DNA of 64,000 nt. It comes from Natranaeroarchaeum sulfidigenes (GTDB lineage Archaea; Halobacteriota; Halobacteria; Halobacteriales; Natronoarchaeaceae). Below the pieces are notes generated by a model. It did not search any database and was not told the DNA's origin. It saw nothing but the letters and a program-made list of their open reading frames with translations. The position numbers were made by a program, and so were the translations under genes. Positions 1 through 64,000 of the stretch are shown here, piece by piece; the first letter of the stretch is position 1; each line of letters begins with the position of its first letter. The stretch is from assembly GCF_017094485.1 (NCBI RefSeq), contig NZ_CP064786.1, positions 1,860,001 to 1,924,000 of the forward strand. Direction: 5' to 3'.

Positions 1-396
1 CGCCCACGGCCGGAGCGACGTCTCAAGTGCCCCCTCCGAGTACAGGTCCAGCTGAAGCTCGGTCGGCAGTACCGTCTCGGTTTCACGATCCCAGACGGTA
101 ACCATCAGGTGCATAGCATCCGATTCCTGAACATCAACGCGATCCATACCGCTCGAGGTGACGTTGTAGAAGCGATGCGGGAACGTGTAATGAAGCGCAA
201 AACCGTAGTCACCACTATGGGCAATGCCGTACGTCGCCATCTCTTCGACACCCGCGGGTATATACACGGCATCCGGGCGGTCCTCGACGACGGGAACACT
301 CTGCCAGACGGACTCGGTCTCGAAGGTGTCCAGACAGCCAGCGAGAACGGCACCACTGATCGCGGCTCCCGATTGCAGTAGCGTCCGTCGATTCAT
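1..396 (-). CDS. Exported lipoprotein, probable DUF7350 type (3' part beyond window)
   Basis: The reading frame starts at ATG 396 and runs off the left edge, so only the first 132 residues are seen. The N-terminus has an Arg pair (NRRTLLQ), a hydrophobic stretch and an LAGC lipobox with Cys21, so it is probably Tat-exported and lipid-anchored outside the membrane. The mature part (..VYIPAGVEEMATYGIAHSGDY..PHRFYNV..) resembles, from memory, haloarchaeal DUF7350 proteins linked to iron-transport lipoproteins. That link is weak and the function is open. It is the last of a run of minus-strand cell-surface genes. Confidence 0.7.
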   Translation of the reverse strand, partial: MNRRTLLQSGAAISGAVLAGCLDTFETESVWQSVPVVEDRPDAVYIPAGVEEMATYGIAHSGDYGFALHYTFPHRFYNVTSSGMDRVDVQESDAMHLMVTVWDRETETVLPTELQLDLYSEGALETSLRPWA

Positions 397-460
397 ACCT
401 CAGCGGAGGGGACAGGAACTATTACGACTTCTGGTCCGTATGACGAACGGCGACAGAGTT

Positions 461-1393
461 TCAGTTCCAGTATCGCCGCCCGATGACGATTACGAGAACG
501 CCGCCGATGAGAAGCCCTGCGACGAGTTGTTCCGACGGTGGGATGTGCTCCGAGACCGACTCATTGGTGTCATATCGATACGGGTCGTCCGCAGTTGGGT
601 GCGCGACCGGCTCGAATTCCTGACGTTGAACCGTTACGTTTCCGTCGACTTCGCCACGGAACCAGACCTGATCTCGAACGCCCGCGTCTTCGTGGATTAG
701 CTCAGTAGTATATCGGATCTCCCCCTCAATCGTGCCATCCGGATCGTCATCTAATTCAATATAACTCGTAGCGGATTCTTCATTCCTCGGAACGAGTGCA
801 AGGTCACTTTCGCCGTGAGTTTCAGTCGTATGGACGAATACATGTCCAGGATTGGCATGTGGAGAAGGGTTCTCGAACGTTACAGCCGCTTTTGCAATAC
901 GATCACCTTCTTCATCTATTTCCTCATTCAGATGGACATCGGTGATCTGCTGAGCCGGGATGTCAGGCTCTGACAGATCGAAGTCCTTCTCAATATTGGC
1001 TTCGAGATCAGGGCCAGTTGTGGATACCCTGACCGAATGTGTTTCATTGGTAACATCGTACTTCTGGCTAAAATCCCAAGTAGTGCTCCAGTTCTCTCCC
1101 GGTTCTAGTTCGGGGGACGGGCTCAGAATGTCCTTTTCATCGGCGAAAATAGAGACTAGTACGATCCGAAAGTCATCACCTGTATTATACAAACGGATTG
1201 TACCACACTCTTGATCCTTGTCAATTAAAATAAAATATTCAATTTCATCTTCAGTAGTCTCCAATTGTTCAGTATTACTTGCGTCATCGTATACTCGATC
1301 ACAATCATCTGCTGAAGCGATTCCACTAACACCAGCCAGGATAATAAATAGCACTAGCATTACGAGCAGCATATTCCAATTAAATCGGAGCAT
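461..1393 (-). CDS. Surface protein with N- and C-terminal membrane segments
   Basis: This is a 310-residue protein of no recognised family. ATG 1393 was chosen because it follows the upstream stop by one base and has GGAGG about ten bases before it. A longer in-frame start would overlap the upstream gene. Residues 7-27 are a signal or anchor helix, the middle is an acidic beta-rich ectodomain, and residues 288-306 are a C-terminal helix followed by RRYWN, so the ectodomain faces outside. It is translationally coupled to the PKD protein upstream, which lacks a C-terminal anchor. A natural inference is that it tethers or accompanies that protein. Base composition is AT-richer than most of the window. 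Confidence 0.7.
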   Translation of the reverse strand: MLRFNWNMLLVMLVLFIILAGVSGIASADDCDRVYDDASNTEQLETTEDEIEYFILIDKDQECGTIRLYNTGDDFRIVLVSIFADEKDILSPSPELEPGENWSTTWDFSQKYDVTNETHSVRVSTTGPDLEANIEKDFDLSEPDIPAQQITDVHLNEEIDEEGDRIAKAAVTFENPSPHANPGHVFVHTTETHGESDLALVPRNEESATSYIELDDDPDGTIEGEIRYTTELIHEDAGVRDQVWFRGEVDGNVTVQRQEFEPVAHPTADDPYRYDTNESVSEHIPPSEQLVAGLLIGGVLVIVIGRRYWN

Positions 1394-1394
1394 A

Positions 1395-4376
1395 TCAACA
1401 AACCTCCTCGTATTCAGAGCTACAACCAGGGTCAAGCTCACTTTCTGGGTCAGTAGCGGCCTCAATCAATTCTGACTCTGATCGTAGTCCGGAGACGGAA
1501 GCCTCGACCGAGAACTCGTCAATCTTCGAATACCGCATAGTGCGAGCATTGCTCACTGGCAGCTTCTCAGCTATATTACCTGACACCGTAGCGTTAGTCG
1601 ACTGCACACGCGCTGGATCATCGTAAGACTCCACGGTTTTTGTTTCATAGACGAACTTCGAGAGTTCCCACGTGCTTTCCTCGGTAGTCGACCCCACTCG
1701 AATATCGTGGTTCGAGTTTGCCCTGCGATACGCGGATCCAACCTCGTCAGTGCTACCAATCGATTCCCAGCTGGTAGTCGTTTCTTCGATTTCTTGTTCC
1801 GCTATGTACTGATCAACCGTCTCTTGAGCCGTGACCGCGAATTTGTACTCCGTTACCGTGGTGGGCGAGGACACCTGTGGTGGATATTTTGTCACCTGAC
1901 GTGTTTCGCCAGTATAACGGCCTGACGAGTCGCCCATAGACTCCACCCACTCGGTTTCTCGAACCGTCCTGGATGTCGTGTCCGTCCCGCCGTCACTCCA
2001 GCTGTTGCGTGTCGAAACAAACCCATCGCGGTCCGATTGCCGATCAAATGTCCGTGTCTCGGTTGAGTAGGTTGTGTCCACCTGTCGTTTTTCTAGTTCA
2101 ACAGCTTCAGTTTCTGTCGAAGAATCCACCACCTGATATCCGGACCGCTCCAGGGAAACTCGTTCGTTAGGTGAGGTCGCGGTTCGTTCTCTCTCGAATC
2201 CATTAACAGTGTATTCGACATCCGTCACATCGACGTTTCTGGGGGTAGGCATGATTCCATCAATCTCTGGAAGTGAGTGTCTCAGGGAGCGGCCATCCGA
2301 GCTTGCGGTATTTGAGACTCTCAACCCTGGATGCTCACCGTCCGCAAACGAGTCAATCTCGACCGCTACCTGGCCGGTGTAATATTTTACGGCGTCCTGT
2401 CGTGCGACATCATTAGTGTCATTTGCAGAAGGTTCAGGATCAACGACACGCCAGAATTGAACGGATCCCTGACCGTTCTCGATTTTTAGATCCGTATTCA
2501 GGTCGTATTCCGGGGCAGCTATTTGATACTCCTCGGTTTGAACATCGAATACGACGTGGTCACCGGATGTGTACGGGCCCTCTGAGACTTCAGACACGTC
2601 TTCGATTTCCGGGGCGTAGAAATCATACAGATCGAGTTCGTATGATGTCGAGTAGCCATCCTGATCAGTAGCAACTAACTTCGGTGCATCGTTGAATTCT
2701 ATACCAATCTCATCAGTATCATGGTACAATCGATCGCGGTCACCTACTCGAAAATTGAGCTCTGAACCATCAGGGTCGAACGAACCACTCGGATCGACAC
2801 GAAGTTTATATCCTCGGTCATGAGAATCCTGCCCTGGGTCGATAATATTTACGTGGACCTCTGGTGGGCTGTGTTCAACCCGGAAGCTGTCAGTCTGCTC
2901 AGTGATAAACGGTGCATCGATTGTGATGAGGGAATTTCCAGGTTCCTCACCAGCCCAGAGAGTGTCGACAACAAGCTGATCATTCACAGCAAAATACTCC
3001 GACGACATAGTTTCTAATAACATTACATCGGCATTGTGATCAAGAGATAGTTGTTTTCTCACGTCATCCGGATCCGCCCCATTCAAATCAATCACCAGCT
3101 CGTGCTCGGCTGTATATCGGTCCTCGTCGATCCGCTCGTGATACGAATCAACCGGCGTATTTACGAACTCTGCACTGACCAACTCCGGTTGTCCCTGCTG
3201 CGTGGAATCGGTCCCCACCTGCTCACGATCATCCATGGCTACTGCACGAATGGGCGTTTCAGAACCATCATCAGGGAGCGTTGCCGAAAACGTCTCCTCG
3301 TGCTGTGTCCGGTCGACCCCCTGATCGAGTGTCGTCAAGGCTATCTCATCGTCCCCGATATACACTGACACAGTATCCAGCGATCCAAATTCGTCTGCTG
3401 CTACTGCAGTTCCGCTGATGTGGGTTCCGTTGCGCTCGACGTCGAGTTCAATTTCGGGGGCAGGATCAGCGACCACTTCCTCCCCATCAGGGAAAGTTGC
3501 ACGGTGGGACTCCCCATCGTGCTCGACCGTGGCGTAGAACTCGTGTATGCCCGGCTCCCACTCCACAGTGGTTTCAGTGCCGGTACCAATCACCTCGTCG
3601 CCAGCATACCAACGGACCGAATCGACTTCCTCAGGATCGGCTCCAGCAAGCTGATACTCCCCTTCGAGCGGACGCTCACCTGTGACCAACTGATCGCCGT
3701 CAACGGAAACCGCCGAGCCGGACTGGGAATCGTTTCGGGCACGAACCGCGAGTTCATCCTCAGTCACCTGACCAGTGTCGTCAGTAACCACGAGTTCGAG
3801 TTCGTAATCTCCTGATGAGCGAAACGTCTCGGTCATCTTGAGATCGTCGTCCGCGTCTCCGTCAGGGGTGATGACGTCCCCATCGAGACGCCACTCGACG
3901 GAATCAACCGAGGTCTGGGGAGCCTCGACAGTTCCAGTATATGATGCCTGTTCGCCGACTGTAGGTGTCCTATCCCCGGAGATGGTGACATTAAAGGTCG
4001 ATTCGCTTCCAACCGTGACGTACATCGTGTCCGTATCGGTGTTCCCGTGCTCGTCAGTAACGATTACTTCGACAGCGTATTCTCCCGTCTGTTCGGGAAC
4101 GAACTCTGTCCGGTCACAGTCCGAACATGTGGGTGCCGAGGTCGCTCCGTCGGGTGTTTCGATCACCCACCTGTACTCCTCGATATCTCCTGCAGGGGCC
4201 CAGGAACCGGTCCCATCAAGAAGGACAGTCTGCCCGACTTCGGCTTCTTGATCGAGTCCTGCCTCCGCGAATGGATCGACATCGTCGCCCGAATTACCGG
4301 CAGCAATATGGACGATTCCGCCGCACACAATCACGAGCATACAGAGGACGACGACTCCGAGACGCGTATATTTCAT
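1395..4376 (-). CDS. Large secreted protein with PKD/Ig-like domains
   Basis: This 993-residue protein has an N-terminal signal-type hydrophobic stretch (residues 5-26). A PKD-type domain spans about 35-123 (AGLDQEAEVGQTVLLDGTGS, then the EYAVEVIVTDEHG strand). Two or three more Ig-like domains follow to about 400. The rest is a long Thr/Ser/Glu-rich region with YEV-W type repeats. It ends in a Cys-containing tail (..CSSEYEEVC) with no C-terminal membrane helix and no obvious PGF-CTERM signal. PKD domains are extracellular adhesion or structural modules, so a cell-surface role is inferred. It forms a two-gene operon with the membrane protein just downstream. The pair is AT-richer than flanking genes, which suggests transfer. 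Confidence 0.75.
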   Translation of the reverse strand: MKYTRLGVVVLCMLVIVCGGIVHIAAGNSGDDVDPFAEAGLDQEAEVGQTVLLDGTGSWAPAGDIEEYRWVIETPDGATSAPTCSDCDRTEFVPEQTGEYAVEVIVTDEHGNTDTDTMYVTVGSESTFNVTISGDRTPTVGEQASYTGTVEAPQTSVDSVEWRLDGDVITPDGDADDDLKMTETFRSSGDYELELVVTDDTGQVTEDELAVRARNDSQSGSAVSVDGDQLVTGERPLEGEYQLAGADPEEVDSVRWYAGDEVIGTGTETTVEWEPGIHEFYATVEHDGESHRATFPDGEEVVADPAPEIELDVERNGTHISGTAVAADEFGSLDTVSVYIGDDEIALTTLDQGVDRTQHEETFSATLPDDGSETPIRAVAMDDREQVGTDSTQQGQPELVSAEFVNTPVDSYHERIDEDRYTAEHELVIDLNGADPDDVRKQLSLDHNADVMLLETMSSEYFAVNDQLVVDTLWAGEEPGNSLITIDAPFITEQTDSFRVEHSPPEVHVNIIDPGQDSHDRGYKLRVDPSGSFDPDGSELNFRVGDRDRLYHDTDEIGIEFNDAPKLVATDQDGYSTSYELDLYDFYAPEIEDVSEVSEGPYTSGDHVVFDVQTEEYQIAAPEYDLNTDLKIENGQGSVQFWRVVDPEPSANDTNDVARQDAVKYYTGQVAVEIDSFADGEHPGLRVSNTASSDGRSLRHSLPEIDGIMPTPRNVDVTDVEYTVNGFERERTATSPNERVSLERSGYQVVDSSTETEAVELEKRQVDTTYSTETRTFDRQSDRDGFVSTRNSWSDGGTDTTSRTVRETEWVESMGDSSGRYTGETRQVTKYPPQVSSPTTVTEYKFAVTAQETVDQYIAEQEIEETTTSWESIGSTDEVGSAYRRANSNHDIRVGSTTEESTWELSKFVYETKTVESYDDPARVQSTNATVSGNIAEKLPVSNARTMRYSKIDEFSVEASVSGLRSESELIEAATDPESELDPGCSSEYEEVC

Positions 4377-4473
4377 TTATTCTTGCAGGATTTAATACCT
4401 GCATAGAATAAAAAGGTATGGAATACGCTGAGCAATGGTGAGTACAGAGGAAAAACGATGTCCAGATAGCTAG

Positions 4474-5049
4474 TCAGTTCTCGCCGGGGAGATCCTGAAA
4501 CGCGCCAACGAAATCGTTGTGATCGGAAAGATCGGCAACTGTTTCGTCAACACTCCCCCGGAGTTCATCGACCTGTTCACAGAGTTCGGCATATTCCTCG
4601 CTTGCTTCGAGTTCACGGTCCGATTTTTCAGTTTCGAGCAGGGACTTTTTCGAGACAAGCGAGTAGTACCGCTGGATATCTGCCTCGTAACTCGAACGAG
4701 TCTGGACGCGGTCGACAACATCGATCAATTCGTCCTTGGAGACCGGTTTGACGAGATAGTCATCGAAGCCCATTTCGATAATATCGAAGTCGGGATCGAC
4801 AGCCGTTACCATGACGACGCGACAATCGGATCCCCGGTCCCGTATCTCGGCGAGGACCTCGTCACCGGATAGACCCGGCATCCGGCGATCGAGAAGAACG
4901 ATCTTTACCGAGTCTTGCATCTTTTCCAGAGCGCTCTCGCCGTCATACGCCGTTTCGACGTTCCAGTCGGGTTTCAGCCAGGCTGCAAAGAGATCGGCGA
5001 GTCGTGATTCGTCGTCTACGACGAGGATGTCAACAGGTTGGTCGGGCAT
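4474..5049 (-). CDS. Response regulator with HalX domain
   Basis: This 191-residue protein has an N-terminal receiver domain. The acidic pair is Asp12/Asp13, the phospho-acceptor is Asp54 in VLLDRRMPGLSG, and the conserved Lys101 is in DYLVKPVSKDE. The C-terminal part (about 115-185), with YYSLVSKKSLLETEKS, is the haloarchaeal HalX helical domain. No DNA-binding domain is visible. HalX regulators act downstream of histidine kinases, but no kinase lies next to it, so it is an orphan here. ATG 5049 is preferred over an in-frame TTG two codons upstream. It is transcribed alone, between the surface-protein operon and a membrane-protein gene. Confidence 0.88.
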   Translation of the reverse strand: MPDQPVDILVVDDESRLADLFAAWLKPDWNVETAYDGESALEKMQDSVKIVLLDRRMPGLSGDEVLAEIRDRGSDCRVVMVTAVDPDFDIIEMGFDDYLVKPVSKDELIDVVDRVQTRSSYEADIQRYYSLVSKKSLLETEKSDRELEASEEYAELCEQVDELRGSVDETVADLSDHNDFVGAFQDLPGEN

Positions 5050-5161
5050 AGTCAATTTTGGTTAGGGGTACGTTCGGTGTTCGTGCACAGTATGGGAATG
5101 GCGGTAATGGGTGATAAATGCCGTGGCTGTATGTAGGTTATGATTTATATAAATGAATATA

Positions 5162-5857
5162 TTATTCATCCGTTTCGACGTCACTCTCAACATCGAGGAA
5201 CGTCCCCACACCATCGTTCTCGATGGTTTCATATGCAGTGATCTCGAGCACTGCGAGAGATCCCACCAGAAGCACCATACCGAAGATCGGGAGCACAGCC
5301 ATGATGATCAGCACGAGGCCACTGAAGAGATACTGGATCGCGCTGTACCCGGGGGCGTGTTTTGCGACTGCAGCGCCCTCCAGTATAGCGTCGATAATAG
5401 TTAGATCATCGGTGGTACGTGACAGAACGTACCCGGTTCGGAACATGAGCAGAACGATTGCCAAGAATGTGTAGAAACCGAACGCAGTACCGACCCAGAA
5501 AACGAACGAGTCGCTGGCGATCGCCAGTGTAAAATACACGACTGTAACTGTGAGGCTGAGTATAATGAGCCCCGAAAACAAAAGCCCTCGGCGGAAGTTG
5601 GCCCGTATTTCGCTGAGGAACATCCGGGTAAGTTTTCGGTCGGATATCGAATCCATCTCCGTGCGGTGGTGGACCGAGCGAGAGATGGTGATCACCGCCG
5701 CAAGGCAGACGGGACCAATCGTTAGAACCGGAAACATGAACAGCGCGCCAAGTAAGCTGACAACTGAGACGATAATGATCTGATCGTAGACCAACCGCCC
5801 CCACGGCTTGATCGAGCCAAAGAAGTCGAGAGCAGTCACCGGGTCCTGGGAAGCCAT
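5162..5857 (-). CDS. DUF624/YesL-like membrane protein
   Basis: This 231-residue protein has about five hydrophobic segments (roughly 25-60, 92-112, 120-140, 175-205). It opens with DFFGSIKPWGRLVYDQI. The layout of a short cytoplasmic N-terminus, two closely spaced helices and a basic loop (SEIRANFRRG) matches the DUF624/YesL family of small membrane proteins, whose function is not established. The tail is acidic and cytoplasmic-looking. The next gene downstream on this strand starts about 110 bases away, so the gene is probably monocistronic. Family assignment is from pattern only. Confidence 0.65.
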   Translation of the reverse strand: MASQDPVTALDFFGSIKPWGRLVYDQIIIVSVVSLLGALFMFPVLTIGPVCLAAVITISRSVHHRTEMDSISDRKLTRMFLSEIRANFRRGLLFSGLIILSLTVTVVYFTLAIASDSFVFWVGTAFGFYTFLAIVLLMFRTGYVLSRTTDDLTIIDAILEGAAVAKHAPGYSAIQYLFSGLVLIIMAVLPIFGMVLLVGSLAVLEITAYETIENDGVGTFLDVESDVETDE

Positions 5858-5905
5858 CGAAAACCAGTTTTCACCGATCGTTCAAAGAGCCACCGAAACA
5901 GCGAT

Positions 5906-7876
5906 CTATTTTCCTTCGAACTCGGGGTCGCGGTCGCTCATGAATGCAGTGACGCCTTCCATCAGATCGTCAGTTGCCATCAGGTGACCGAAGGCCTGTG
6001 CTTCGATTTCGAGACCCGCCTCGGCGTCTTCCCAGCCCTTCTTCATTGCGCGTTTGGTGTAGCGCTGAGCGATCGGCGGCCCGGCAGCGAGATCCGCCGC
6101 GAGGTCGTAGGCCGCGTCTCGGAGCTCATCGTTTCCGACGACCTCGTTGACGAAGCCGTAGTCGGCCATCGTCTCCGGGTCGTAGCGCTCGGCCGTGAAA
6201 ATGATCTCTTTGGCCCGCCCCTCGCCGACGATCTGCTGGAGTCGCTGGGTTCCGCCCCACCCCGGAAGCAGTCCGAGGTTGTGCTCTGGCTGTCCCAGTT
6301 GTGACCGTTCGCTCGCGACGCGAAGATCTGCACACGTTGCGAGTTCCATCCCCCCGCCGAGACAGTAGCCGTCGATTCCGGCGACGACAGGGAGATCGCT
6401 GTCCTCCAGTTTCCCGAAGGTCTGCTGTCCCTTCCGGGAGAGCTCGACCGCTTCGATCGGATCCGCACCGCTTCCGGCCATACTCTGGACGTCTGCCCCG
6501 GCAGAGAACGCCTTCTCACCCGCTCCGACAAGAAGGATTGAACGCACCGCTTCGTCGGCTTCGAGCAGCTCGATTGCCTCGCCGAGTTCGTCGAGCAACT
6601 CCCCGCTGATGGTGTTCATCCGGTGGGGCCGATCGAGCGTGATCGTCCCGACGCGATCGTCGGATGTCTCGATACTGATCGTGTCAAACTCGTACGAGTC
6701 GTCGTCTTCGTTGCCGCCGTGGAACCCGCCCTGATCGGCGGCCTCGGCGAAGTAGTCCGCGGGTTTGTACCTGGCAGCACCCGTCTCTTCGTACGCGTCT
6801 TCGAGTGTCTCAAGCAAGTGGTCGAGACCGACATCGTCAGCGAGCTTTGCCGGGCCATTCGGGAAGCCAGCGCCGAGCATGACCGCCTCATCGATGGCAT
6901 CGGCCTCGGCGACATCGCCACCGATCAGATTCGCGACTTCGTTCGCCATTACTGCAGTCAGTCGATCGCTGACCGACTCACTGACCTGATCGGACGGGAC
7001 GTCGGCACCGCCGTTCTCGTAGTCGTAGAATCCCTTCCCGGTCTTCTTGCCGAGCTCTTCGTTCTCGACCTTTTCGGCGAGGAGCGGACAGGGCTCGTAG
7101 GCGTCACCGAGCACGTCGTGCATGTATTCGAGGACGTGATAGCTCACGTCGTTGCCGACCTGATCGCCCAGCTCGAAACTCCCCATCGGTAGCCCCATAC
7201 CGTACTTGGTCGTGCTGTCGACTTCTTCGATCGTCGCCTCGCCCTCATGGACGAGCCAGCAGGCCTCGTTCATCAGCGGGACGAGAATACGATTGACGAT
7301 GAACCCGGGGCTGTCCCTGTGGACCCGCACGGGCGTCTTGCCGAACTCCTCGGCTAGCTCCTCAATTACATCGAGTGTCGCCTCGTCAGTGTGTTCGCCG
7401 GAGATCACTTCGACCAGCTGCATCCGGACCGGTGGGTTGAAAAAGTGCATCCCGCAGAACTGCTCCGGGTGGTCGGTGAACTCGGAGAGGTCGGTAATCG
7501 ACAGCGAGGACGTATTGGTCGCGAAAATCGCCTGATCTGGGGCGTGCTCGGATACTTCCGCGTAGACGTCCTCTTTGATTTCCATCTTTTCGGGCACTGC
7601 TTCGATGATAACGTCCGTGTCGCTTACCGATTCCTCTATGTCGACGAGCGGAGTGACACGGTCAAGCGCGGCGTCGGCGTCCTCCTGACTGATCTGATCT
7701 TTTTCCGCGAGTTTGTTCAAACTCCACTCGATATCGTCGTAGCCGCTCTGGACGAACTCCTGGTTGATATCGCGCATTCGAACGTCGTAGCCAGCCAGCG
7801 CCGCAACCTCGGCAATTCCATGACCCATGTTACCCGCACCCAGAACTGTGATACTGTTGATATCGTCAGTCTCCAT
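5906..7876 (-). CDS. Fused 3-hydroxyacyl-CoA dehydrogenase / enoyl-CoA hydratase
   Basis: This 656-residue bifunctional beta-oxidation enzyme has the dehydrogenase first. The NAD-binding GAGNMGHGIA motif is at 14-23, the catalytic His is in CGMHFFNPP, and the dehydrogenase C-terminal domain is at about 185-380. The crotonase domain fills about 395-656, with AFSAGADVQ and GGGMELATCADLR forming the oxyanion-hole region and a catalytic Glu near QPEHNLGLLPG. This dehydrogenase-hydratase order is the reverse of bacterial FadB and matches archaeal fusions such as the crenarchaeal crotonyl-CoA hydratase/3-hydroxybutyryl-CoA dehydrogenase. It is divergent from an acyl-CoA dehydrogenase gene across a 115-bp AT-rich intergenic region, so the two are likely co-regulated steps of one pathway. 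Confidence 0.93.
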   Translation of the reverse strand: METDDINSITVLGAGNMGHGIAEVAALAGYDVRMRDINQEFVQSGYDDIEWSLNKLAEKDQISQEDADAALDRVTPLVDIEESVSDTDVIIEAVPEKMEIKEDVYAEVSEHAPDQAIFATNTSSLSITDLSEFTDHPEQFCGMHFFNPPVRMQLVEVISGEHTDEATLDVIEELAEEFGKTPVRVHRDSPGFIVNRILVPLMNEACWLVHEGEATIEEVDSTTKYGMGLPMGSFELGDQVGNDVSYHVLEYMHDVLGDAYEPCPLLAEKVENEELGKKTGKGFYDYENGGADVPSDQVSESVSDRLTAVMANEVANLIGGDVAEADAIDEAVMLGAGFPNGPAKLADDVGLDHLLETLEDAYEETGAARYKPADYFAEAADQGGFHGGNEDDDSYEFDTISIETSDDRVGTITLDRPHRMNTISGELLDELGEAIELLEADEAVRSILLVGAGEKAFSAGADVQSMAGSGADPIEAVELSRKGQQTFGKLEDSDLPVVAGIDGYCLGGGMELATCADLRVASERSQLGQPEHNLGLLPGWGGTQRLQQIVGEGRAKEIIFTAERYDPETMADYGFVNEVVGNDELRDAAYDLAADLAAGPPIAQRYTKRAMKKGWEDAEAGLEIEAQAFGHLMATDDLMEGVTAFMSDRDPEFEGK

Positions 7877-7991
7877 GAACAGAACGTCTACATCCAGTGG
7901 GTTTAACGTTTCCCTATAGATATTGATAAACTAGATTTGAGTTCATCTCAGGTTACAAAGATACTTATTGATAACGATAGATGTATCAGCT

Positions 7992-9143
7992 ATGGACTTC
8001 GGACTCTCAGACGAACAGCGAGCGATCCGCGAGGAGGTGCGGAAGTTCGCCGAAAACGAGGTCGCACCGGTTGCAAAAGAACACGACGTCGAGGAGACGT
8101 TCCCACACGAGGTGATGGACGAAGCCGCGAAGATGGGACTGACCGGCGCACATATTCCGGTCGAGTACGGCGGGGCCGCCTACACGCCACTCGAAATGTC
8201 GATCATCACCGAAGAGTTGTTCGCCGTCGATCCGGGGATCGGACTCTGTATCACGAGCGCCGCGTTCGGGGCCGACTCAATCATGGAGTACGGGACAGAA
8301 GACCAGAAAGAACGCTATCTCGAACCGATCGCACAGGGTGAGGCGATCATGGGCGCCGCGATCAGCGAACCTGATACCGGCTCTGACGTTTCCAGTGTCT
8401 CGACGCGAGCGGAAAAGGACGGCGACGACTGGGTGATCAACGGCAACAAGATGTGGATCACCAACGGTACCGTCGGAGACTACTTCGTCGTGATGTGCAA
8501 GACTGACGACGTCGACGACCGCTACTCCGGGTTCTCACAGATTCTCGTCGAGTCCGACCGCGACGGCTTCGAGGCAGACAAGATCACCGGAAAACTGGGT
8601 ATTCGCTCGTCCGACACGGCCGAGTTGATCCTCGATGACGTGCGCGTACCCGAAGAGAACCTCATCGGAACTCGTGGAGCCGGCTTCCTGCAACTGATGC
8701 AGTTCTTCGACGAGACTCGAACCATGGTCGCAGCACAGGGCGTCGGTATCGCCAAGGGCGCCTGCGAGCGGGCCCTGGAGTACGCACAGGACCGCGAGCA
8801 GTTCGGCAAGTCCATCAGCGAGTTCCAGGCGATCCAGCACAAACTCGCCGATATGCACACGAAGACCGAAGCCGCACGCCAGCTCACGTACAAATCCGCC
8901 TGGAGTGTCACCAACGAGGACGACGACCTGACCGCGCTGGCGTCGATGGCAAAGGAGTACTCCTCACGGGTCGCGGTCGACGTCGCCGACGAAGCAGTTC
9001 AGATCCACGGCGGCGCAGGCTTTGTCAACGATTTCGACGTCGAACGACTCTACCGTGACGCCAAGATCACACAGATCTACGAGGGCACCTCGGAGATTCA
9101 GAAGAACATTATCGCGCGCGAGCTGCTCGGCAAAGGGTTCTGA
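7992..9143 (+). CDS. Acyl-CoA dehydrogenase
   Basis: This 383-residue FAD enzyme catalyses the first, alpha,beta-dehydrogenating step of fatty-acyl-CoA oxidation. It shows the family opening [20 protein letters not shown], the substrate/FAD loop [14 protein letters not shown], the WITNG motif, and the IYEGTSEIQ segment near the C-terminus. An in-frame start eight codons upstream exists, but ATG 7992 gives the standard N-terminus. An AT-rich stretch (GATACTTATTGATA) about 25-35 bases upstream could be the promoter, which would give a very short leader. It is divergent from the fused dehydrogenase/hydratase that would act on its product. Confidence 0.95.
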
Positions 9144-9206
9144 AGCGGCCACCTCCCCGGTTTCCGGTCGCTTTGTCGTGAGGCCTATACTCGACGAACG
9201 ACCAGG

Positions 9207-9806
9207 ATGAGTATGGGGGACCCACTGGAGACACTGCGAGACGACCCAGTAATGGCTCGTCTGATCGACGAACACGGCCCGGTCGAGATAAGCCCTGCCG
9301 ATCACGAGTACCAGCGTCTCGCCGTCTCGATCATCAACCAGCAGCTCTCGACCGCCTCCGCAAACGCCGTGCAAGAGCGTGTCTTCGAACTGTTCGACGA
9401 ACCGATCACGCCGAATGCGATGCTCACCGTCGAGGAGAATGCGCTACGCGAGGCAGGAGTAAGTCGACAGAAAGTAGAGTACTTGCGCAACACTGCTGAG
9501 GCGTTCCGCCGTAAGGACTACACTCGATCCGGACTCAAGGAAGACTCCGATGAAACTGTCGTCGAGCGGCTCACCGAAATCCGAGGGGTCGGTAAGTGGA
9601 CCGCCCGGATGTACCTCATCTTCGTGCTCGGGCGGAAAGACGTCCTTCCGCTCGGAGACCTCGCGATCCGCAACGGGATCGATGCGCTGTACGGCGACGG
9701 GACGGGGAGTATGACTCGTGAAGAGATGCGTGCGGTTGCGGACCGCTGGCGACCCTACCGAAGCTATGGGACAGAATACGTATGGCGAGCCTACGAATCC
9801 GACTGA
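9207..9806 (+). CDS. DNA-3-methyladenine glycosylase, AlkA/HhH-GPD family
   Basis: This 199-residue base-excision repair glycosylase has the helix-hairpin-helix motif in RGVGKWTARMYLIF, followed by LPLGDLAIRNGI carrying the catalytic Asp. This is the HhH-GPD core without the N-terminal beta domain of E. coli AlkA. The enzyme removes alkylated purines from DNA. The start could also be the ATG two codons in (MGDPLETLR). Its stop codon directly abuts the stop codon of the convergent RimK-type gene, with no intergenic base. Confidence 0.9.
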   Translation: MSMGDPLETLRDDPVMARLIDEHGPVEISPADHEYQRLAVSIINQQLSTASANAVQERVFELFDEPITPNAMLTVEENALREAGVSRQKVEYLRNTAEAFRRKDYTRSGLKEDSDETVVERLTEIRGVGKWTARMYLIFVLGRKDVLPLGDLAIRNGIDALYGDGTGSMTREEMRAVADRWRPYRSYGTEYVWRAYESD

Positions 9807-11141
9807 TTACTCCTCGAGTTCGACCTCGTCGTCTTCCGCATCCGCACGCCGCGCAACGTCGACGTGATAGTGTTCGAGAATATCCCGACCCAGTAGGAGG
9901 GGATACTCCATATGACTGCGGTCCTCCACGTTCGCCGCGACGGTATGGCGACGGCCGCCGACCCCGACGACGATATCGACGATCGGTCTGACTTTCGAGC
10001 GCTTCGAGCTTCCAGATTTTACCCGCATCTTGCTCTTGATCGGGCCCGCCCCGATCTCCGCGGCGAGGCTCGTGTCGATACTCGTTCGGGTCGCACCCGT
10101 GTCCGACTTCGCGTAGACGGTCTTCGAGTCGCTCGTGCCGCTGACCAGCACTTCCTCGGTGTAGCCGATTGGCACGATCTCCTGTTCGCTCGTGTGGGAC
10201 GGCTGTGGTCTGGCGGCGGGGACCGAATCGTCGAGTGTGCGCGCAATCGACTTGACGAGGTCATCGTCGATAGTCCCTCCTGCCCGCTCGATCGCCAGTT
10301 TCGCGATGTACGGGGCTGGGCTGGTTCCAGTTGCCTCGAAGAACCCTTTGAATCCCGCCGTCGGATTCACTTCCAGTACGTACCACCCATCCTCACCTTC
10401 GATCAGGTCCACCCCCGCGTAATCCAGACCGATGGCGTCAGTCGCATCCCGGACGATGTCACGAATCTCGTCGGTCAGTTGCTCCGTTGCGTCCCTGACA
10501 TCGCCGCCGAGCGAGACGTTCGTCCGCCAGTCACCATCGGGGGCGTACCGGTGCATCGCACCGATGAGATCATCGCCGACGACGTACACACGCAGATCCC
10601 GGTGTTTCTCGCCGTCCCGCTCGATCAGATCCTGCAGGAACGCGTACCGGTTGCCGACCATCGCGTTGACCGCCTCATCAGGGCCCACTTTCCACGTCCC
10701 GCCCCCGTGGGTGCCGATCGACGTCTTGTACACGGCCTCCGAACCGAACTCCTCCCGTCGTCGTGTGAGTGTATCACTCCCCAGTGCCAGTAACGCATCA
10801 GGTACTGGAACGCCAGCATCAGCGAGCGTCGTCGCAGCAGCGAACTTGTGCATCGCCGTCATCGTCGCCTCCGGCGTGTTCAGCATCGGTCGAGTTCCCT
10901 CGAAGACGTTCGCAATACCAAGCTCCTCGCAGGGCTGTGGAGTGTTCGAGAGCAACAGCCGGTTCGTGACAACGTCGACATCCGGTTCGATCGACACTGC
11001 ACCCCCGTCGATACTGACAGATGTGTTCTCCGCCCGCAGCCACTCGGTGCCGTACCCCAGATCGTCCACTGCGTTGAGAATTGCCTTCGTCTCCTTGCTG
11101 TTGTGGAGACTCAATACGCCGACAGTTAGATCATCGTTCAT
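9807..11141 (-). CDS. RimK-type glutamate ligase fused to RimB-like retropepsin domain
   Basis: This 444-residue two-domain protein has an ATP-grasp ligase of the RimK/LysX type at residues 1 to about 295, with YAGVDLIEGEDGWYVLEVNP and NPTAGFKGFFEATG forming the ATP/Mg site. The C-terminal part (about 325-430) is an aspartyl-protease-like fold of the RimB/PF05618 type, with KSDTGATRTSID and LLLGRDILEHY. RimK enzymes add glutamate or related amino acids to a protein or small acceptor. RimB is a retropepsin-like partner of RimK in pseudomonads. Here the two are one polypeptide. It is divergent (about 95 bp) from a zinc deacylase of the succinylglutamate desuccinylase class. The substrate is unknown. 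Confidence 0.88.
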   Translation of the reverse strand: MNDDLTVGVLSLHNSKETKAILNAVDDLGYGTEWLRAENTSVSIDGGAVSIEPDVDVVTNRLLLSNTPQPCEELGIANVFEGTRPMLNTPEATMTAMHKFAAATTLADAGVPVPDALLALGSDTLTRRREEFGSEAVYKTSIGTHGGGTWKVGPDEAVNAMVGNRYAFLQDLIERDGEKHRDLRVYVVGDDLIGAMHRYAPDGDWRTNVSLGGDVRDATEQLTDEIRDIVRDATDAIGLDYAGVDLIEGEDGWYVLEVNPTAGFKGFFEATGTSPAPYIAKLAIERAGGTIDDDLVKSIARTLDDSVPAARPQPSHTSEQEIVPIGYTEEVLVSGTSDSKTVYAKSDTGATRTSIDTSLAAEIGAGPIKSKMRVKSGSSKRSKVRPIVDIVVGVGGRRHTVAANVEDRSHMEYPLLLGRDILEHYHVDVARRADAEDDEVELEE

Positions 11142-11234
11142 GCCACAGAGTACGGAAGCCGCGTAAAAACGTTATCCGGTATCACTCCGTCGACGGAATC
11201 CGGGGGCGCCGTTTATATTCCTGTACGGACTGGT

Positions 11235-12320
11235 ATGGGCATGATCACTGACGACGGAACAGTACTCGAGCGGTTCGCCGATGCCGCCGAGGAAGCTGGC
11301 GACCCGTTCGTCTATCCCGACGGGCGCGTCAAACCCGGAGAGCGAGCCTATCTGTACCACGAGGTTAGCCAGACGTATCTCGGCGATCCCGTCAACATTC
11401 CCGTGACGGTTATCAATGGTCCAGCTGCTGGCCCAACGGTCTTTCTCACTGCGGCCGCTCACGGCGACGAGCTCAACGGTATCGCGGTCGTCCGTGAAGT
11501 CGCTCACGACTGGGATCACTCAAAGCTCAACGGCACACTCGTCTGCCTTCCCGTCCTCAACGTTCCCGGCTTCCTCGCGCAACAGCGATATCTCCCGATA
11601 TACGACCGAGATCTCAACCGGTCGTTTCCCGGAAGCCGTACGGGAAGCGGCGGTCGACGCATCGCCGCACGGATCTTCGATCACTTTATCGAGCCCTGTG
11701 ACCTCGGCCTCGACTTCCATACCTCCACGCGAGGCCGAACCAACATGCTCCACGCCCGCGCTGACATGACTGACGAAGATGTCGCACGACTTGCTCGCGC
11801 GTTCAGCACGAACGTTATCCTCGACTCAGAAGGGCCAGGCGGCACACTCCGGCGCGAAGCGAGTGAAGCCGGCGTGCCGACGATCACAGTGGAGATGGGG
11901 GAAGCCCACCGGTTCCAGCGCCCCCTGATCGACCGCGCTCTGAACGGTGTCGTCAGCGTACTCGCGGAATACGGTCTCTCCGAAGAGAGTACGGTCCACT
12001 GGCCCGGCTGGCGAACAGTCATCAGCGAGGACAGCGAGAAGACCTGGCTCCGGGCCGATGTGGGCGGTATCGTCGATATGGAACACGACCGAGGTGCGCT
12101 TGTCTACGAAGGCGATCGAGTCTGCACTATCTCGAATCCGTTCAAAACCAACACCGAAACGGTCGAAGCACCATTTACTGGCATTCTCGTCGGGGTCCTC
12201 GAAAACCCTGTCGTGTATCCCGGTAATCCCCTCTGTCACCTCGTTGAGCTAGACGCCGACACGCTCCGTGCAGTCGAACGCCAGCAGCAGTACGATCCCA
12301 CCCGGGAATCCTTCCTGTAG
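11235..12320 (+). CDS. Succinylglutamate desuccinylase/aspartoacylase-family zinc hydrolase
   Basis: This 361-residue M14-like zinc hydrolase has zinc ligands in HGDELNGI (His76, Glu79) and a likely third ligand in DFHTSTRGR. RDLNRSFPG forms the substrate-binding loop, and TITVEMGEAHRF carries the catalytic Glu. A beta-rich C-terminal domain at about 260-340 is usual for this group. Family members cleave N-acyl or isopeptide-like amide bonds of acidic amino acids. It is divergent from the RimK-RimB fusion, which suggests a ligation/removal cycle on a shared substrate; this is inference. An alternative start is ATG 11241. Confidence 0.87.
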   Translation: MGMITDDGTVLERFADAAEEAGDPFVYPDGRVKPGERAYLYHEVSQTYLGDPVNIPVTVINGPAAGPTVFLTAAAHGDELNGIAVVREVAHDWDHSKLNGTLVCLPVLNVPGFLAQQRYLPIYDRDLNRSFPGSRTGSGGRRIAARIFDHFIEPCDLGLDFHTSTRGRTNMLHARADMTDEDVARLARAFSTNVILDSEGPGGTLRREASEAGVPTITVEMGEAHRFQRPLIDRALNGVVSVLAEYGLSEESTVHWPGWRTVISEDSEKTWLRADVGGIVDMEHDRGALVYEGDRVCTISNPFKTNTETVEAPFTGILVGVLENPVVYPGNPLCHLVELDADTLRAVERQQQYDPTRESFL

Positions 12321-12398
12321 TTCCACACCTTTTCAACCGATTACGGGGCAACGCCGGGTCATGGTTGCACCGCCACATACCACATCAAGGGGCCTGCG

Positions 12399-12737
12399 AT
12401 GATCCCGACGATTGCGCCGCTCTCACAGGTTATTGACGGGGTCCGTGTTGCAGAAGGGACGACAACAACCTGTGACAACTGTCAGCAACAGCTCGAAGAA
12501 GGCCATCCGGTACGCAGTCGGATCGAGCAGCAGTCGCTGGTCGAAGAGTGGACGCCCTGTCGGTTGCACTGTGAACGCTGTGGGTATCAGGAGTCACTAA
12601 ATACACCCGGAACCGCGCTCGTTGCGGGACGACTCGGAACCGTTCGTGATACACAGACACAATCGTCGTGGCTTGTACTCCTCGAACCGGAGCCGATAAC
12701 CGTCTATCCGTACTGGCTCTCGCCCGGTTCGAAATGA
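12399..12737 (+). CDS. Small zinc-ribbon-like protein, unknown
   Basis: This 112-residue protein has one CxxC knuckle (TCDNCQQ, residues 26-29) and a second (HCERCGYQ, about 57-60), compatible with one structural zinc. The remainder is a short beta-rich domain ending in YPYWLSPGSK. No family is recognised. It lies on the plus strand and converges on the rRNA operon. Its stop codon directly precedes the rRNA terminator hairpin, which lacks a T-run in this gene's own direction. Confidence 0.6.
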   Translation: MIPTIAPLSQVIDGVRVAEGTTTTCDNCQQQLEEGHPVRSRIEQQSLVEEWTPCRLHCERCGYQESLNTPGTALVAGRLGTVRDTQTQSSWLVLLEPEPITVYPYWLSPGSK

Positions 12738-12768
12738 AAAACGCCTCCATGCTCGATGCATGGAGGCG
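12736..12768 (-). terminator. rRNA operon terminator hairpin
   Basis: A perfect 11-bp stem (12742-12752 with 12758-12768) encloses a 5-base loop and is followed on the minus strand by TTTTT. It lies directly downstream of 5S. The hairpin plus T-run orientation fits termination of rRNA transcription. Confidence 0.75.
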
Positions 12769-12778
12769 CGATATGACT

Positions 12779-12900
12779 GACAGGCGGCGATCCGGTGTTC
12801 CCAGAGGGTCTCCCACTCCAGTACTTGCCGTAACGCGGGCAGGCTTATCTTCCGTGTTCGGGATGGGTACGGGAGTTGCCCTGCCGCTCTGGCCGCCTTA
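12779..12900 (-). rRNA. rrf: 5S ribosomal RNA
   Basis: The minus strand reads TTAAGGCGGCC.., then CCCGTACCCATCCCGAACAC and GGAAGATAAGCC, and ends near GATCGCCGCC, pairing with the 5' end. This matches haloarchaeal 5S rRNA of about 122 nt. The ends are accurate to a few bases. It is the last gene of the operon. Confidence 0.93.
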
Positions 12901-12908
12901 ATCCCAAC

Positions 12909-12946
12909 CTGTGGACTCGAACCACAGTTCCAACAACCTGCGTTGG
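12909..12946 (-). other. tRNA-like T-arm and anticodon-arm pair in the 23S-5S spacer
   Basis: In transcript sense, a 5-bp stem CCAAC/GTTGG encloses a 7-nt loop. After two bases comes CTGTGG-TTCGAGT-CCACAG, a textbook T-arm with a TTCRANY loop. No acceptor or D-arm completing a tRNA is visible. It may be a tRNA relic or a structural mimic used in 5S processing. Confidence 0.5.
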
Positions 12947-12960
12947 TCGGTGACCACTCT

Positions 12961-13029
12961 TGTGTACGTGCGATCCAGTTTACGCCTGGACCAGTTCACA
13001 CAGCGCGAATACGCTCTGTTCGTGGACCA
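12961..13029 (-). repeat. 23S processing stem, 3' strand
   Basis: Minus-sense blocks TGGTCCACG, GAACTGGTCCA and CTGGATCGCACGTACACA pair with the segment at 15994-16062 upstream of 23S, including an uninterrupted 18-bp helix. Such stems enclose 23S and are cut by the archaeal splicing endonuclease at bulge-helix-bulge motifs. Confidence 0.85.
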
Positions 13030-13052
13030 GTGCAGATGAACACTCGTTATGA

Positions 13053-15967
<2,915 letters not shown>

Positions 15968-15993
15968 GCAAATAATTCGTGTGTCGTCTGTGT

Positions 15994-16062
15994 TGGACCA
16001 CGTCAGAGCAGACTCGCTGTCTGCGGAACTGGTCCAGTGGACGTCTGGATCGCACGTACACA
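15994..16062 (-). repeat. 23S processing stem, 5' strand
   Basis: In minus sense it reads TGTGTACGTGCGATCCAG, then TGGACCAGTTC and CGTGGTCCA. These are complementary in order to 12961-13029. The stem brackets mature 23S and ends about 27 nt before its 5' end. Confidence 0.85.
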
Positions 16063-16208
16063 TGGTTTCCTCACATTCGGGGTGGTCTAGCCGAATGTTC
16101 AACCCTTCCCATCCGCGCTTGCACGGGATGGTGCATCAGTTTCGTCGTACTCCAATCGAGCGCCCATTGCCGTATAAGGGCAACGGTTCTCGATTCGAGC
16201 ACGAGCCA

Positions 16209-16280
16209 TGGACCCACAGGGATTCGAACCCTGGGCATCCTCCTTGCAAAGGAGGCACTCTACCACTGAGCTATGGGCCC
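16209..16280 (-). tRNA. tRNA-Ala (UGC)
   Basis: This 72-nt gene has acceptor GGGCCCA/TGGGTCC with discriminator A. The D-arm is GCTCAGTGGTAGAGT and the anticodon loop is TTTGCAA (anticodon TGC). The T-arm contains GTTCGAATC. CCA is not encoded. It lies in the 16S-23S spacer, the usual place for tRNA-Ala in haloarchaeal rRNA operons, and is released by RNase P and 3' processing. Confidence 0.97.
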
Positions 16281-16309
16281 ACTCCCCTTCCGGGGAGATG
16301 GTGTATAGT

Positions 16310-16371
16310 GTTAGCTCTGGTAGTTCGTTAGCGTCCGGACGCTCGTGGTGGCGTCGCCGGCATGCGGACTA
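16310..16371 (-). repeat. 16S processing stem, 3' strand
   Basis: In minus sense this spacer segment reads AGTCCG..CCGGCGACG..CACGAGCG.., then CGAACTACCAGAGCTAAC. The last 18 bases are perfectly complementary to the 16S leader at 18035-18052 and the other blocks pair in order. It is the spacer half of the bulged stem that encloses 16S. Confidence 0.87.
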
Positions 16372-16414
16372 TGAATATGTAGGTGGGTCGGGGCGTCGCC
16401 CCGATCCCGGTCAG

Positions 16415-17885
<1,471 letters not shown>

Positions 17886-17887
17886 GT

Positions 17888-17966
17888 GCCTCCCTGGTGG
17901 GAGGCGGTTAGGCGGGATGCCATCCCAGAGGGATGGCGTCACCATTCGTTCCCGTAGTGGGAACGA
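17888..17966 (-). other. Three consecutive hairpins in the 16S leader
   Basis: Three perfect short-loop inverted repeats lie just 5' of 16S. They are GCCTCCC/GGGAGGC (17888-17905, 4-nt loop), GCCATCCC/GGGATGGC (17919-17937, 3-nt loop) and TCGTTCCC/GGGAACGA (17946-17966, 5-nt loop). They lie inside the long processing stem and may guide folding or maturation of pre-16S. Confidence 0.75.
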
Positions 17967-17992
17967 GATCGCGTTTGTAACATTGCATGAGT

Positions 17993-18052
17993 CCGTAATC
18001 CGGCGACGACCAGGCACGAGCGCCCGGATGTCGCCGAACTACCAGAGCTAAC
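17993..18052 (-). repeat. 16S processing stem, 5' strand (leader)
   Basis: In minus sense it starts GTTAGCTCTGGTAGTTCG and continues with CGCTCGTG, GTCGCCGG and CGGACT. All are complementary to the spacer segment 16310-16371, with internal bulges suited to archaeal splicing-endonuclease cleavage. Confidence 0.87.
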
Positions 18053-18130
18053 ATCAGATTCCATCGTGTACGGCGGACCGCAGGGGTGGAATCCTCATCT
18101 CTTTCGGACCTAAACAAACGAGAGTTGGGC

Positions 18131-18138
18131 ATATAACC
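18131..18138 (-). promoter_or_regulatory. rRNA promoter 3 (16S-proximal) TATA box
   Basis: The minus strand reads CGAAGGGGTTATATGCCCAA. Immediately upstream is an 8-bp dyad (18144-18163, GGATCGGA/TCCGATCC). The TSS is expected near 18106, giving a leader that starts outside the 16S processing stem. It is one of three promoters spaced about 110-125 bp. Confidence 0.75.
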
Positions 18139-18241
18139 CCTTCGGATCGGAGCCGTCCGATCCAATCTCGTTCGTTTCGACCCGTGGTGTCGGCGGCGAG
18201 CCGCCGACGACCGTTCGGATCAAAACGAAGTCGAGTGGGAC

Positions 18242-18248
18242 ATATAAA
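18242..18248 (-). promoter_or_regulatory. rRNA promoter 2 TATA box
   Basis: The minus strand reads GATGGGTTTATATGTCCCAC. A 7-bp dyad (18255-18273, GTCTCGG/CCGAGAC) lies directly upstream. Another hairpin (18189-18208, GTCGGCGG/CCGCCGAC) falls in the transcribed part between promoters 2 and 3. The expected TSS is near 18217. Confidence 0.75.
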
Positions 18249-18367
18249 CCCATCGTCTCGGATTCACCGAGACCGACTCGTTTGTCAGGTCTGAGATCAC
18301 GGGACGGATCGAACGTCCCGCGACCACGTCGTATCGTTCTTCGCATTACGTTCGGATGGCACGGGGA

Positions 18368-18374
18368 TATAAAA
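18368..18374 (-). promoter_or_regulatory. rRNA promoter 1 (distal) TATA box
   Basis: The minus strand reads GCTCTTTTATATCCCCGTG. The palindrome CTCGCGAG lies about 12 bases upstream, and a 7-bp hairpin (18300-18320, CGGGACG/CGTCCCG) lies in the transcribed region. The promoter is about 120 bp from the start of the divergent TFB-like gene. Confidence 0.72.
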
Positions 18375-18493
18375 GAGCGTCGTCTCGCGAGTACATTGAG
18401 AAAGGACAACGAACTACGTGGCAAGGAAAATTGGCACAAAGTACATGGGAGATCCGACGAGAATGTAGGGTATTCAGGAGACGACCGGCAGAG

Positions 18494-19078
18494 ATGGACA
18501 TCGAAGCTTTACATGAACGTGGACGCGAGCGGATCGGAGAGTTCGGAGCGACGCTTGACGTACGTGACGCCGTCGTAGAAACTGCAGGAGCTATCTTCAC
18601 CAGAGTGTATACAGAAGAGACACAGCAGGGACGCTCACTGACCACGGTCGCGGCTGCAGCGCTGTACGTCGCGTGCAAACAGGAAGGTGCGCCCGTGACA
18701 TCGAGCGCAATCGCGGACGCAGCGGATATCGAACACTCACATCTGCTACGACGGTCGAAGTGGGTGCAGACGGAGATCGGAACACCAGTCGATACGTTCA
18801 ACCCGAAACCGTTCGTCGACGAGTACGCCAATACTCTCGGACTGAGCGACGAGACGCGTGAACTCGCACGAAACGTCGTCACTGTGGCGACTGAGGAGGG
18901 TGTTGCGTCTGGAAAGTCTCCGTCCGGATTTGCGGCGGCTGCCATCTACTATGCCGCAAAACTTCGAGACGAAACCTGTACCCAGGACGATGTTCACGAG
19001 GCATCTGGTGTCAGCAAGATCACCATCAGAAACCGATATCAGGAGCAGGCGGAAGTCGTCGGTGACGTAACTCGATAG
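18494..19078 (+). CDS. TFB-like protein consisting only of cyclin folds
   Basis: This 194-residue relative of archaeal transcription factor B contains two cyclin-like repeats. The first is at about 12-95, with TTVAAAALYVACKQEGAPVT. The second is at about 105-190, with SPSGFAAAAIYYAAKL and a recognition-type helix SKITIRNRYQE. The N-terminal zinc ribbon and B-finger of true TFB (about 300 residues) are absent, so it could bind TBP-DNA but probably not recruit RNA polymerase normally. ATG 18494 is chosen because the upstream extension is basic, non-protein-like and overlaps the rRNA promoter. It is divergent from the rRNA operon, so it may regulate that operon; this is inference. Confidence 0.82.
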   Translation: MDIEALHERGRERIGEFGATLDVRDAVVETAGAIFTRVYTEETQQGRSLTTVAAAALYVACKQEGAPVTSSAIADAADIEHSHLLRRSKWVQTEIGTPVDTFNPKPFVDEYANTLGLSDETRELARNVVTVATEEGVASGKSPSGFAAAAIYYAAKLRDETCTQDDVHEASGVSKITIRNRYQEQAEVVGDVTR

Positions 19079-19220
19079 TTTGTTGTTAACGCGTGCGCGC
19101 GGACAAGGACGCCCGTGATCACGCACATTGAGACACACATGAGAAATCCGTGATGAGTCACAGAACGTACCGTCGTTAGTAACTTCTATACCACCGCGGT
19201 TCAAGGTTCAATACGAGAGT

Positions 19221-19613
19221 ATGAGTCAGTCTTACAATCGCGGGCTCGTCGAGGACTTCGGGCGGTGGCGGGAGTTCTCGGCCGGAATGTGGGCCTGGAT
19301 TTTCCACAAATTTACCGGATGGGTACTGATCGGGTACCTGTTCACCCACATCGCGGTCCTGAGCACGGCAATCGAAGGTGAAGCGACGTATAATGCGACA
19401 ATTCAGGGGCTAGAGGGGCTGTTGATGATCCGAATCCTCGAGGTCGGGCTGCTCGCCGTCGCGGTCTTTCACATCCTCAACGGCATCCGACTGCTGCTCG
19501 TCGACCTCGGCATCGGACTGGAGTCACAGGACAAGAGCTTCTATGCGTCCCTGTTCGTGACGGCACTGATCGTCGTCGCGAGCGTTCCGACGTTCCTCGG
19601 AGGTGGACTCTGA
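19221..19613 (+). CDS. sdhC: Succinate dehydrogenase membrane subunit C
   Basis: This 130-residue membrane subunit opens with an amphipathic N-terminus ([20 protein letters not shown]) followed by three helices. The second carries [17 protein letters not shown], a His that may take part in heme or quinone binding. It anchors the SdhAB catalytic part to the membrane and passes electrons to menaquinone in the TCA cycle and respiratory chain. It is first gene of sdhCDBA. The next start codon overlaps its stop, indicating translational coupling. Confidence 0.93.
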
Positions 19614-19984
19614 TGGCGGAGCGATACTCCTCGTTCGCCCCCGGAGGGACATCCTGGCTCCTGCAGCGAGTTACGGCCGTGTTCCTGATCGGCGTGCTCT
19701 CTTTCCACTTCTTCCAACTACACTTCGTAACACACGCGTACGAAATCGAATTTGCGGGAACACAGGCACGGATGCAGAATCCGGCGTACTACACGACAAT
19801 GGTGTTGTTCCTGATCGCTGGGGCGTTCCACGGGATCAACGGCGTCTACAACGCACTGGTCAATCAGGGTATCGAGGGGACGAAGCGAACGGCCCTCAAG
19901 TGGGGGCTGACTCTCGCAGGTATCGTACTGGTCGTGCAGGGAATCCGCGTTGCAAACGCAATGGCAGGTGTTTCGATCGTATGA
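19613..19984 (+). CDS. sdhD: Succinate dehydrogenase membrane subunit D
   Basis: This 123-residue membrane anchor subunit has three helices. Its N-terminal SWLLQRVTAVFLIG and LSFHFFQLHFVTH hold candidate quinone or heme ligands, and FLIAGAFHGINGVYNAL parallels the SdhC helix. The start ATG overlaps the sdhC stop (TGATG arrangement), and its own stop overlaps the sdhB start. The complex oxidises succinate to fumarate at the inner face of the membrane. Confidence 0.92.
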   Translation: MAERYSSFAPGGTSWLLQRVTAVFLIGVLSFHFFQLHFVTHAYEIEFAGTQARMQNPAYYTTMVLFLIAGAFHGINGVYNALVNQGIEGTKRTALKWGLTLAGIVLVVQGIRVANAMAGVSIV

Positions 19985-20859
19985 GCACACAGAAAGCGAA
20001 AGTCGAGACCGAAGAGCAGGCCGAAACAGAGGAGAAACCGTCGGCCGAACGGAGACTGGAAAAGAAACGCGCGAAAGCAAAAGAGCGCGCTGAAAAGGTA
20101 AAAGCCGACGAGAAGGCCGACTTCGAGGAGAACGCCGTCCAGATCAAGGTGTTTCGGTACGATCCCGAAGTCGCCGCAAAGCAAGAGCCGCGCTTTGACG
20201 ACTTCCACGTCCCCTACGAGAAGGGGATGACGGTGCTTGACGCGGTGATCTATGCACGTGATCACTACGACTCGTCGCTGACTTTCCGGCACTCCTGTCG
20301 ACAGGCCGTCTGTGGCTCGGACGCCTTCTTCATTAATGGCCGACAACAGTTGGCCTGCAAGACACAGCTCGGCGACTTGGAGGAGCCGGTCCGGATCGAG
20401 CCTCTACCCCATCAGGATGTCGTGAAGGATCTAGTCGTCGACATGGATCACTTCTACGACCAGATGCACGCCGTCGAGCCGTACTTCCAGAGCGAGGATA
20501 CGCCCGATTCGAGCGAACTGGAAGAACAGCGCCAGACCAGAGAGAACCGGGAGAAAATCAAGATGTCCTCACGGTGTATCTGGTGTGCCGCGTGTATGTC
20601 CTCGTGTAACATCGCGGCAGGCGACAACGACTACCTCGGCCCGGCAGCCATCAACAAGGCCTACAAGTTCGCGATGGACGACCGGGAAGAAGAGGAGCTC
20701 AAACAGCACCGACTCAACATCCTCGAACAGGAACACGGTGTCTGGCGCTGTCAGACCCAGTTCTCCTGTACCGAGGTGTGTCCGAAAGATATCCCGCTGA
20801 CCGAGCACATTCAGGAGCTCAAGCGGGAAGCTGTCAAAAACAACCTGAAGTTCTGGTAA
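19981..20859 (+). CDS. sdhB: Succinate dehydrogenase iron-sulfur subunit
   Basis: This 292-residue protein has a 2Fe-2S ferredoxin domain (HSCRQAVCGSDAF, then a last Cys in QQLAC). The C-terminal domain has the 4Fe-4S and 3Fe-4S Cys sets (CIWCAACMSSCN and CQTQFSCTEVCPKD). The N-terminus is extended by about 45 highly charged Lys/Glu residues not found in bacterial SdhB. The ATG at 19981 overlaps the sdhD stop (ATGA) and gives this length. It carries electrons from SdhA FAD to the membrane subunits. Confidence 0.95.
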   Translation: MSTQKAKVETEEQAETEEKPSAERRLEKKRAKAKERAEKVKADEKADFEENAVQIKVFRYDPEVAAKQEPRFDDFHVPYEKGMTVLDAVIYARDHYDSSLTFRHSCRQAVCGSDAFFINGRQQLACKTQLGDLEEPVRIEPLPHQDVVKDLVVDMDHFYDQMHAVEPYFQSEDTPDSSELEEQRQTRENREKIKMSSRCIWCAACMSSCNIAAGDNDYLGPAAINKAYKFAMDDREEEELKQHRLNILEQEHGVWRCQTQFSCTEVCPKDIPLTEHIQELKREAVKNNLKFW

Positions 20860-20862
20860 ACA

Positions 20863-22701
20863 ATGTACGAACACGACGTAATCGTGGTCGGCGCGGGAGG
20901 CGCGGGCCTTCGCGCGGCGATCGCCGCACAGAACGCTGGCGCAGACACGGCCATCGTGACGAAACTCCACCCGGTCCGGAGCCATACCGGTGCGGCAGAA
21001 GGAGGAATCAACGCCGCGCTCCGTGAGGGTGACGACTGGGAGCTACACGCCTACGACACGATGAAGGGGTCGGACTATCTCGGCGACGCCCCAGCAATCG
21101 AGACGCTGGCACAGGACGCCCCCGAGGACGTCATCAAGCTCGAACACTGGGGAATGCCCTTCTCTCGTGAGGAGGACGGTACAGTCTCCCAGCGACCGTT
21201 CGGTGGGCTCTCGTTCCCGCGCACGACGTACGCGGGCGCGGAAACAGGACACCACCTGCTACACACGATGTACGAGCAGGTCGTCAAGCACGGCGTGCAA
21301 GTGTACGACGAGTGGTTCGTCGCGGATCTTGCGATCTCCGGTGAGGAGGACCCGGAGGACCGGACCTGTCACGGCGTCGTCGGGTACGACGTCCAGTCCG
21401 GCGAGATTGCCGGGTTCAAAGCGAACGACGGCGTGATTCTTGCGACTGGTGGTCCCGGACAGGTGTTCGATCATACCACGAATGCGGTCTCCTGTACGGG
21501 CGATGGGCAGGCGATGGCCTACCGTGCTGGCGTCCCGATGGAGGACATGGAATTCGTCCAGTTCCACCCGACAACGCTCCCGTCCACAGGAGTGTTGATC
21601 TCCGAAGGAGTCCGCGGAGAGGGTGGAATCCTCTACAACGCCGACGGGGAGCGATTCATGTTCGAGCGTGGCTACGCGAACAACGAGGGGGAACTCGCAT
21701 CGCGGGACGTCGTGTCCCGCGCCGAGTTGACAGAAATAAACGAGGGGCGTGGTATCAACGACGAGTACGTGCATCTCGATATGCGCCACCTTGGGGAGGA
21801 ACGAATCAACGATCGACTTGAAAACATCCTCCACCTCGCGGAGGACTTCGAGGGCGTCGACGGGATGAAAGAGCCGATGCCGGTCAAGCCCGGGCAGCAC
21901 TATGCAATGGGCGGGATCGAGACCGACGAGAACGGCGAAACGTGTATCGAGGGCCTCTACGCGGCAGGCGAATGTGCCTGTGCGTCGGTTCACGGCGCGA
22001 ACCGCCTCGGTGGGAACGCGCTGCCGGAGCTAATCGTGTTCGGCAAACGCGCCGGGAAGCATGCTGCCGGAGCGGACCTTGGCGAGGCAGAGATCCCAAC
22101 CGGGCGAACGGACGACGCGGAGGACGGTGAGGTCGATACCCCGGTCGAACCGGGTGCGATCGATCCAGCGGATGGCAGTGCGGTCGCCGACGGCGGCACC
22201 GGAACGATCGCCGATCCCGACACGATTGTCGAGACGGCTGTCGAACGACAGCGTGATCGTGTGGAGTATCTGCTCGAAAAAGACGATGGAATCCAGCACG
22301 CCGAGATCCGCGAACGGCTTCAGAAGGCGATGACGGAGAACGTCAACGTCTTCCGGAACGAGGAGGGACTACGGACCGCACTCCGCGAGATTCGAAAGGC
22401 GCGTGAGGACTATCAGGATGTCTACGTTGACGATCCTTCGCGGACGTTCAACACCGATCTCCAGCAGACGATCGAGACGCGTAACCTCATTGATCTCGCC
22501 GAAACGATTACGCTCGGTGCACTCGCACGTGACGAGTTCCGCGGTGCGCACTGGCGACAGGAACATCAGGAGCGCAAAGACGACAAGTGGCTCAAGCACA
22601 CGCTGATTTCGTGGGAAGACGGATCGCCAGACATCTGGTACAAACCGGTGCTTCTGGAGGGCGAAAACAAGACGTACGAGCCGAAAGAGCGTAGTTACTG
22701 A
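20863..22701 (+). CDS. sdhA: Succinate dehydrogenase flavoprotein subunit
   Basis: This 612-residue catalytic subunit has the FAD-binding GAGGAGLRAA at 10-19 and the expected covalent FAD His41 in RSHTGAAEGG. Substrate and active-site segments are HPTTLPSTGVLISEG and HGANRLGGNAL. Between the capping and helical domains there is an acidic insertion (about 410-455), a common halophilic feature. It oxidises succinate to fumarate. It starts 3 bp after sdhB and ends the operon. The next gene is convergent. Confidence 0.96.
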   Translation: MYEHDVIVVGAGGAGLRAAIAAQNAGADTAIVTKLHPVRSHTGAAEGGINAALREGDDWELHAYDTMKGSDYLGDAPAIETLAQDAPEDVIKLEHWGMPFSREEDGTVSQRPFGGLSFPRTTYAGAETGHHLLHTMYEQVVKHGVQVYDEWFVADLAISGEEDPEDRTCHGVVGYDVQSGEIAGFKANDGVILATGGPGQVFDHTTNAVSCTGDGQAMAYRAGVPMEDMEFVQFHPTTLPSTGVLISEGVRGEGGILYNADGERFMFERGYANNEGELASRDVVSRAELTEINEGRGINDEYVHLDMRHLGEERINDRLENILHLAEDFEGVDGMKEPMPVKPGQHYAMGGIETDENGETCIEGLYAAGECACASVHGANRLGGNALPELIVFGKRAGKHAAGADLGEAEIPTGRTDDAEDGEVDTPVEPGAIDPADGSAVADGGTGTIADPDTIVETAVERQRDRVEYLLEKDDGIQHAEIRERLQKAMTENVNVFRNEEGLRTALREIRKAREDYQDVYVDDPSRTFNTDLQQTIETRNLIDLAETITLGALARDEFRGAHWRQEHQERKDDKWLKHTLISWEDGSPDIWYKPVLLEGENKTYEPKERSY

Positions 22702-22716
22702 TCGGTTCCCTTTTTA

Positions 22717-22914
22717 TTATTCGAGACCGAGTGCGGCGAGTAGATCGAAGCCGATACCGAGCCACTGGATCAGTTTGTACCCCGCGTAGATTCCGACGAT
22801 ACCCATCAGGCCGGGAAGTTCCGGCGGGGCGGGGATCGGAATCTGGAGGTAGCTAAATAGTGCGCCCGCGAGGAGTCCGGTAAGCATCGCAAGCGCTGTC
22901 AGTGTAACGTTCAT
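22717..22914 (-). CDS. XapX-domain small membrane protein
   Basis: This 65-residue protein has two hydrophobic helices (about 5-24 and 34-58) joined by a Pro-rich loop, IPIPAPPELPGLMGI, and ends with KLIQWLG. This is the XapX/DUF1427 pattern, a short membrane module often found near transport genes. The function is unknown. It converges on sdhA and is alone. Confidence 0.8.
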   Translation of the reverse strand: MNVTLTALAMLTGLLAGALFSYLQIPIPAPPELPGLMGIVGIYAGYKLIQWLGIGFDLLAALGLE

Positions 22915-23002
22915 TTGTCCCTACTTCGAGGGGGAGCAGACAAAACAGTTACCCGACCATCGGAGCGAGATTTATAAGTCGGCGTAGCATAGCTGAGTGT
23001 GA

Positions 23003-23107
23003 GGAAGGGTAGCTCAGTGGTAGAGCGCCACCGTCCGGTGAGGGGTTTCCCTTGCCGACGCGGTGAATACTCAAAGGCTTCGCGTGGTTCAAATCCCGCC
23101 CCTTCCG
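23003..23107 (+). pseudogene. tRNA-like gene with 5' half intact and aberrant 3' half
   Basis: Acceptor GGAAGGG/CCCTTCC pairs perfectly (23003-23009 with 23100-23106), and the D-arm GCTCAGTGGTAGAGC is normal. After CCACCGTCCGGTG there is a 35-40 nt insert. The 3' end has a TTCAAAT loop, but its 5' stem half is CGTGG instead of the expected GCGGG, so the T-stem cannot form. Read with U33, the anticodon would be CCG (Arg), possibly with an intron at 37/38, but the anticodon stem is also imperfect. The stretch before the T-loop (CTTCGCGTGGTTC) matches the repeat modules behind tRNA-Arg. It is more likely a tRNA rebuilt or damaged by repeat insertion than a working gene. Confidence 0.5.
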
Positions 23108-23220
23108 CTTTTGCGACGAGTAGACACGAGGAGCAAAGCGTACACTGAGGGATTTGAGCAGATCAGTCGCGCGCAGCGAAGCGAGCACGTCTGAGCGAGT
23201 TCAAATCCCGCCCCTTCCGC
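23108..23220 (+). repeat. tRNA-tail repeat module, locus 1
   Basis: A 112-bp module ends in a second copy (23199-23220) of the tRNA 3' segment found at 23087-23108 (GTTCAAATCC..CCTTCCGC, 22 bp). Inside, in order, are an imperfect hairpin CTTTTGC/GCAAAG, an inverted T-loop GGGATTTGA (23149-23157), and a 43-base loop with GCGCAGCGAAGCGAG and ACGTCT. The same plan occurs behind tRNA-Arg at 25.9 kb. Confidence 0.8.
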
Positions 23221-23442
23221 GATCGTACCCTCGGCAAAAACGGAGACCACAACGGGCCAGAACGAGATACCGCTCCGGGAATCGGAGCCCTGAATGGAGC
23301 AGATCTGTGCTAATAGGTGACAGAATACATACTCGACAGGAGTCGAAAGAACCTGCCTGAGATCTGTGATAACGGCTTCAAATGTCGAGGATCGTCCTCA
23401 CAGATCACGCTGTGAGCCCAGTAATCCGGAGAGGGAACCGGG
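23221..23442. other. Intergenic stretch with AGATCTGTG repeats
   Basis: No gene is seen. AGATCTGTG occurs at 23301, and GATCTGTGA (23361-23369) is followed 28 bases later by its inverse TCACAGATC (23398-23406). The arms could form a hairpin or bind a dimeric protein. Confidence 0.5.
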
Positions 23443-23480
23443 TTCGACAATCGTTGTAGAGTGGTTTTATTATTGTCGAA
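23443..23480 (+). promoter_or_regulatory. Operator-like inverted repeat around a TATA box
   Basis: The arms TTCGACAAT (23443-23451) and ATTGTCGAA (23472-23480) are a perfect 9-bp inverted repeat separated by 20 bases. They flank TTTTATTA, the likely TATA box of the downstream winged-helix gene. The placement fits autoregulation. Confidence 0.6.
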
Positions 23481-23496
23481 GGGTAACCGGTGAGTG

Positions 23497-23739
23497 ATGA
23501 CAGTCACGTCCCGGAGTGCGGAAGCGGAGGTCGAACCGCTTCCCGAGGAATTAGAGTCTGCACAGGCGAAGCTCGTGTATCTCTGCCTGCGACAGTTCGA
23601 GAACGGTGCGACGGTCGATCAGATCCAATCACAGGTCGGCATTACCAAGCTCGCGCTGCACAGCCTGTTGCGGTCACTCTCCGGCAAGGGATATGTTCGA
23701 TGCGAGGACGGATGTTACTACCCTGTGCGAAGCGACTGA
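23497..23739 (+). CDS. Small winged-helix DNA-binding protein
   Basis: This 80-residue protein is nearly all one winged-helix domain. LESAQAKLVYLCLRQFENGA is followed by the helix-turn-helix VDQIQSQVGITKLALHSLLRSL and the wing KGYVRCEDGCYYPV. The type is common in haloarchaea as a stand-alone regulator, and no ligand domain is present. ATG 23497 is preferred over an overlapping GTG. A perfect inverted repeat brackets its promoter, consistent with self-control. The target genes are unknown. Confidence 0.75.
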   Translation: MTVTSRSAEAEVEPLPEELESAQAKLVYLCLRQFENGATVDQIQSQVGITKLALHSLLRSLSGKGYVRCEDGCYYPVRSD

Positions 23740-23886
23740 GTGCCCCTTTTCTGGACGCAAACGTATACCGGTCGCAGAATCGGTCAGCGATTGGAGAACC
23801 GATAGCCTCGGGAAGGGCAACCATCCCGAAAAGGTGTAACAGGACGAGTTTGGACCACTGGCCGTACGGTTCCCTCCGGTGAGTGG

Positions 23887-23994
23887 TCAGACCGCCACAA
23901 GTTGTTCACGGAACGCAACCAGCAGCAGACCAGAAATCATGGCGGAAACGCCGATCCGCCAGGGATCCTCAATTCTTGACGTGAATCCGACCAC
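23887..23994 (-). CDS. Possible 35-residue membrane peptide
   Basis: A GTG-initiated frame downstream of the HD-domain gene encodes a short peptide with RIEDPWRIGVSA followed by a hydrophobic helix (MISGLLLVAF). There is no clear ribosome site. The remainder of the 280-base gap between 23740 and 24020 shows nothing else. It is tentative and supported only by residue pattern. Confidence 0.3.
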   Translation of the reverse strand: MVGFTSRIEDPWRIGVSAMISGLLLVAFREQLVAV

Positions 23995-24020
23995 GAACCA
24001 TCGGCGTCAGAACTCACGGC

Positions 24021-24821
24021 TCAGAGTTCGATCCGTTCGACCAGCCTGTCTTCGTCTTCGCGGGCGTTGATAGCGACGATTCGAATGTGGTCTTCAAGCC
24101 GAGAGTTTTTTAGTTTCCGTTTGAGCAGGTTATCTACTTGGTAGACGCCAGCGGCATTGGTCATCCTGATCTCCACGAGGACGGACCGCTCCTCACCGGG
24201 TCGGAGCGAGACGGTGTCGATCGCCCGACTGGAGATCGTATTGATTCCGCGCCCACCATCCTCGTACGGAACGCGTGAGCGCCCCCGTTCCATATCAAGC
24301 GCGTCGGCGACGCGAATCACGCCAGCCTCGGTCGTCAGTGGCGTCTCGGAGCTGTGATGACAGAGGATGGCGTGAAGTACTTCGCCTTTGATCCGGATGG
24401 CGTCTGACAGGTCGTAGAACTCGTCGAGGAGACGATCGAGGATATCCGCGGCCAGCGGGAGCGAGTAGTATGCGTGATCGTCGCGATGGATGACGTGACC
24501 GATATCGTGAAGCGTTGCAGCGAGAGCGATAATCACCGGTTCGTCGGCTTCGTCGAGGCCTTGCTGTCGGGCGCCGTTGAATTCGACACCAGCGGATTTC
24601 AGGAGATCGTAAAGACAAAGCGCGCGATGCTGGACGATCTCGATGTGTTTCGCTCCATGATCGTTGTACCGCATTCGATCGACGGGATTGACGTTTTGGG
24701 CCTCGAGATAGGTCTGTATCTCCGTATCCTGGTGGATTCGTTCGAGGACATCGTTGACTCGCTCGTCGGGGAAGGCATGATCGTCCGCGGGCGAGTACAC
24801 GCGATGGTCGGAGTCGGACAT
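24021..24821 (-). CDS. HD-domain metal-dependent phosphohydrolase
   Basis: This 266-residue HD-superfamily protein has metal-ligand motifs including His59, the HD pair in TLHDIGHV (His105-Asp106), AILCHHSSE, and a distal Asp in RVADALDMERG. The family hydrolyses nucleotides or other phosphoesters, and the substrate cannot be read from the sequence. The C-terminal 70 residues form a beta-rich extension (VSLRPGEERSVLVEIRMTN). It is transcribed leftward in a region of small single genes. Confidence 0.85.
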   Translation of the reverse strand: MSDSDHRVYSPADDHAFPDERVNDVLERIHQDTEIQTYLEAQNVNPVDRMRYNDHGAKHIEIVQHRALCLYDLLKSAGVEFNGARQQGLDEADEPVIIALAATLHDIGHVIHRDDHAYYSLPLAADILDRLLDEFYDLSDAIRIKGEVLHAILCHHSSETPLTTEAGVIRVADALDMERGRSRVPYEDGGRGINTISSRAIDTVSLRPGEERSVLVEIRMTNAAGVYQVDNLLKRKLKNSRLEDHIRIVAINAREDEDRLVERIEL

Positions 24822-24868
24822 ACCGGTACTGAGTGTGGGAACGGGAAAAAGTCCTCCGAGTGCACTGT

Positions 24869-25363
24869 TCAGAACACGATTCGGTTCTCCACGGCCGCAC
24901 CAGCCCGAACAGCTGCGTCGTAGTCGGGTTCGACGCCAGGGTTGTCACCGCTCCATTTGTAGGTGATTCGTCCATCGCCGTCGACGATGAACACCGATCG
25001 CTTGGCGACGCCATTGACCTCTGTGTCGGTAAAGTCATTCGAGACACCGTGGTCGTCGAGAATCTCTTGGTTCAGATCGCTCACGAGTCCGAACTCGAGG
25101 TCGTTCTGACTGCGGAACTCGTTGAGCGCAAATGGAGTATCCCGGCTGATGCCGTACAGCGTCGCTCCCACGTCCTCAAATGACGCGAGCTGGTCCTGGG
25201 ATCCACACATCTCGTCGGTACAGATACTCGTGAACGCGCCCGAGAAGAACACAGGTGCGATTGGACCACTGTCGAGCTCCTCCGAGAGCGTTACCGACTC
25301 GATGTCACCGGTTGCAATCGGTGCAGTAAAATAGAGTGCGTCTTCGCCCGTATTAACTATCAC
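24869..25363 (-). CDS. Peroxiredoxin (AhpC/TSA family)
   Basis: This 164-residue thioredoxin-fold peroxidase has the peroxidatic Cys48 in FFSGAFTSICTDEMC. Cys53 in the same loop is a candidate resolving Cys, as in BCP-type enzymes. The fold continues with YGISRDTPFALNEFRSQNDL and SVFIVDGDGRITYKW. It reduces peroxides in the cytoplasm using a thiol donor. GTG 25363 gives a normal N-terminus. The residue before the Cys loop is Ser (FFSGAF) rather than the usual Pro. Confidence 0.88.
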   Translation of the reverse strand: MIVNTGEDALYFTAPIATGDIESVTLSEELDSGPIAPVFFSGAFTSICTDEMCGSQDQLASFEDVGATLYGISRDTPFALNEFRSQNDLEFGLVSDLNQEILDDHGVSNDFTDTEVNGVAKRSVFIVDGDGRITYKWSGDNPGVEPDYDAAVRAGAAVENRIVF

Positions 25364-25498
25364 GCCGTGCGTTGTCGGGTTTCCGTCAAATCAGTTCCGT
25401 TTGGGGGAGAACGCATGGAGGAGCGGCGATCCGGTATCGTGTCTCTGAAATCCCATGCAAAAAGCCTATAATCGCGAGCGAGCAAGCAACGTATAGAG

Positions 25499-25795
25499 AT
25501 GGCAGTTGAAATCACACCGCTGTTCGCTGTGCCCGGCGGGATGGAGCTAGTGGTGGTCTTGCTCATCGCAGTGCTTTTGTTCGGTGCAAACAAGATCCCG
25601 AAACTTGCTCGGTCGACCGGCGAAGCGATGGGGGAGTTCCAGAAGGGCCGAGAAGAAGTGGAACAGGAACTACAGGAAATTCGAGAAGGAGCCGATGTCG
25701 ACACGGACATCGATACGGATATCGACACCGACCTCGACACTGACACGACCCCGTCGAGCACCGACACCGAAACTGAAACCGAGACGAATAACTAG
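25499..25795 (+). CDS. tatA: Twin-arginine translocase subunit TatA
   Basis: This 98-residue protein has one N-terminal membrane helix (about 14-30, GMELVVVLLIAVLLFG), then the FG-hinge and amphipathic helix NKIPKLARSTGEAMGEF of TatA/E proteins. The C-terminal tail is a low-complexity series of Asp-Thr repeats. TatA forms the pore through which folded Tat substrates leave, the main export route in haloarchaea. It lies directly upstream of tRNA-Arg. Confidence 0.93.
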   Translation: MAVEITPLFAVPGGMELVVVLLIAVLLFGANKIPKLARSTGEAMGEFQKGREEVEQELQEIREGADVDTDIDTDIDTDLDTDTTPSSTDTETETETNN

Positions 25796-25822
25796 TCGCC
25801 TTTTTATCGAGTCATGTTGCCT

Positions 25823-25895
25823 GGGCGTGTGGCCTAGCGGATAGGGCGAAAGGTTCCTAACCTTTCGATCGCGGGTTCGAATCCCGTCACGCCCG
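25823..25895 (+). tRNA. tRNA-Arg (CCU)
   Basis: This 73-nt gene has acceptor GGGCGTG/CACGCCC and discriminator G. The D-arm is CCTAGCGGATAGGG. The anticodon stem AAAGG/CCTTT has loop TTCCTAA (anticodon CCT). The T-arm GCGGG-TTCGAAT-CCCGT is intact. CCA is not encoded. Its 3' 22 bases recur three more times downstream, the last copy decayed. Confidence 0.97.
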
Positions 25896-26004
25896 TTCTC
25901 GTACCGAGCGCTAGTGAGGTCGAGAACGAACCGCAGGGATTCGAAGTACGGATCGAGGGGGCGGAGCGACTGACGTTCCGGTGGTTCGAATCCCGTCACG
26001 CCCG
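25896..26004 (+). repeat. tRNA-tail repeat module, locus 2 copy 1
   Basis: Together with the tRNA 3' end, the first 72 bases (25874-25945) recur exactly at 25983-26054. The order is hairpin GTTCTCG/CGAGAAC (25895-25927), inverted T-loop GGGATTCGAA (25936-25945), a 39-base loop, and a copy of the tRNA-Arg 3' end (25983-26004). Confidence 0.9.
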
Positions 26005-26117
26005 TTCTCGTACCGAGCGCTAGTGAGGTCGAGAACGAACCGCAGGGATTCGAATCAGGGAGGTCACGCGCAGCGAAGCGAGGACGTCTTCATGTGGTTC
26101 GAATCCCGTCACGCCCG
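26005..26117 (+). repeat. tRNA-tail repeat module, locus 2 copy 2
   Basis: It begins as an exact copy of module 1. Its 43-base loop after the inverted T-loop (26045-26054) contains CGCGCAGCGAAGCGAG and ACGTCTTC, nearly identical to the loop behind the 23.0-kb tRNA-like locus. It ends in tRNA-Arg 3' copy 26096-26117. Confidence 0.9.
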
Positions 26118-26244
26118 TCATCGACTGCGAGTTATAGCGAGTAGTAATGACGACACCTCGGGACTCGACCCCGAGAGACACAGCCCGCACAATAGGTGAA
26201 GCGTACGAGCACGATTGTCTCCGCTCGGATCCATGCCACGCCCG
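26118..26244 (+). repeat. Decayed tRNA-tail repeat module, locus 2 copy 3
   Basis: The same plan is recognisable: CGAG-rich hairpin region, inverted T-loop variant GGGACTCGA (inside hairpin CTCGGG/CCCGAG), a GTGAAGCGTACGAGCACG loop, and the tail CCACGCCCG. The sequence has drifted. From 26245 to the next start codon there is AT-rich promoter-type sequence. Confidence 0.6.
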
Positions 26245-26400
26245 TCTCGTGCAACGACGTCAGAGCGAGCCATAGCCCAGTGAGTGAACGCTGTTCTGAC
26301 AGTGTGAACTGGATATTTCATTTATGATTTTAGACATGTGTAAGACATTACATTCAGAGGCAGCTTTATTGTAGATTGTTTCATCGTTTTGTTCGTTACA

Positions 26401-29205
26401 ATGTCGAACGCTAACATACGGGGTGGAATCCTGTTCTCGCTGTACGAGCAGTATATCGGAGAACCGAAATCGAAAAAGCAGGTATACGGCTACTGGCTGT
26501 TCATTATCGGGTACGTGCTCGGGTTCGCGGGGATCCTGTTGTTCGTCACCGAACTCTGGCAGGCGGGCGATCCGAACTGGTTCCTGCGTGGCGCGGGTGT
26601 CTCACTCGCGGCGGGTGGGTTGCCGCTCGCGATGTTCGGGATCGTGTTACTCCTGCCAGTGCGCGAACGAGGTATCCACGCCACACTCGTCGGACTGGGT
26701 GTCACGTTTATTGGTGTGATCGCATTCAATCTCGCTTATCCCAGTAACTGGTGGGTTGACTCCGCGGCCGACTACAGTGGTGTTGTCGTCGCGATTTATT
26801 CCGTGGGACTGGCCATCGTCGCGGGGGTGATCGTACTGGTGCCGATCCTCACCGGGAAAGAGGGGATGCTCGTGGAAGACGAGATGCAGGGGCTCGACGC
26901 ACACCCACCTGTGCTGGTCGGCCAGAAGGACCACGGAACCCTGTTCAGCGTGTTCCGCCGCCCCGGATCGGAGTGGACGTGGCGAGCCGTCCAGCAAAGT
27001 GCACTCGCTACCGGGATAGACTCGCTGGAGAGCCGAACGGCCGCAAAGGACGCAGTTGATACCCTGAAAGCGAAAGTCAACTCGGCGCGGTTGCTCGAGA
27101 TAACGACAGCAGCGTTTCGGCTATACGAGAACGAACAGGGGGTCTGGCGGTGGGTGCTGATGCGGGACGACGGGAGCGTCATTGCGGAGAGCGTCGATCA
27201 GTACGATAGCCGTGACGAGGCCGAAGACGCAGTCAGTTTCACGAAGGATCGGGGACCCGATGCACCGTTGCTGGATATCGAGGGGGCAGCCTTCGACGTC
27301 TATCGTGACGGCGATGACTGGCGCTGGCGACTCCTCGATGAGGAACGGACGGTGATGGCCGAGAGTCCGAACCGACACGCCGACGAGGCAAGCGCGGAGG
27401 ACGCTATCGCATCTGTAACGGACCGTATCGGAGATGCTCGAGTGCTGGCATTCGACTCGTTCGGCGTCGAACTGTTCGAGGATGGCGGAGAGTGGTGCTG
27501 GCGTCTACTGGATACAGCTGATGAAGAGGTCGCACGCAGTGCTGTCGGGTTCGACTCGCGGCGCAACGCAGAGACGGGTGCCGACGAGGTACTCGATCAG
27601 TTCGGATCAGCGACCGTCCTGCATAGCGGCCAGCCAGGGATCGAAGTGTATCAGTCCGGATCGGACTGGCAATGGCGGCTACTGGATGATGACGACGAGA
27701 CGGTTGCAAGAAGCCCGGGTGGAGCCGGCGATCGGTCGGACGTACAGCAGGGAGCAGAGCGGCTGTGTGCGGAGGCTGCTGACGCAAAGACCGTTCAGTT
27801 TGACGGTGCGGAGTACGAGATCTACCGTGCAAACGAGGGATGGAACTGGCGGTTTGTCACCGACGAGCGTGAGGTCATCGCCGACCACACGCAGGGATAC
27901 GAGACCATCGAGGACGCCGAAGAGGCGATTGAACGTGTCAGAGAACAGGCCAGCGAGGCCGACCTGTTGGAGTTCGAGACGGCAGCGTTCCAGCAGTACC
28001 AGACCGTCACCGGCGACTGGCGCTGGCGGCTGATCGACGAGGACGGCGCAGTGCTCGCCGATAGCGGGCAGGCCTATGACTCCAAAGACGACGCGGGCAA
28101 TGCTATGGTGACGCTAAAAGAGAAAGCGCCGGACGCAGAACTGCTAGAGATCGAAACCGCGGCGTTCGAGCTGTTCCAGAACGACAACGATAGCTGGGGC
28201 TGGCGGCTGATCGACGAGGGTGGTCGGCTGGTCGCGGAGGGCGCAAAGAGCCATGCGACAAAGCAAGGCGCGCGAGAGGCCATGGACTACCTCGTGGACA
28301 ACTCACCCGGTGCGGATGTAGAATCGATCGACGGAGCGATCTTCGAGGTCTTCAGTGAGGGGAGCGACGACTGGCAATGGCGCTGTCTCTACGAGGACAA
28401 CACCATCATTGCCGAGAGTCCAGAGGGATACGCGACCCGAGACGATGCGGAAGGAGCTATCGAGCGCGTCAAACCGAACGCCACGAGTGCAGCGATTCAT
28501 ACGATCGAGGGGCTGGCGTTCGAGATCGATCCGGATTCGGAGTATCGGTGGGACGTGCTCGATCAGCAGCGCGAGACGGTTGTGGTCGGTGGACGCAGCT
28601 ACGAGGAGGCCGAAGCTGCCGAATCAGCGATCGAGGAGCTGAAAGCTAACGCCGGTGACGCGACGACGTTCACGATAGAGGACGCAGCAATCAGGCTCCA
28701 GCAATCGGAGAGCGGCTGGAGCTGGGAACTGATCGACCGTGACCGTACTGTGTATGCCCGGAGTGGTGGACAGTACGACACACGGGAGGTGGTGCTGGAC
28801 ACTATCGAGGAGCTACAGGTGCTCGCCCCGGATGCGGAGTTCCTCGAATTTGAAACGGCTGGTATCGAAATCGTCGAAGCTGACGACGGCTGGCGCTGGC
28901 AACTCCTGAACGGCGACGAGGACGTCGTCGCGGCGAGCGCAACCGTCTACGAGGAACGATCCGCGCTCATCGATGCTATCGATGACATCAGAGACCTACT
29001 GGTCAGTGCGAGCATCCTGGAGATAGACGATCCGACCTTCGAGTTGCACCAACAGGAGGGCGGCTGGATCTGGCGACTCGTCGACGAGAACGGGATCGGT
29101 CTCGCCGAAAGTGCCGAAAGCTATCCAACTCGCTCGGCGGCTCGTGAGCGGATGAATACGCTCAAAGAGCAGGCCCCGGACGGCTCACTGTCGGTCGCCG
29201 GATAG
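26401..29205 (+). CDS. Membrane protein with about 13 DUF1508-like repeats
   Basis: This 934-residue protein has four membrane helices at its N-terminus (about 30-150). About 13 tandem units of 57-59 residues follow, from about residue 170 to the end. Each has the pattern AAFELYxxxxxWRWRLIDEDG, a Glu/Ser-rich strand, and a helix such as YDSRDDAEDAIERVK. This is the DUF1508/YegP fold, usually found as one or two copies per protein. The repeat domain faces the cytoplasm if the short N-terminus is inside. The unit spacing is nearly constant, so it could form a rod. The function is unknown. ATG 26401 follows an AT-rich promoter region. Confidence 0.82.
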   Translation: MSNANIRGGILFSLYEQYIGEPKSKKQVYGYWLFIIGYVLGFAGILLFVTELWQAGDPNWFLRGAGVSLAAGGLPLAMFGIVLLLPVRERGIHATLVGLGVTFIGVIAFNLAYPSNWWVDSAADYSGVVVAIYSVGLAIVAGVIVLVPILTGKEGMLVEDEMQGLDAHPPVLVGQKDHGTLFSVFRRPGSEWTWRAVQQSALATGIDSLESRTAAKDAVDTLKAKVNSARLLEITTAAFRLYENEQGVWRWVLMRDDGSVIAESVDQYDSRDEAEDAVSFTKDRGPDAPLLDIEGAAFDVYRDGDDWRWRLLDEERTVMAESPNRHADEASAEDAIASVTDRIGDARVLAFDSFGVELFEDGGEWCWRLLDTADEEVARSAVGFDSRRNAETGADEVLDQFGSATVLHSGQPGIEVYQSGSDWQWRLLDDDDETVARSPGGAGDRSDVQQGAERLCAEAADAKTVQFDGAEYEIYRANEGWNWRFVTDEREVIADHTQGYETIEDAEEAIERVREQASEADLLEFETAAFQQYQTVTGDWRWRLIDEDGAVLADSGQAYDSKDDAGNAMVTLKEKAPDAELLEIETAAFELFQNDNDSWGWRLIDEGGRLVAEGAKSHATKQGAREAMDYLVDNSPGADVESIDGAIFEVFSEGSDDWQWRCLYEDNTIIAESPEGYATRDDAEGAIERVKPNATSAAIHTIEGLAFEIDPDSEYRWDVLDQQRETVVVGGRSYEEAEAAESAIEELKANAGDATTFTIEDAAIRLQQSESGWSWELIDRDRTVYARSGGQYDTREVVLDTIEELQVLAPDAEFLEFETAGIEIVEADDGWRWQLLNGDEDVVAASATVYEERSALIDAIDDIRDLLVSASILEIDDPTFELHQQEGGWIWRLVDENGIGLAESAESYPTRSAARERMNTLKEQAPDGSLSVAG

Positions 29206-29252
29206 CGACGAAGCCGACGCCGTTTTTACTCGGGATAGGCGATACTCTCATA

Positions 29253-30002
29253 ATGAGCGACGAGGTGGATGTTCCGGAAAGTCATCCGAGGTATCATTCA
29301 TTACTGACAAGACATCGGATCGAGGCTGGCGTTGAAACGGGAATCACAAGCCAGCAGGGGCTAATCGCCCAGGGTCGTGGCGAGGCGTTCGATTACCTGC
29401 TCGGGGAAGAAACGATTCCGAGTGCGGATCGGGCAGCACGGACAGCCGCGGCTGCACTGCTGCGGGCAGACAAGCCGGTTCTCTCGGTCAATGGTAACGT
29501 AGCCGCACTGGTCCCTGAGGAGACGGTTGCGCTTGCCAATGCGGTTGACGCGGATATCGAGGTGAACCTGTTCAATCGGACCGAAAAGCGAATCGAGCGG
29601 ATCGCCGATCATCTCGGAGCACACGGTGCGGAGGAGGTCAAAGGATTAACCGCGGACGCCCGGATCCCCGGCATCGACCACGAGCGTGCGAAAGTTGATT
29701 CTGACGGGATTTACAGCGCCGACGTGGTGGTTGTCCCACTGGAGGACGGTGACCGTGCCGAAGCGCTCGGCGAGATGGACAAGACCGAGATCGTGATCGA
29801 TCTGAATCCGCTCTCGCGGTCACCACAGGTCGCATCGATCCCGATTATCGACAACGTCGTCCGGGCCATACCGAACATTACAGAACACGCTCACGACCTC
29901 AAAAGCCGATCGGAGCCGGGACTACACTCGATTATCGAGGAGTTCGATGCCGACACAGCACTGCGGGAGGCAGAACGGACAATCCGGGAGAGCGATAACT
30001 GA
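29253..30002 (+). CDS. 4-phosphopantoate--beta-alanine ligase
   Basis: This 249-residue archaeal phosphopantothenate synthetase (COG1701) is recognised by its opening HPRYHSLLTRHRIEAGVETG and LIAQGRGEAFDYLLGE, then VNGNVAAL, NLFNRTEKR and DLNPLSRSPQVA. It condenses 4-phosphopantoate with beta-alanine using ATP, replacing bacterial pantothenate synthetase plus kinase in archaeal CoA synthesis. It starts 47 bp after the repeat-protein gene and converges on the next gene. Pantoate kinase is not in the window. Confidence 0.93.
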   Translation: MSDEVDVPESHPRYHSLLTRHRIEAGVETGITSQQGLIAQGRGEAFDYLLGEETIPSADRAARTAAAALLRADKPVLSVNGNVAALVPEETVALANAVDADIEVNLFNRTEKRIERIADHLGAHGAEEVKGLTADARIPGIDHERAKVDSDGIYSADVVVVPLEDGDRAEALGEMDKTEIVIDLNPLSRSPQVASIPIIDNVVRAIPNITEHAHDLKSRSEPGLHSIIEEFDADTALREAERTIRESDN

Positions 30003-30048
30003 TACAGTACTTGCCGGAGTCAAATAAACGAACCGGAGGTTCCCACCG

Positions 30049-30717
30049 TCAACATGGGTTCGGGCTTAAACTCGCGGAGTCGGGCTGGATCTCCTCGTAA
30101 ACCGGGCCAAGAGCCACAATCGGCTTCTGACGGGAGGGCTCGGCTTCACTCGCCGCTTCTTGAAGATCCCCGTGAGTGTACGTACGGGGGGCACCGTCCC
30201 CATCGGTTGGGCCGTATGTGAGTACGGCATCGTCATCCTCAGCACGTTCTATCAGGTTTCGACCGGTACGAGCGCCTGATGGGTTGATTCCACTGTTGTC
30301 GAGGAACTCCTCATAGCTCATCCCGAAGTACGAATCGATATCGACAGTGATGATGAATTGCATCGAAGATGACAGTGAAATAAGCGATACGGGCGAGCGG
30401 TCGTCAACAACGAGTGCAGTGGAGCCCACTTCATCAAGTCCGTCAGCAACCTCCGAATCGAACAGGTCAGGCGAGAACACAACTGGAACAGAGCCGTTTC
30501 GAAGCGTGCCGTAGATAGCAACCAGCAAGGTTGCCGGATCGGTGAGACAGATCCCGACCGAGTCGCCTTTGCCGATCTCGTGAGCACGGAGCCCACCAGC
30601 GAACCGGTCGGTTAGCGACCAGAGCCGTGAAAACGACAGTTCTGGGTCGGCGTCGATGGCGGTCGTATCCTGATTGTCCATTGCGGCCAACTGTAGCACG
30701 TTCACGATGTTGCTCAT
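30049..30717 (-). CDS. Stand-alone N-terminal AMP-binding (acyl-CoA synthetase-like) domain
   Basis: This 222-residue protein resembles the N-terminal part of adenylate-forming enzymes (LSFSRLWSLTDRFAGGLRAH, KGDSVGICLTDPATLL, NGSVPVVFSPDLFD). It stops shortly after the position of the ATP-binding P-loop. That loop is degraded (VLTYGPTDGDGAPRTYTHGD instead of TSGTTGxPKG), and the Ade motifs and the C-terminal domain are absent. It is probably not an active ligase. It may be a scaffold, a CoA/acyl sensor or a remnant. ATG 30717 was chosen over a longer frame without family similarity. It is divergent from thi4. Confidence 0.7.
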   Translation of the reverse strand: MSNIVNVLQLAAMDNQDTTAIDADPELSFSRLWSLTDRFAGGLRAHEIGKGDSVGICLTDPATLLVAIYGTLRNGSVPVVFSPDLFDSEVADGLDEVGSTALVVDDRSPVSLISLSSSMQFIITVDIDSYFGMSYEEFLDNSGINPSGARTGRNLIERAEDDDAVLTYGPTDGDGAPRTYTHGDLQEAASEAEPSRQKPIVALGPVYEEIQPDSASLSPNPC

Positions 30718-30885
30718 CGAATGACGAAACGCCACTTTGGTATAAGTTGGTTGGGTAGGTATGAACTTACCAATAATATTGGCGTAATTGTGCTGTGATG
30801 TGGTAAAATACTGACCATTCAAACAGTATCCAGTGGGATTTGGGCCGGTGCTTCGTCTATCAAGACCATAACCCATATTAACTAT

Positions 30886-30906
30886 CTAGTGGTAACACCT
30901 AGTGGT
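30886..30906 (+). promoter_or_regulatory. Operator-like direct repeat at thi4 start
   Basis: CTAGTGGT occurs at 30886-30893 and 30899-30906, the second copy touching the ATG. CATATTA (30874-30880) is a plausible TATA box that would place the TSS at or near the ATG, so the repeats cover the transcription start. This is a candidate ThiR site; a thiR gene lies at 37 kb. CCAAT/ATTGG and GGTA/TACC inverted repeats lie further upstream (30757-30782). Confidence 0.5.
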
Positions 30907-31842
30907 ATGAGCGACAACTTTGAGAAATTCAGCGATGTCGGCGAAGCGGACGTAACGCGAGCGATCGGACAGGAGTGGACCGAGGAGTTCATGGATTTCT
31001 CGGATTCGGACGTGATCATCGTCGGTGGCGGCCCCTCCGGACTGACGGCGGCGAAAGAGTTGAGCGAGCGTGGCGTGAAGACGATGGTCGTCGAGAAGAA
31101 CAACTATCTCGGCGGCGGTTTCTGGCTGGGCGGGTTCCTGATGAACAAGGTCACGGTCCGTGACCCAGCCCAACAGATCCTCGATGAACTGGACGTTTCG
31201 CACAAACAGTCCGAGGACAGCGAAGGGCTGTACATCGCAAACGGTCCCGAGGCCTGTTCCGGCCTCATCAAGGCTGCCTGTGACGCGGGCGCGAAAATGC
31301 AGAACATGACCGAGTTCACGGACATCGTGATCCGTGAGAACCACCGCGTCGGCGGGATCGTCATGAACTGGACGCCCGTCCACGCCCTGCCCCGCGAGAT
31401 CACCTGCGTCGATCCGATCGCCGTCGAGGCAGACCTGGTCATCGATGCGACCGGCCACGACGCCATGGCGGTCAAGAAACTCGACGAGCGCGGCGTCCTC
31501 GATGCCCCGGGGATCGGCGACGCGGAAGAATCGGCGACGGGCATGGACCAGACGGGCGACGACTCCTACGGCGCACCGGGCCACGACTCGCCGGGCCACG
31601 ATTCGATGTGGGTCGGCAAGAGCGAGGACGCCGTCGTCGAGCACACCGGGCTCGTCCACGACGGCCTGATCGCCACCGGGATGGCGACCGCAACGACCTA
31701 TGGCCTGCCGAGGATGGGTCCGACGTTCGGTGCCATGCTCGTCTCGGGCAAGCGCGCCGCACAGATCGCCCTCGACGAACTGGGCGTCGACGCCGAGCCG
31801 GTCGACGTCACGTCGCGGTCGGCGACACCTGCAGACGACTGA
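30907..31842 (+). CDS. thi4: Thiazole synthase Thi4
   Basis: This 311-residue enzyme makes the thiazole part of thiamine. It has the FAD/NAD-binding [13 protein letters not shown] at 40-52, [17 protein letters not shown], and Cys167 in [15 protein letters not shown]. That Cys is at the position of the sulfur-donating Cys of yeast-type (suicidal) Thi4, also reported for Haloferax Thi4. C-terminal [16 protein letters not shown] is typical. ATG 30907 is chosen because the promoter elements touch it. It is followed 9 bp later by a DUF6775 gene, probably co-transcribed. Confidence 0.95.
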
Positions 31843-31851
31843 TCCGGGACG

Positions 31852-32622
31852 ATGGTGGAGCAAGTATCGTTGTATCGCCCGCCCGATTCGTCGGTCGCAG
31901 ACGCCGACGAAATCGCCGAGTGGCTGCGTTCCCGGATCGACGCCGAGGTGAGTGTTCGCGAACGCTTCCTCGCCCGCTGGCAGACCGAGGCCCTCCCCGA
32001 GCAGTTCGCCAGTGCACGTGTGCTGGATCCGTACAACCGTGAGACCGGTAACACGATGCTGGGGATCGTCCGGTACGAGGAACGAGCGCTGGAGAATCCG
32101 GCGCGTGAGGGCGGCGTCCTCTACGACGGTCTCGCAGTACAGCGCGCGCTCAACGACGTGTTGCCCGAGAGTGAGACGTCGCTTGATCACGCACACGTCG
32201 CACTGATCAATCGAGCACTGGGGACGTGGGGCGGTCACGACGGGCGCTGGCACAAGCGCGTCAACGTGCTCGGCCAGCCCGCGCTGGTCTCGGTTCCGGG
32301 CCTGTACGAGGCTCCCGCGAAACCCGAGAGCTACTACAGAGAAAAGCAAAAACACGCGATGCTCTCGGGCGACGCGCCGCCGAGAGAAGTGCTGGAGAAT
32401 CAGGTCGAGGGTGAGTTCCTCGTCGAGAACGACCCACGAACGACTGAGGCTCTGAAGGGATACGTCCTGCAAGCGGTCCACTATCTGGACACCGGCGAGC
32501 CCTTCTGTGAAAGTGAGGAATGTCGGCTGTTCAACGCCCACTATCAGGAAGGTGTGGTCGAAGCGCAGTTACACGGGTCGGAGTTTTGCGAGCTGCACCG
32601 TGAGCAGTACGGTCTCAGCTGA
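31852..32622 (+). CDS. DUF6775-type putative metallopeptidase
   Basis: This 256-residue haloarchaeal protein has conserved blocks DPYNRETGNTMLGIVRYE, GGVLYDGLAVQRALN, HVALINRALGTWGGHDGRWH and SVPGLYEAPAKPE. From memory these match a family annotated DUF6775, predicted as a metallopeptidase. The late Cys/His cluster (CESEECRLFNAHY.. and EFCELHRE) suggests metal binding. It sits 9 bp behind thi4 in the same direction. Any role in thiamine metabolism is untested inference. Confidence 0.7.
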   Translation: MVEQVSLYRPPDSSVADADEIAEWLRSRIDAEVSVRERFLARWQTEALPEQFASARVLDPYNRETGNTMLGIVRYEERALENPAREGGVLYDGLAVQRALNDVLPESETSLDHAHVALINRALGTWGGHDGRWHKRVNVLGQPALVSVPGLYEAPAKPESYYREKQKHAMLSGDAPPREVLENQVEGEFLVENDPRTTEALKGYVLQAVHYLDTGEPFCESEECRLFNAHYQEGVVEAQLHGSEFCELHREQYGLS

Positions 32623-32685
32623 GCCAAAAAACCACCGTCGTTCGACGCCGGCCATTCATCTGTCCACTTCCCCGAGTCCTAACCA

Positions 32686-33813
32686 ATGCACTCGTCTTCG
32701 AACCGCCCATCCCACGGAGGGGGACACCCACATGAGAACCATGAGAGGGATCGGTCGGACTCGGCCGGAGCGCATCCGCATGCGCGTGACTACTCGAAGA
32801 CGCCGCTGGTCGTCACCTGGGAGGTGACACAGGCCTGTGAACTGGCCTGCGACCACTGTCGTGCATCAGCAAAGCCCGAGCGGCACCCAGAAGAGTTGAG
32901 TCTCGACGAGGCGACCGAGCTCTTCCGGCAGGTCGCCACGTTCGATCCGCAGCCGTTCTTCGTGTTCACTGGGGGTGATCCACTACAGCGACCCGATGTC
33001 TTCGACCTGCTGGAACGTGCAGTCGACGTCGGTGTAACGCCTTCGATTACCCCGGCGACGACCCCACAACTGGACAGGCAGGCAATCGAGCGGTTCGCAG
33101 ATATCGGCGTCAACCGGATGGCGCTGAGTCTCGACGGCGCGACCGCCGAGAGTCACGACCAGTTCCGTGGCGAGTCCGGCACCTTCGAGACCGCGATCGA
33201 AGCGGCGGAACACGCTGCCGACCTGGGACTGTCGATCCAGATCAACACGACAGTCACAGCTTCGACTGTCGACGAACTGCCCGCAATCGCTGACCGTGTC
33301 GAGGATCTCGGTGCAGCCATGTGGGAGGTGTTCTTTCTCGTCCCGCTGGGTCGAGGAGCGGCGCTCGAACAGATCACGCCCGGACGTGCCCGTGAGGTAA
33401 TGGAGTGGCTGTACCGGCGCGGCACCGACGCCCCGTTTCGGATCATCACGGTAGAAGCGCCGTTCTATCGACGGGTTGCTCGGGAGTTACAGAGCGAGGC
33501 GGGGTCTTCTGCCGGGGCCGTCGGGACGACCGGTGCGGGCAACGGATTCGTCTTCGTGAGCCATACTGGCGAAGTGTATCCCTCGGGCTTCCTGCCGGAA
33601 TCAGCGGGTAACGTCCGCGAGACTCCGCTTCCCGAGTTGTACCGGAACGACGGTCTCATGGAGCAGCTCCGTGCCCGAGAATCGTTCGACGGACCCTGTG
33701 GCGACTGCGTGGTGACTGCAGAGTGTGGCGGATCGCGATCACGTGCGTTCGCCGCAACCGGAACCCCGACCGGGAGCGATCCGCTCTGTCCATGGGCCAC
33801 GGAGGAAGGATGA
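32686..33813 (+). CDS. Radical SAM/SPASM protein of heme biosynthesis (AhbD-like)
   Basis: This 375-residue radical SAM enzyme has the cluster motif CELACDHCRAS (CxxxCxxC), the FVFTGGDPLQRPD glycine segment, and a C-terminal SPASM-like Cys set (CGDCVVTAECGG..CPW). The first 35 residues are His/Ser-rich and unstructured. It overlaps by ATGA the gene for a fused siroheme decarboxylase. In the alternative pathway, AhbA/B convert siroheme to didecarboxysiroheme and AhbD completes heme b. The neighbour makes AhbD the best assignment. It could instead modify a peptide or another tetrapyrrole. Confidence 0.82.
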   Translation: MHSSSNRPSHGGGHPHENHERDRSDSAGAHPHARDYSKTPLVVTWEVTQACELACDHCRASAKPERHPEELSLDEATELFRQVATFDPQPFFVFTGGDPLQRPDVFDLLERAVDVGVTPSITPATTPQLDRQAIERFADIGVNRMALSLDGATAESHDQFRGESGTFETAIEAAEHAADLGLSIQINTTVTASTVDELPAIADRVEDLGAAMWEVFFLVPLGRGAALEQITPGRAREVMEWLYRRGTDAPFRIITVEAPFYRRVARELQSEAGSSAGAVGTTGAGNGFVFVSHTGEVYPSGFLPESAGNVRETPLPELYRNDGLMEQLRARESFDGPCGDCVVTAECGGSRSRAFAATGTPTGSDPLCPWATEEG

Positions 33814-34877
33814 CTGACGCGACCAGAGAGCTCGACGAGATCGACGCGCTCCTGCTCGATAGATATCAGAGCGGCTTCCCGGTCGAGGAACGCCCTTTCG
33901 AGGTCATCGCGCGTGAAACGCCGTACTCCGCAGACGTATTGTTCGAGCGTCTGCAGAGCCACGTGGACTCCGGTCTCGTCCGCCGAATCGGCCCGGTTCT
34001 CGACCCGTCTGCGATCGGTGCGTCGACGCTCGCGGCCCTCCGAGTCCACGAGGAGGCGTTTGCGGAGGTCGCCGACGTCGTCAACGAGTTTCCGGAGGTG
34101 ACTCACAACTACCGGCGGGACAACGAGTGGAACATGTGGTTCGTGGTAACTGCCTCCTCATCGAACCGGTTGAACGACGTCCTCACGGACATCGAGCGTC
34201 GGACGGGCTACGATCCGCTCAGTTTGCCCAAGCTCCGCCAGTACTGTCTCGATCTTCAGTTCCCGGTCGTCGCCGACCGGACGGAGGGGATGACGGAGAT
34301 GGAGAGTACCGGGTCGGGAAAAACGGCGAGTGCCGGGCCAGCAAAATCGGAGGGGGCAACCACACCGTCGGAGCGTCGGAATACCGACCGCCAACTGACC
34401 CCACAGGAGTGCGAAGTCCTCGAACGGATACAGGACGGGTTCGCGATCAGCGAGATGCCGTACCGAACGGTCGCATCGGCGCTGGATGTCGACGTGACGA
34501 CCGTGCTCTCGACGATCCGTCGGTTGCTGGACGACGGCTTCGTAAAGCGAGTGGGGATCGTTATTAATCACCACGCTGCAGGGTTCACAAGCAACTGTAT
34601 GCTCGCCTGGCGGGTCCCTTCCGAGGAAATAGACGAGGTTGGCGAGCGGGCGAGCAACCAGCCGTACGTGACCAAATGTTATCGCCGGGTTGACCGGCCC
34701 GACCGTGACTGGAGCTACTCGCTGTTTACGATGCTACACGGTCGTGAGGAGTCCGCCGTGTCGGAGTGGATCAACGAACTGGCCAACGACATCGTGCAGT
34801 ACCCGGGGGTCAAACTGGAGACGGTCGAACGATTAAAACAGACCGGGACGCAGTACAGTGATCTGCTGGATTCTTGA
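33810..34877 (+). CDS. Fused siroheme decarboxylase AhbA/AhbB (NirDL-like)
   Basis: This 355-residue protein consists of two Lrp/AsnC-like halves, each a winged helix plus a RAM-like domain. They are joined by a Gly/Ser/Thr-rich linker at about 165-190. The first half has VTHNYRRDNEWNMWFVV, the second VTKCYRRVDRPDRDWSYSLF. These are the signature segments of siroheme decarboxylase subunits, not of transcription factors. The heterodimer AhbA/B (or NirD/L) removes two acetate carboxyls from siroheme. The fusion guarantees a 1:1 ratio. The ATG overlaps the preceding stop. Confidence 0.9.
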   Translation: MTDATRELDEIDALLLDRYQSGFPVEERPFEVIARETPYSADVLFERLQSHVDSGLVRRIGPVLDPSAIGASTLAALRVHEEAFAEVADVVNEFPEVTHNYRRDNEWNMWFVVTASSSNRLNDVLTDIERRTGYDPLSLPKLRQYCLDLQFPVVADRTEGMTEMESTGSGKTASAGPAKSEGATTPSERRNTDRQLTPQECEVLERIQDGFAISEMPYRTVASALDVDVTTVLSTIRRLLDDGFVKRVGIVINHHAAGFTSNCMLAWRVPSEEIDEVGERASNQPYVTKCYRRVDRPDRDWSYSLFTMLHGREESAVSEWINELANDIVQYPGVKLETVERLKQTGTQYSDLLDS

Positions 34878-34884
34878 GCCGGGA

Positions 34885-36180
34885 TCACGAGCTGACCGTC
34901 GCGTCAGCACCGGTGGCCGAAGTGGGGGTTGACTGCGCCGGGGTCGTCAGTGCTGGCGCAGCCGTCGTCGACCCGAGATCGATGTCGATCGTTCCGTTCG
35001 TCGCCGTGGTATCGACTGCAGACCGGAACTCGTCAGGGCCGATCAGTACGGACACCGTTCGGTCGTCGACTCGCTCGACGACGGTCCGATCAGCCCAGTC
35101 GTCGGTGCGGGAATCGAGCTTCGAGTCGAAGGCGGCGGCGAACGCATCGGCGTTATCCTCGCTCTCCCAGTGAGTAGTCCAGACGAAAGCCTCCTGCCCA
35201 TCCACGTCCTCGAATGCGACGAGTTCGTCGTCGCTCCAGCCCGCTGCCGCATCGGTGGCCTCGTCGTGCGACAGTTCGGTATCGAGTACGATTCGGGTGT
35301 ACAGTTCTCCTTTCCGATCCGTTCGCTGGACGGACCAGTCGGAGTTGCTGGTCTCGACGTCGACGTCGAGATCAGTCGCCGGGGGGTGGCCGTCCGGATC
35401 CAGCATCTCAGCGGTAGTAACTGGATGCGAGCGATACACCTCCGGGAGTTCGTCGGCACTGTCGATCTCGGCGTGTACGTATTCGGCACCGTAATGATAC
35501 GGGGCGAGCAGGAGTCGGTCACCGGCCGGGGCCGCCTCGTAGGACGCCGCCATCTGCTCGGACTGGGCGGGGAACTCAGGGAAGTTCTCCTCAGTGTATT
35601 CGTCGGCGACGTAGACCGCACCCCCTTCGATCAGCGATGTCTGGAGAAGCTCCTCATCGGTCGTCCCCGGAGCACTGCGAAGCCAGCTTGCGAACATCCC
35701 GTCGGCGAACTGGATCGCGTGAGCGTACTCGTGGACCAGCACCTGCTCGACTTCCTCGTCGGGCCCGTCCGGGAATACATAGACGCTGCCGGGCATCGCC
35801 AGCCCGCTTGTGCCGCTACCGCTGGGCGAGCTTTCAGTGGCGTTCAGTGCGTCCTGAAACTCCGACTGCTGTGGCTCGAACGCCTGGTCGGCACCGGCGG
35901 GCATCTCGTCGACGAACAGGTCCGGCTGTTGTGCATCCGAGTCCATCATCGTCGCGACCTCGTCCCAGACGGCATCCTCATCGAGGTCGAGGTCCCGGTG
36001 GGATTCAGTATCAGCATCATCTCGATCCGCGCTAGTCGTAGAATCGTCGCCAGCAGGCGCTTCCTCGCCCTCGATCTCCCCGCCGTTCGCCACGTCGGGC
36101 GGCGGGGTGGGAGCAGTACAGCCAGCAAGCAAGAGGAGGGCGGCCAGGACTGCTGTGAGCGCAACTCGACGGGACACCAT
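34885..36180 (-). CDS. Secreted lipoprotein with HEXXH metalloprotease motif
   Basis: This 431-residue protein starts with a signal (SRRVALTAVLAALLLLAGC) carrying a lipobox Cys, then a long acidic/Pro linker. The catalytic region has VLVHEYAHAIQFADG (HEXXH zinc motif) and a downstream Glu in LIEGGAVYVADEY, which could be the third ligand. It is probably a cell-surface zinc peptidase, though the C-terminal 180 residues have no recognised domain. ATG 36180 is used because a longer start adds residues before the signal. It converges on the heme genes with 7 bp between stops. Confidence 0.78.
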   Translation of the reverse strand: MVSRRVALTAVLAALLLLAGCTAPTPPPDVANGGEIEGEEAPAGDDSTTSADRDDADTESHRDLDLDEDAVWDEVATMMDSDAQQPDLFVDEMPAGADQAFEPQQSEFQDALNATESSPSGSGTSGLAMPGSVYVFPDGPDEEVEQVLVHEYAHAIQFADGMFASWLRSAPGTTDEELLQTSLIEGGAVYVADEYTEENFPEFPAQSEQMAASYEAAPAGDRLLLAPYHYGAEYVHAEIDSADELPEVYRSHPVTTAEMLDPDGHPPATDLDVDVETSNSDWSVQRTDRKGELYTRIVLDTELSHDEATDAAAGWSDDELVAFEDVDGQEAFVWTTHWESEDNADAFAAAFDSKLDSRTDDWADRTVVERVDDRTVSVLIGPDEFRSAVDTTATNGTIDIDLGSTTAAPALTTPAQSTPTSATGADATVSS

Positions 36181-36235
36181 GTTACTGTAGGAAGAACTCC
36201 ATCGAAATAAATGCATTCGAAGGGGGTTTCGGTGA

Positions 36236-36970
36236 TCAGCGGCGGATCCGTCCGCCTGTCAATCGAACGATTCCCCCTGCGAACGTCGCCTCTGTCGTCT
36301 CATTCGCGCGTTCGCGGAGCGCATCGTGTCCGGTAGCGATTCGCCTGTCGAGCGTTCCATGCGGGTCCGTGTCGTATCGGAGCTTCGTGGTTGGTGGGGT
36401 CGAGAGCACGACGACCGCACGGAACAGGGCATTTAGCGGAGCACCGTACCAGCGCTCGCTCCTCGCTGCATTTACCAGAACGAGATGGCCCCCGGCGGTG
36501 AGAAGATCGCACCAGTCCTCGATCCCGGTTGCAGGATCGTCAAGCATCCCGACGACGAACGTGGCGAGGACGGCATCGACACCGTGACTGTCGGGAGTGC
36601 CCGCCCCGACCGCTGAGAGTGGCGGTGCAGTCGCGTCACCGTGAATCAGATGAACATTGTCGTACGTGCCCACGAGTTCGTCGGCCACATCGAGCATCCC
36701 GCGGGTGTAGTCGATGCCGATTACCGTTCCCTCGGGGCCGACGCGCTCGCGGAGATAGGGGAGGTTCGCGCCCGTCCCACAGCCCATCTCGACGACCGTA
36801 TCACCCGGTTCGAGGCAGAGGGCGGTTGCGGCGCGCGTCCGAAGCCGGGCGATCCCGGGTGTATACCGGGCAAGCGCATCGTAGAGACGTGCCCACTGAC
36901 CGTAGAAGGCCTGTGCATCACTCGTCGACGTGCCAGCCGTATCTTCCGTGGTCGGCGAGTCGGACGTCAT
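36236..36970 (-). CDS. SAM-dependent methyltransferase
   Basis: This 244-residue class I methyltransferase has the SAM-binding motif I VVEMGCGTGANLPYL (about 60-74), the acidic motif II GIDYTRGMLD, and HGDATAPPL followed by VLATFVVGML. The pattern is of the UbiE/Methyltransf_11 kind (small-molecule or quinone methylation). The substrate cannot be told. The N-terminus is a short Thr/Ser-rich tail. It lies between a surface protease and thiR, all on the minus strand. Confidence 0.87.
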   Translation of the reverse strand: MTSDSPTTEDTAGTSTSDAQAFYGQWARLYDALARYTPGIARLRTRAATALCLEPGDTVVEMGCGTGANLPYLRERVGPEGTVIGIDYTRGMLDVADELVGTYDNVHLIHGDATAPPLSAVGAGTPDSHGVDAVLATFVVGMLDDPATGIEDWCDLLTAGGHLVLVNAARSERWYGAPLNALFRAVVVLSTPPTTKLRYDTDPHGTLDRRIATGHDALRERANETTEATFAGGIVRLTGGRIRR

Positions 36971-37034
36971 CTATCCTCAACGGTCGGCGGGCCAGGTGTC
37001 ATCTATACTCGTTGGTCTGCAGGTCGTATCCCAT

Positions 37035-37931
37035 CTATAGTATCTCACGAACGATACCGGCGACAGTCTCGGCGTCCTCACCGAGCACGTACACGATCGG
37101 TTCGATGCCGTAGCCGCCGGTCTGGTAGAGAATCGTCGGATCGTCCGCGTCGGCCATCGACTCGCGGATCGCCTCGCTCGTTTCGGCTTCGGCGTCGAAC
37201 TCGACCGTCTCGTAGCCTGCCCCGGCGAACCGCTCGACAAGATGGGGATCGTACCGGAGATTGACCGCGGCACGAGCCGTACCGCCGTGCTGGCGTGTCG
37301 CGAGGAGAATAGAAGCCACGTGCTCGCTGACGCCGAACTCGGGGTCACCGGGAATCGTCGCTTTTCCCTTGACGTCGAAGATCCGACCGGGGACACCCGC
37401 CACGTCGTCCACGCTGTCGGCCTCCGGCAGGCAGACGACGAGGTTCGAGCCGACGTTTGGGATCAGCCCCGCGAAGCCGCTTGCGTTTTCGAGCATCCGG
37501 AGCCCGCGTCGAACAGAGGTGAGGACGCGCTCGGCCGATCGGAGATCGTTCTCCGGGTCGTGGATCCGTATGGTGGTGTCGTACTCCGCGAGTTCGGGAA
37601 CCGCCTCCTGATGGAGTTTGGCAAGTATATCGCCGTCCTCCAGCTGGCGGATCAGCACCTCGGCCTCGACGAGCGCCTGTACGGGACGCATATCTCCAGT
37701 GGTCAACCCGTCCGCGATCTCCTCGATGAGATCGATTACACGTTCGTCAGTCTCGATACGCTCGTTCCGGCTCACGTCGCCGTGGACGTACTTCGAGACG
37801 GCACTCTGACTGATCCCAAGGACGGTTGCGACCTCGTTCTGTGTCAGGTCCCGTTCGCGGAGTTCCTCCGCGAGCATTGACCGAAAGGTCGGCAGAAACT
37901 CCTCGACGACGATCTCCTCGATAAATTGCAT
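37035..37931 (-). CDS. thiR: Thiamine-responsive regulator ThiR (HTH-ThiN)
   Basis: This 298-residue protein has a Xre-type helix-turn-helix at about 25-55 (LTQNEVATVLGISQSAVSKY). The C-terminal domain at about 135-298 is of ThiN type (thiamine-phosphate synthase fold; LRMLENASGFAGLIPNVGSN, ATIPGDPEFGVSEHVA). HTH-ThiN proteins are archaeal thiamine repressors that sense thiamine phosphate. The enzymatic role is normally lost in such fusions. ATG 37931 starts the conserved MQFIEEIVVEEFLPTF. The thi4 gene 6 kb away is a likely target. Confidence 0.9.
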   Translation of the reverse strand: MQFIEEIVVEEFLPTFRSMLAEELRERDLTQNEVATVLGISQSAVSKYVHGDVSRNERIETDERVIDLIEEIADGLTTGDMRPVQALVEAEVLIRQLEDGDILAKLHQEAVPELAEYDTTIRIHDPENDLRSAERVLTSVRRGLRMLENASGFAGLIPNVGSNLVVCLPEADSVDDVAGVPGRIFDVKGKATIPGDPEFGVSEHVASILLATRQHGGTARAAVNLRYDPHLVERFAGAGYETVEFDAEAETSEAIRESMADADDPTILYQTGGYGIEPIVYVLGEDAETVAGIVREIL

Positions 37932-38032
37932 TCTTGCAGGTCTGTTCGGTCGGCAGGGAAATAACTCTGCGGCTCTGTCGGTACAGGGTTTCACCAGGTT
38001 ACGAGGTCGTCACGAGCCTGCCGCGAGACACC

Positions 38033-38620
38033 TCACTGATCGCCGCCGAACTCGCGGTCGCCGCCGATCTTCGACGCCTGTGGGCCGGACTGATCCTGAT
38101 ACTTCGAGCCGCGTTCCGCGCCGTAGGGACGCTCTGCAGGAGAAGAGAGTTCGGTGAACGTGAGCTGTGAGATCCGCATTCCGGGTTCGAGTGCGACCGG
38201 CGCAGCACCGAGATTCGACAGTTCGAGTGTGATCTGTCCCTTGTAGCCGGGATCGCACAGACCCGCCGTGGCGTGGACCACGATCGCAAGTCGCCCGAGC
38301 GAGGATCGCCCCTCGACGTGAGCGATCAGATCGGCCGGGATCTCGACGCGCTCCTCTGTCGTTCCGAGCACGAAATCACCGGGATGAAGGATGAACTCGT
38401 CGTCCGGTTCGACGACCGTCTCGTCGACGTACTCTTCGAGTTCCTGCTCGCTGTCGGGATGAATACAGGGGATGTTGGTGCGCTGGAACTCCAGAAACTC
38501 ACGGCCCAACCGGAGGTCGACGCTGGCCGGCTGGATCTGGATGTCGAGGTCGTCGAGCGGGTCGATCACGAGGTCGCCCGCTTCGAGGCGCTTGAGGATA
38601 TCCGTATCCGAGAGTATCAT
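38033..38620 (-). CDS. dcd: dCTP deaminase
   Basis: This 195-residue trimeric enzyme converts dCTP to dUTP. It has the family opening [28 protein letters not shown], the active-site segment [17 protein letters not shown], and [12 protein letters not shown]. The last 20 residues ([18 protein letters not shown]) are the C-terminal lid. ATG 38620 gives the standard length. It is divergent from pth2 across a 300-bp region that carries an operator-like repeat cluster. Confidence 0.95.
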
Positions 38621-38760
38621 ACCCAGTACGAAACCGGGCGGGTGCCTAAAACTTATTCTTCGTCCGGCCGTGGTGATCCGCGTTTGTGGAAGAGCACCCA
38701 GGGGCATCCGATGCCTGTCCCGTCGTGACGTCTGACAGCGGTCAGGTGTTACATTGTAAA

Positions 38761-38836
38761 CGATGTAACAATGTTACATCGCCAGCAGGGACAATGTTAC
38801 ATCGCCAGCAGGGACAAGGTTACATCGCCAGCAGGG
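38761..38836. promoter_or_regulatory. Palindrome and three 23-bp direct repeats between dcd and pth2
   Basis: A perfect palindrome with arms CGATGTAACA and TGTTACATCG (38761-38781) overlaps the first of three tandem 23-bp units starting at 38768, 38791 and 38814. Copies 1 and 2 are identical and copy 3 has one change (T to G). A further TGTTACA-type half-site lies at 38747. The geometry suggests cooperative binding by a dimeric repressor. The rest of 38621-38921 shows no gene. Confidence 0.65.
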
Positions 38837-38921
38837 ACAAGGAGCGATCGGATGTGGGACGAACGGCCTCGGATGCCGGACGAACGACAGCGGTTAAGCG
38901 GGCGGGCACGCACGTTGGCGT

Positions 38922-39260
38922 ATGAAACAGGCCATCGTCGCACGGACGGATATCGGAATGGGAAAGGGAAAACTCGCCGCACAGGTGGCACACGCCTCGC
39001 TGTCGGCCTACGAAGATACGGCGGGGCCGGAGCGCCGAGAGTGGAAAGGCGGCGGACAGAAGAAGGTCGTGCTGAAAGCGGACGGCGAGCAAACGCTGTT
39101 CGAGCTGGCCGATATTGCGGAACGGAAGGGACTCCCTACTGCGATCATTCGTGACGCTGGTCACACGCAGCTTGATCCGGGAACCGTGACGGCGCTCGCA
39201 GTCGGCCCCGGCGACGAGCGAGTCGTCGATGAAGTGACCGGCGACCTCTCGCTGTACTGA
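38922..39260 (+). CDS. pth2: Peptidyl-tRNA hydrolase Pth2
   Basis: This 112-residue archaeal/eukaryotic-type enzyme opens with [20 protein letters not shown] (the GKG-KLAAQ signature). Later segments are [34 protein letters not shown] and TALAVGP. It frees tRNA from peptidyl-tRNA that has dropped off the ribosome. The stop overlaps the truD start (TGATG), so the two are translationally coupled. Confidence 0.95.
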
Positions 39261-40615
39261 TGCAGCGAGCACATCCGACCGAACGGGAAGTCGGGATAGA
39301 GTGGTACGTCAGCGAGAGCGAGGGGATCGGTGGCGTGCTTCGCGGGCGCGACGAGGACTTTCGGGTGCGCGAGATCGAGCATTTCGAGACGCAGCCGCTC
39401 GATGCAAGTCCCGACGCGTACCCGGACGTCGTCTTCCGGACGACGCTCCGGGGCTGGGACACCAACGACTTCGTCTCGCGGCTCTCGAACGAACTCGGGA
39501 TCAGCCGCGAACGGCTCTCGTGGGCGGGAACGAAGGACAAACACGCCGTCACGACACAGCTGTTCAGCGTCCGTGGCGTCGATCCCGATCAGTTCCCCGA
39601 GATTTCACGGACGGACGTGGAATTTGTGGGCCGTGCCGGGCGGCCGATCGAATTCGGTGATCTGGTGGGCAACGAGTTCGAGGTCGTGGTCAGCGAGGCG
39701 TCGACACCCGGACGGGCCGAGGACGTTCTCCGAGAGCTACGGGAGTTCGGCGGTGAGGGAGCGGAGGGAGACGCGATCGGCATCCCGAACTGGTTCGGAC
39801 AGCAACGCTTCGGCAGCCAGCGACCCGTCACCCACGAGGTCGGCCTGCACGTCGCCGGCGGGGAGTGGGAAAAGGCGGTGCTGTCGTACGTCGGCAACCC
39901 GTTTGAGGCGGAGTCCGAGGGAACGCGCCGGGCACGAGAACGGGCGGATGAGGCGGCAAAGGGTGATCGGGACTGGGCTGGCGTACTGGAAGAGTATCCG
40001 CGGCGGCTCCGGTACGAGCGCTCGATGCTCCACACTCTCGCGGAGAACGGCGGGGAGACGCCCGCTGATTTCCGGGAGGCTCTGGAGACGGTCCCGAGCA
40101 ATCTCCAGCGACTGTTCGTGCACGCCGCCCAGTCGTACGCGTTCAATCTGATGCTGAGCGAGCGCCTGGAGCGGGGCCTCCCCTTCGATCGACCTGTTGC
40201 TGGCGATGTTGCCTGCTTTTCGGATCGGGGGGGACCAGCCGAACTCGTCGTGCCGGACATCGACCGACTCCAGCGCGTGACGCCGGATCGTGTTGATACG
40301 ATGGAACGCCATTGTTCGCGTGGGCGTGCGTTCGTCACCGCACCACTGGTCGGCACCGAGACCGAGCTTGCTGACGGTGAGCAAGGTGACATCGAGCGGT
40401 CGGTGCTGGACGAACTGGGGCTGGAACCGGAGGATTTCGATCTACCGGGTGAGTTCGACTCCACGGGAACCCGTCGGGCGATCCTCCTCCGGACCGAAAT
40501 GGACGTCACGACGGGGGACGAGAGAGCGACATTCGAGTTTGGGCTGCCGAAAGGAAGCTATGCGACCGTCGTGTTGCGGGAGTTCCTGAAAGCGGACCCA
40601 ATCGAGATGGGTTGA
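39260..40615 (+). CDS. truD: tRNA pseudouridine(13) synthase TruD
   Basis: This 451-residue pseudouridine synthase has the catalytic Asp93 in [14 protein letters not shown], an [10 protein letters not shown] segment, and a long TRUD insertion domain before the C-terminal [15 protein letters not shown]. It modifies U13 of tRNA. It is co-transcribed with pth2. The length matches archaeal TruD. Confidence 0.94.
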
Positions 40616-40727
40616 CTGGCAGGATCAGTGAAGTCGCGGACAATAGCAGACGATTCGATACGGATCGGATGGACACTCACCGACGGAGAAACACGCCTGT
40701 TTTACACGCCGCACAGTAAGTGCGAGT

Positions 40728-41450
40728 ATGGAGTGTCGGCGCTGTGCGAGTCCACTGGACCGGCCGGGCGATTACTGTCTGGTCTGTCACACTGCCAACG
40801 CCGACACTGTGGTGCTCGATCTGGATCGGGACCGTGCGACCGTGACGATTCTCGACGACGACGACGTGCTCGGGGAAACGACAGTGACGACAAGACCCGA
40901 GGACGGCGATGAGGAGGAAGTCGTGGAACTGCGCAACTTCGGTGGCAAGATCGCCGACGAGGTGCGACGAAAACGTCCTGACGAGGTGTACGCGACGGGC
41001 AACAGAGAGGTGTTGCGGTCGGCACGAGCACAGTTACACTACGATTTCTATCGGATCAATAGCGACGGTCGTCCTGTCGAGGCCGTGATCGAACGGCGGG
41101 GAGAACGGGCACTCGACGTCGTCGATCTTGCCCCCGAGGAGAAACTGGGTGGATCACACACGACCCTGATCGGAGGTCGAGACGGGCGACGGGCGATCCA
41201 GACCGTCGCTGGGCATCCTCACGTCAAGAAGGTAATTCCGGGACCGATTGATGCCGGCGGAGTGGGGTCACAGTCGGGGCTCCGTGCGAAGGTGACCCGA
41301 GCCGATACGAACGGCAACGTGAGACTGCTCCTGCGGGACGGATCGAGTGTTCAGGAAAACCGGATCGTCACGACAGCACGCGATATCGATGGCGGCGAGT
41401 TCGTCAGGGAGGACCTCAATGACGCGCTGGACGAGGAAGGACTGTACTAA
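40728..41450 (+). CDS. DUF2103 zinc-ribbon protein (predicted RNA-binding)
   Basis: This 240-residue protein has an N-terminal zinc ribbon (CRRCASPLDRPGDYCLVCH, residues 3-21), a middle acidic domain, and a C-terminal block KLGGSHTTLIGGRDGRRAI followed by HPHVKKVIPGPIDAGG. This block marks DUF2103/COG4031, predicted to bind RNA. Molecular function is unknown. It lies 112 bp behind truD and ahead of the replication-origin region. Confidence 0.85.
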   Translation: MECRRCASPLDRPGDYCLVCHTANADTVVLDLDRDRATVTILDDDDVLGETTVTTRPEDGDEEEVVELRNFGGKIADEVRRKRPDEVYATGNREVLRSARAQLHYDFYRINSDGRPVEAVIERRGERALDVVDLAPEEKLGGSHTTLIGGRDGRRAIQTVAGHPHVKKVIPGPIDAGGVGSQSGLRAKVTRADTNGNVRLLLRDGSSVQENRIVTTARDIDGGEFVREDLNDALDEEGLY

Positions 41451-41560
41451 TGTGGTACACGACTTCCGGAGTCCAGTCTCCCGTTCCCTGTGGCGAAACA
41501 CGAGTATTTCTCGTGGTATGCGATAATTGTGTCCCAGAGGTTCCGAGACAGTCCCTCCCC

Positions 41561-41582
41561 CACCCCACTGTGTCGAGTGTTA
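41561..41582 (+). other. Origin recognition-like box 1
   Basis: A 22-bp element CACCCCAC-TGT-GTCGAGTGTTA, preceded by a C-string. The same element recurs at 41739 in this orientation and inverted at 43507, 43701 and 43759, on the other side of the cdc6 gene. A partial inverted copy (GTCGATAGGGTGGGG) lies at 41617. Confidence 0.75.
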
Positions 41583-41689
41583 CTGCTTGGAGGAGTGGGG
41601 GGAGGGGGAAGGGTGGGTCGATAGGGTGGGGAAAGGGTGAGTAAAACGGAGACGTACACCAGTACGTCGAATGATATCATAGGGATGCG

Positions 41690-41736
41690 TCCGGATGTTC
41701 CGCCACCTCTATGGGTCCGGATGTTCCGCCACCTCT
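41690..41736 (+). repeat. 21-bp direct repeat in the origin region
   Basis: TCCGGATG-TTCCGCCACCTCT occurs at 41690-41710 and 41716-41736 (period 26), immediately before origin box 2. The palindrome ATGATATCAT lies just upstream (41671-41680). Confidence 0.8.
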
Positions 41737-41738
41737 CC

Positions 41739-41760
41739 CACCCCACTCTGTCGAGTGTTG
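41739..41760 (+). other. Origin recognition-like box 2
   Basis: CACCCCAC-TCT-GTCGAGTGTTG has the same orientation as box 1 and lies about 430 bp before the cdc6 start. The flanks are C-rich on the left and AT-rich on the right. Confidence 0.75.
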
Positions 41761-42098
41761 CTGGGATATTCTATGTACCGAGGAACACTAGTTCTCCGTC
41801 CAGCACGAGTAGTTTTAAATCCCCTCTCGTAATTGAACATCCTGTCACGAAATGCAACCCAGTCACGCGAGATAACGGACTTCCCGTAGTTCGTGGTAGT
41901 TGTGATTCAGATACTGTTTTGTTACAGATACATCGAAACCTGTTTATTAAACACGCCCGGAGTAGAACACCTGACGGAGTGGTGTCAGACGATATGCGCT
42001 CGTAATACCATACCACTTCAGAGCATCACCCCTCCCGACGCCACCACACCCAGTCACAGGGAACAATCGCACGGAACAGTGGACAGACTGGGGGTGTT

Positions 42099-42149
42099 GG
42101 TTTATATAATATCTAAAACAGACGACGCACTCGACACGGTGGTTTTATA
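42099..42149 (+). promoter_or_regulatory. AT-rich tract and cdc6 promoter
   Basis: GGTTTATATAATATCTAAAA (from about 42099) is the longest AT tract in the upstream region and a candidate unwinding element. TTTATAT at 42143-42149 is a TATA box that would place the TSS near 42170, giving a nearly leaderless cdc6 mRNA. Confidence 0.55.
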
Positions 42150-42174
42150 TGGGGCCTGTTCTATGGTTACTCAA

Positions 42175-43386
42175 ATGCCGCTTTTCGATCGGGATACGAC
42201 TATCTTTCAGGACGAGGACGTCCTCCGGGAGGACTATCAACCCGAGTCGATCCAGGAGCGAGAGGAAGAACTCGACGCGTACAAGACGGCGCTCCAGCCG
42301 GTAGTAAACGGTGCCCAGCCGAGGAACATCTTCCTGTACGGGAAGACAGGCGTGGGGAAAACCGTCGCAACCCGCTATCTGCTCGACCATCTACAGCGGG
42401 ATGTCGCCGAATACGACGACGTCGATCTCTCGATCGTCTGGTTGAACTGCAATAATCTCACATCATCATATCAGGTTGCGGCCCACCTCGTCAACGAGCT
42501 CCGCGGACCGAACGAACAGATTAGCACGACTGGGTATCCACAGCAGACTATCTTCGACATGCTGTACGACGAGCTGGACTCGCTCGGGGAAACCGTGCTG
42601 ATCGTACTGGACGAGATCGATCACATCGGCGACGACGACGACCTGCTATACGAACTCCCACGTGCTCGGGCGAACGGTTACCTCTCGCAGGGAAAACCCG
42701 GGATTATCGGTATCAGCAACGATTTTAGTTTCCGAAGCGGACTGTCGCCCAAGGTCAAGGACACGCTCTGTGAGGAGGAGATACACTTCTCGCCGTACGT
42801 CGCAAACGAACTCGAATCGATCCTTCAGCAGCGTGCCCAGAACGCGCTCCACGAAGACGTCCTCGCCGCTGGCGTCCTGCCGCTCTGTGCAGCCCTCGCA
42901 GCGCAGGACACTGGAAGCGCACGACAGGCCCTCGACCTGCTGTACAAGGCGGGCGACCTTGCCCGGTCACAGGACGTCGAAGGCGTTGAAGAGAAACACG
43001 TCAGGGAAGCACAGCGTGCGCTCGAACGGGGACGGATCAAACAGGGAATGGTTGATCTCACCCAGCACGGCCATCTGTCGCTGGTCGCCGTGTTGAGTCT
43101 CGCCCTCGAAGAAGAGACGCCCGCACGTGTCCGCGAGATCTATCCACGATATCGCTCGGCTGCAGAGTACGTGGGGACGAACCCACTCGTCCGCCGGCGG
43201 ATGCACGACCACCTTTCGGACCTTGCCATGCAGGGGATCCTCTCACGAAACACTCGCAACGAGGGCCGTGCCGGAGGAAAGTACTACGTCTACGACCTCG
43301 ACGTTGCCGTCGACATGGTGCTTGACGTGATAGAAGACCTGGAGACCGTCGATCTTCCGCCCGACGTGTTGCGTCATACTCCGTGA
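42175..43386 (+). CDS. Orc1/Cdc6-type replication initiator
   Basis: This 403-residue AAA+ ATPase has Walker A GKTGVGKT at 56-63, Walker [12 protein letters not shown], and sensor 1 around GIGISN. The C-terminal winged helix (about 310-403) binds origin boxes. It marks origins and loads MCM. Start ATG 42175 ([11 protein letters not shown]) fits the promoter; ATG 42163 is also possible. Boxes on both sides of the gene, in opposite orientations, indicate that the gene lies inside its own origin, as is usual in haloarchaea. Confidence 0.93.
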
Positions 43387-43506
43387 CCCGTACCTGTACG
43401 GTACTTCACTGATTCCTGTGCGGTACTTCCTGCGATCGCTTCCCTCTCCTGGCGCTCTCCCATCTGGAAACAGCTGTAGCTACCCCACACCCACAGTATT
43501 CTCCAA

Positions 43507-43528
43507 GAACACTCGACAGGGTGGGGTG
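43507..43528 (-). other. Origin recognition-like box 3 (inverted)
   Basis: The plus strand reads GAACACTCGAC-AGG-GTGGGGTG, the reverse complement of the upstream boxes with one or two changes. It lies 120 bp downstream of cdc6, and a G-rich run follows. Confidence 0.75.
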
Positions 43529-43700
43529 AGGGTGTCAGGTCATCCACAACCACTATTCGCCGACCTGAACGTACCAGCCTACGTCAGGTGGAGGGGCTAA
43601 CCAAATAGAGGAGGATTCACAGGGAGTCGAACAGCCGATACAAACCCAGATACACAACTACCAACTGTCCAGTTTCAGGCCCCCACCCACCTCCCCGAAG

Positions 43701-43722
43701 GAACACTGGACACAGTGGGGTG
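43701..43722 (-). other. Origin recognition-like box 4 (inverted)
   Basis: The plus strand reads GAACACTGGAC-ACA-GTGGGGTG, with a further GGGTGGG extension. It differs from the consensus at one position of the GTCGAG block. Confidence 0.72.
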
Positions 43723-43758
43723 GGTGGGTCCCGTTCCCCAACACTCCCGTCGAAGTGC

Positions 43759-43780
43759 GAACACTCGACATAGTGGGGTG
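43759..43780 (-). other. Origin recognition-like box 5 (inverted)
   Basis: The plus strand reads GAACACTCGAC-ATA-GTGGGGTG. It lies 58 bp from box 4. A second AT-rich tract (TAATTACATATAATTAGA, about 43824-43841) follows and also serves as promoter of the next gene. Confidence 0.75.
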
Positions 43781-43844
43781 ACTCTGTTCCCTGAGGGAAC
43801 CCCCGACGTTTACCTGCCACGCCGTAATTACATATAATTAGAAC

Positions 43845-44054
43845 GTGACCTCACGACACGACATCGTACTCGCTGCACTGCCAGCTCTGGCGGTCAGTGG
43901 TATCGTCGTTCAGTACCTCAATTCACTGTTCACGGCGGTACTCGGAATACACGTCGGACTCCCGGAGCTCCCGCTGGTGCTCGCTGGGCTGTCTGCTGCC
44001 GTGCTGGTCGTGTGCCACGAGGTGTTCATCCAACCACCCGTTGAACACTACTGA
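43845..44054 (+). CDS. Small two-helix membrane protein, unknown
   Basis: This 69-residue protein starts at GTG 43845, right behind an AT-rich TATA region. Two hydrophobic segments (about 6-34 and 42-62) leave short charged ends (..CHEVFIQPPVEHY). No family is recognised. It borders the origin region. An inverted repeat ATTGTCG/CGACAAT (about 44055-44086) just after the stop could be a transcription end signal. Confidence 0.55.
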   Translation: MTSRHDIVLAALPALAVSGIVVQYLNSLFTAVLGIHVGLPELPLVLAGLSAAVLVVCHEVFIQPPVEHY

Positions 44055-44098
44055 TTGTCGACCCGAAAAACGTAGATAACGACAATACGCCACATGGA

Positions 44099-44135
44099 GA
44101 CAGTCAACACCCGATCGGGACAGTCAACACCTGAT
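44099..44135 (+). promoter_or_regulatory. 17-bp tandem repeat upstream of L37Ae
   Basis: GACAGTCAACACC-Y-GAT occurs twice with period 20 (44099-44115, 44119-44135). It lies about 40 bp before GGGTTTATGA, the probable TATA region of the ribosomal operon. It may be an activator site. Confidence 0.5.
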
Positions 44136-44210
44136 ACGGAGACTTTCGATACACCCGTATCGGCCCAACTCAAAGGGTTTATGAAGTCGCTCGAACTACC
44201 AATCGGTACT

Positions 44211-44477
44211 ATGGCCGAAGGCAAACGACGACAGACCGGAAGTTCGGGCCGCTTCGGGGCTCGCTACGGTCGCGTCGCACGAAAACGCGTCTCCGAGATC
44301 GAGAGTGACATGCAAAACGCAACCGTCGACGGTGACGATGTCAAACGCGTCGGCACCGGGATCTGGATTAACGAGGAGACCGGCGAGAAGTTCGCTGGTG
44401 GCGCATACCGACCGGACACACCTGCCGGACGTAGCGTCAAACGATCGATCCGCGCCGCACTCTCCGAGGACGAGTAA
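44211..44477 (+). CDS. rpl37ae: 50S ribosomal protein L37Ae, cysteine-free
   Basis: This 88-residue large-subunit protein is recognised by [20 protein letters not shown] and the C-terminal [20 protein letters not shown]. The family normally has a zinc ribbon with four Cys between these blocks. Here the protein contains no Cys, and the second knuckle reads [17 protein letters not shown] 44211 is used because residues encoded further upstream are unlike the family. The rpoP start follows its stop after 2 bases, so the two are one operon. Confidence 0.93.
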
Positions 44478-44479
44478 CG

Positions 44480-44614
44480 ATGTCGTACAAGTGCTCGCGC
44501 TGCAAGCGTGACGTCGAACTCGACGAGTACGGGGGCGTGCGCTGTCCCTACTGCGGGCACCGTGTACTTCTCAAAGAACGGAGCCGGGACGTAAAGGAAG
44601 TCGACGTCGAGTAG
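44480..44614 (+). CDS. rpoP: RNA polymerase subunit P
   Basis: This 44-residue protein has two CxxC knuckles ([12 protein letters not shown] and [16 protein letters not shown]) binding one zinc, the archaeal Rpb12 homologue that stabilises the RpoD-RpoL-RpoN platform. The gene starts 2 bp after L37Ae, an arrangement conserved in archaea, and is 10 bp ahead of the Pcc1 gene. Confidence 0.95.
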
Positions 44615-44624
44615 ACGCCTCCGT

Positions 44625-44888
44625 ATGGACGCGTTCGTACACGGAGCGACCTACACGTTTGCGTACGACTCGGCTACTGTTGCAACGATAATCGAGCGGA
44701 GCATCCGCCCAGAGGTCGGCGATATTGACGACGAGCGCTCGAAGGTCTCCCTCTCTCGCTCGGACTCAACGATAGAAATCACCGTCGAAGCGACTGATCT
44801 GGTCGCACTCCGGGCAGCCTCGAACACCTGGTTGACGCTGGTCGACGTGGCCGAGTCCCTCGCCGACCGCGGCAGAGCATGTCGCTGA
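44625..44888 (+). CDS. KEOPS complex subunit Pcc1
   Basis: This 87-residue protein has the KEOPS dimerisation subunit pattern ATIIERSIRPEVGDIDDERS and the closing helix VALRAASNTWLTLVDVAE. KEOPS makes the t6A modification at A37 of ANN-decoding tRNAs, with Pcc1 holding two Kae1 copies. It is third in the L37Ae-rpoP operon. Assignment rests on pattern and neighbourhood. Confidence 0.85.
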   Translation: MDAFVHGATYTFAYDSATVATIIERSIRPEVGDIDDERSKVSLSRSDSTIEITVEATDLVALRAASNTWLTLVDVAESLADRGRACR

Positions 44889-45023
44889 CTCCGGCCGATC
44901 GGCGGATCCGATCTGCGGACACGTAGTGGCACTGTCGGCTATCGAAGGTCACGTGACGACCAACGAATTTGAGTTGCAACCATAATGACGGGGTTTTTCC
45001 GTCCGGACCTCCACCTGAGAAGT

Positions 45024-45407
45024 ATGCAAGGCAACCTACCGCCGGAAGCACAGGAGAAACTCGAACAGCTTCAGGATCTTCAGGAGACCGCACAGCAGGT
45101 CGCAACCCAGAAGAACGAGGCCGAAACGCAGCTCAACGAGGCCGAACTGGCGCTCGACGAGCTCGAAGATATCGACGAGGACACCGTCATGTATCAAGAG
45201 GTCGGCGAACTGCTCGTCGAGACGGACTACGAGACAGCGAGCGAGGATCTCGAAGAGAAGGTCGACAGCCTCGAAATCCGCGTCGAGACGCTGACCAAAC
45301 AGGAAGAGCGCGTGCAAGAGCAGTTCGAGGACCTGCAGGGCGATCTCGAAGAACTGCTTGGCGGCGGCCCCGGCGGCGCGCCGATGGGCGGTCCCGGCGG
45401 CGCATAA
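45024..45407 (+). CDS. pfdB: Prefoldin beta subunit
   Basis: This 127-residue protein has two long coiled-coil helices (about 3-42 and 72-112) joined by a beta-hairpin ([20 protein letters not shown]). This is the prefoldin beta plan, in which four beta and two alpha subunits make a jellyfish-shaped holdase that feeds the thermosome. The C-terminal tail is Gly/Pro-rich ([14 protein letters not shown]). ATG 45024 was chosen by family length. DUF3194 follows after 7 bp. Confidence 0.93.
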
Positions 45408-45414
45408 AGACACG

Positions 45415-45657
45415 ATGCCAGACGACGAGGAAGTGGTTCAGACGGCCGCTGAAGCCGCTGAGGGGTTGATCCTCTCGCGAGTGAAGAACTCGAACGTCGA
45501 GGATGTCGACGTGACAGTCACCTTTGAGGACGGCGTGCTCGATGTCGACGTCTACCTCAACGCACCCGAGGCCGACGAGGACGAGCAGGTGGTCGCCGAC
45601 GACGCCGCACTCGCGGCCCAGTCCGCTGTCGACGACCTGTTCGAGGACGCGTCGTAA
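45415..45657 (+). CDS. DUF3194 family protein
   Basis: This 80-residue acidic protein has helix EEVVQTAAEAAEGLILSRVK, a beta-hairpin VDVTVTFEDGVLDVDVYLN, and helix AALAAQSAVDDLFE. DUF3194 proteins are archaeal, of unknown function, and commonly encoded next to prefoldin beta, as here. A role in protein folding or the ribosome context is only suggested by position. Confidence 0.82.
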   Translation: MPDDEEVVQTAAEAAEGLILSRVKNSNVEDVDVTVTFEDGVLDVDVYLNAPEADEDEQVVADDAALAAQSAVDDLFEDAS

Positions 45658-45749
45658 CGCGCTGACGCGCCCGCCTCTTTTTACCTGCAATAGACACCAC
45701 AAGTGACCGGTTTCGCGTATCAGCTGGTAGCCTGTATTTCAGTCTCGGG

Positions 45750-46079
45750 ATGGGATCGACGCCCTGTGATCTCTGCTGGTGCCAGCGGATTTTCATGTAT
45801 CCGCTGGTCGTGATCCTGGGTATCGGGGCGTACCAGAACAACGACAGGCCCGCGCTGATCCTCCTCTCGCTCTCGGTTTCGGGCGCACTGCTGGCGGCGT
45901 CTCACCCCCACATTCAGTACGCGACCGTCGGGGTCGGCTCCTGCACTGTCGGCGGCGGGTGTACCACCGTTCAGTACGAACTGCTCGGGCTCAGTATCCC
46001 GAACATGGCGCTGATCGGGTTTCTGTTGTTCATCGGAATAGCGATCGTGGGCGTCCTGGACGGCCAGTTGAACAGGTAA
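45750..46079 (+). CDS. DsbB-type disulfide oxidoreductase, probably 5'-truncated
   Basis: From ATG 45750 the protein has 109 residues and three membrane helices. It has the redox pair CDLC (residues 6-9) in CDLCWCQRIFMYPL and the second pair in SCTVGGGC. DsbB re-oxidises the thiol partner using quinone. Homologous-looking residues (SAGSLYFSLG) continue in frame upstream of the ATG, but no start codon and no first helix are found there. The reading frame for a start at GTG 45703 is shifted. The gene therefore seems to have lost its first helix or suffered a frameshift. Confidence 0.78.
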   Translation: MGSTPCDLCWCQRIFMYPLVVILGIGAYQNNDRPALILLSLSVSGALLAASHPHIQYATVGVGSCTVGGGCTTVQYELLGLSIPNMALIGFLLFIGIAIVGVLDGQLNR

Positions 46080-46090
46080 CGTCTGTCGAG

Positions 46091-46642
46091 TTACTCCTCG
46101 CAGATCGCGCGGAAGTTCTCGAACAGTTCCTCGCCTTCCTCGGTATGGGCAACTTCGGGATGCCACTGGACGCCGTAGAGGTCGCGACCTGTGTTACTCA
46201 TCGACTCGACGCCGCAGACATCGCTTTTGCCGGTCAGCTCGAATCCTGCTGGCAGTTCCTTCACCTCATCGGCGTGGCTCGCCCACACGCGCGTTTCGGG
46301 ATACAGTGAGCCAGTCAGCGGATCGTCTTCTTCAAGCAGTTCGACTGTAACGTCGGCGTAGCCGCCGTACTCGCCGCCGCCGACGCGCCCGCCGAGTTCG
46401 TCGGCGATGATCTGCATCCCGAGACAGATACCCAGCACCGGAATATCGAGATCGAGATACTCCCCGCAGCGACCGATATCGTCGATATCCGGCCCGCCCG
46501 AAAGGACGAGCCCGTCAGCGTCAATCTCCTCTGGTGGCGTCTCGTTGTCGATCAGTTCCGTGTCGATGCCCATGTCCCGGAGCGCGCGCTGCTCCAGATG
46601 CGTGAACTGGCCGTGGTTGTCGACCACGTCGATCTTCGTCAT
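46091..46642 (-). CDS. guaA: GMP synthase, glutamine amidotransferase subunit
   Basis: This 183-residue class I amidotransferase has nucleophile Cys73 in GICLGMQ, and His161 and Glu163 in WHPEVAHT. It supplies ammonia from glutamine to the separate GuaB/GuaA2-type PP-loop subunit that aminates XMP to GMP. Archaea encode the two parts as different genes, and the partner is outside the window. It converges on the DsbB gene with an 11-bp gap. Confidence 0.92.
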   Translation of the reverse strand: MTKIDVVDNHGQFTHLEQRALRDMGIDTELIDNETPPEEIDADGLVLSGGPDIDDIGRCGEYLDLDIPVLGICLGMQIIADELGGRVGGGEYGGYADVTVELLEEDDPLTGSLYPETRVWASHADEVKELPAGFELTGKSDVCGVESMSNTGRDLYGVQWHPEVAHTEEGEELFENFRAICEE

Positions 46643-46787
46643 TGGCAGGCGCTACTCACGCGGCGAATAAAAGCCGTCCGAATGCGCCCAGTATGGCGGG
46701 AAATGCGCGATCGTGGGACACGAAAACGATATGCCAGTTGATCCTCGTGTGCATAGAATTAACACGATACCACTCATTCATCCGCAT

Positions 46788-46928
46788 ATGGTAACCGAGC
46801 GTCTCTCCCGGTTCGATCATCCGGCATGGATCACTGCTGTCAGCACGCTCATAGCGTGGGGGATCATTCTCGCAGTGGTATTCGTCGCCCTGTTCGCAGT
46901 CCCATATCTCGCTGTGACACTGCTGTGA
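46788..46928 (+). CDS. Small single-helix membrane protein, unknown
   Basis: This 46-residue protein opens with MVTERLSRFDHPAWITAVST and continues into one long hydrophobic helix ending at the C-terminus (ALFAVPYLAVTLL). The FDHPAW motif before the helix looks conserved-type in small haloarchaeal proteins, but no function is known. A longer in-frame start would add residues that resemble non-coding sequence. It lies between guaA (divergent) and surE. Confidence 0.55.
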   Translation: MVTERLSRFDHPAWITAVSTLIAWGIILAVVFVALFAVPYLAVTLL

Positions 46929-46989
46929 CGAAGCGAGACGATCCAGTCGGTATCGGTGTGTTTTTCGCTTCCGCGTTCGACGGTGGTGC

Positions 46990-47784
46990 ATGGACGAGAC
47001 TGAGGACCTCGAAATCCTCCTGACGAACGACGACGGGATCGGCAGTGTCGGAATTCGAGCCCTACACGACGCGCTGGCCGAGGTCGGTAACGTCACAGTC
47101 GTCGCACCAGCGGACGATCAGAGCGCGGTTGGGCGGGCGATTTCGACCGAGGTCGAGATCGAAGAACATGCGCTGGGCTATGCGATTCAGGGAACCCCAT
47201 CCGACTGTGTCGTTGCAGGACTGGAGGCGATCGGCCCGTATCCCGATCTCGTCGTTTCGGGCTGTAATCGCGGTGCAAATCTGGGTCAGTACGTCCTCGG
47301 ACGATCGGGGACGGTGAGTGCGGCGGTCGAAGCGGCGTTTTTTGGCGTCCCGGCGATCGCCGTCTCGCTGTACGTACCGACCGGTGATCTCGCGTTTCAC
47401 GAAATAGAGGTGACGCGCGAGGACTACGCGGAAGCCGTCAGAGCAACCGAGTATCTTGCAGAGCGGGCAATCAGCGAGGGGGTGTTCGAGGACGCCGACT
47501 ATCTCAACGTCAACGCGCCGGTCCCGGACAACGAGCCGGCGGGGATGACGATTACCAGCCCCTCACACGTCTACGACATGGATGCGACTCACAACGGGGA
47601 CTCGATTACACTCCACGATCGGATCTGGGAGCGGATGGCAGAGGCCAATATCGACGACCCCGAGGGGACGGATCGACGCGCCGTTGTTGAGGGGAACATT
47701 AGCGTCTCACCGCTGACGGCACCACATACGACCGAACACCACGACGCGCTGGATACGCTCGTCGGCGACTACGAAAATTGCTGA
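46990..47784 (+). CDS. surE: 5'/3'-nucleotidase SurE
   Basis: This 264-residue SurE phosphatase has the metal-binding LLTNDDGIGSVGIRAL at 10-25, VVAPADDQSAVGRA, GTPSDCVVAGL and VVSGCNRGANLGQYVLGRSG. It removes phosphate from nucleoside monophosphates and needs a divalent metal. It is transcribed alone, 61 bp after the small membrane protein. Confidence 0.94.
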   Translation: MDETEDLEILLTNDDGIGSVGIRALHDALAEVGNVTVVAPADDQSAVGRAISTEVEIEEHALGYAIQGTPSDCVVAGLEAIGPYPDLVVSGCNRGANLGQYVLGRSGTVSAAVEAAFFGVPAIAVSLYVPTGDLAFHEIEVTREDYAEAVRATEYLAERAISEGVFEDADYLNVNAPVPDNEPAGMTITSPSHVYDMDATHNGDSITLHDRIWERMAEANIDDPEGTDRRAVVEGNISVSPLTAPHTTEHHDALDTLVGDYENC

Positions 47785-48146
47785 GTTCGAGCCGCGATAA
47801 GTCGATCCCTCAACGTCGGCACAGTCCGGGAATTTGTAAGTAGATTGAAACCCCGACTTCCTTGGTAGATCAGACGATGGCCGGGGGAGGGGCCATCGGA
47901 GCGAGTAGTAGCCTTTAGCAAAGAATCGAATAGCTGTCCGAGGAGCTAGTGCATACCAGATCGTTCGAGCCGGCTCGGATCCAGTCGGGCACCCCTCTCG
48001 CCCAATCGAGTATGGACAATTATTAAGAAAATAGGTGTTTAAGGAAATCTTCATAATAGTTTCTTGGCAAAGGATAGCAAAGGCTTTAGTTCGGGTCACA
48101 CCAAACTTTCAGATACTGCTGGCCCACGCTGGGCCGGGAATAAATT
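47785..48146 (+). promoter_or_regulatory. Long untranslated region upstream of porA
   Basis: No gene is seen. A hairpin GATGGCC/GGCCATC lies near 47876-47897. A GGCCCA-CGC-TGGGCC hairpin (48121-48135) ends 11 bases before the porA ATG, and AT-rich tracts occur around 48020-48060. The last hairpin could affect ribosome access or mark a regulator site. Confidence 0.5.
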
Positions 48147-50042
48147 ATGACTGATGACGAACTCATCTGGCGAATCGCAGGAGGTTCCGGTGACGGAATC
48201 GACTCGACGAGTCAGAACTTCGCAAAGGCCCTGATGCGGTCGGGGCTGAACGTATTCACGCATCGACATTACCCGTCGCGGATCCGTGGTGGCCACACGT
48301 ACGTGGAGATTCGCGCAACAGAAGACGATGTCAAATCACGTGGGGACGGCTATAATTTCCTGCTTGCCCTTGGTGACTCCTTCGCCCGGAATCCGAAGGA
48401 GAACGCCTACTACGGCGAGGAGGAGATCAAGCCCCTCTATGAAAACCTCGATGAACTCCGCGAAGGCGGAATTATCGTCTACGACTCGGGAATGCTCGAC
48501 ACGGACGACATCCCGAACTTCGACGAGCGCGTCGAGGAGAACGACTGGCACGTCTTCGATATCAACCTCCGTGAGATCGCCAAAGAGCACGGCCGCGAGA
48601 TCATGCGTAACACCGCCGGTGTCGGTGTTACCGCGGCGCTGCTCGACATGGAACTCGACGAGATCGAGAACCTCATGGAGGACGCCATGGGCGGCGATAT
48701 GCTCGAAGCCAACCTGAACGTGCTCCACGACGCCTACGAGATGACCAACGAGGAGTACGAGTTCGAGCACGACCTTACGGTCCCGACGGGCGAGCACGAC
48801 GAAGAGCAGGTACTCGTCTCCGGCTCGAACGGTGTCGCGTACGGGGCCCTCGACGCTGGTTGTCGCTTCATTGCGGGCTATCCGATGACGCCATGGACGG
48901 ACGTCTTCGCGATCATGTCCCAGAACCTGCCCGAGTTCGGCGGCATCGCCGAGCAGGTCGAGGACGAGATCGCGGCGGCGGCGCTCGCAGTCGGTGCGAG
49001 CCACGCGGGCGTCAAAGCGATGTCCGGCTCCTCCGGCGGTGGCTTCGCGTTGATGGGCGAGCCACTCGGTCTCGCGGAGATGACAGAGACGCCGATCGTG
49101 CTGATCGAAGCGATGCGAGCAGGCCCCTCGACGGGTCTACCGACCAAACCCGAACAGGGCGACCTCGAATCGATCCTGTACTCCAGTCAGGGTGACTCCA
49201 ACCGTGTCGTCTTCGCACCGGCGGATCCCGCCGAGGCGTACGACCAGACGCGGATGGCGTTCAAACTGGCCTACGATTACCAGATTCCGGCCATCGTCAT
49301 CATCGACCAGAAGCTCTCCGGGGAGAACCGCAACGTACCCAAGAGCTTCTTTGACCGACCCGTCGATGCCGACCCCGGCAGCGTCCTCACCGAGGAAGAA
49401 CTCGCTGAGGCGCCACACGACGAGTCCGGCAAGTTCGAGCGGTTCATCCACGAGACTGACAACGGCGTCGCGCCGCGCTCGCTCCCCGGACAGAAGGATG
49501 GACGCTATCTGGCAACCGGTAACGAGCACAACAAGGCTGGTCACATCGACGAAGATCCGGACAATCGCGTGGCACAGATGAGCCGACGCATGGAAAAACT
49601 CGTCTCGATCCGCGAGGAACTCGACGAAGAGCACGAGTCCCAGCAGTCCTATCGCGGTCCGGAGGACGCGGAGTACGGTCTCATCACCTGGGGGTCCCAG
49701 CAGGGGACCGTCGAGGAAGCGGTCGATCGACTCAACGAAAGAGGCGTCTCCGTCAAGTCGATCGGCGTCAGCGATCTGATGCCGTACCCCGAACAGGAGA
49801 TGACCGAGTTCCTCGAAAGCGTCGAGGAAGCCATGATCGTCGAGATGAACGCCACCGCACAGTTCCGCGGGCTCACCCAGAAGGAGCTCGGCCAGTTCGG
49901 CGAGAAACTGACCAGCTTCCTCAAGTACGACGGGAACCCGTTCGAGCCCGAGGAGGTCGTCGAGGCCTTCGAAGCACAGATCAACGGCGCGGACGAATCG
50001 CCGGTAACCCGAACCGAGATTCGCCCTGCCGCGGGGGACTAA
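48147..50042 (+). CDS. porA: Pyruvate (2-oxoacid):ferredoxin oxidoreductase alpha subunit
   Basis: This 631-residue protein is a fusion of the gamma and alpha domains. The gamma-type part at about 1-190 has GGSGDGIDSTSQNFAKAL. The alpha part follows with GYPMTPWTDVFAIM and SGSSGGGFALMGEP, and a C-terminal domain with LITWGSQQGTVEEA. It oxidatively decarboxylates a 2-oxoacid to acyl-CoA, reducing ferredoxin. The length matches halobacterial PorA rather than the shorter KorA, so pyruvate is the likely substrate. porB follows after 16 bp. Confidence 0.9.
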   Translation: MTDDELIWRIAGGSGDGIDSTSQNFAKALMRSGLNVFTHRHYPSRIRGGHTYVEIRATEDDVKSRGDGYNFLLALGDSFARNPKENAYYGEEEIKPLYENLDELREGGIIVYDSGMLDTDDIPNFDERVEENDWHVFDINLREIAKEHGREIMRNTAGVGVTAALLDMELDEIENLMEDAMGGDMLEANLNVLHDAYEMTNEEYEFEHDLTVPTGEHDEEQVLVSGSNGVAYGALDAGCRFIAGYPMTPWTDVFAIMSQNLPEFGGIAEQVEDEIAAAALAVGASHAGVKAMSGSSGGGFALMGEPLGLAEMTETPIVLIEAMRAGPSTGLPTKPEQGDLESILYSSQGDSNRVVFAPADPAEAYDQTRMAFKLAYDYQIPAIVIIDQKLSGENRNVPKSFFDRPVDADPGSVLTEEELAEAPHDESGKFERFIHETDNGVAPRSLPGQKDGRYLATGNEHNKAGHIDEDPDNRVAQMSRRMEKLVSIREELDEEHESQQSYRGPEDAEYGLITWGSQQGTVEEAVDRLNERGVSVKSIGVSDLMPYPEQEMTEFLESVEEAMIVEMNATAQFRGLTQKELGQFGEKLTSFLKYDGNPFEPEEVVEAFEAQINGADESPVTRTEIRPAAGD

Positions 50043-50058
50043 TCGAGGAGATTCACAC

Positions 50059-51000
50059 ATGAGTGCATTCAACGCAATCGGTGAAGAACGCGATATCGAC
50101 CGAGACGAGTACACACCCGGCATTGAGCCACAGCCGACGTGGTGTCCTGGCTGTGGTGACTTCGGCGTCCTCAAGGCGCTGAAACAGGCGCTTCCGGAAG
50201 TCGGCCGAACGCCCGAGGAGACGCTACTCTGTACAGGAATCGGCTGTTCCGGTAAACTGAACAGCTATCTGGACACGTACGGCTTCCACACGATCCACGG
50301 CCGATCGCTCCCGGTCGCCCGTGCGGCAAAGCTGGCGAACCCCGGCCTCGAAGTTATCGCCGCCGGCGGTGACGGCGACGGCTACGGTATCGGCGGGAAC
50401 CACTTCATGCATACGGCCCGGGAGAACCACGATATGACGTATATCGTGTTCAATAACGAGATCTTCGGACTGACGAAGGGACAGACGTCCCCGACCAGCC
50501 CCAAGGGCCACAAGTCCAAGACCCAGCCTTCGGGCAGCGCGAAGACGCCGATCCGACCGCTCAGCCTCTCGCTGACATCGGGGGCGTCCTACGTCGCCCG
50601 AACGGCCGCGGTCAACCCGAACCAGGCCAAGGAGATCCTTATCGAGGCCATCGAGCACGACGGCTTTGCCCACGTGGACTTCCTGACTCAGTGTCCGACC
50701 TGGAACAAGGACGCCAAGCAGTACGTCCCATACGTCGACATCCAGGACAGCGACGACTACGACTTCGACGTCACGGATCGCCGCGAGGCGAGCGAGATGA
50801 TGTACGAAGCCGAGGACGCCCTCCACGAGGGAACCGTCCTCACCGGACGCTTCTACGTCGACGAGGACCGACCGTCCTACCAGGAAGAAAAGAAGGCAAT
50901 CGGCGAAATGCCCGAGGAACCGCTTGCAGAGCGGTACTTCGCCGACGACTACGACTGGGACCAGAAGCGCTCCTACGACCTGCTCGACCGACACGTCTGA
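50059..51000 (+). CDS. porB: Pyruvate (2-oxoacid):ferredoxin oxidoreductase beta subunit
   Basis: This 313-residue thiamine-diphosphate-binding subunit has the Cys-rich WCPGCGDFGVLKAL and LLCTGIGCSGKLNSYL, the ThDP motif GGDGDGYGIGGNHFMH, and NNEIFGLTKGQTSPTSP. It binds ThDP and one 4Fe-4S cluster and forms the active site with PorA. It depends on thiamine, linking it to the thi4/thiR genes elsewhere in the window. Confidence 0.93.
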   Translation: MSAFNAIGEERDIDRDEYTPGIEPQPTWCPGCGDFGVLKALKQALPEVGRTPEETLLCTGIGCSGKLNSYLDTYGFHTIHGRSLPVARAAKLANPGLEVIAAGGDGDGYGIGGNHFMHTARENHDMTYIVFNNEIFGLTKGQTSPTSPKGHKSKTQPSGSAKTPIRPLSLSLTSGASYVARTAAVNPNQAKEILIEAIEHDGFAHVDFLTQCPTWNKDAKQYVPYVDIQDSDDYDFDVTDRREASEMMYEAEDALHEGTVLTGRFYVDEDRPSYQEEKKAIGEMPEEPLAERYFADDYDWDQKRSYDLLDRHV

Positions 51001-51108
51001 GCGGGTAGCCGACGTCGTATTTCTTCTTGGAAACGCGGTAGCTATTGTCCGATAATCGAGATTAACTGATTCAAAAGATATTTTCCCTCTGCCGCAAAAT
51101 TAGTATGT

Positions 51109-51537
51109 ATGAGTAGCGAATCGACGGCAAATCGCATTCTCTCTGTTCTCGAAGAGGACGCCAAAGCGTCCTACGCGGAGATCGCGGAGCGGGCGGACGT
51201 CTCGAAGCCCACCGTCCGCAAGTACATCGAACAGCTCGAAGAGGACGGCGTCATTATCGGATACTCCGCCGACGTAGACCCCAAAAAGCTAGCGAGCAAG
51301 TCCATCGCGCTCGTCGGCCTCGATGTTGCCAGCGATGAGTACGTCAAGGCGACCCGGGAGATCAAAGAGCTCGAGGAGGTCGAATCACTGTACAGCTCGA
51401 GCGGCGACCATATGCTGATGGCGGAGGTACGGGCAGCCGACGGCGACGACCTCGCGGAAATCATCAGCGACAAACTGGTCGAGATCGATGGAGTCACCGC
51501 AGCGCATCCGTCCTTCCTGCAGGAGCGATTGAAATAG
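51109..51537 (+). CDS. Lrp/AsnC-family transcriptional regulator
   Basis: This 142-residue protein has an N-terminal helix-turn-helix (SYAEIAERADVSKPTVRKYI, about 24-43) and a C-terminal RAM domain (IALVGLDVASDEYVKATREI, SGDHMLMAEVRAADGDDL). Regulators of this kind form octamers and sense amino acids. It follows porAB by 108 bp in the same direction, so control of porAB is plausible. It resembles the halobacterial LrpA1 group. Confidence 0.88.
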   Translation: MSSESTANRILSVLEEDAKASYAEIAERADVSKPTVRKYIEQLEEDGVIIGYSADVDPKKLASKSIALVGLDVASDEYVKATREIKELEEVESLYSSSGDHMLMAEVRAADGDDLAEIISDKLVEIDGVTAAHPSFLQERLK

Positions 51538-51604
51538 GGAACAGGTCACTGGCTTCGAGGATTACTGTGTCGACCACGGCTGTTTTGCCGTCGGACGCCA
51601 AACC

Positions 51605-52114
51605 ATGGGTATGGCAGAGTATCGACGTGCGACGCGGATCCACGCCCCCCTCGAAGATGTCTGGGAGTTTCACTCGACCGAACAGGGCCTCGAAGCGCTG
51701 ACCCCCGACTGGATGGGCCTTGAGGTCGAGTCCGTGATCGGACCGGACGGCGAGCCTGATCCCACCGTGCTCGAAGCGGGCTCGAAACTCCAGATGTCGG
51801 TCCGACCGTTCGGTGTCGGGCCGCGCCAGTCGTGGACCTCGGTAATCACCGAACGCGAGGAGCGAGACGGCGTCGCGTGGTTCACCGACGTGATGGAAGA
51901 CGGACCCTTCTCGGCGTGGGAGCACACTCACTCGTTTTACGCCGACGGAGAGACGACGCTGCTCCGCGACCGGGTCGAGTACGAACTCCCCTTCGGCGCG
52001 CTGGGCCGGGCCGTCGCACCGCTCTCGGGGATCGGGTTCGCGCCGATGTTTCGTAAACGCCATCAGGTAACAACGGAGCTACTGGAGAGCGGTAGCTGGC
52101 GGCGGCAGCGGTAG
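51605..52114 (+). CDS. SRPBCC (START-like) domain protein
   Basis: This 169-residue protein is one SRPBCC fold. It has the strand EYRRATRIHAPLEDVWEFHS, helix TEQGLEALTPDWMGLEV, then DVMEDGPFSAWEHTHSFYA and the closing long helix near MFRKRHQVTTELLES. This polyketide-cyclase/dehydrase-like family binds hydrophobic ligands, and the ligand is unknown. It is alone between the Lrp gene and a transporter. Confidence 0.8.
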   Translation: MGMAEYRRATRIHAPLEDVWEFHSTEQGLEALTPDWMGLEVESVIGPDGEPDPTVLEAGSKLQMSVRPFGVGPRQSWTSVITEREERDGVAWFTDVMEDGPFSAWEHTHSFYADGETTLLRDRVEYELPFGALGRAVAPLSGIGFAPMFRKRHQVTTELLESGSWRRQR

Positions 52115-52280
52115 GCGAGCCAACTGTCGTCTGAAACCACCGACGCTACAATTTTCGAACCGTTTTACTACAATAATTATAGTATTGGCCAATCATCGCT
52201 GAAGCCGATACTGAGACGGTTCCTCGAAGGGAACAGTCGGAGCCGAAATCGGTAAGCCACTCGACACCACCACTTCGAGC

Positions 52281-53267
52281 GTGTCACGGAGCCTGCGGGA
52301 ATGGGGAAACGAGCACGTCTCGCCGATGTTAGCACTCGCCGGTGCCGTGGTCGCGATGAGTACCGCGTCGATCCTGATCCGCTGGAGCGCCGCGCCGTCA
52401 AGCGTCGTCGCGTTCTATCGCGTCCTGTTCACGCTCGCGCTCGTCGTCCCATTCGTGCTCGGCGAGCGCCGCTCGGAGTTCAGAACGCTGTCCCGACGCG
52501 ACCTGCTGTCGGCGACAGCGGCCGGGATCGCGCTTGGAATCCACTTTGCCGCGTGGTTCGAGAGCCTGGCGTGGACGAGCGTCGCCGCCTCGGTTACGCT
52601 CGTCCAGACCCAGCCCGTCTTCGTCGCGATCGGTGCGTATCTCCTGCTTGACGAGCGGATCGACCGGCGGATCGTCGGCGGTATCGTCCTGACGGTCTGT
52701 GGTGCTGCCGCGATGACGCTCGCTGATCCCGGCGCGGCGATCGCGGTCGAGGGCGACGCCCGATTCGGAAACACGCTCGCGCTCGTCGGTGCCGTTGCCG
52801 CCGGTGCGTACGTCCTTGCCGGGCGCTCGATCCGCCAGCGTGTGTCGGTGTTCCCCTACGTGACGGTCGTCTACGCGAGCTGTGCGCTCACGCTCCTTGC
52901 GGTCGTCGGGGCGCAGGACGCTGCACTACTGGGCTATCCGCCGCGTGAGTGGGTGCTTTTCGTTGCGCTCGCAGCCGGTCCGGGACTGCTGGGCCATACG
53001 GTGATCAACTGGGCGCTCGAACACGTTCGTTCGACCGTCGTCGGTATCACGATGCTCGGCGAGCCGGTCGGGGCCACGATCCTGGCGGTTCTCCTGCTCG
53101 CCGAGGTTCCGGGAACGGGAACTGTCCTTGGCGGAGTGATTGTCCTCGGCGGGATCTACCTAGCGAGCACGTCCCGGAGCAGTGGCGGCGACCGAGAAGA
53201 GGGCAGTGGCGGCGACCGCGAGGAAGGAAGTAATCGCGACAGCGACGTAGCGGCGAAAATCGACTGA
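52281..53267 (+). CDS. EamA/RhaT-type metabolite transporter
   Basis: This 328-residue protein has ten predicted membrane helices in two EamA halves. The first begins SPMLALAGAVVAMSTASIL, the second near FGNTLALVGAVAAGAYVLAG. Both have the usual helix-end motifs (AYLLLDERI, TMLGEPVGATILAVLLLAE). It is a drug/metabolite-superfamily exporter of unknown substrate. The start is GTG 52281. The hydrophilic C-terminus has a short tandem repeat (SSGGDREEGSGGDREEGSN). Confidence 0.87.
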   Translation: MSRSLREWGNEHVSPMLALAGAVVAMSTASILIRWSAAPSSVVAFYRVLFTLALVVPFVLGERRSEFRTLSRRDLLSATAAGIALGIHFAAWFESLAWTSVAASVTLVQTQPVFVAIGAYLLLDERIDRRIVGGIVLTVCGAAAMTLADPGAAIAVEGDARFGNTLALVGAVAAGAYVLAGRSIRQRVSVFPYVTVVYASCALTLLAVVGAQDAALLGYPPREWVLFVALAAGPGLLGHTVINWALEHVRSTVVGITMLGEPVGATILAVLLLAEVPGTGTVLGGVIVLGGIYLASTSRSSGGDREEGSGGDREEGSNRDSDVAAKID

Positions 53268-53268
53268 C

Positions 53269-53997
53269 CTACTCCGCGTACTCCGGTCGCTGTTCGTACT
53301 CGATGGGGTCGCGGACCCCAATCCGCTGGAACGCTTCGAGCCTGAACTTACAGGCATCGCAGGTGCCACAGGCAGGGGTGTTCTCCCGGTAACAGCTCCA
53401 CGTGTGTTCGTAGGGGACGTCGAGTTCGACGCCGCGTTCGGCGATATCGGTCTTGGACCACTCGACGAACGGCGCTTCGATCGAGAGATCGGTGTCGGGT
53501 TTCGTCCCGGTCTCGACGACTGACTGGAATGCCTCGAAAAAGGCCGGGCGACAGTCCGGATATCCGGAGAAGTCCTCGCTATGTGCGCCGATAAACACGG
53601 CTTCACACTCGTTCGCCTCGGCGTAAGACACCGCCATCGAGAGCAAGTTCGCGTTCCGGAACGGGACGTACGTGTCGGGGATCTCGTCGTCGGGAGTGTC
53701 ACCGGCGTCCTCGACATCGAGACCTTCGTCCGTCAAACTCGATGCGCCGATACGTTCGAGGTGGCTGGTTTCGACAGCGAGGAAGCCGGCGGCATCGATA
53801 TCGTCTGCGAGCCGACGAGCGCACTCCAGTTCACGGTCTTCGGTCCGCTGGCCGTAAGAGGTGTGCAACAGGAACAGTTTGTAGCCCTGCTCGCGCGCCT
53901 CGTACGCAGCAGTTGCGCTGTCCATACCGCCGGAGGCCAGGACGACGGCTCCGGGGGGCGATTTGTCGGGGACGGTCGATTCGGATTGGTCGGTCAT
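53269..53997 (-). CDS. queC: 7-cyano-7-deazaguanine (preQ0) synthase
   Basis: This 242-residue PP-loop ATPase has the ATP-binding SGGMDSAT at about 22-29, YVPFRNANLLSMAVSYAE, and a C-terminal zinc site with four Cys (CYRENTPACGTCDAC). It converts carboxydeazaguanine plus ammonia to preQ0, the precursor of archaeosine at G15 of archaeal tRNA. The gene is convergent with the transporter (1-bp gap). Other archaeosine genes are not in the window. Confidence 0.94.
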   Translation of the reverse strand: MTDQSESTVPDKSPPGAVVLASGGMDSATAAYEAREQGYKLFLLHTSYGQRTEDRELECARRLADDIDAAGFLAVETSHLERIGASSLTDEGLDVEDAGDTPDDEIPDTYVPFRNANLLSMAVSYAEANECEAVFIGAHSEDFSGYPDCRPAFFEAFQSVVETGTKPDTDLSIEAPFVEWSKTDIAERGVELDVPYEHTWSCYRENTPACGTCDACKFRLEAFQRIGVRDPIEYEQRPEYAE

Positions 53998-54067
53998 GAT
54001 CAGGTTTCAGGGGCGTCGTTCCAGCGGTCGCCGTGAATTACGGGGGTAAAATAAAAACCGTCTTCGA

Positions 54068-54427
54068 TCACTCATCTAGCTGGTCCTGCAGCTGGTTTTT
54101 CGCCTCTGAGCGTTTTTTGGACTCGATGCTCGGGGCCTGACCGGTAAAATCGAACGTTACGGTATCGACCGTCCGCCGGTACACGTTGGTGCGTCGACCT
54201 TCTTCCGAGAGCTGTCGCCCCTCGCAACGAAGCAACCCGGCGTCTTCGAGTTCTTCGATCCGGCGGTAGCAGGTTGCGATCGGGATCTCGATCCGGTCGC
54301 TCAACTCCTGTGCAGAGGTCGGCGTCCGTGTCTCGTTCAGTATCTCCGCGCTGTACTTCCCACCGAGTGCCGAAAGGAGTGTCTCCGTCGGAACTGAAGA
54401 TCCGTCGACTGTCTCCGTTGAGAGCAT
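54068..54427 (-). CDS. Winged-helix regulator (ArsR-like), next to the chemotaxis cluster
   Basis: This 119-residue protein has a winged-helix domain (LLSALGGKYSAEILNETRTP, the HTH at SAQELSDRIEIPIATCYRRI, wing RCEGRQLSEEGRRTNVYRRT) and a charged C-terminal helix (KKRSEAKNQLQDQLDE). This type is frequent in haloarchaea and lacks a visible metal site. It is divergent from cheW with about 110 bp between starts, so control of the chemotaxis genes is possible. Confidence 0.8.
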   Translation of the reverse strand: MLSTETVDGSSVPTETLLSALGGKYSAEILNETRTPTSAQELSDRIEIPIATCYRRIEELEDAGLLRCEGRQLSEEGRRTNVYRRTVDTVTFDFTGQAPSIESKKRSEAKNQLQDQLDE

Positions 54428-54537
54428 ATTCTGAACAGTATCTCGTTATCAGATTTGAAGCTTGTGGCACGTACGGGCAGTCAACGGGTAACCGTGGTCA
54501 ATGTTTTTGTTGCTCCGGTGTAGATATCGGGTAAGGA

Positions 54538-55101
54538 ATGTCGACGGAACTGCCGGATAAGCTACTGAATATCGATGGACAGGGGACTGACGACCGGGAC
54601 CCCGATCCTGACGGCGACGACGAGGAAACAGAAGAACGGGAGCGCTTCGTCGTCTTCCGCATCGGAGATACGGAGTACGGACTGGAAGTCGATCAGGTGC
54701 TCAGCGTTGTCGAAGAGACCGAATACACACGACTCCCCCGGAGCTCGGACGCGATCGAAGGGCTGATGGATCTCCGTGGGGCAATCACGGCGGTGATCGA
54801 TCCCCAGAGCTACCTCGGGACCAGTCGCCACGACGATTCGCCCGATGAGCAGCGGGTCGTCGTCCTGGACAGACCGGCCGATCAGCAGGATATTGGTCTC
54901 AAAGTCGACGAGGTGCTCGGCGTCGAGTCCGTCCCCGTGAGCAGCATCTTCCACAAACCGTCACCAAAGCAGGATATCGACCCGAGCGCCCTCTCTCACG
55001 CCCTGGTCCGTGCGGTTGTCAGACCGGAGGACGAAAACAGTGACAGACAGGTCTCAGTGATCGATCTCGGCGGACTGGTGCAGGCGGCCGGGAACGCCTG
55101 A
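54538..55101 (+). CDS. cheW: Chemotaxis adaptor CheW
   Basis: This 187-residue protein has an acidic N-terminal tail of about 40 residues. The CheW fold follows (FVVFRIGDTEYGLEVDQVLS, RLPRSSDAIEGLMDLRGAI, SVPVSSIFHKPSP). It couples membrane or soluble transducers (MCPs) to CheA. It is followed by 195 bp that hold AT-rich promoter-like tracts, so cheW and the cheY-cheR genes may be separate units. Confidence 0.93.
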   Translation: MSTELPDKLLNIDGQGTDDRDPDPDGDDEETEERERFVVFRIGDTEYGLEVDQVLSVVEETEYTRLPRSSDAIEGLMDLRGAITAVIDPQSYLGTSRHDDSPDEQRVVVLDRPADQQDIGLKVDEVLGVESVPVSSIFHKPSPKQDIDPSALSHALVRAVVRPEDENSDRQVSVIDLGGLVQAAGNA

Positions 55102-55296
55102 TCCGGTCCGTCAGGCCTCCCGAACAGACACACTCACCCCCTCGCGTATACCGACTCCAATCTCTGTCCTTGCGACCGTATGTCACCGGTAACGTTCCCG
55201 AACATGGCCCGACGAGACTGTGAATATCAGATATGATAATATAAGAACAGCATTTATGTTGGTAGTTCGCCAAGCCGTGCGTGGTGTATTAACTGA

Positions 55297-55659
55297 ATGT
55301 CGACAGGGGTGCTCATCGTGGACGACTCTCATTTTATGCGGAATCTACTCAGACAGATTCTGGAAGAAGACTACGACATAGTGGGAGAGGCGTCCAACGG
55401 TGCTGAAGCGGTCAAGTTGTACAAAGAACAGGAGCCGGACATCGTGATGATGGATATCGTGATGCCCAAATGTAACGGGATCAAGGCTACCGCGGCGATC
55501 AAGAAGCTCGATCCCGACTCCCGCGTTATCATGTGTACGAGCGTGGGACAGCGCGAGAAGATGAAACTGGCCGTCAAAGCCGGTGCGGACGGCTATGTGA
55601 CGAAACCGTTCGAGGAACCGAGCGTCAGAAAGGCGCTCAGGGACGTTATTCCGGCATGA
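55297..55659 (+). CDS. cheY: Chemotaxis response regulator CheY
   Basis: This 120-residue single receiver domain has acidic pocket Asp9/Asp10, phospho-site Asp53 (MMDIVMPKCNG), Thr81 and Lys103. CheA phosphorylates it. In archaea, phospho-CheY signals to the archaellum through CheF, which is not in this window. Its stop overlaps the cheB start (ATGA). AT-rich sequence (ATATGATAATATAAG) lies upstream. Confidence 0.94.
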   Translation: MSTGVLIVDDSHFMRNLLRQILEEDYDIVGEASNGAEAVKLYKEQEPDIVMMDIVMPKCNGIKATAAIKKLDPDSRVIMCTSVGQREKMKLAVKAGADGYVTKPFEEPSVRKALRDVIPA

Positions 55660-56810
55660 CGAGCGTGCTCGTTGTCGATGACTCGCAGTTCATGCGGACA
55701 GTCATCGGCAACATCCTCGCCGATCACGGCTACGAGGTATACCGTGCGAGTAACGGCGAGCGGGCGATTGAGGCCGTCCGAGAGCACAGTCCGGATATCG
55801 TGACAATGGACGTCCAGATGCCGGAAATGGACGGGATCGAGGCCGTCGAACGTATCATGTCCGAGTATCCGACCCGCATACTAATGCTCAGTGCGCATAC
55901 CGAGGATGGTGCTGATGCGACGCTTCGCGCTCTCGCATCCGGCGCGATCGATTTCCTGGAAAAACCTGGCGGGGAAGTCTCGACGGATATCGCCGGACTC
56001 GAGGATCGGCTGATCGAGGCGATCACCGCTGTCGAAGATGCCGATGTCGCTTCGCTGGCACGCTCACGAACGGCCGCATCGGCACGACGTGTCGCTGCTG
56101 GTGTACGGACCTCGACGGGAGCGTCCTCGCGATCTGTGAATCCCGCCAGTATGCGGGACGACCGGAGAGACAGCACGTGGAGCGATGTCACCGCCGATGA
56201 GGATCGGACGTATATGGAGCACCCCACGATCGTCATCGGGGCGTCGACCGGCGGGCCGAAAGTCATCGAGCGACTGCTCTGTTCGTTGCCGCTCGATCTG
56301 GACGCCCGAGTACTTGTTGTCCAGCACATGCCTCCCGAGTTCACGGCTCGACTCGCCAAGCGCCTCGACGAGCTCTGTTCGTACCATGTGAAAGAAGCGG
56401 AAGACGGCGACAGGATTTCAGGCGGGGAGGTGCTGGTCGCCCACGGTGACCGGCACATGGTTGTTGCCCACTCGGTTGCCGGGCGATCGAAAGTGCGGCT
56501 TACTGACGACGATCCCGTCAACGGTGTCAGACCGTCGATCGATGTTACGATGGAATCGGTCGCGGAGACCGTCGAACAGCCGGTTGTCGGCATCGCACTT
56601 ACGGGGATGGGGAAAGACGGCGCGGCAGGTATCCGCGCGATCAAAGACGCCGGCGGGACGACGATCGCACAGGATGAGGCGACGAGTCCCGTGTTCGGTA
56701 TCCCCAGACAGGCGATTGCGACTGGTGCGGTCGACCACGTGCTTCCTGCAGCGGGGATTACGGATGGCGTGCTCGATCAGCTATCGACGGAGGTGACAAC
56801 TCATGGATGA
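55656..56810 (+). CDS. cheB: Chemotaxis methylesterase CheB
   Basis: This 384-residue protein has a receiver domain at 1-120 (phospho-Asp52 in VTMDVQMPEMDG) and a Ser/Arg-rich linker to about 195. The methylesterase domain has the catalytic Ser in VIGASTGGPKVIE, His in VVQHMPPEFTARL, and Asp in LTGMGKDGAAGI. It demethylates and may deamidate MCP glutamyl sites for adaptation. ATG 55656 was chosen for coupling with cheY. cheA starts inside its last codons. Confidence 0.94.
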   Translation: MTSVLVVDDSQFMRTVIGNILADHGYEVYRASNGERAIEAVREHSPDIVTMDVQMPEMDGIEAVERIMSEYPTRILMLSAHTEDGADATLRALASGAIDFLEKPGGEVSTDIAGLEDRLIEAITAVEDADVASLARSRTAASARRVAAGVRTSTGASSRSVNPASMRDDRRDSTWSDVTADEDRTYMEHPTIVIGASTGGPKVIERLLCSLPLDLDARVLVVQHMPPEFTARLAKRLDELCSYHVKEAEDGDRISGGEVLVAHGDRHMVVAHSVAGRSKVRLTDDDPVNGVRPSIDVTMESVAETVEQPVVGIALTGMGKDGAAGIRAIKDAGGTTIAQDEATSPVFGIPRQAIATGAVDHVLPAAGITDGVLDQLSTEVTTHG

Positions 56811-59800
56811 GTACGTACGGGAGTTCGTACAGGAAAGCGAGGAAGGGATCACGGAGTTGAACAACGCATTGCTCACGCTGGAGCAAAACCCTGACGACGA
56901 CGAGGCGATGGATCTGATCTTCCGTACCGCACACACCCTCAAGGGCAACTCCGGTGCGATGGGGTTCGATCGTGCGGAAGCGCTCGCGCACGCGCTCGAA
57001 GACCTGCTCGATGCCGTTCGGCGCGGCGAGGTCGAGGTATCGGCCCAGCTGATGGACCGGTTCTTCGATGCTGTCGATCAGCTAGAGGCGATGATCGAGG
57101 AGATCCCCGAACACGGCTCACCGCAAACGGACCCCGACGAAACGATCGAGATGCTTCGCGAGGAGCTCGAAGCGGCCGAAGCTATCTCAACGCCGACGGA
57201 TGCGGAGATCGACGAGTTACTGGCTTCGGCTGACGAGCCAGCGGACGATCGTCACAACCGGTTTCACGTCCGGCTGAACGTGGCCGAGGAACGGGAACAA
57301 CACGGGATGCTCGTCGTCGAGGCGCTCGAGGACGCGTTCGATCTCCTCGGGACCTCCCCACCGGAATCGGAGATCAGCGAGGGTGAGTACGGCGGCAACT
57401 TCGACGCCGTGTTCGCGAGCGCTGTCGGAGAGGAGTCGATCGCGGCCGCACTCGATCCCGTCGATGCTGTCGAGGAGGCACTCATCGAGGAGGTGACCGA
57501 CAGGGAAGTCTCGACTCCAACCGACGAAGATGGTGGGACGACAGATGTCGAAGTGGAATCGGGACAGGACCCCGAGGAGATGGAAGTCGACGAACTGCTC
57601 GACGAGTTCAGCGAGTACGACGATCTGGACGAAATGGTCGAGCAGGTCGACGATGTGGAAGGATTCGACGATCTCGGCGACGCAGGATCGTTCGACGATA
57701 TCGAGGTCGGAGACATCGACCCCGTCGACGAGGAGACAGTCGAAACAGCAGAAGCGGACGACGACGCCGTCGAGGCAGGCGCTGAACTGGCTGATGACGA
57801 CGAGATCGAGGATGCCTCGGATACGTTCAAACAGCTACAACAGGAAGTCGATCCGGTCGGCTTCGACGAGCTACAGGCCGAACTCGACGAACTGGAATTC
57901 GAGGAACTCGACGACGACGACGAGGTCGGCTTCGACGAACTGCTCGAAGAGGACGAACTCGGCGGTGACGATCCGTTCGCTTCCGGTGAGTTCACCGATG
58001 ACGACCCGTTTGGCGCTGGCGACGAGGGCGAGGAACCCGGTGTCGACGAACTGCTCGACGAGGCTGAGGAAGGCGAACCGGATAACTCAGACGTCGAAGC
58101 TGGTGAGGCCGAACGAGACGTCATCACTCCCGACGAGCCGGATATCGAATCCGATGAGCCGACTACCGCCCCTGCTGTCGAAGCGGACGACGAAGAAACG
58201 GGGACCGCCGATACGACCGCCAGCACAGAGCCGGCTCCCGAGGCCGAGGACCTAGACTTCCCTGCCGGGAACGACGATCTGTTCGGAGACGACGCGATCG
58301 AAGACGTTCCCGCGGGAGAATCTCCGGGAACCCTCGATCTGGATGACGCGGAAATCCATGACGTCGACGACGCCGATGAGAGTCCGGAGCTCGATCTCGA
58401 AGATCCCTTTGCCGATTCGGAGTCGACCGACGAGTTAGACGTGGATACCGCCACTGCTGAGGACGGTGAGAGCCTCGAGGACACTGATGACGCCCCGAAC
58501 GAATCATCGATCAGCGAAGCGGGCGCATTCTCCGACATCGACTTCGGCGATCCTGCGGACCCCGAAGCTGAGCCGGGAGAACTCGATGATGGCGGATTCG
58601 GCTCGGCGGACGAACTGGACCTGTCGATGGATCTCGAAGCGGGGGGTGATGAGAGCGAGAGTCCCGAAGGGAGTGTATCGGGCGGAGATACCGACTCGAC
58701 GCCTGAAGCAGATGCAGACTCGACGCTCGCGGACACTGATTCCGACGAGACGTTCGAAACGCATCCCGACGAGACGCTCGAAGACACCGATCCCAGCGGT
58801 ACGCTCCATGAACCTGCTCCCGGAGCGACCGGCGGGAACGTGAGACCGGACGACGAGCCGTCCGATGAGGCCGTCGAGGCGTCGGTCGAATCGGTGAATC
58901 TAGAGTCGGGAACGGAGACACCGGACGTCGATAACGAGCGCCCGTCAGCCGCAGCCGGAACGGGTGTGGATACGGAGACGATCCAGTCCATTCGGGTCGA
59001 TACTGAGCAGATCGATCAGCTGATGAGTCTCGTCGAGGGGCTCGTCTCGACTCGCGCGCGCTTGCGCCGGGCGGTCGAGGCTGACGAGCCACGGCGGGTC
59101 ATCGACAACGAGGTCGACGAACTCGACGCGCTCACCGCCGAACTGCAGGATACGGTGATGGACGTTCGCCTCGTCCCCCTGCGAAACGTCGTCAACAAGC
59201 TCCCACGGCTGGTGCGGGATATCTCCCGCGATCAGGACAAAAAGGTAACCCTCGACATGGACGGCGAAGACGTCGAGGTCGATCGGTCGATCCTCGATGA
59301 GATCGGCGATCCACTGATGCATCTGGTCCGGAACGCGATCGACCACGGGATCGAACCGCCGGAAGAACGTGAGGAAGCCGGGAAAGACCCCAGCGGGTCG
59401 ATCGAACTTCGAGCACATCGAGAGCGCGACACTGTCGTCATCGAAGTCGAGGACGACGGGCGCGGGATCGATGTCGACGACCTCGGTGATGCTGCAGTCG
59501 CGGAGGGGATCGTCGAGCGCGACGAACTGCTGACCATGGACGACGAAGCGGTCTACGAACTCGTCTTCCACCCGGGCTTCTCGACGAGCGAGGAGGTAAC
59601 CGACGTCAGCGGTCGTGGCGTCGGGATGGACGTCGTCGCCCGGACGGTCGACGAGCTCGATGGCTCCGTCGACATCGAAAGCGAGACGGGCGAGGGGACG
59701 ACAGTCCGAATCGAGGTTCCGATCTCCTTGGCGATCGCCGACGTGCTGTTCGTCGAATCCGGCGGGGAAGAGTACGGCATCCCCACCCGGGTCGTCAGCG

Positions 59801-60114
59801 AGATCGGACCGTCGGGTGCGATCACCGTCGAGGACGGCCGTGAGGTCGTCGACCGGGGCGAGTCGTCTGTTCCCCTGATCCGTCTGGACGAGGCGCTCGA
59901 CACGCCCGAGCGCGGGCAAAACGGTGACGGGATGTTGGTACAGGTACGCGACGATGTTCGTCCAGTTGCGGTTCACTGTGACCGCGTCCGTGGACAACAG
60001 GAAGTCGTTGTCAAACCGTTCGAGGGGTTCATCGGCAACATCCCTGGGCTCAGCGGGGCAACCGTGCTCGGGGAAGGTGACGTGGTGAACATTCTCGACA
60101 TCGAGACGCTATGA
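56803..60114 (+). CDS. cheA: Chemotaxis histidine kinase CheA with giant acidic linker
   Basis: This 1103-residue protein has an Hpt domain at 1-105 with phospho-His44 (FRTAHTLKGNSGAMGF). A P2-like CheY-binding domain spans about 150-235. A linker of nearly 490 residues (about 236-725) is made largely of Asp, Glu, Ser and Gly, with DELLDE and DDPF repeats. The dimerisation helix pair then contains SIRVDTEQIDQLMSLVEGLV. The kinase domain has HLVRNAIDHGIEPPEE, DDGRGIDVDD and GRGVGMDVVA. A CheW-like domain ends the protein (about 970-1103). Most CheA proteins are 650-700 residues, and the excess is the linker. Confidence 0.93.
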   Translation: MDEYVREFVQESEEGITELNNALLTLEQNPDDDEAMDLIFRTAHTLKGNSGAMGFDRAEALAHALEDLLDAVRRGEVEVSAQLMDRFFDAVDQLEAMIEEIPEHGSPQTDPDETIEMLREELEAAEAISTPTDAEIDELLASADEPADDRHNRFHVRLNVAEEREQHGMLVVEALEDAFDLLGTSPPESEISEGEYGGNFDAVFASAVGEESIAAALDPVDAVEEALIEEVTDREVSTPTDEDGGTTDVEVESGQDPEEMEVDELLDEFSEYDDLDEMVEQVDDVEGFDDLGDAGSFDDIEVGDIDPVDEETVETAEADDDAVEAGAELADDDEIEDASDTFKQLQQEVDPVGFDELQAELDELEFEELDDDDEVGFDELLEEDELGGDDPFASGEFTDDDPFGAGDEGEEPGVDELLDEAEEGEPDNSDVEAGEAERDVITPDEPDIESDEPTTAPAVEADDEETGTADTTASTEPAPEAEDLDFPAGNDDLFGDDAIEDVPAGESPGTLDLDDAEIHDVDDADESPELDLEDPFADSESTDELDVDTATAEDGESLEDTDDAPNESSISEAGAFSDIDFGDPADPEAEPGELDDGGFGSADELDLSMDLEAGGDESESPEGSVSGGDTDSTPEADADSTLADTDSDETFETHPDETLEDTDPSGTLHEPAPGATGGNVRPDDEPSDEAVEASVESVNLESGTETPDVDNERPSAAAGTGVDTETIQSIRVDTEQIDQLMSLVEGLVSTRARLRRAVEADEPRRVIDNEVDELDALTAELQDTVMDVRLVPLRNVVNKLPRLVRDISRDQDKKVTLDMDGEDVEVDRSILDEIGDPLMHLVRNAIDHGIEPPEEREEAGKDPSGSIELRAHRERDTVVIEVEDDGRGIDVDDLGDAAVAEGIVERDELLTMDDEAVYELVFHPGFSTSEEVTDVSGRGVGMDVVARTVDELDGSVDIESETGEGTTVRIEVPISLAIADVLFVESGGEEYGIPTRVVSEIGPSGAITVEDGREVVDRGESSVPLIRLDEALDTPERGQNGDGMLVQVRDDVRPVAVHCDRVRGQQEVVVKPFEGFIGNIPGLSGATVLGEGDVVNILDIETL

Positions 60115-60129
60115 GATACAGGTGATACT

Positions 60130-60735
60130 ATGAGTCTAATGGTCGACATTCGGAAGTTGAGCTTCATTAACGAGATGGCGAAGGTCGGTACCAATGGGGT
60201 GGCCGACAACATGGGCAAGCTGACGGGCGAGGACGCCAAGATGGAGGTGACGAAAACCAACTTCATCGACGTCGAGGATCTCACCGCCCAGCTCGACGAC
60301 GGCAAGCGTGTCGGGGTTCGGGTTCGGCTTATGGAGCCGCCCCACGGACACATCCTCATTCTTTTCCCCGAAGAGAGCGCAAAGAAGATCACGGCGCTCA
60401 TGCTGAACGATATGGTGGACGATATGTCCTCGGTGTCGGGCGAGATGGCCCGGAGCGCTGTCGAGGAGCTTGGCAATATGATGGCGAGTGGCTTCATCGA
60501 CGGCTGGGCCGACGTACTCGGCACAACGATCGATATCGCGACGCCTCAGCTGGTGTACGCGCCAGCAGCCGAGATCGTCGGCCGGACGGCGAGCCTCGGC
60601 GAGGAGGACCTCGCACTGTTCTTCGACTCCAGTCTCAACGTCCCAAGCTACGAGATCGAAGCCGAGATCTACGCCTTCCCTGACCTCCAGGAGTTCGTCG
60701 AGATGGTCAACAGCATCGAAACCACCTACGAGTAA
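60130..60735 (+). CDS. cheC: CheC-type CheY phosphatase
   Basis: This 201-residue CheC domain has two phosphatase helices. The second is intact, with SAVEELGNMMASGFIDGWAD (Glu and Asn of the E-x2-N signature). The first region is around FINEMAKVGTNGVADNMGKL. It dephosphorylates CheY-P, and its activity is boosted by CheD. It starts 15 bp after cheA and 5 bp before the next gene. Confidence 0.9.
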   Translation: MSLMVDIRKLSFINEMAKVGTNGVADNMGKLTGEDAKMEVTKTNFIDVEDLTAQLDDGKRVGVRVRLMEPPHGHILILFPEESAKKITALMLNDMVDDMSSVSGEMARSAVEELGNMMASGFIDGWADVLGTTIDIATPQLVYAPAAEIVGRTASLGEEDLALFFDSSLNVPSYEIEAEIYAFPDLQEFVEMVNSIETTYE

Positions 60736-60740
60736 TCCAT

Positions 60741-62009
60741 ATGAAACTCGATGTCACTGCACTCGGAACGTTCTATCAGATGGCCCAAGAGGGGGCCGGT
60801 CTCGCGGCAGGTCGGCTCACACGGATGACCGACGTCGACACGCGCGTCGGCGTGACGAAATTGAACTTCATGCGCGGATCGGATATTCGCGCGGAACTCG
60901 GAGACGACGTTCGGAAAGTCGGGATTCGGGTCGAACTGACTGGCGCCCTTGACGGTCACGCTGTACTGGTCTTCGACTGGGAAAGCGCAACGCATCTCGT
61001 CCGGACGTTACAGCCATCTGTCGACCCGGAGGAGACGCTTCCCGACAGCCCAGACGAGGAGTTCGACGAGATGAACAGGAGCGCGATCACCGAGGTCGGA
61101 CAGATAATGCACAGCGGCTTTATCGATGGCTGGGCGGACGTCCTCGGTACTGCGATCGACGTTTCGACGCCCGAATACGTCGACGGGGACTCCGCGGAGC
61201 CGTTCCTCGCAGGGGTCGATACGGCACCCGGCGCGGACGACCTGGCACTGCTCTTCCAGAGCCAGATCGAAGCGATCGACACCGAGATCCAGTTTCGGTA
61301 CTACCTCTTCCCCGATCACGACTCGATGGAGGAGGTCCTGACCCAGCAGGGTGTATCGAGCGACGACGGGATCGAATACGACAAGCTGGCCGGGTTCGAC
61401 CGCCTCGCACAGCGCGGTGCGGACGAGGTCGCCTCGAACGTCACCACGATGACCGGGATCGAGACCGACGTGGAAATCCGGCGGCTCAACTTCGTGCCAC
61501 TGGAGGTGCTTCCCGAAGAGATCAACGACGAGATGCTGATCGGTGTCGCGTTCGAGTTCGACGGGATGCCAAGCGGCTATCTCGTCTTCCTGTTCGATGA
61601 ATCCTCCGCCCGGGAGATCGTCAACGCAATGCTCCCGATGGCACCGGATGACGAGTTCGACGAGATGGGACAGAGTGCGATCAAAGAGCTCGGAAACATC
61701 ATGGCCAGTGGCTTCCTTGACGGCTGGGCGAACGTACTCGACACGACGATCGATCACTCCCCGCCGGAGTACACCCACGATATGGGCGCTGCCGTGATCG
61801 ATCCGGTCGTCATTCAGCTCGGCGAAGAACAGGAGTACGCGTTCGTGTTCGATACCTCCGTACAGGCAGCCGATCGTGAGTTCGACTGTAACATCTACGC
61901 GGTGCCCGACGAGTCGGATCTGGAACGGGCGATCAACGACCTGCCGATGGACCGGATCGAAGAAGTACCCACAAAGGCAACCCTCGAAGAGGTCGAGACC
62001 GACCAATGA
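60741..62009 (+). CDS. Double CheC-domain protein
   Basis: This 422-residue protein consists of two CheC domains in tandem. The first (about 1-205) has the helix SAITEVGQIMHSGFIDGWAD, where the usual Asn is Gln, so this site may be inactive. The second (about 215-405) has SAIKELGNIMASGFLDGWAN, which is intact. Haloarchaea carry such a longer CheC paralogue beside CheC. It probably acts as a CheY-P phosphatase or a CheD-binding regulator. Its stop overlaps the cheD start. Confidence 0.87.
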   Translation: MKLDVTALGTFYQMAQEGAGLAAGRLTRMTDVDTRVGVTKLNFMRGSDIRAELGDDVRKVGIRVELTGALDGHAVLVFDWESATHLVRTLQPSVDPEETLPDSPDEEFDEMNRSAITEVGQIMHSGFIDGWADVLGTAIDVSTPEYVDGDSAEPFLAGVDTAPGADDLALLFQSQIEAIDTEIQFRYYLFPDHDSMEEVLTQQGVSSDDGIEYDKLAGFDRLAQRGADEVASNVTTMTGIETDVEIRRLNFVPLEVLPEEINDEMLIGVAFEFDGMPSGYLVFLFDESSAREIVNAMLPMAPDDEFDEMGQSAIKELGNIMASGFLDGWANVLDTTIDHSPPEYTHDMGAAVIDPVVIQLGEEQEYAFVFDTSVQAADREFDCNIYAVPDESDLERAINDLPMDRIEEVPTKATLEEVETDQ

Positions 62010-62530
62010 AGACCTACGGAAGTGAACCGGGCGCACCCGAGCCGGATCCAGTCAGAGTTGGCATCTCCGAGTTCGAGGTCAGCGATACCGGTCAGTGTCT
62101 CAAGTCCTACGGACTGGGCTCCTGTGTTGCGGTCGCACTGTACGACGACCAGTCGCAGGTCGGTGGGCTTGCACACGTGATGTTGCCAAACGGTGATGAG
62201 AACCACGATATGAGCGAGCGAAAACCCGGCAAGTTCGCCGATACAGCCATCCGAGCAATGCTTCGCCAGATGGTCGAAACCGGGGCCAGCTACACTGACG
62301 TAGAAGCGAAACTCGCTGGCGGCGGCGACATGTTCGAGTTCGAGAGCTTCGGCGACGGCGTCGGGCAGCGAAACGTCATCGCGGCACAGGAGGAACTCGA
62401 CAAGCTTGGCGTACCGATTGTCGCCGAGGAAGTCGGCGGGCAGGAGGGCCGAACCGTCGAGTTTGACACTGCAACCGGTATCCTCTCGATCCGGACTGCC
62501 GACGGGGAGGGGACAGTTGAGGAACTGTGA
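62006..62530 (+). CDS. cheD: Chemoreceptor glutamine deamidase CheD
   Basis: This 174-residue protein has catalytic Cys40 in SYGLGSCVAVALYD and His57 in GGLAHVMLP. A later segment is EAKLAGGGDMFEF. It deamidates receptor Gln residues to methylatable Glu, and binding to CheC links receptor adaptation to CheY-P level. The start overlaps the stop of the double CheC gene and its stop overlaps cheR. Confidence 0.93.
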   Translation: MKTYGSEPGAPEPDPVRVGISEFEVSDTGQCLKSYGLGSCVAVALYDDQSQVGGLAHVMLPNGDENHDMSERKPGKFADTAIRAMLRQMVETGASYTDVEAKLAGGGDMFEFESFGDGVGQRNVIAAQEELDKLGVPIVAEEVGGQEGRTVEFDTATGILSIRTADGEGTVEEL

Positions 62531-63336
62531 GCAGTGAGCACGCGCCGGGTTTTGAGGCACTGACGAGGTTCGTCGAAGAGGAGCTCGATTTCGCGACGAG
62601 CCACTACAACGATAGCTACCTGAACCGGCGGTTCTCCTCTCGTCTGCGTCGGACCCGTTCCGATGACTTCGAGGGGTACCTGAAGCTGGTCCGTGAGGAC
62701 CCAGACGAGCAGGTAGCATTACTTGACGCGCTTTCGATCAATGTCACCGGATTCTTTCGCAATCCGGACGTCTGGGAGGGTATCAGATCGGTGCTTCGGA
62801 CCCTGAGCGACGAGCAAGAGCGGATTCACGTCTGGAGTACTGCCTGTGCTGATGGACGCGAACCTTACTCGATGGCGATGCTCGGACTCGACGATCCACG
62901 AACGGCAGGAGACCAGCTCTCCATTCTCGCGACCGATATCAGCGAGCCGGCGCTCGAAACTGCCCGGGAGGGCGTCTACGAAAGCAGCAAAACGATCGAT
63001 ATCGGCGATCAGCTCACCTTCCTCTCGAACTACCATCGGTACGTCGACCAGTCGGGCGACCGCTTCGAGATCCGTGAGCCGGTGCGGCGCATGGTAACGT
63101 TCGAACACCACGATCTGATCAACGACGGCGCGAAATCCGGCTTCGATCTGGTGGTCTGCCGCAACCTCTTCATTTACATCGACAACGGCTACAAGGAGGA
63201 GATGCTAGAGACGATCTCCGAATCACTCCGACCCGGTGGCTATCTCGTTATCGGGAAAGCCGAGACGATCCCGCCGGATCTAAAATCCGACTTTACGATT
63301 CTCGACGGCCGAATGCGGATCTATCAGAAGTCGTGA
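62527..63336 (+). CDS. cheR: Chemoreceptor methyltransferase CheR
   Basis: This 269-residue protein starts at GTG. The N-terminal helical domain has YNDSYLNRRFSSRLRRTRSD and INVTGFFRNPDVWE. The SAM-binding domain has HVWSTACADGREPYSMAML (usual motif GxSxGEEPYS, here with ADGRE), LATDISEPALETAREGVY and VVCRNLFIYI. It methylates MCP glutamates. It is the last gene of the chemotaxis cluster and overlaps the 3' end of the convergent asparaginase gene by 13 bp. Confidence 0.94.
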   Translation: MSSEHAPGFEALTRFVEEELDFATSHYNDSYLNRRFSSRLRRTRSDDFEGYLKLVREDPDEQVALLDALSINVTGFFRNPDVWEGIRSVLRTLSDEQERIHVWSTACADGREPYSMAMLGLDDPRTAGDQLSILATDISEPALETAREGVYESSKTIDIGDQLTFLSNYHRYVDQSGDRFEIREPVRRMVTFEHHDLINDGAKSGFDLVVCRNLFIYIDNGYKEEMLETISESLRPGGYLVIGKAETIPPDLKSDFTILDGRMRIYQKS

Positions 63337-64000
63337 TCGGATCCTCGAAACACCTCTCGGACATCTTTCTCGTCGTCAAACACCGATAGGGCGAGCCCGA
63401 GTTTGATCCGGGCTTTCCATGGGGGGAGACCACCCGCCGGAATGACACCGTGATCGTGAAGCGTGTAACTTCCACCAGAGCCACCGTACTTCGGTGCAAC
63501 TTCACCCCGGTAGCACCGTGTCGCCAGCGCGATCGTCAGCCCTCGTTCGATAGCCTCGTCGATTGTATCCCCGACCCGACGGGATGTATTGCCGATCCCG
63601 CTGGCCGCGAGGACCACGCCATCGACGCCGTCGACGATCGCGTGCCTGAGCAACGTGTCCTCGACATCGAGACCGCTCTGGAGCATCTTCACCGTAGTCG
63701 TAAACTCCATTGCCGGGAGCGTGACCGACTCGCTCCGAGGGGATCGACGAAGCGAGATCCCGCTCGAAGTCAGTTCGCCGACCGGGCCTGCCCCGGGCGA
63801 CGTGTATGCGTCTGGTGCGCTGGCGTGCGATTTCGTCACCCACCGGGCAGCGTGGATACGATCGCCGAAGGCGACGTAGACGCCCCGCTCGAACCGGTCG
63901 TCCCCGGCGGTCCGAATCGCAGCTAGCAGATTCGCCGGGCCATCAGCGCTTACGGCATCAGCTGGGCGCTGTGCACCGGTGAAGACGACCGGCACGTCCA
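63324..64000 (-). CDS. L-asparaginase (5' part beyond window)
   Basis: The C-terminal 225 residues or so are seen. DVPVVFTGAQRPADAVSADG is the second half of the active-site region, and GVVLAASGIGNTS and KMLQSGLDVEDTLLRHA are typical of asparaginases. The first catalytic Thr region is outside the window. The enzyme hydrolyses asparagine to aspartate and ammonia; a tRNA-dependent amidotransferase subunit D, which shares this fold, is less likely without its extra N-terminal domain being visible. It converges on cheR. Confidence 0.85.
   Translation of the reverse strand, partial: DVPVVFTGAQRPADAVSADGPANLLAAIRTAGDDRFERGVYVAFGDRIHAARWVTKSHASAPDAYTSPGAGPVGELTSSGISLRRSPRSESVTLPAMEFTTTVKMLQSGLDVEDTLLRHAIVDGVDGVVLAASGIGNTSRRVGDTIDEAIERGLTIALATRCYRGEVAPKYGGSGGSYTLHDHGVIPAGGLPPWKARIKLGLALSVFDDEKDVREVFRGSDHDF

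Follow-up and report, generated by a model that had tools for sequence, protein, structure and literature searches.

Among the systems closest to the repeats described here are those that follow the tyrT gene of E. coli (rttR/RtT, tpr), which are tandem 178-bp units, each ending in the exact last 19 nt of the tRNA. REP/BIME arrays (RAYT transposases) are built of alternating palindromes with two kinds of spacer, form mosaic arrays and have strand-specific hairpins. In Haloquadratum, the small mobile repeats SMR-A and the PATEs are non-coding, ~110 bp long and inserted at palindromes, and their mobilisation has been termed enigmatic; SMR-A have fixed inverted repeats, target palindromes of the IS605 type and cause no duplication on insertion (PMC3119063).

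The locus analyzed here lies in a window of 64,000 nt (the whole stretch of DNA analyzed) from the haloarchaeon Natranaeroarchaeum sulfidigenes. An intact tRNA-Arg(CCT) gene (25822..25896, plus strand; called by ARAGORN and scoring 66.5 bits with Rfam RF00005) is followed by three units, which are 109, 113 and 127 bp long. The earlier note, made from the sequence of the window, had described such modules behind an intact tRNA-Arg, and both ARAGORN and the coordinates bear it out. Positions 54-73 of the gene (25876-25895, plus strand) are the 20-nt sequence TTCGAATCCCGTCACGCCCG, which is found exactly at three sites, the other two being 25985-26004 and 26098-26117. Unit 1 (25896..26004, plus strand) consists of a first hairpin, an inverted T-loop, a core and a direct copy of 54-73, in that order. 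Its first hairpin (25895..25927, plus strand) is formed by GTTCTCG and CGAGAAC and contains tandem G.A pairs (CCGAGC..GTGAGG). The inverted T-loop, GGGATTCGAA, is the complement of tRNA positions 54-63 (25936..25945, minus strand). The core (25946..25984, plus strand) is of the GTACGG / TTCCGGTGG box class with G53 as its last base, and an exact direct copy of 54-73 completes the unit (25985..26004, plus strand). Unit 2 (26005..26117, plus strand) has a GTTCTCG...CGAGAAC hairpin at 26004-26036, the inverted T-loop GGGATTCGAA at 26045..26054 (minus strand), the core TCAGGGAGGTCACGCGCAGCGAAGCGAGGACGTCTTCATGTGG at 26055..26097 (plus strand), which belongs to the commonest core family, and an exact direct copy of 54-73 at 26098..26117 (plus strand). 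The short hairpin and the inverted T-loop that had been read inside the modules are confirmed in both of these units. Unit 3 (26118..26244, plus strand) is decayed, as had been supposed, and keeps only two short remnants, GGGACTCGAC at 26160-26169 and CCATGCCACGCCCG at 26231-26244. An exact copy of 54-73 closes units 1 and 2, and CCATGCCACGCCCG closes unit 3. The run of 72 identical bases said to be shared by the first two modules is real (25874-25945) and lies within a repeat 79 nt long that is 96% identical. Units 1 and 2 have different cores and thus have only the tail, the first hairpin and the inverted T-loop in common. An Rfam search of 25400-26700 with E values up to 1 matched nothing except the tRNA and gave no RtT match. 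There was no support for regarding the G.A hairpins as a repeat common in the genome, none being found elsewhere in the window.

When the 3.04-Mb genome was searched at the DNA level with the Arg(CCT) array, eight further matches were obtained, seven of them behind other tRNA genes. The eighth, at 23166 in the window, lies behind the tRNA gene at 23003-23107, whose single unit (23108..23219, plus strand) has an inverted T-loop of its own, GGGATTTGAGC, at 23149-23159 and a core at 23164-23193. We then read the 700 nt on the 3′ side of 44 tRNA genes and found that most carry units whose inverted T-loop matches their own tRNA. A strict rule gave 34 units at 24 of the 44 genes; once Gln, Tyr, Phe, Ser(CGA) and Val(GAC) were added by eye, 29 of 45 tRNA genes had units. 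The units have a median length of 118 bp (range 95-162) and carry no genes. Exact pairs of inverted and direct T-loops occur 15 times in the chromosome. Since all 15 sit directly behind tRNA genes and a reversed control gave none in any genome, the pairing is not due to chance.

Several other arrangements were seen in the same genome. No units follow four tRNA genes that are apparently co-transcribed with downstream sequence (C1:197054, 1876209, 658882 and 661422); two of these are copies in an identical, duplicated context resembling an rRNA spacer and two directly precede open frames. The Tyr and Phe units (among them those from C1:2623250 onward) have no inverted T-loop; their hairpins are preceded by a partial tRNA copy that begins close to the anticodon arm and stops at position 53. 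A second type of repeat is found behind the tRNAs that carry units. It consists of a G.A hairpin formed by the other strand (GTTCGCAAACAAACCGCGTTTGCTCAC is one example) and, after it, a tRNA-end copy that is shorter and starts at ~60-61. These repeats are tandem as well, with three copies at Arg-TCT, and lie downstream of C1:278804 (Arg-TCT), 2711794 and 2710312 (both Asp), 1417212 and 2669109.

In 132 units compared with their tRNAs, the direct copy starts sharply at position 53, where identity is 0.99 (0.33 at 51), and its end is at 73, where identity is 0.80 and beyond which it drops to 0.52 (position 74). For the inverted copy the match is strong across 54-62 and has faded by 66. Together the inverted copies gave 1322 matches to their own tRNAs, compared with a maximum of 1133 in 2000 permutations of the tRNAs. 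When gaps were allowed, the inverted copy was seen to continue over 64-73 (z = 5 relative to permuted tRNAs, z = -2 for the control), and in many units this extension to 73 is weak. Compensatory changes were counted in 56 units with the same core, aligned without gaps. The T-arm pairs had 56 two-sided changes and the inner stem pairs 38, compared with maxima of 33 and 18, respectively, after a shuffling that leaves shared ancestry in. At position 57 the pair is C-G in 28 of these units and T-A in 27. When units were folded as circles with DNA parameters, 54-63 paired with the inverted copy in 53 of 60, and z was below -2 in 49 of 60. In a tRNA-His unit, pairing ran from the T-loop through acceptor strand and trailer and on into the first hairpin. 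Because the inverted copy extends past the T-loop and the circular folds agree with this, we read the unit as a predicted dumbbell in which a duplex of the tRNA tail carries hairpin 1 at its 73 end and the core hairpin at its 54 end.

The hairpins are strongly biased to one strand. Tandem G.A pairs were found on the tRNA strand in 98 of 130 first hairpins, compared with 6 on the other strand, and in 54 of 119 cores, again compared with 6. Among 152 apical loops there were 40 GNA triloops and no GNRA loop. GNA loops give extraordinarily stable mini-hairpins in DNA, GCGAAGC being an example (PMC4686876). Loops of this kind on strand-biased hairpins lean towards DNA rather than RNA as the working form.

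We also compared the arrays with those of one sister species; a difference between the two may be a gain in one or a loss in the other. The tRNA-Gly(CCC) array differs by a clean extra unit of 104 bp. At Arg(CCT), unit 1, the one proximal to the tRNA, is absent as such from the sister species, while unit 2 has an orthologous unit there (normalised score 0.80). For unit 3, the sister-species unit with a matching first hairpin has an intact tail and a different core. Of the first two modules, unit 2 is thus the one kept in the sister species and unit 1 is species-specific. At Glu(TTC) and Met(CAT) it is the sister species that carries an extra tRNA-proximal unit. First hairpins and cores reassort between units. 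Thus, in Haloferax, first hairpins have been exchanged between the units at Ser(CGA) with the cores in place, and in Halorubrum one Leu(TAA) array contains two alternating types of first hairpin and four cores. The Gly, Ser and Met arrays of another congeneric pair of genomes behave likewise. The earlier note had missed this reassortment, as well as the clean whole-unit differences between sister species, the strand specificity of the hairpins and the reach of the inverted copy toward the acceptor end that gives the dumbbell.

That note had proposed a search behind haloarchaeal tRNA genes, and the modules extend far beyond one locus. Of 116 Halobacteriales genomes, 105 have the inverted/direct T-loop pattern, and these cover 41 of the 44 genera; the reversed control gave none. 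Since an exact T-loop pattern was required, the count for any one genome is a minimum, and diverged units may be present where it is 0. In a narrower comparison, 24 of 26 Halobacteriales had the pattern, as did none of 122 Halobacteriota outside that order. The pattern serves as a proxy, and its agreement with tRNA positions was checked in the genomes that were read. The commonest core, TCGCGCRCAGCGAAGCGAGCACGTC, occurs in 93 stretches, nearly all labelled as haloarchaeal and representing many genera. When 82 core matches were read, 69 lay on the same strand as a tRNA and 51-338 nt 3′ of it; most of the remainder were near contig ends or behind tRNAs missed by the scanner. With a slightly relaxed core, 94 of 107 matches in the loci that were read lay no more than 700 nt behind a tRNA. 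This core adjoins 28 isoacceptors (ARAGORN calls) and was never found behind a tRNA on the opposite strand. One contig labelled as Bacteroidetes (PXTT01000074.1, MAG QS_9_68_14) has a core unit behind tRNA-Val that is nearly identical to a haloarchaeal one; the contig is probably misbinned.

The core pattern had no match in IMG/VR, and nothing relevant was matched in phage records. The generic inverted/direct T-loop matches in IMG/VR that were inspected were not haloarchaeal units and were mostly like bacterial tRNA-Ser. Plasmids gave a single core match in 72,556 records. In a Haloarcula plasmid, a hairpin and core split a tRNA-Cys-like gene exactly at 53/54. The split gene belongs to a dense cluster of tRNA-like genes (Haloarcula halophila, NZ_CP119561.1, 237157-243214). 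Such clusters, with up to 25 calls in 6 kb, are shared by haloarchaeal plasmids and adjoin a gene for a TROVE-domain (Ro60-like) protein.

These results support the earlier view of the modules as a repeat element not yet described, with ends copied from the adjoining tRNA: it occurs throughout the genome and the order, its interior is conserved and its arms match the tRNA. As to mechanism, we give about even chances to the reading that these are tandem arrays of non-coding palindromic elements anchored to the tRNA genes of Halobacteriales, which are joined and lost at 53/54, likely by way of folded single-stranded DNA and a putative recombinase. Units would join and leave within the T-loop, between positions 53 and 54. 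An incoming unit would bring a fresh 54-73 and displace the old copy to its own distal end, much as happens when an element integrates at a tRNA attachment site; because the unit supplies 54-73, the tRNA gene would remain intact. The polarity of the arrays would reflect insertion adjoining the tRNA. The substrate may be a folded, possibly circular, single-stranded unit which, like an integron attC site, would be joined by a recombinase, here a putative one that recognizes the T-loop. Folded single-stranded DNA is the likeliest form since the hairpins fold well on one strand only and the folded strand yields a double-stranded T-loop site. In favour of this reading are the sharp limits of the direct copies, the inverted copies matched to their own tRNA, the covarying stems, the strand bias of the hairpins, the clean whole-unit differences beside the tRNA, the reassortment, the plasmid gene split at 53/54 and the presence of one core family beside 28 isoacceptors. 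Against this mechanism, no recombinase could be tied to the units: the genome has ~10 tyrosine recombinase genes, and integrases adjoin only three of its tRNA genes, all of which lack an immediately following unit. The units also carry no genes and are missing from IMG/VR and, but for that one match, from plasmids, and the Tyr- and Phe-type units have a partial tRNA copy in place of the inverted T-loop. In addition, the reassortment could be explained by homologous recombination or by the short-repeat deletion reported for haloarchaea (PMC3119063).

The chief rival explanation, which we consider rather doubtful, extends this last point and needs no dedicated enzyme. Template switching, short-repeat deletion and unequal homologous recombination would act at the hairpin-rich, heavily transcribed ends of tRNA genes, and hairpins would spread passively via the T-loop. 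The exchange of hairpins between units is as expected from such events, and deletion between short direct repeats is established in haloarchaea (PMC3119063). Moreover, T-loop positions 54-62 are nearly constant across most tRNAs and therefore provide homology between tRNA loci. However, the joins at 53/54 and 73 are sharp across isoacceptors, which calls for a site-specific step. Nor would this explanation readily place one core family beside 28 isoacceptors, or account for new units that bring cores otherwise missing at that locus.

It is less probable still that the units are selected for a role as RNA, being transcribed as structured trailers, terminators or decoys in tRNA 3′ processing. 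The fixed orientation relative to the tRNA, the location of the hairpins on the tRNA strand and the compensatory changes in the stems would all fit such a role, as would the lack of units behind the tRNAs that seem to be co-transcribed with downstream sequence. In contrast, the inverted copy would pair with the T-arm of its own transcript, the triloops are GNA and not GNRA, and Rfam recognizes nothing but the tRNA. Furthermore, units are lacking at about one-third of tRNA genes and from some genomes altogether, and the arrays turn over between sister species.

A genuine integrated element is present at tRNA-Tyr. It is ~4.7 kb long (C1:2229361 to ~2234040), lies between the tRNA and its units and encodes a tyrosine recombinase of 340 aa; its duplicated site is TCGACTTGTCCCCCG, ~39-53 of the tRNA. 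As an autonomous parent of the units it was rejected, given that duplicated site and a core hairpin outside the element. That the units are ordinary attL/attR scars of integrated viruses or plasmids is very improbable. Integration does usually leave a directly repeated tRNA 3′ end, and the tRNA-Tyr element is a genuine case, but that element duplicates a different stretch, IMG/VR has no units and plasmids almost none, and arrays with tRNA-matched inverted copies stand at most tRNA genes of nearly all genomes, their conserved, covarying interiors refuting the scar account as a full explanation. An origin of the units from mature tRNA by reverse transcription is disfavoured because the copies stop at 73 and have no CCA.

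No description of these arrays was found in the literature searched, in which subscription journals are thinly covered, and they are apparently a widespread and previously undescribed kind of tiny, tRNA-anchored element. If the preferred reading, that of elements joined and lost at 53/54, is true, a lively element whose sequence tracks its host gene has been overlooked on most tRNA genes of an archaeal order. This would bear on tRNA genes as hot spots for mobile DNA, explain odd sequences behind them and offer a natural archaeal system for recombination of folded single-stranded DNA. Annotation pipelines for haloarchaea and searches for attachment sites would have to allow for the units.

Each of the known systems shares some features with these arrays. 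Scars of the attL/attR type bound an element with its own integrase and have no conserved interior; the units, gene-free and with a conserved core, differ on both counts. SMR-A elements resemble the units in size and in being non-coding, whereas the arms of the units are tRNA-specific and 54-73 is duplicated. With REP/BIME arrays the likeness is one of layout, the haloarchaeal order of direct tail, hairpin 1, inverted tail, core and direct tail being likewise an alternation with two spacers. REP copies, however, all share a fixed sequence with 5′ GTAG, while the haloarchaeal arms follow the local tRNA and are tied to tRNA genes. Like the units, integron attC sites fold preferentially on one strand by means of an imperfect inverted repeat, and they have a variable hairpin core and form tandem arrays of one orientation behind a fixed site. 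The haloarchaeal box, GTTCRAA, departs from the attC boxes GTTRRRY / RYYYAAC and agrees only at the G^TT start. Unlike integron cassettes, the units have no ORF and no known integron integrase, their arms follow the tRNA and 20 bp rebuild the target gene.

The best parallel is provided by the E. coli tyrT repeats. In E. coli K-12 (NC_000913, 1286700-1287245), each repeat also has an inverted copy of the tail, GGGGAAGGAT, which can pair with the direct copy, ATCCTTCCCC, so that inverted and direct tails are laid out as in the haloarchaeal units. At this one E. coli locus examined, the repeats differ in that they include the CCA, start at position 59 rather than 54, encode a small protein and have a longer interior. 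In a second E. coli strain, the paired tRNA-Tyr genes are not followed by repeats of the tyrT type. The shared layout may reflect common descent or convergence. We tentatively entertain a more specific proposal, in which the units would be tRNA-anchored cassettes, ~100-nt single-stranded DNA dumbbells that mimic a double-stranded att site of the tRNA, insert at 53/54 by means of a T-loop recombinase, rebuild the tRNA and adapt their arms to each new tRNA, with the tyrT repeats as their bacterial counterpart. Such dumbbells would rank among the smallest mobile elements known, and the old puzzle of the tyrT repeats would gain a wider context.
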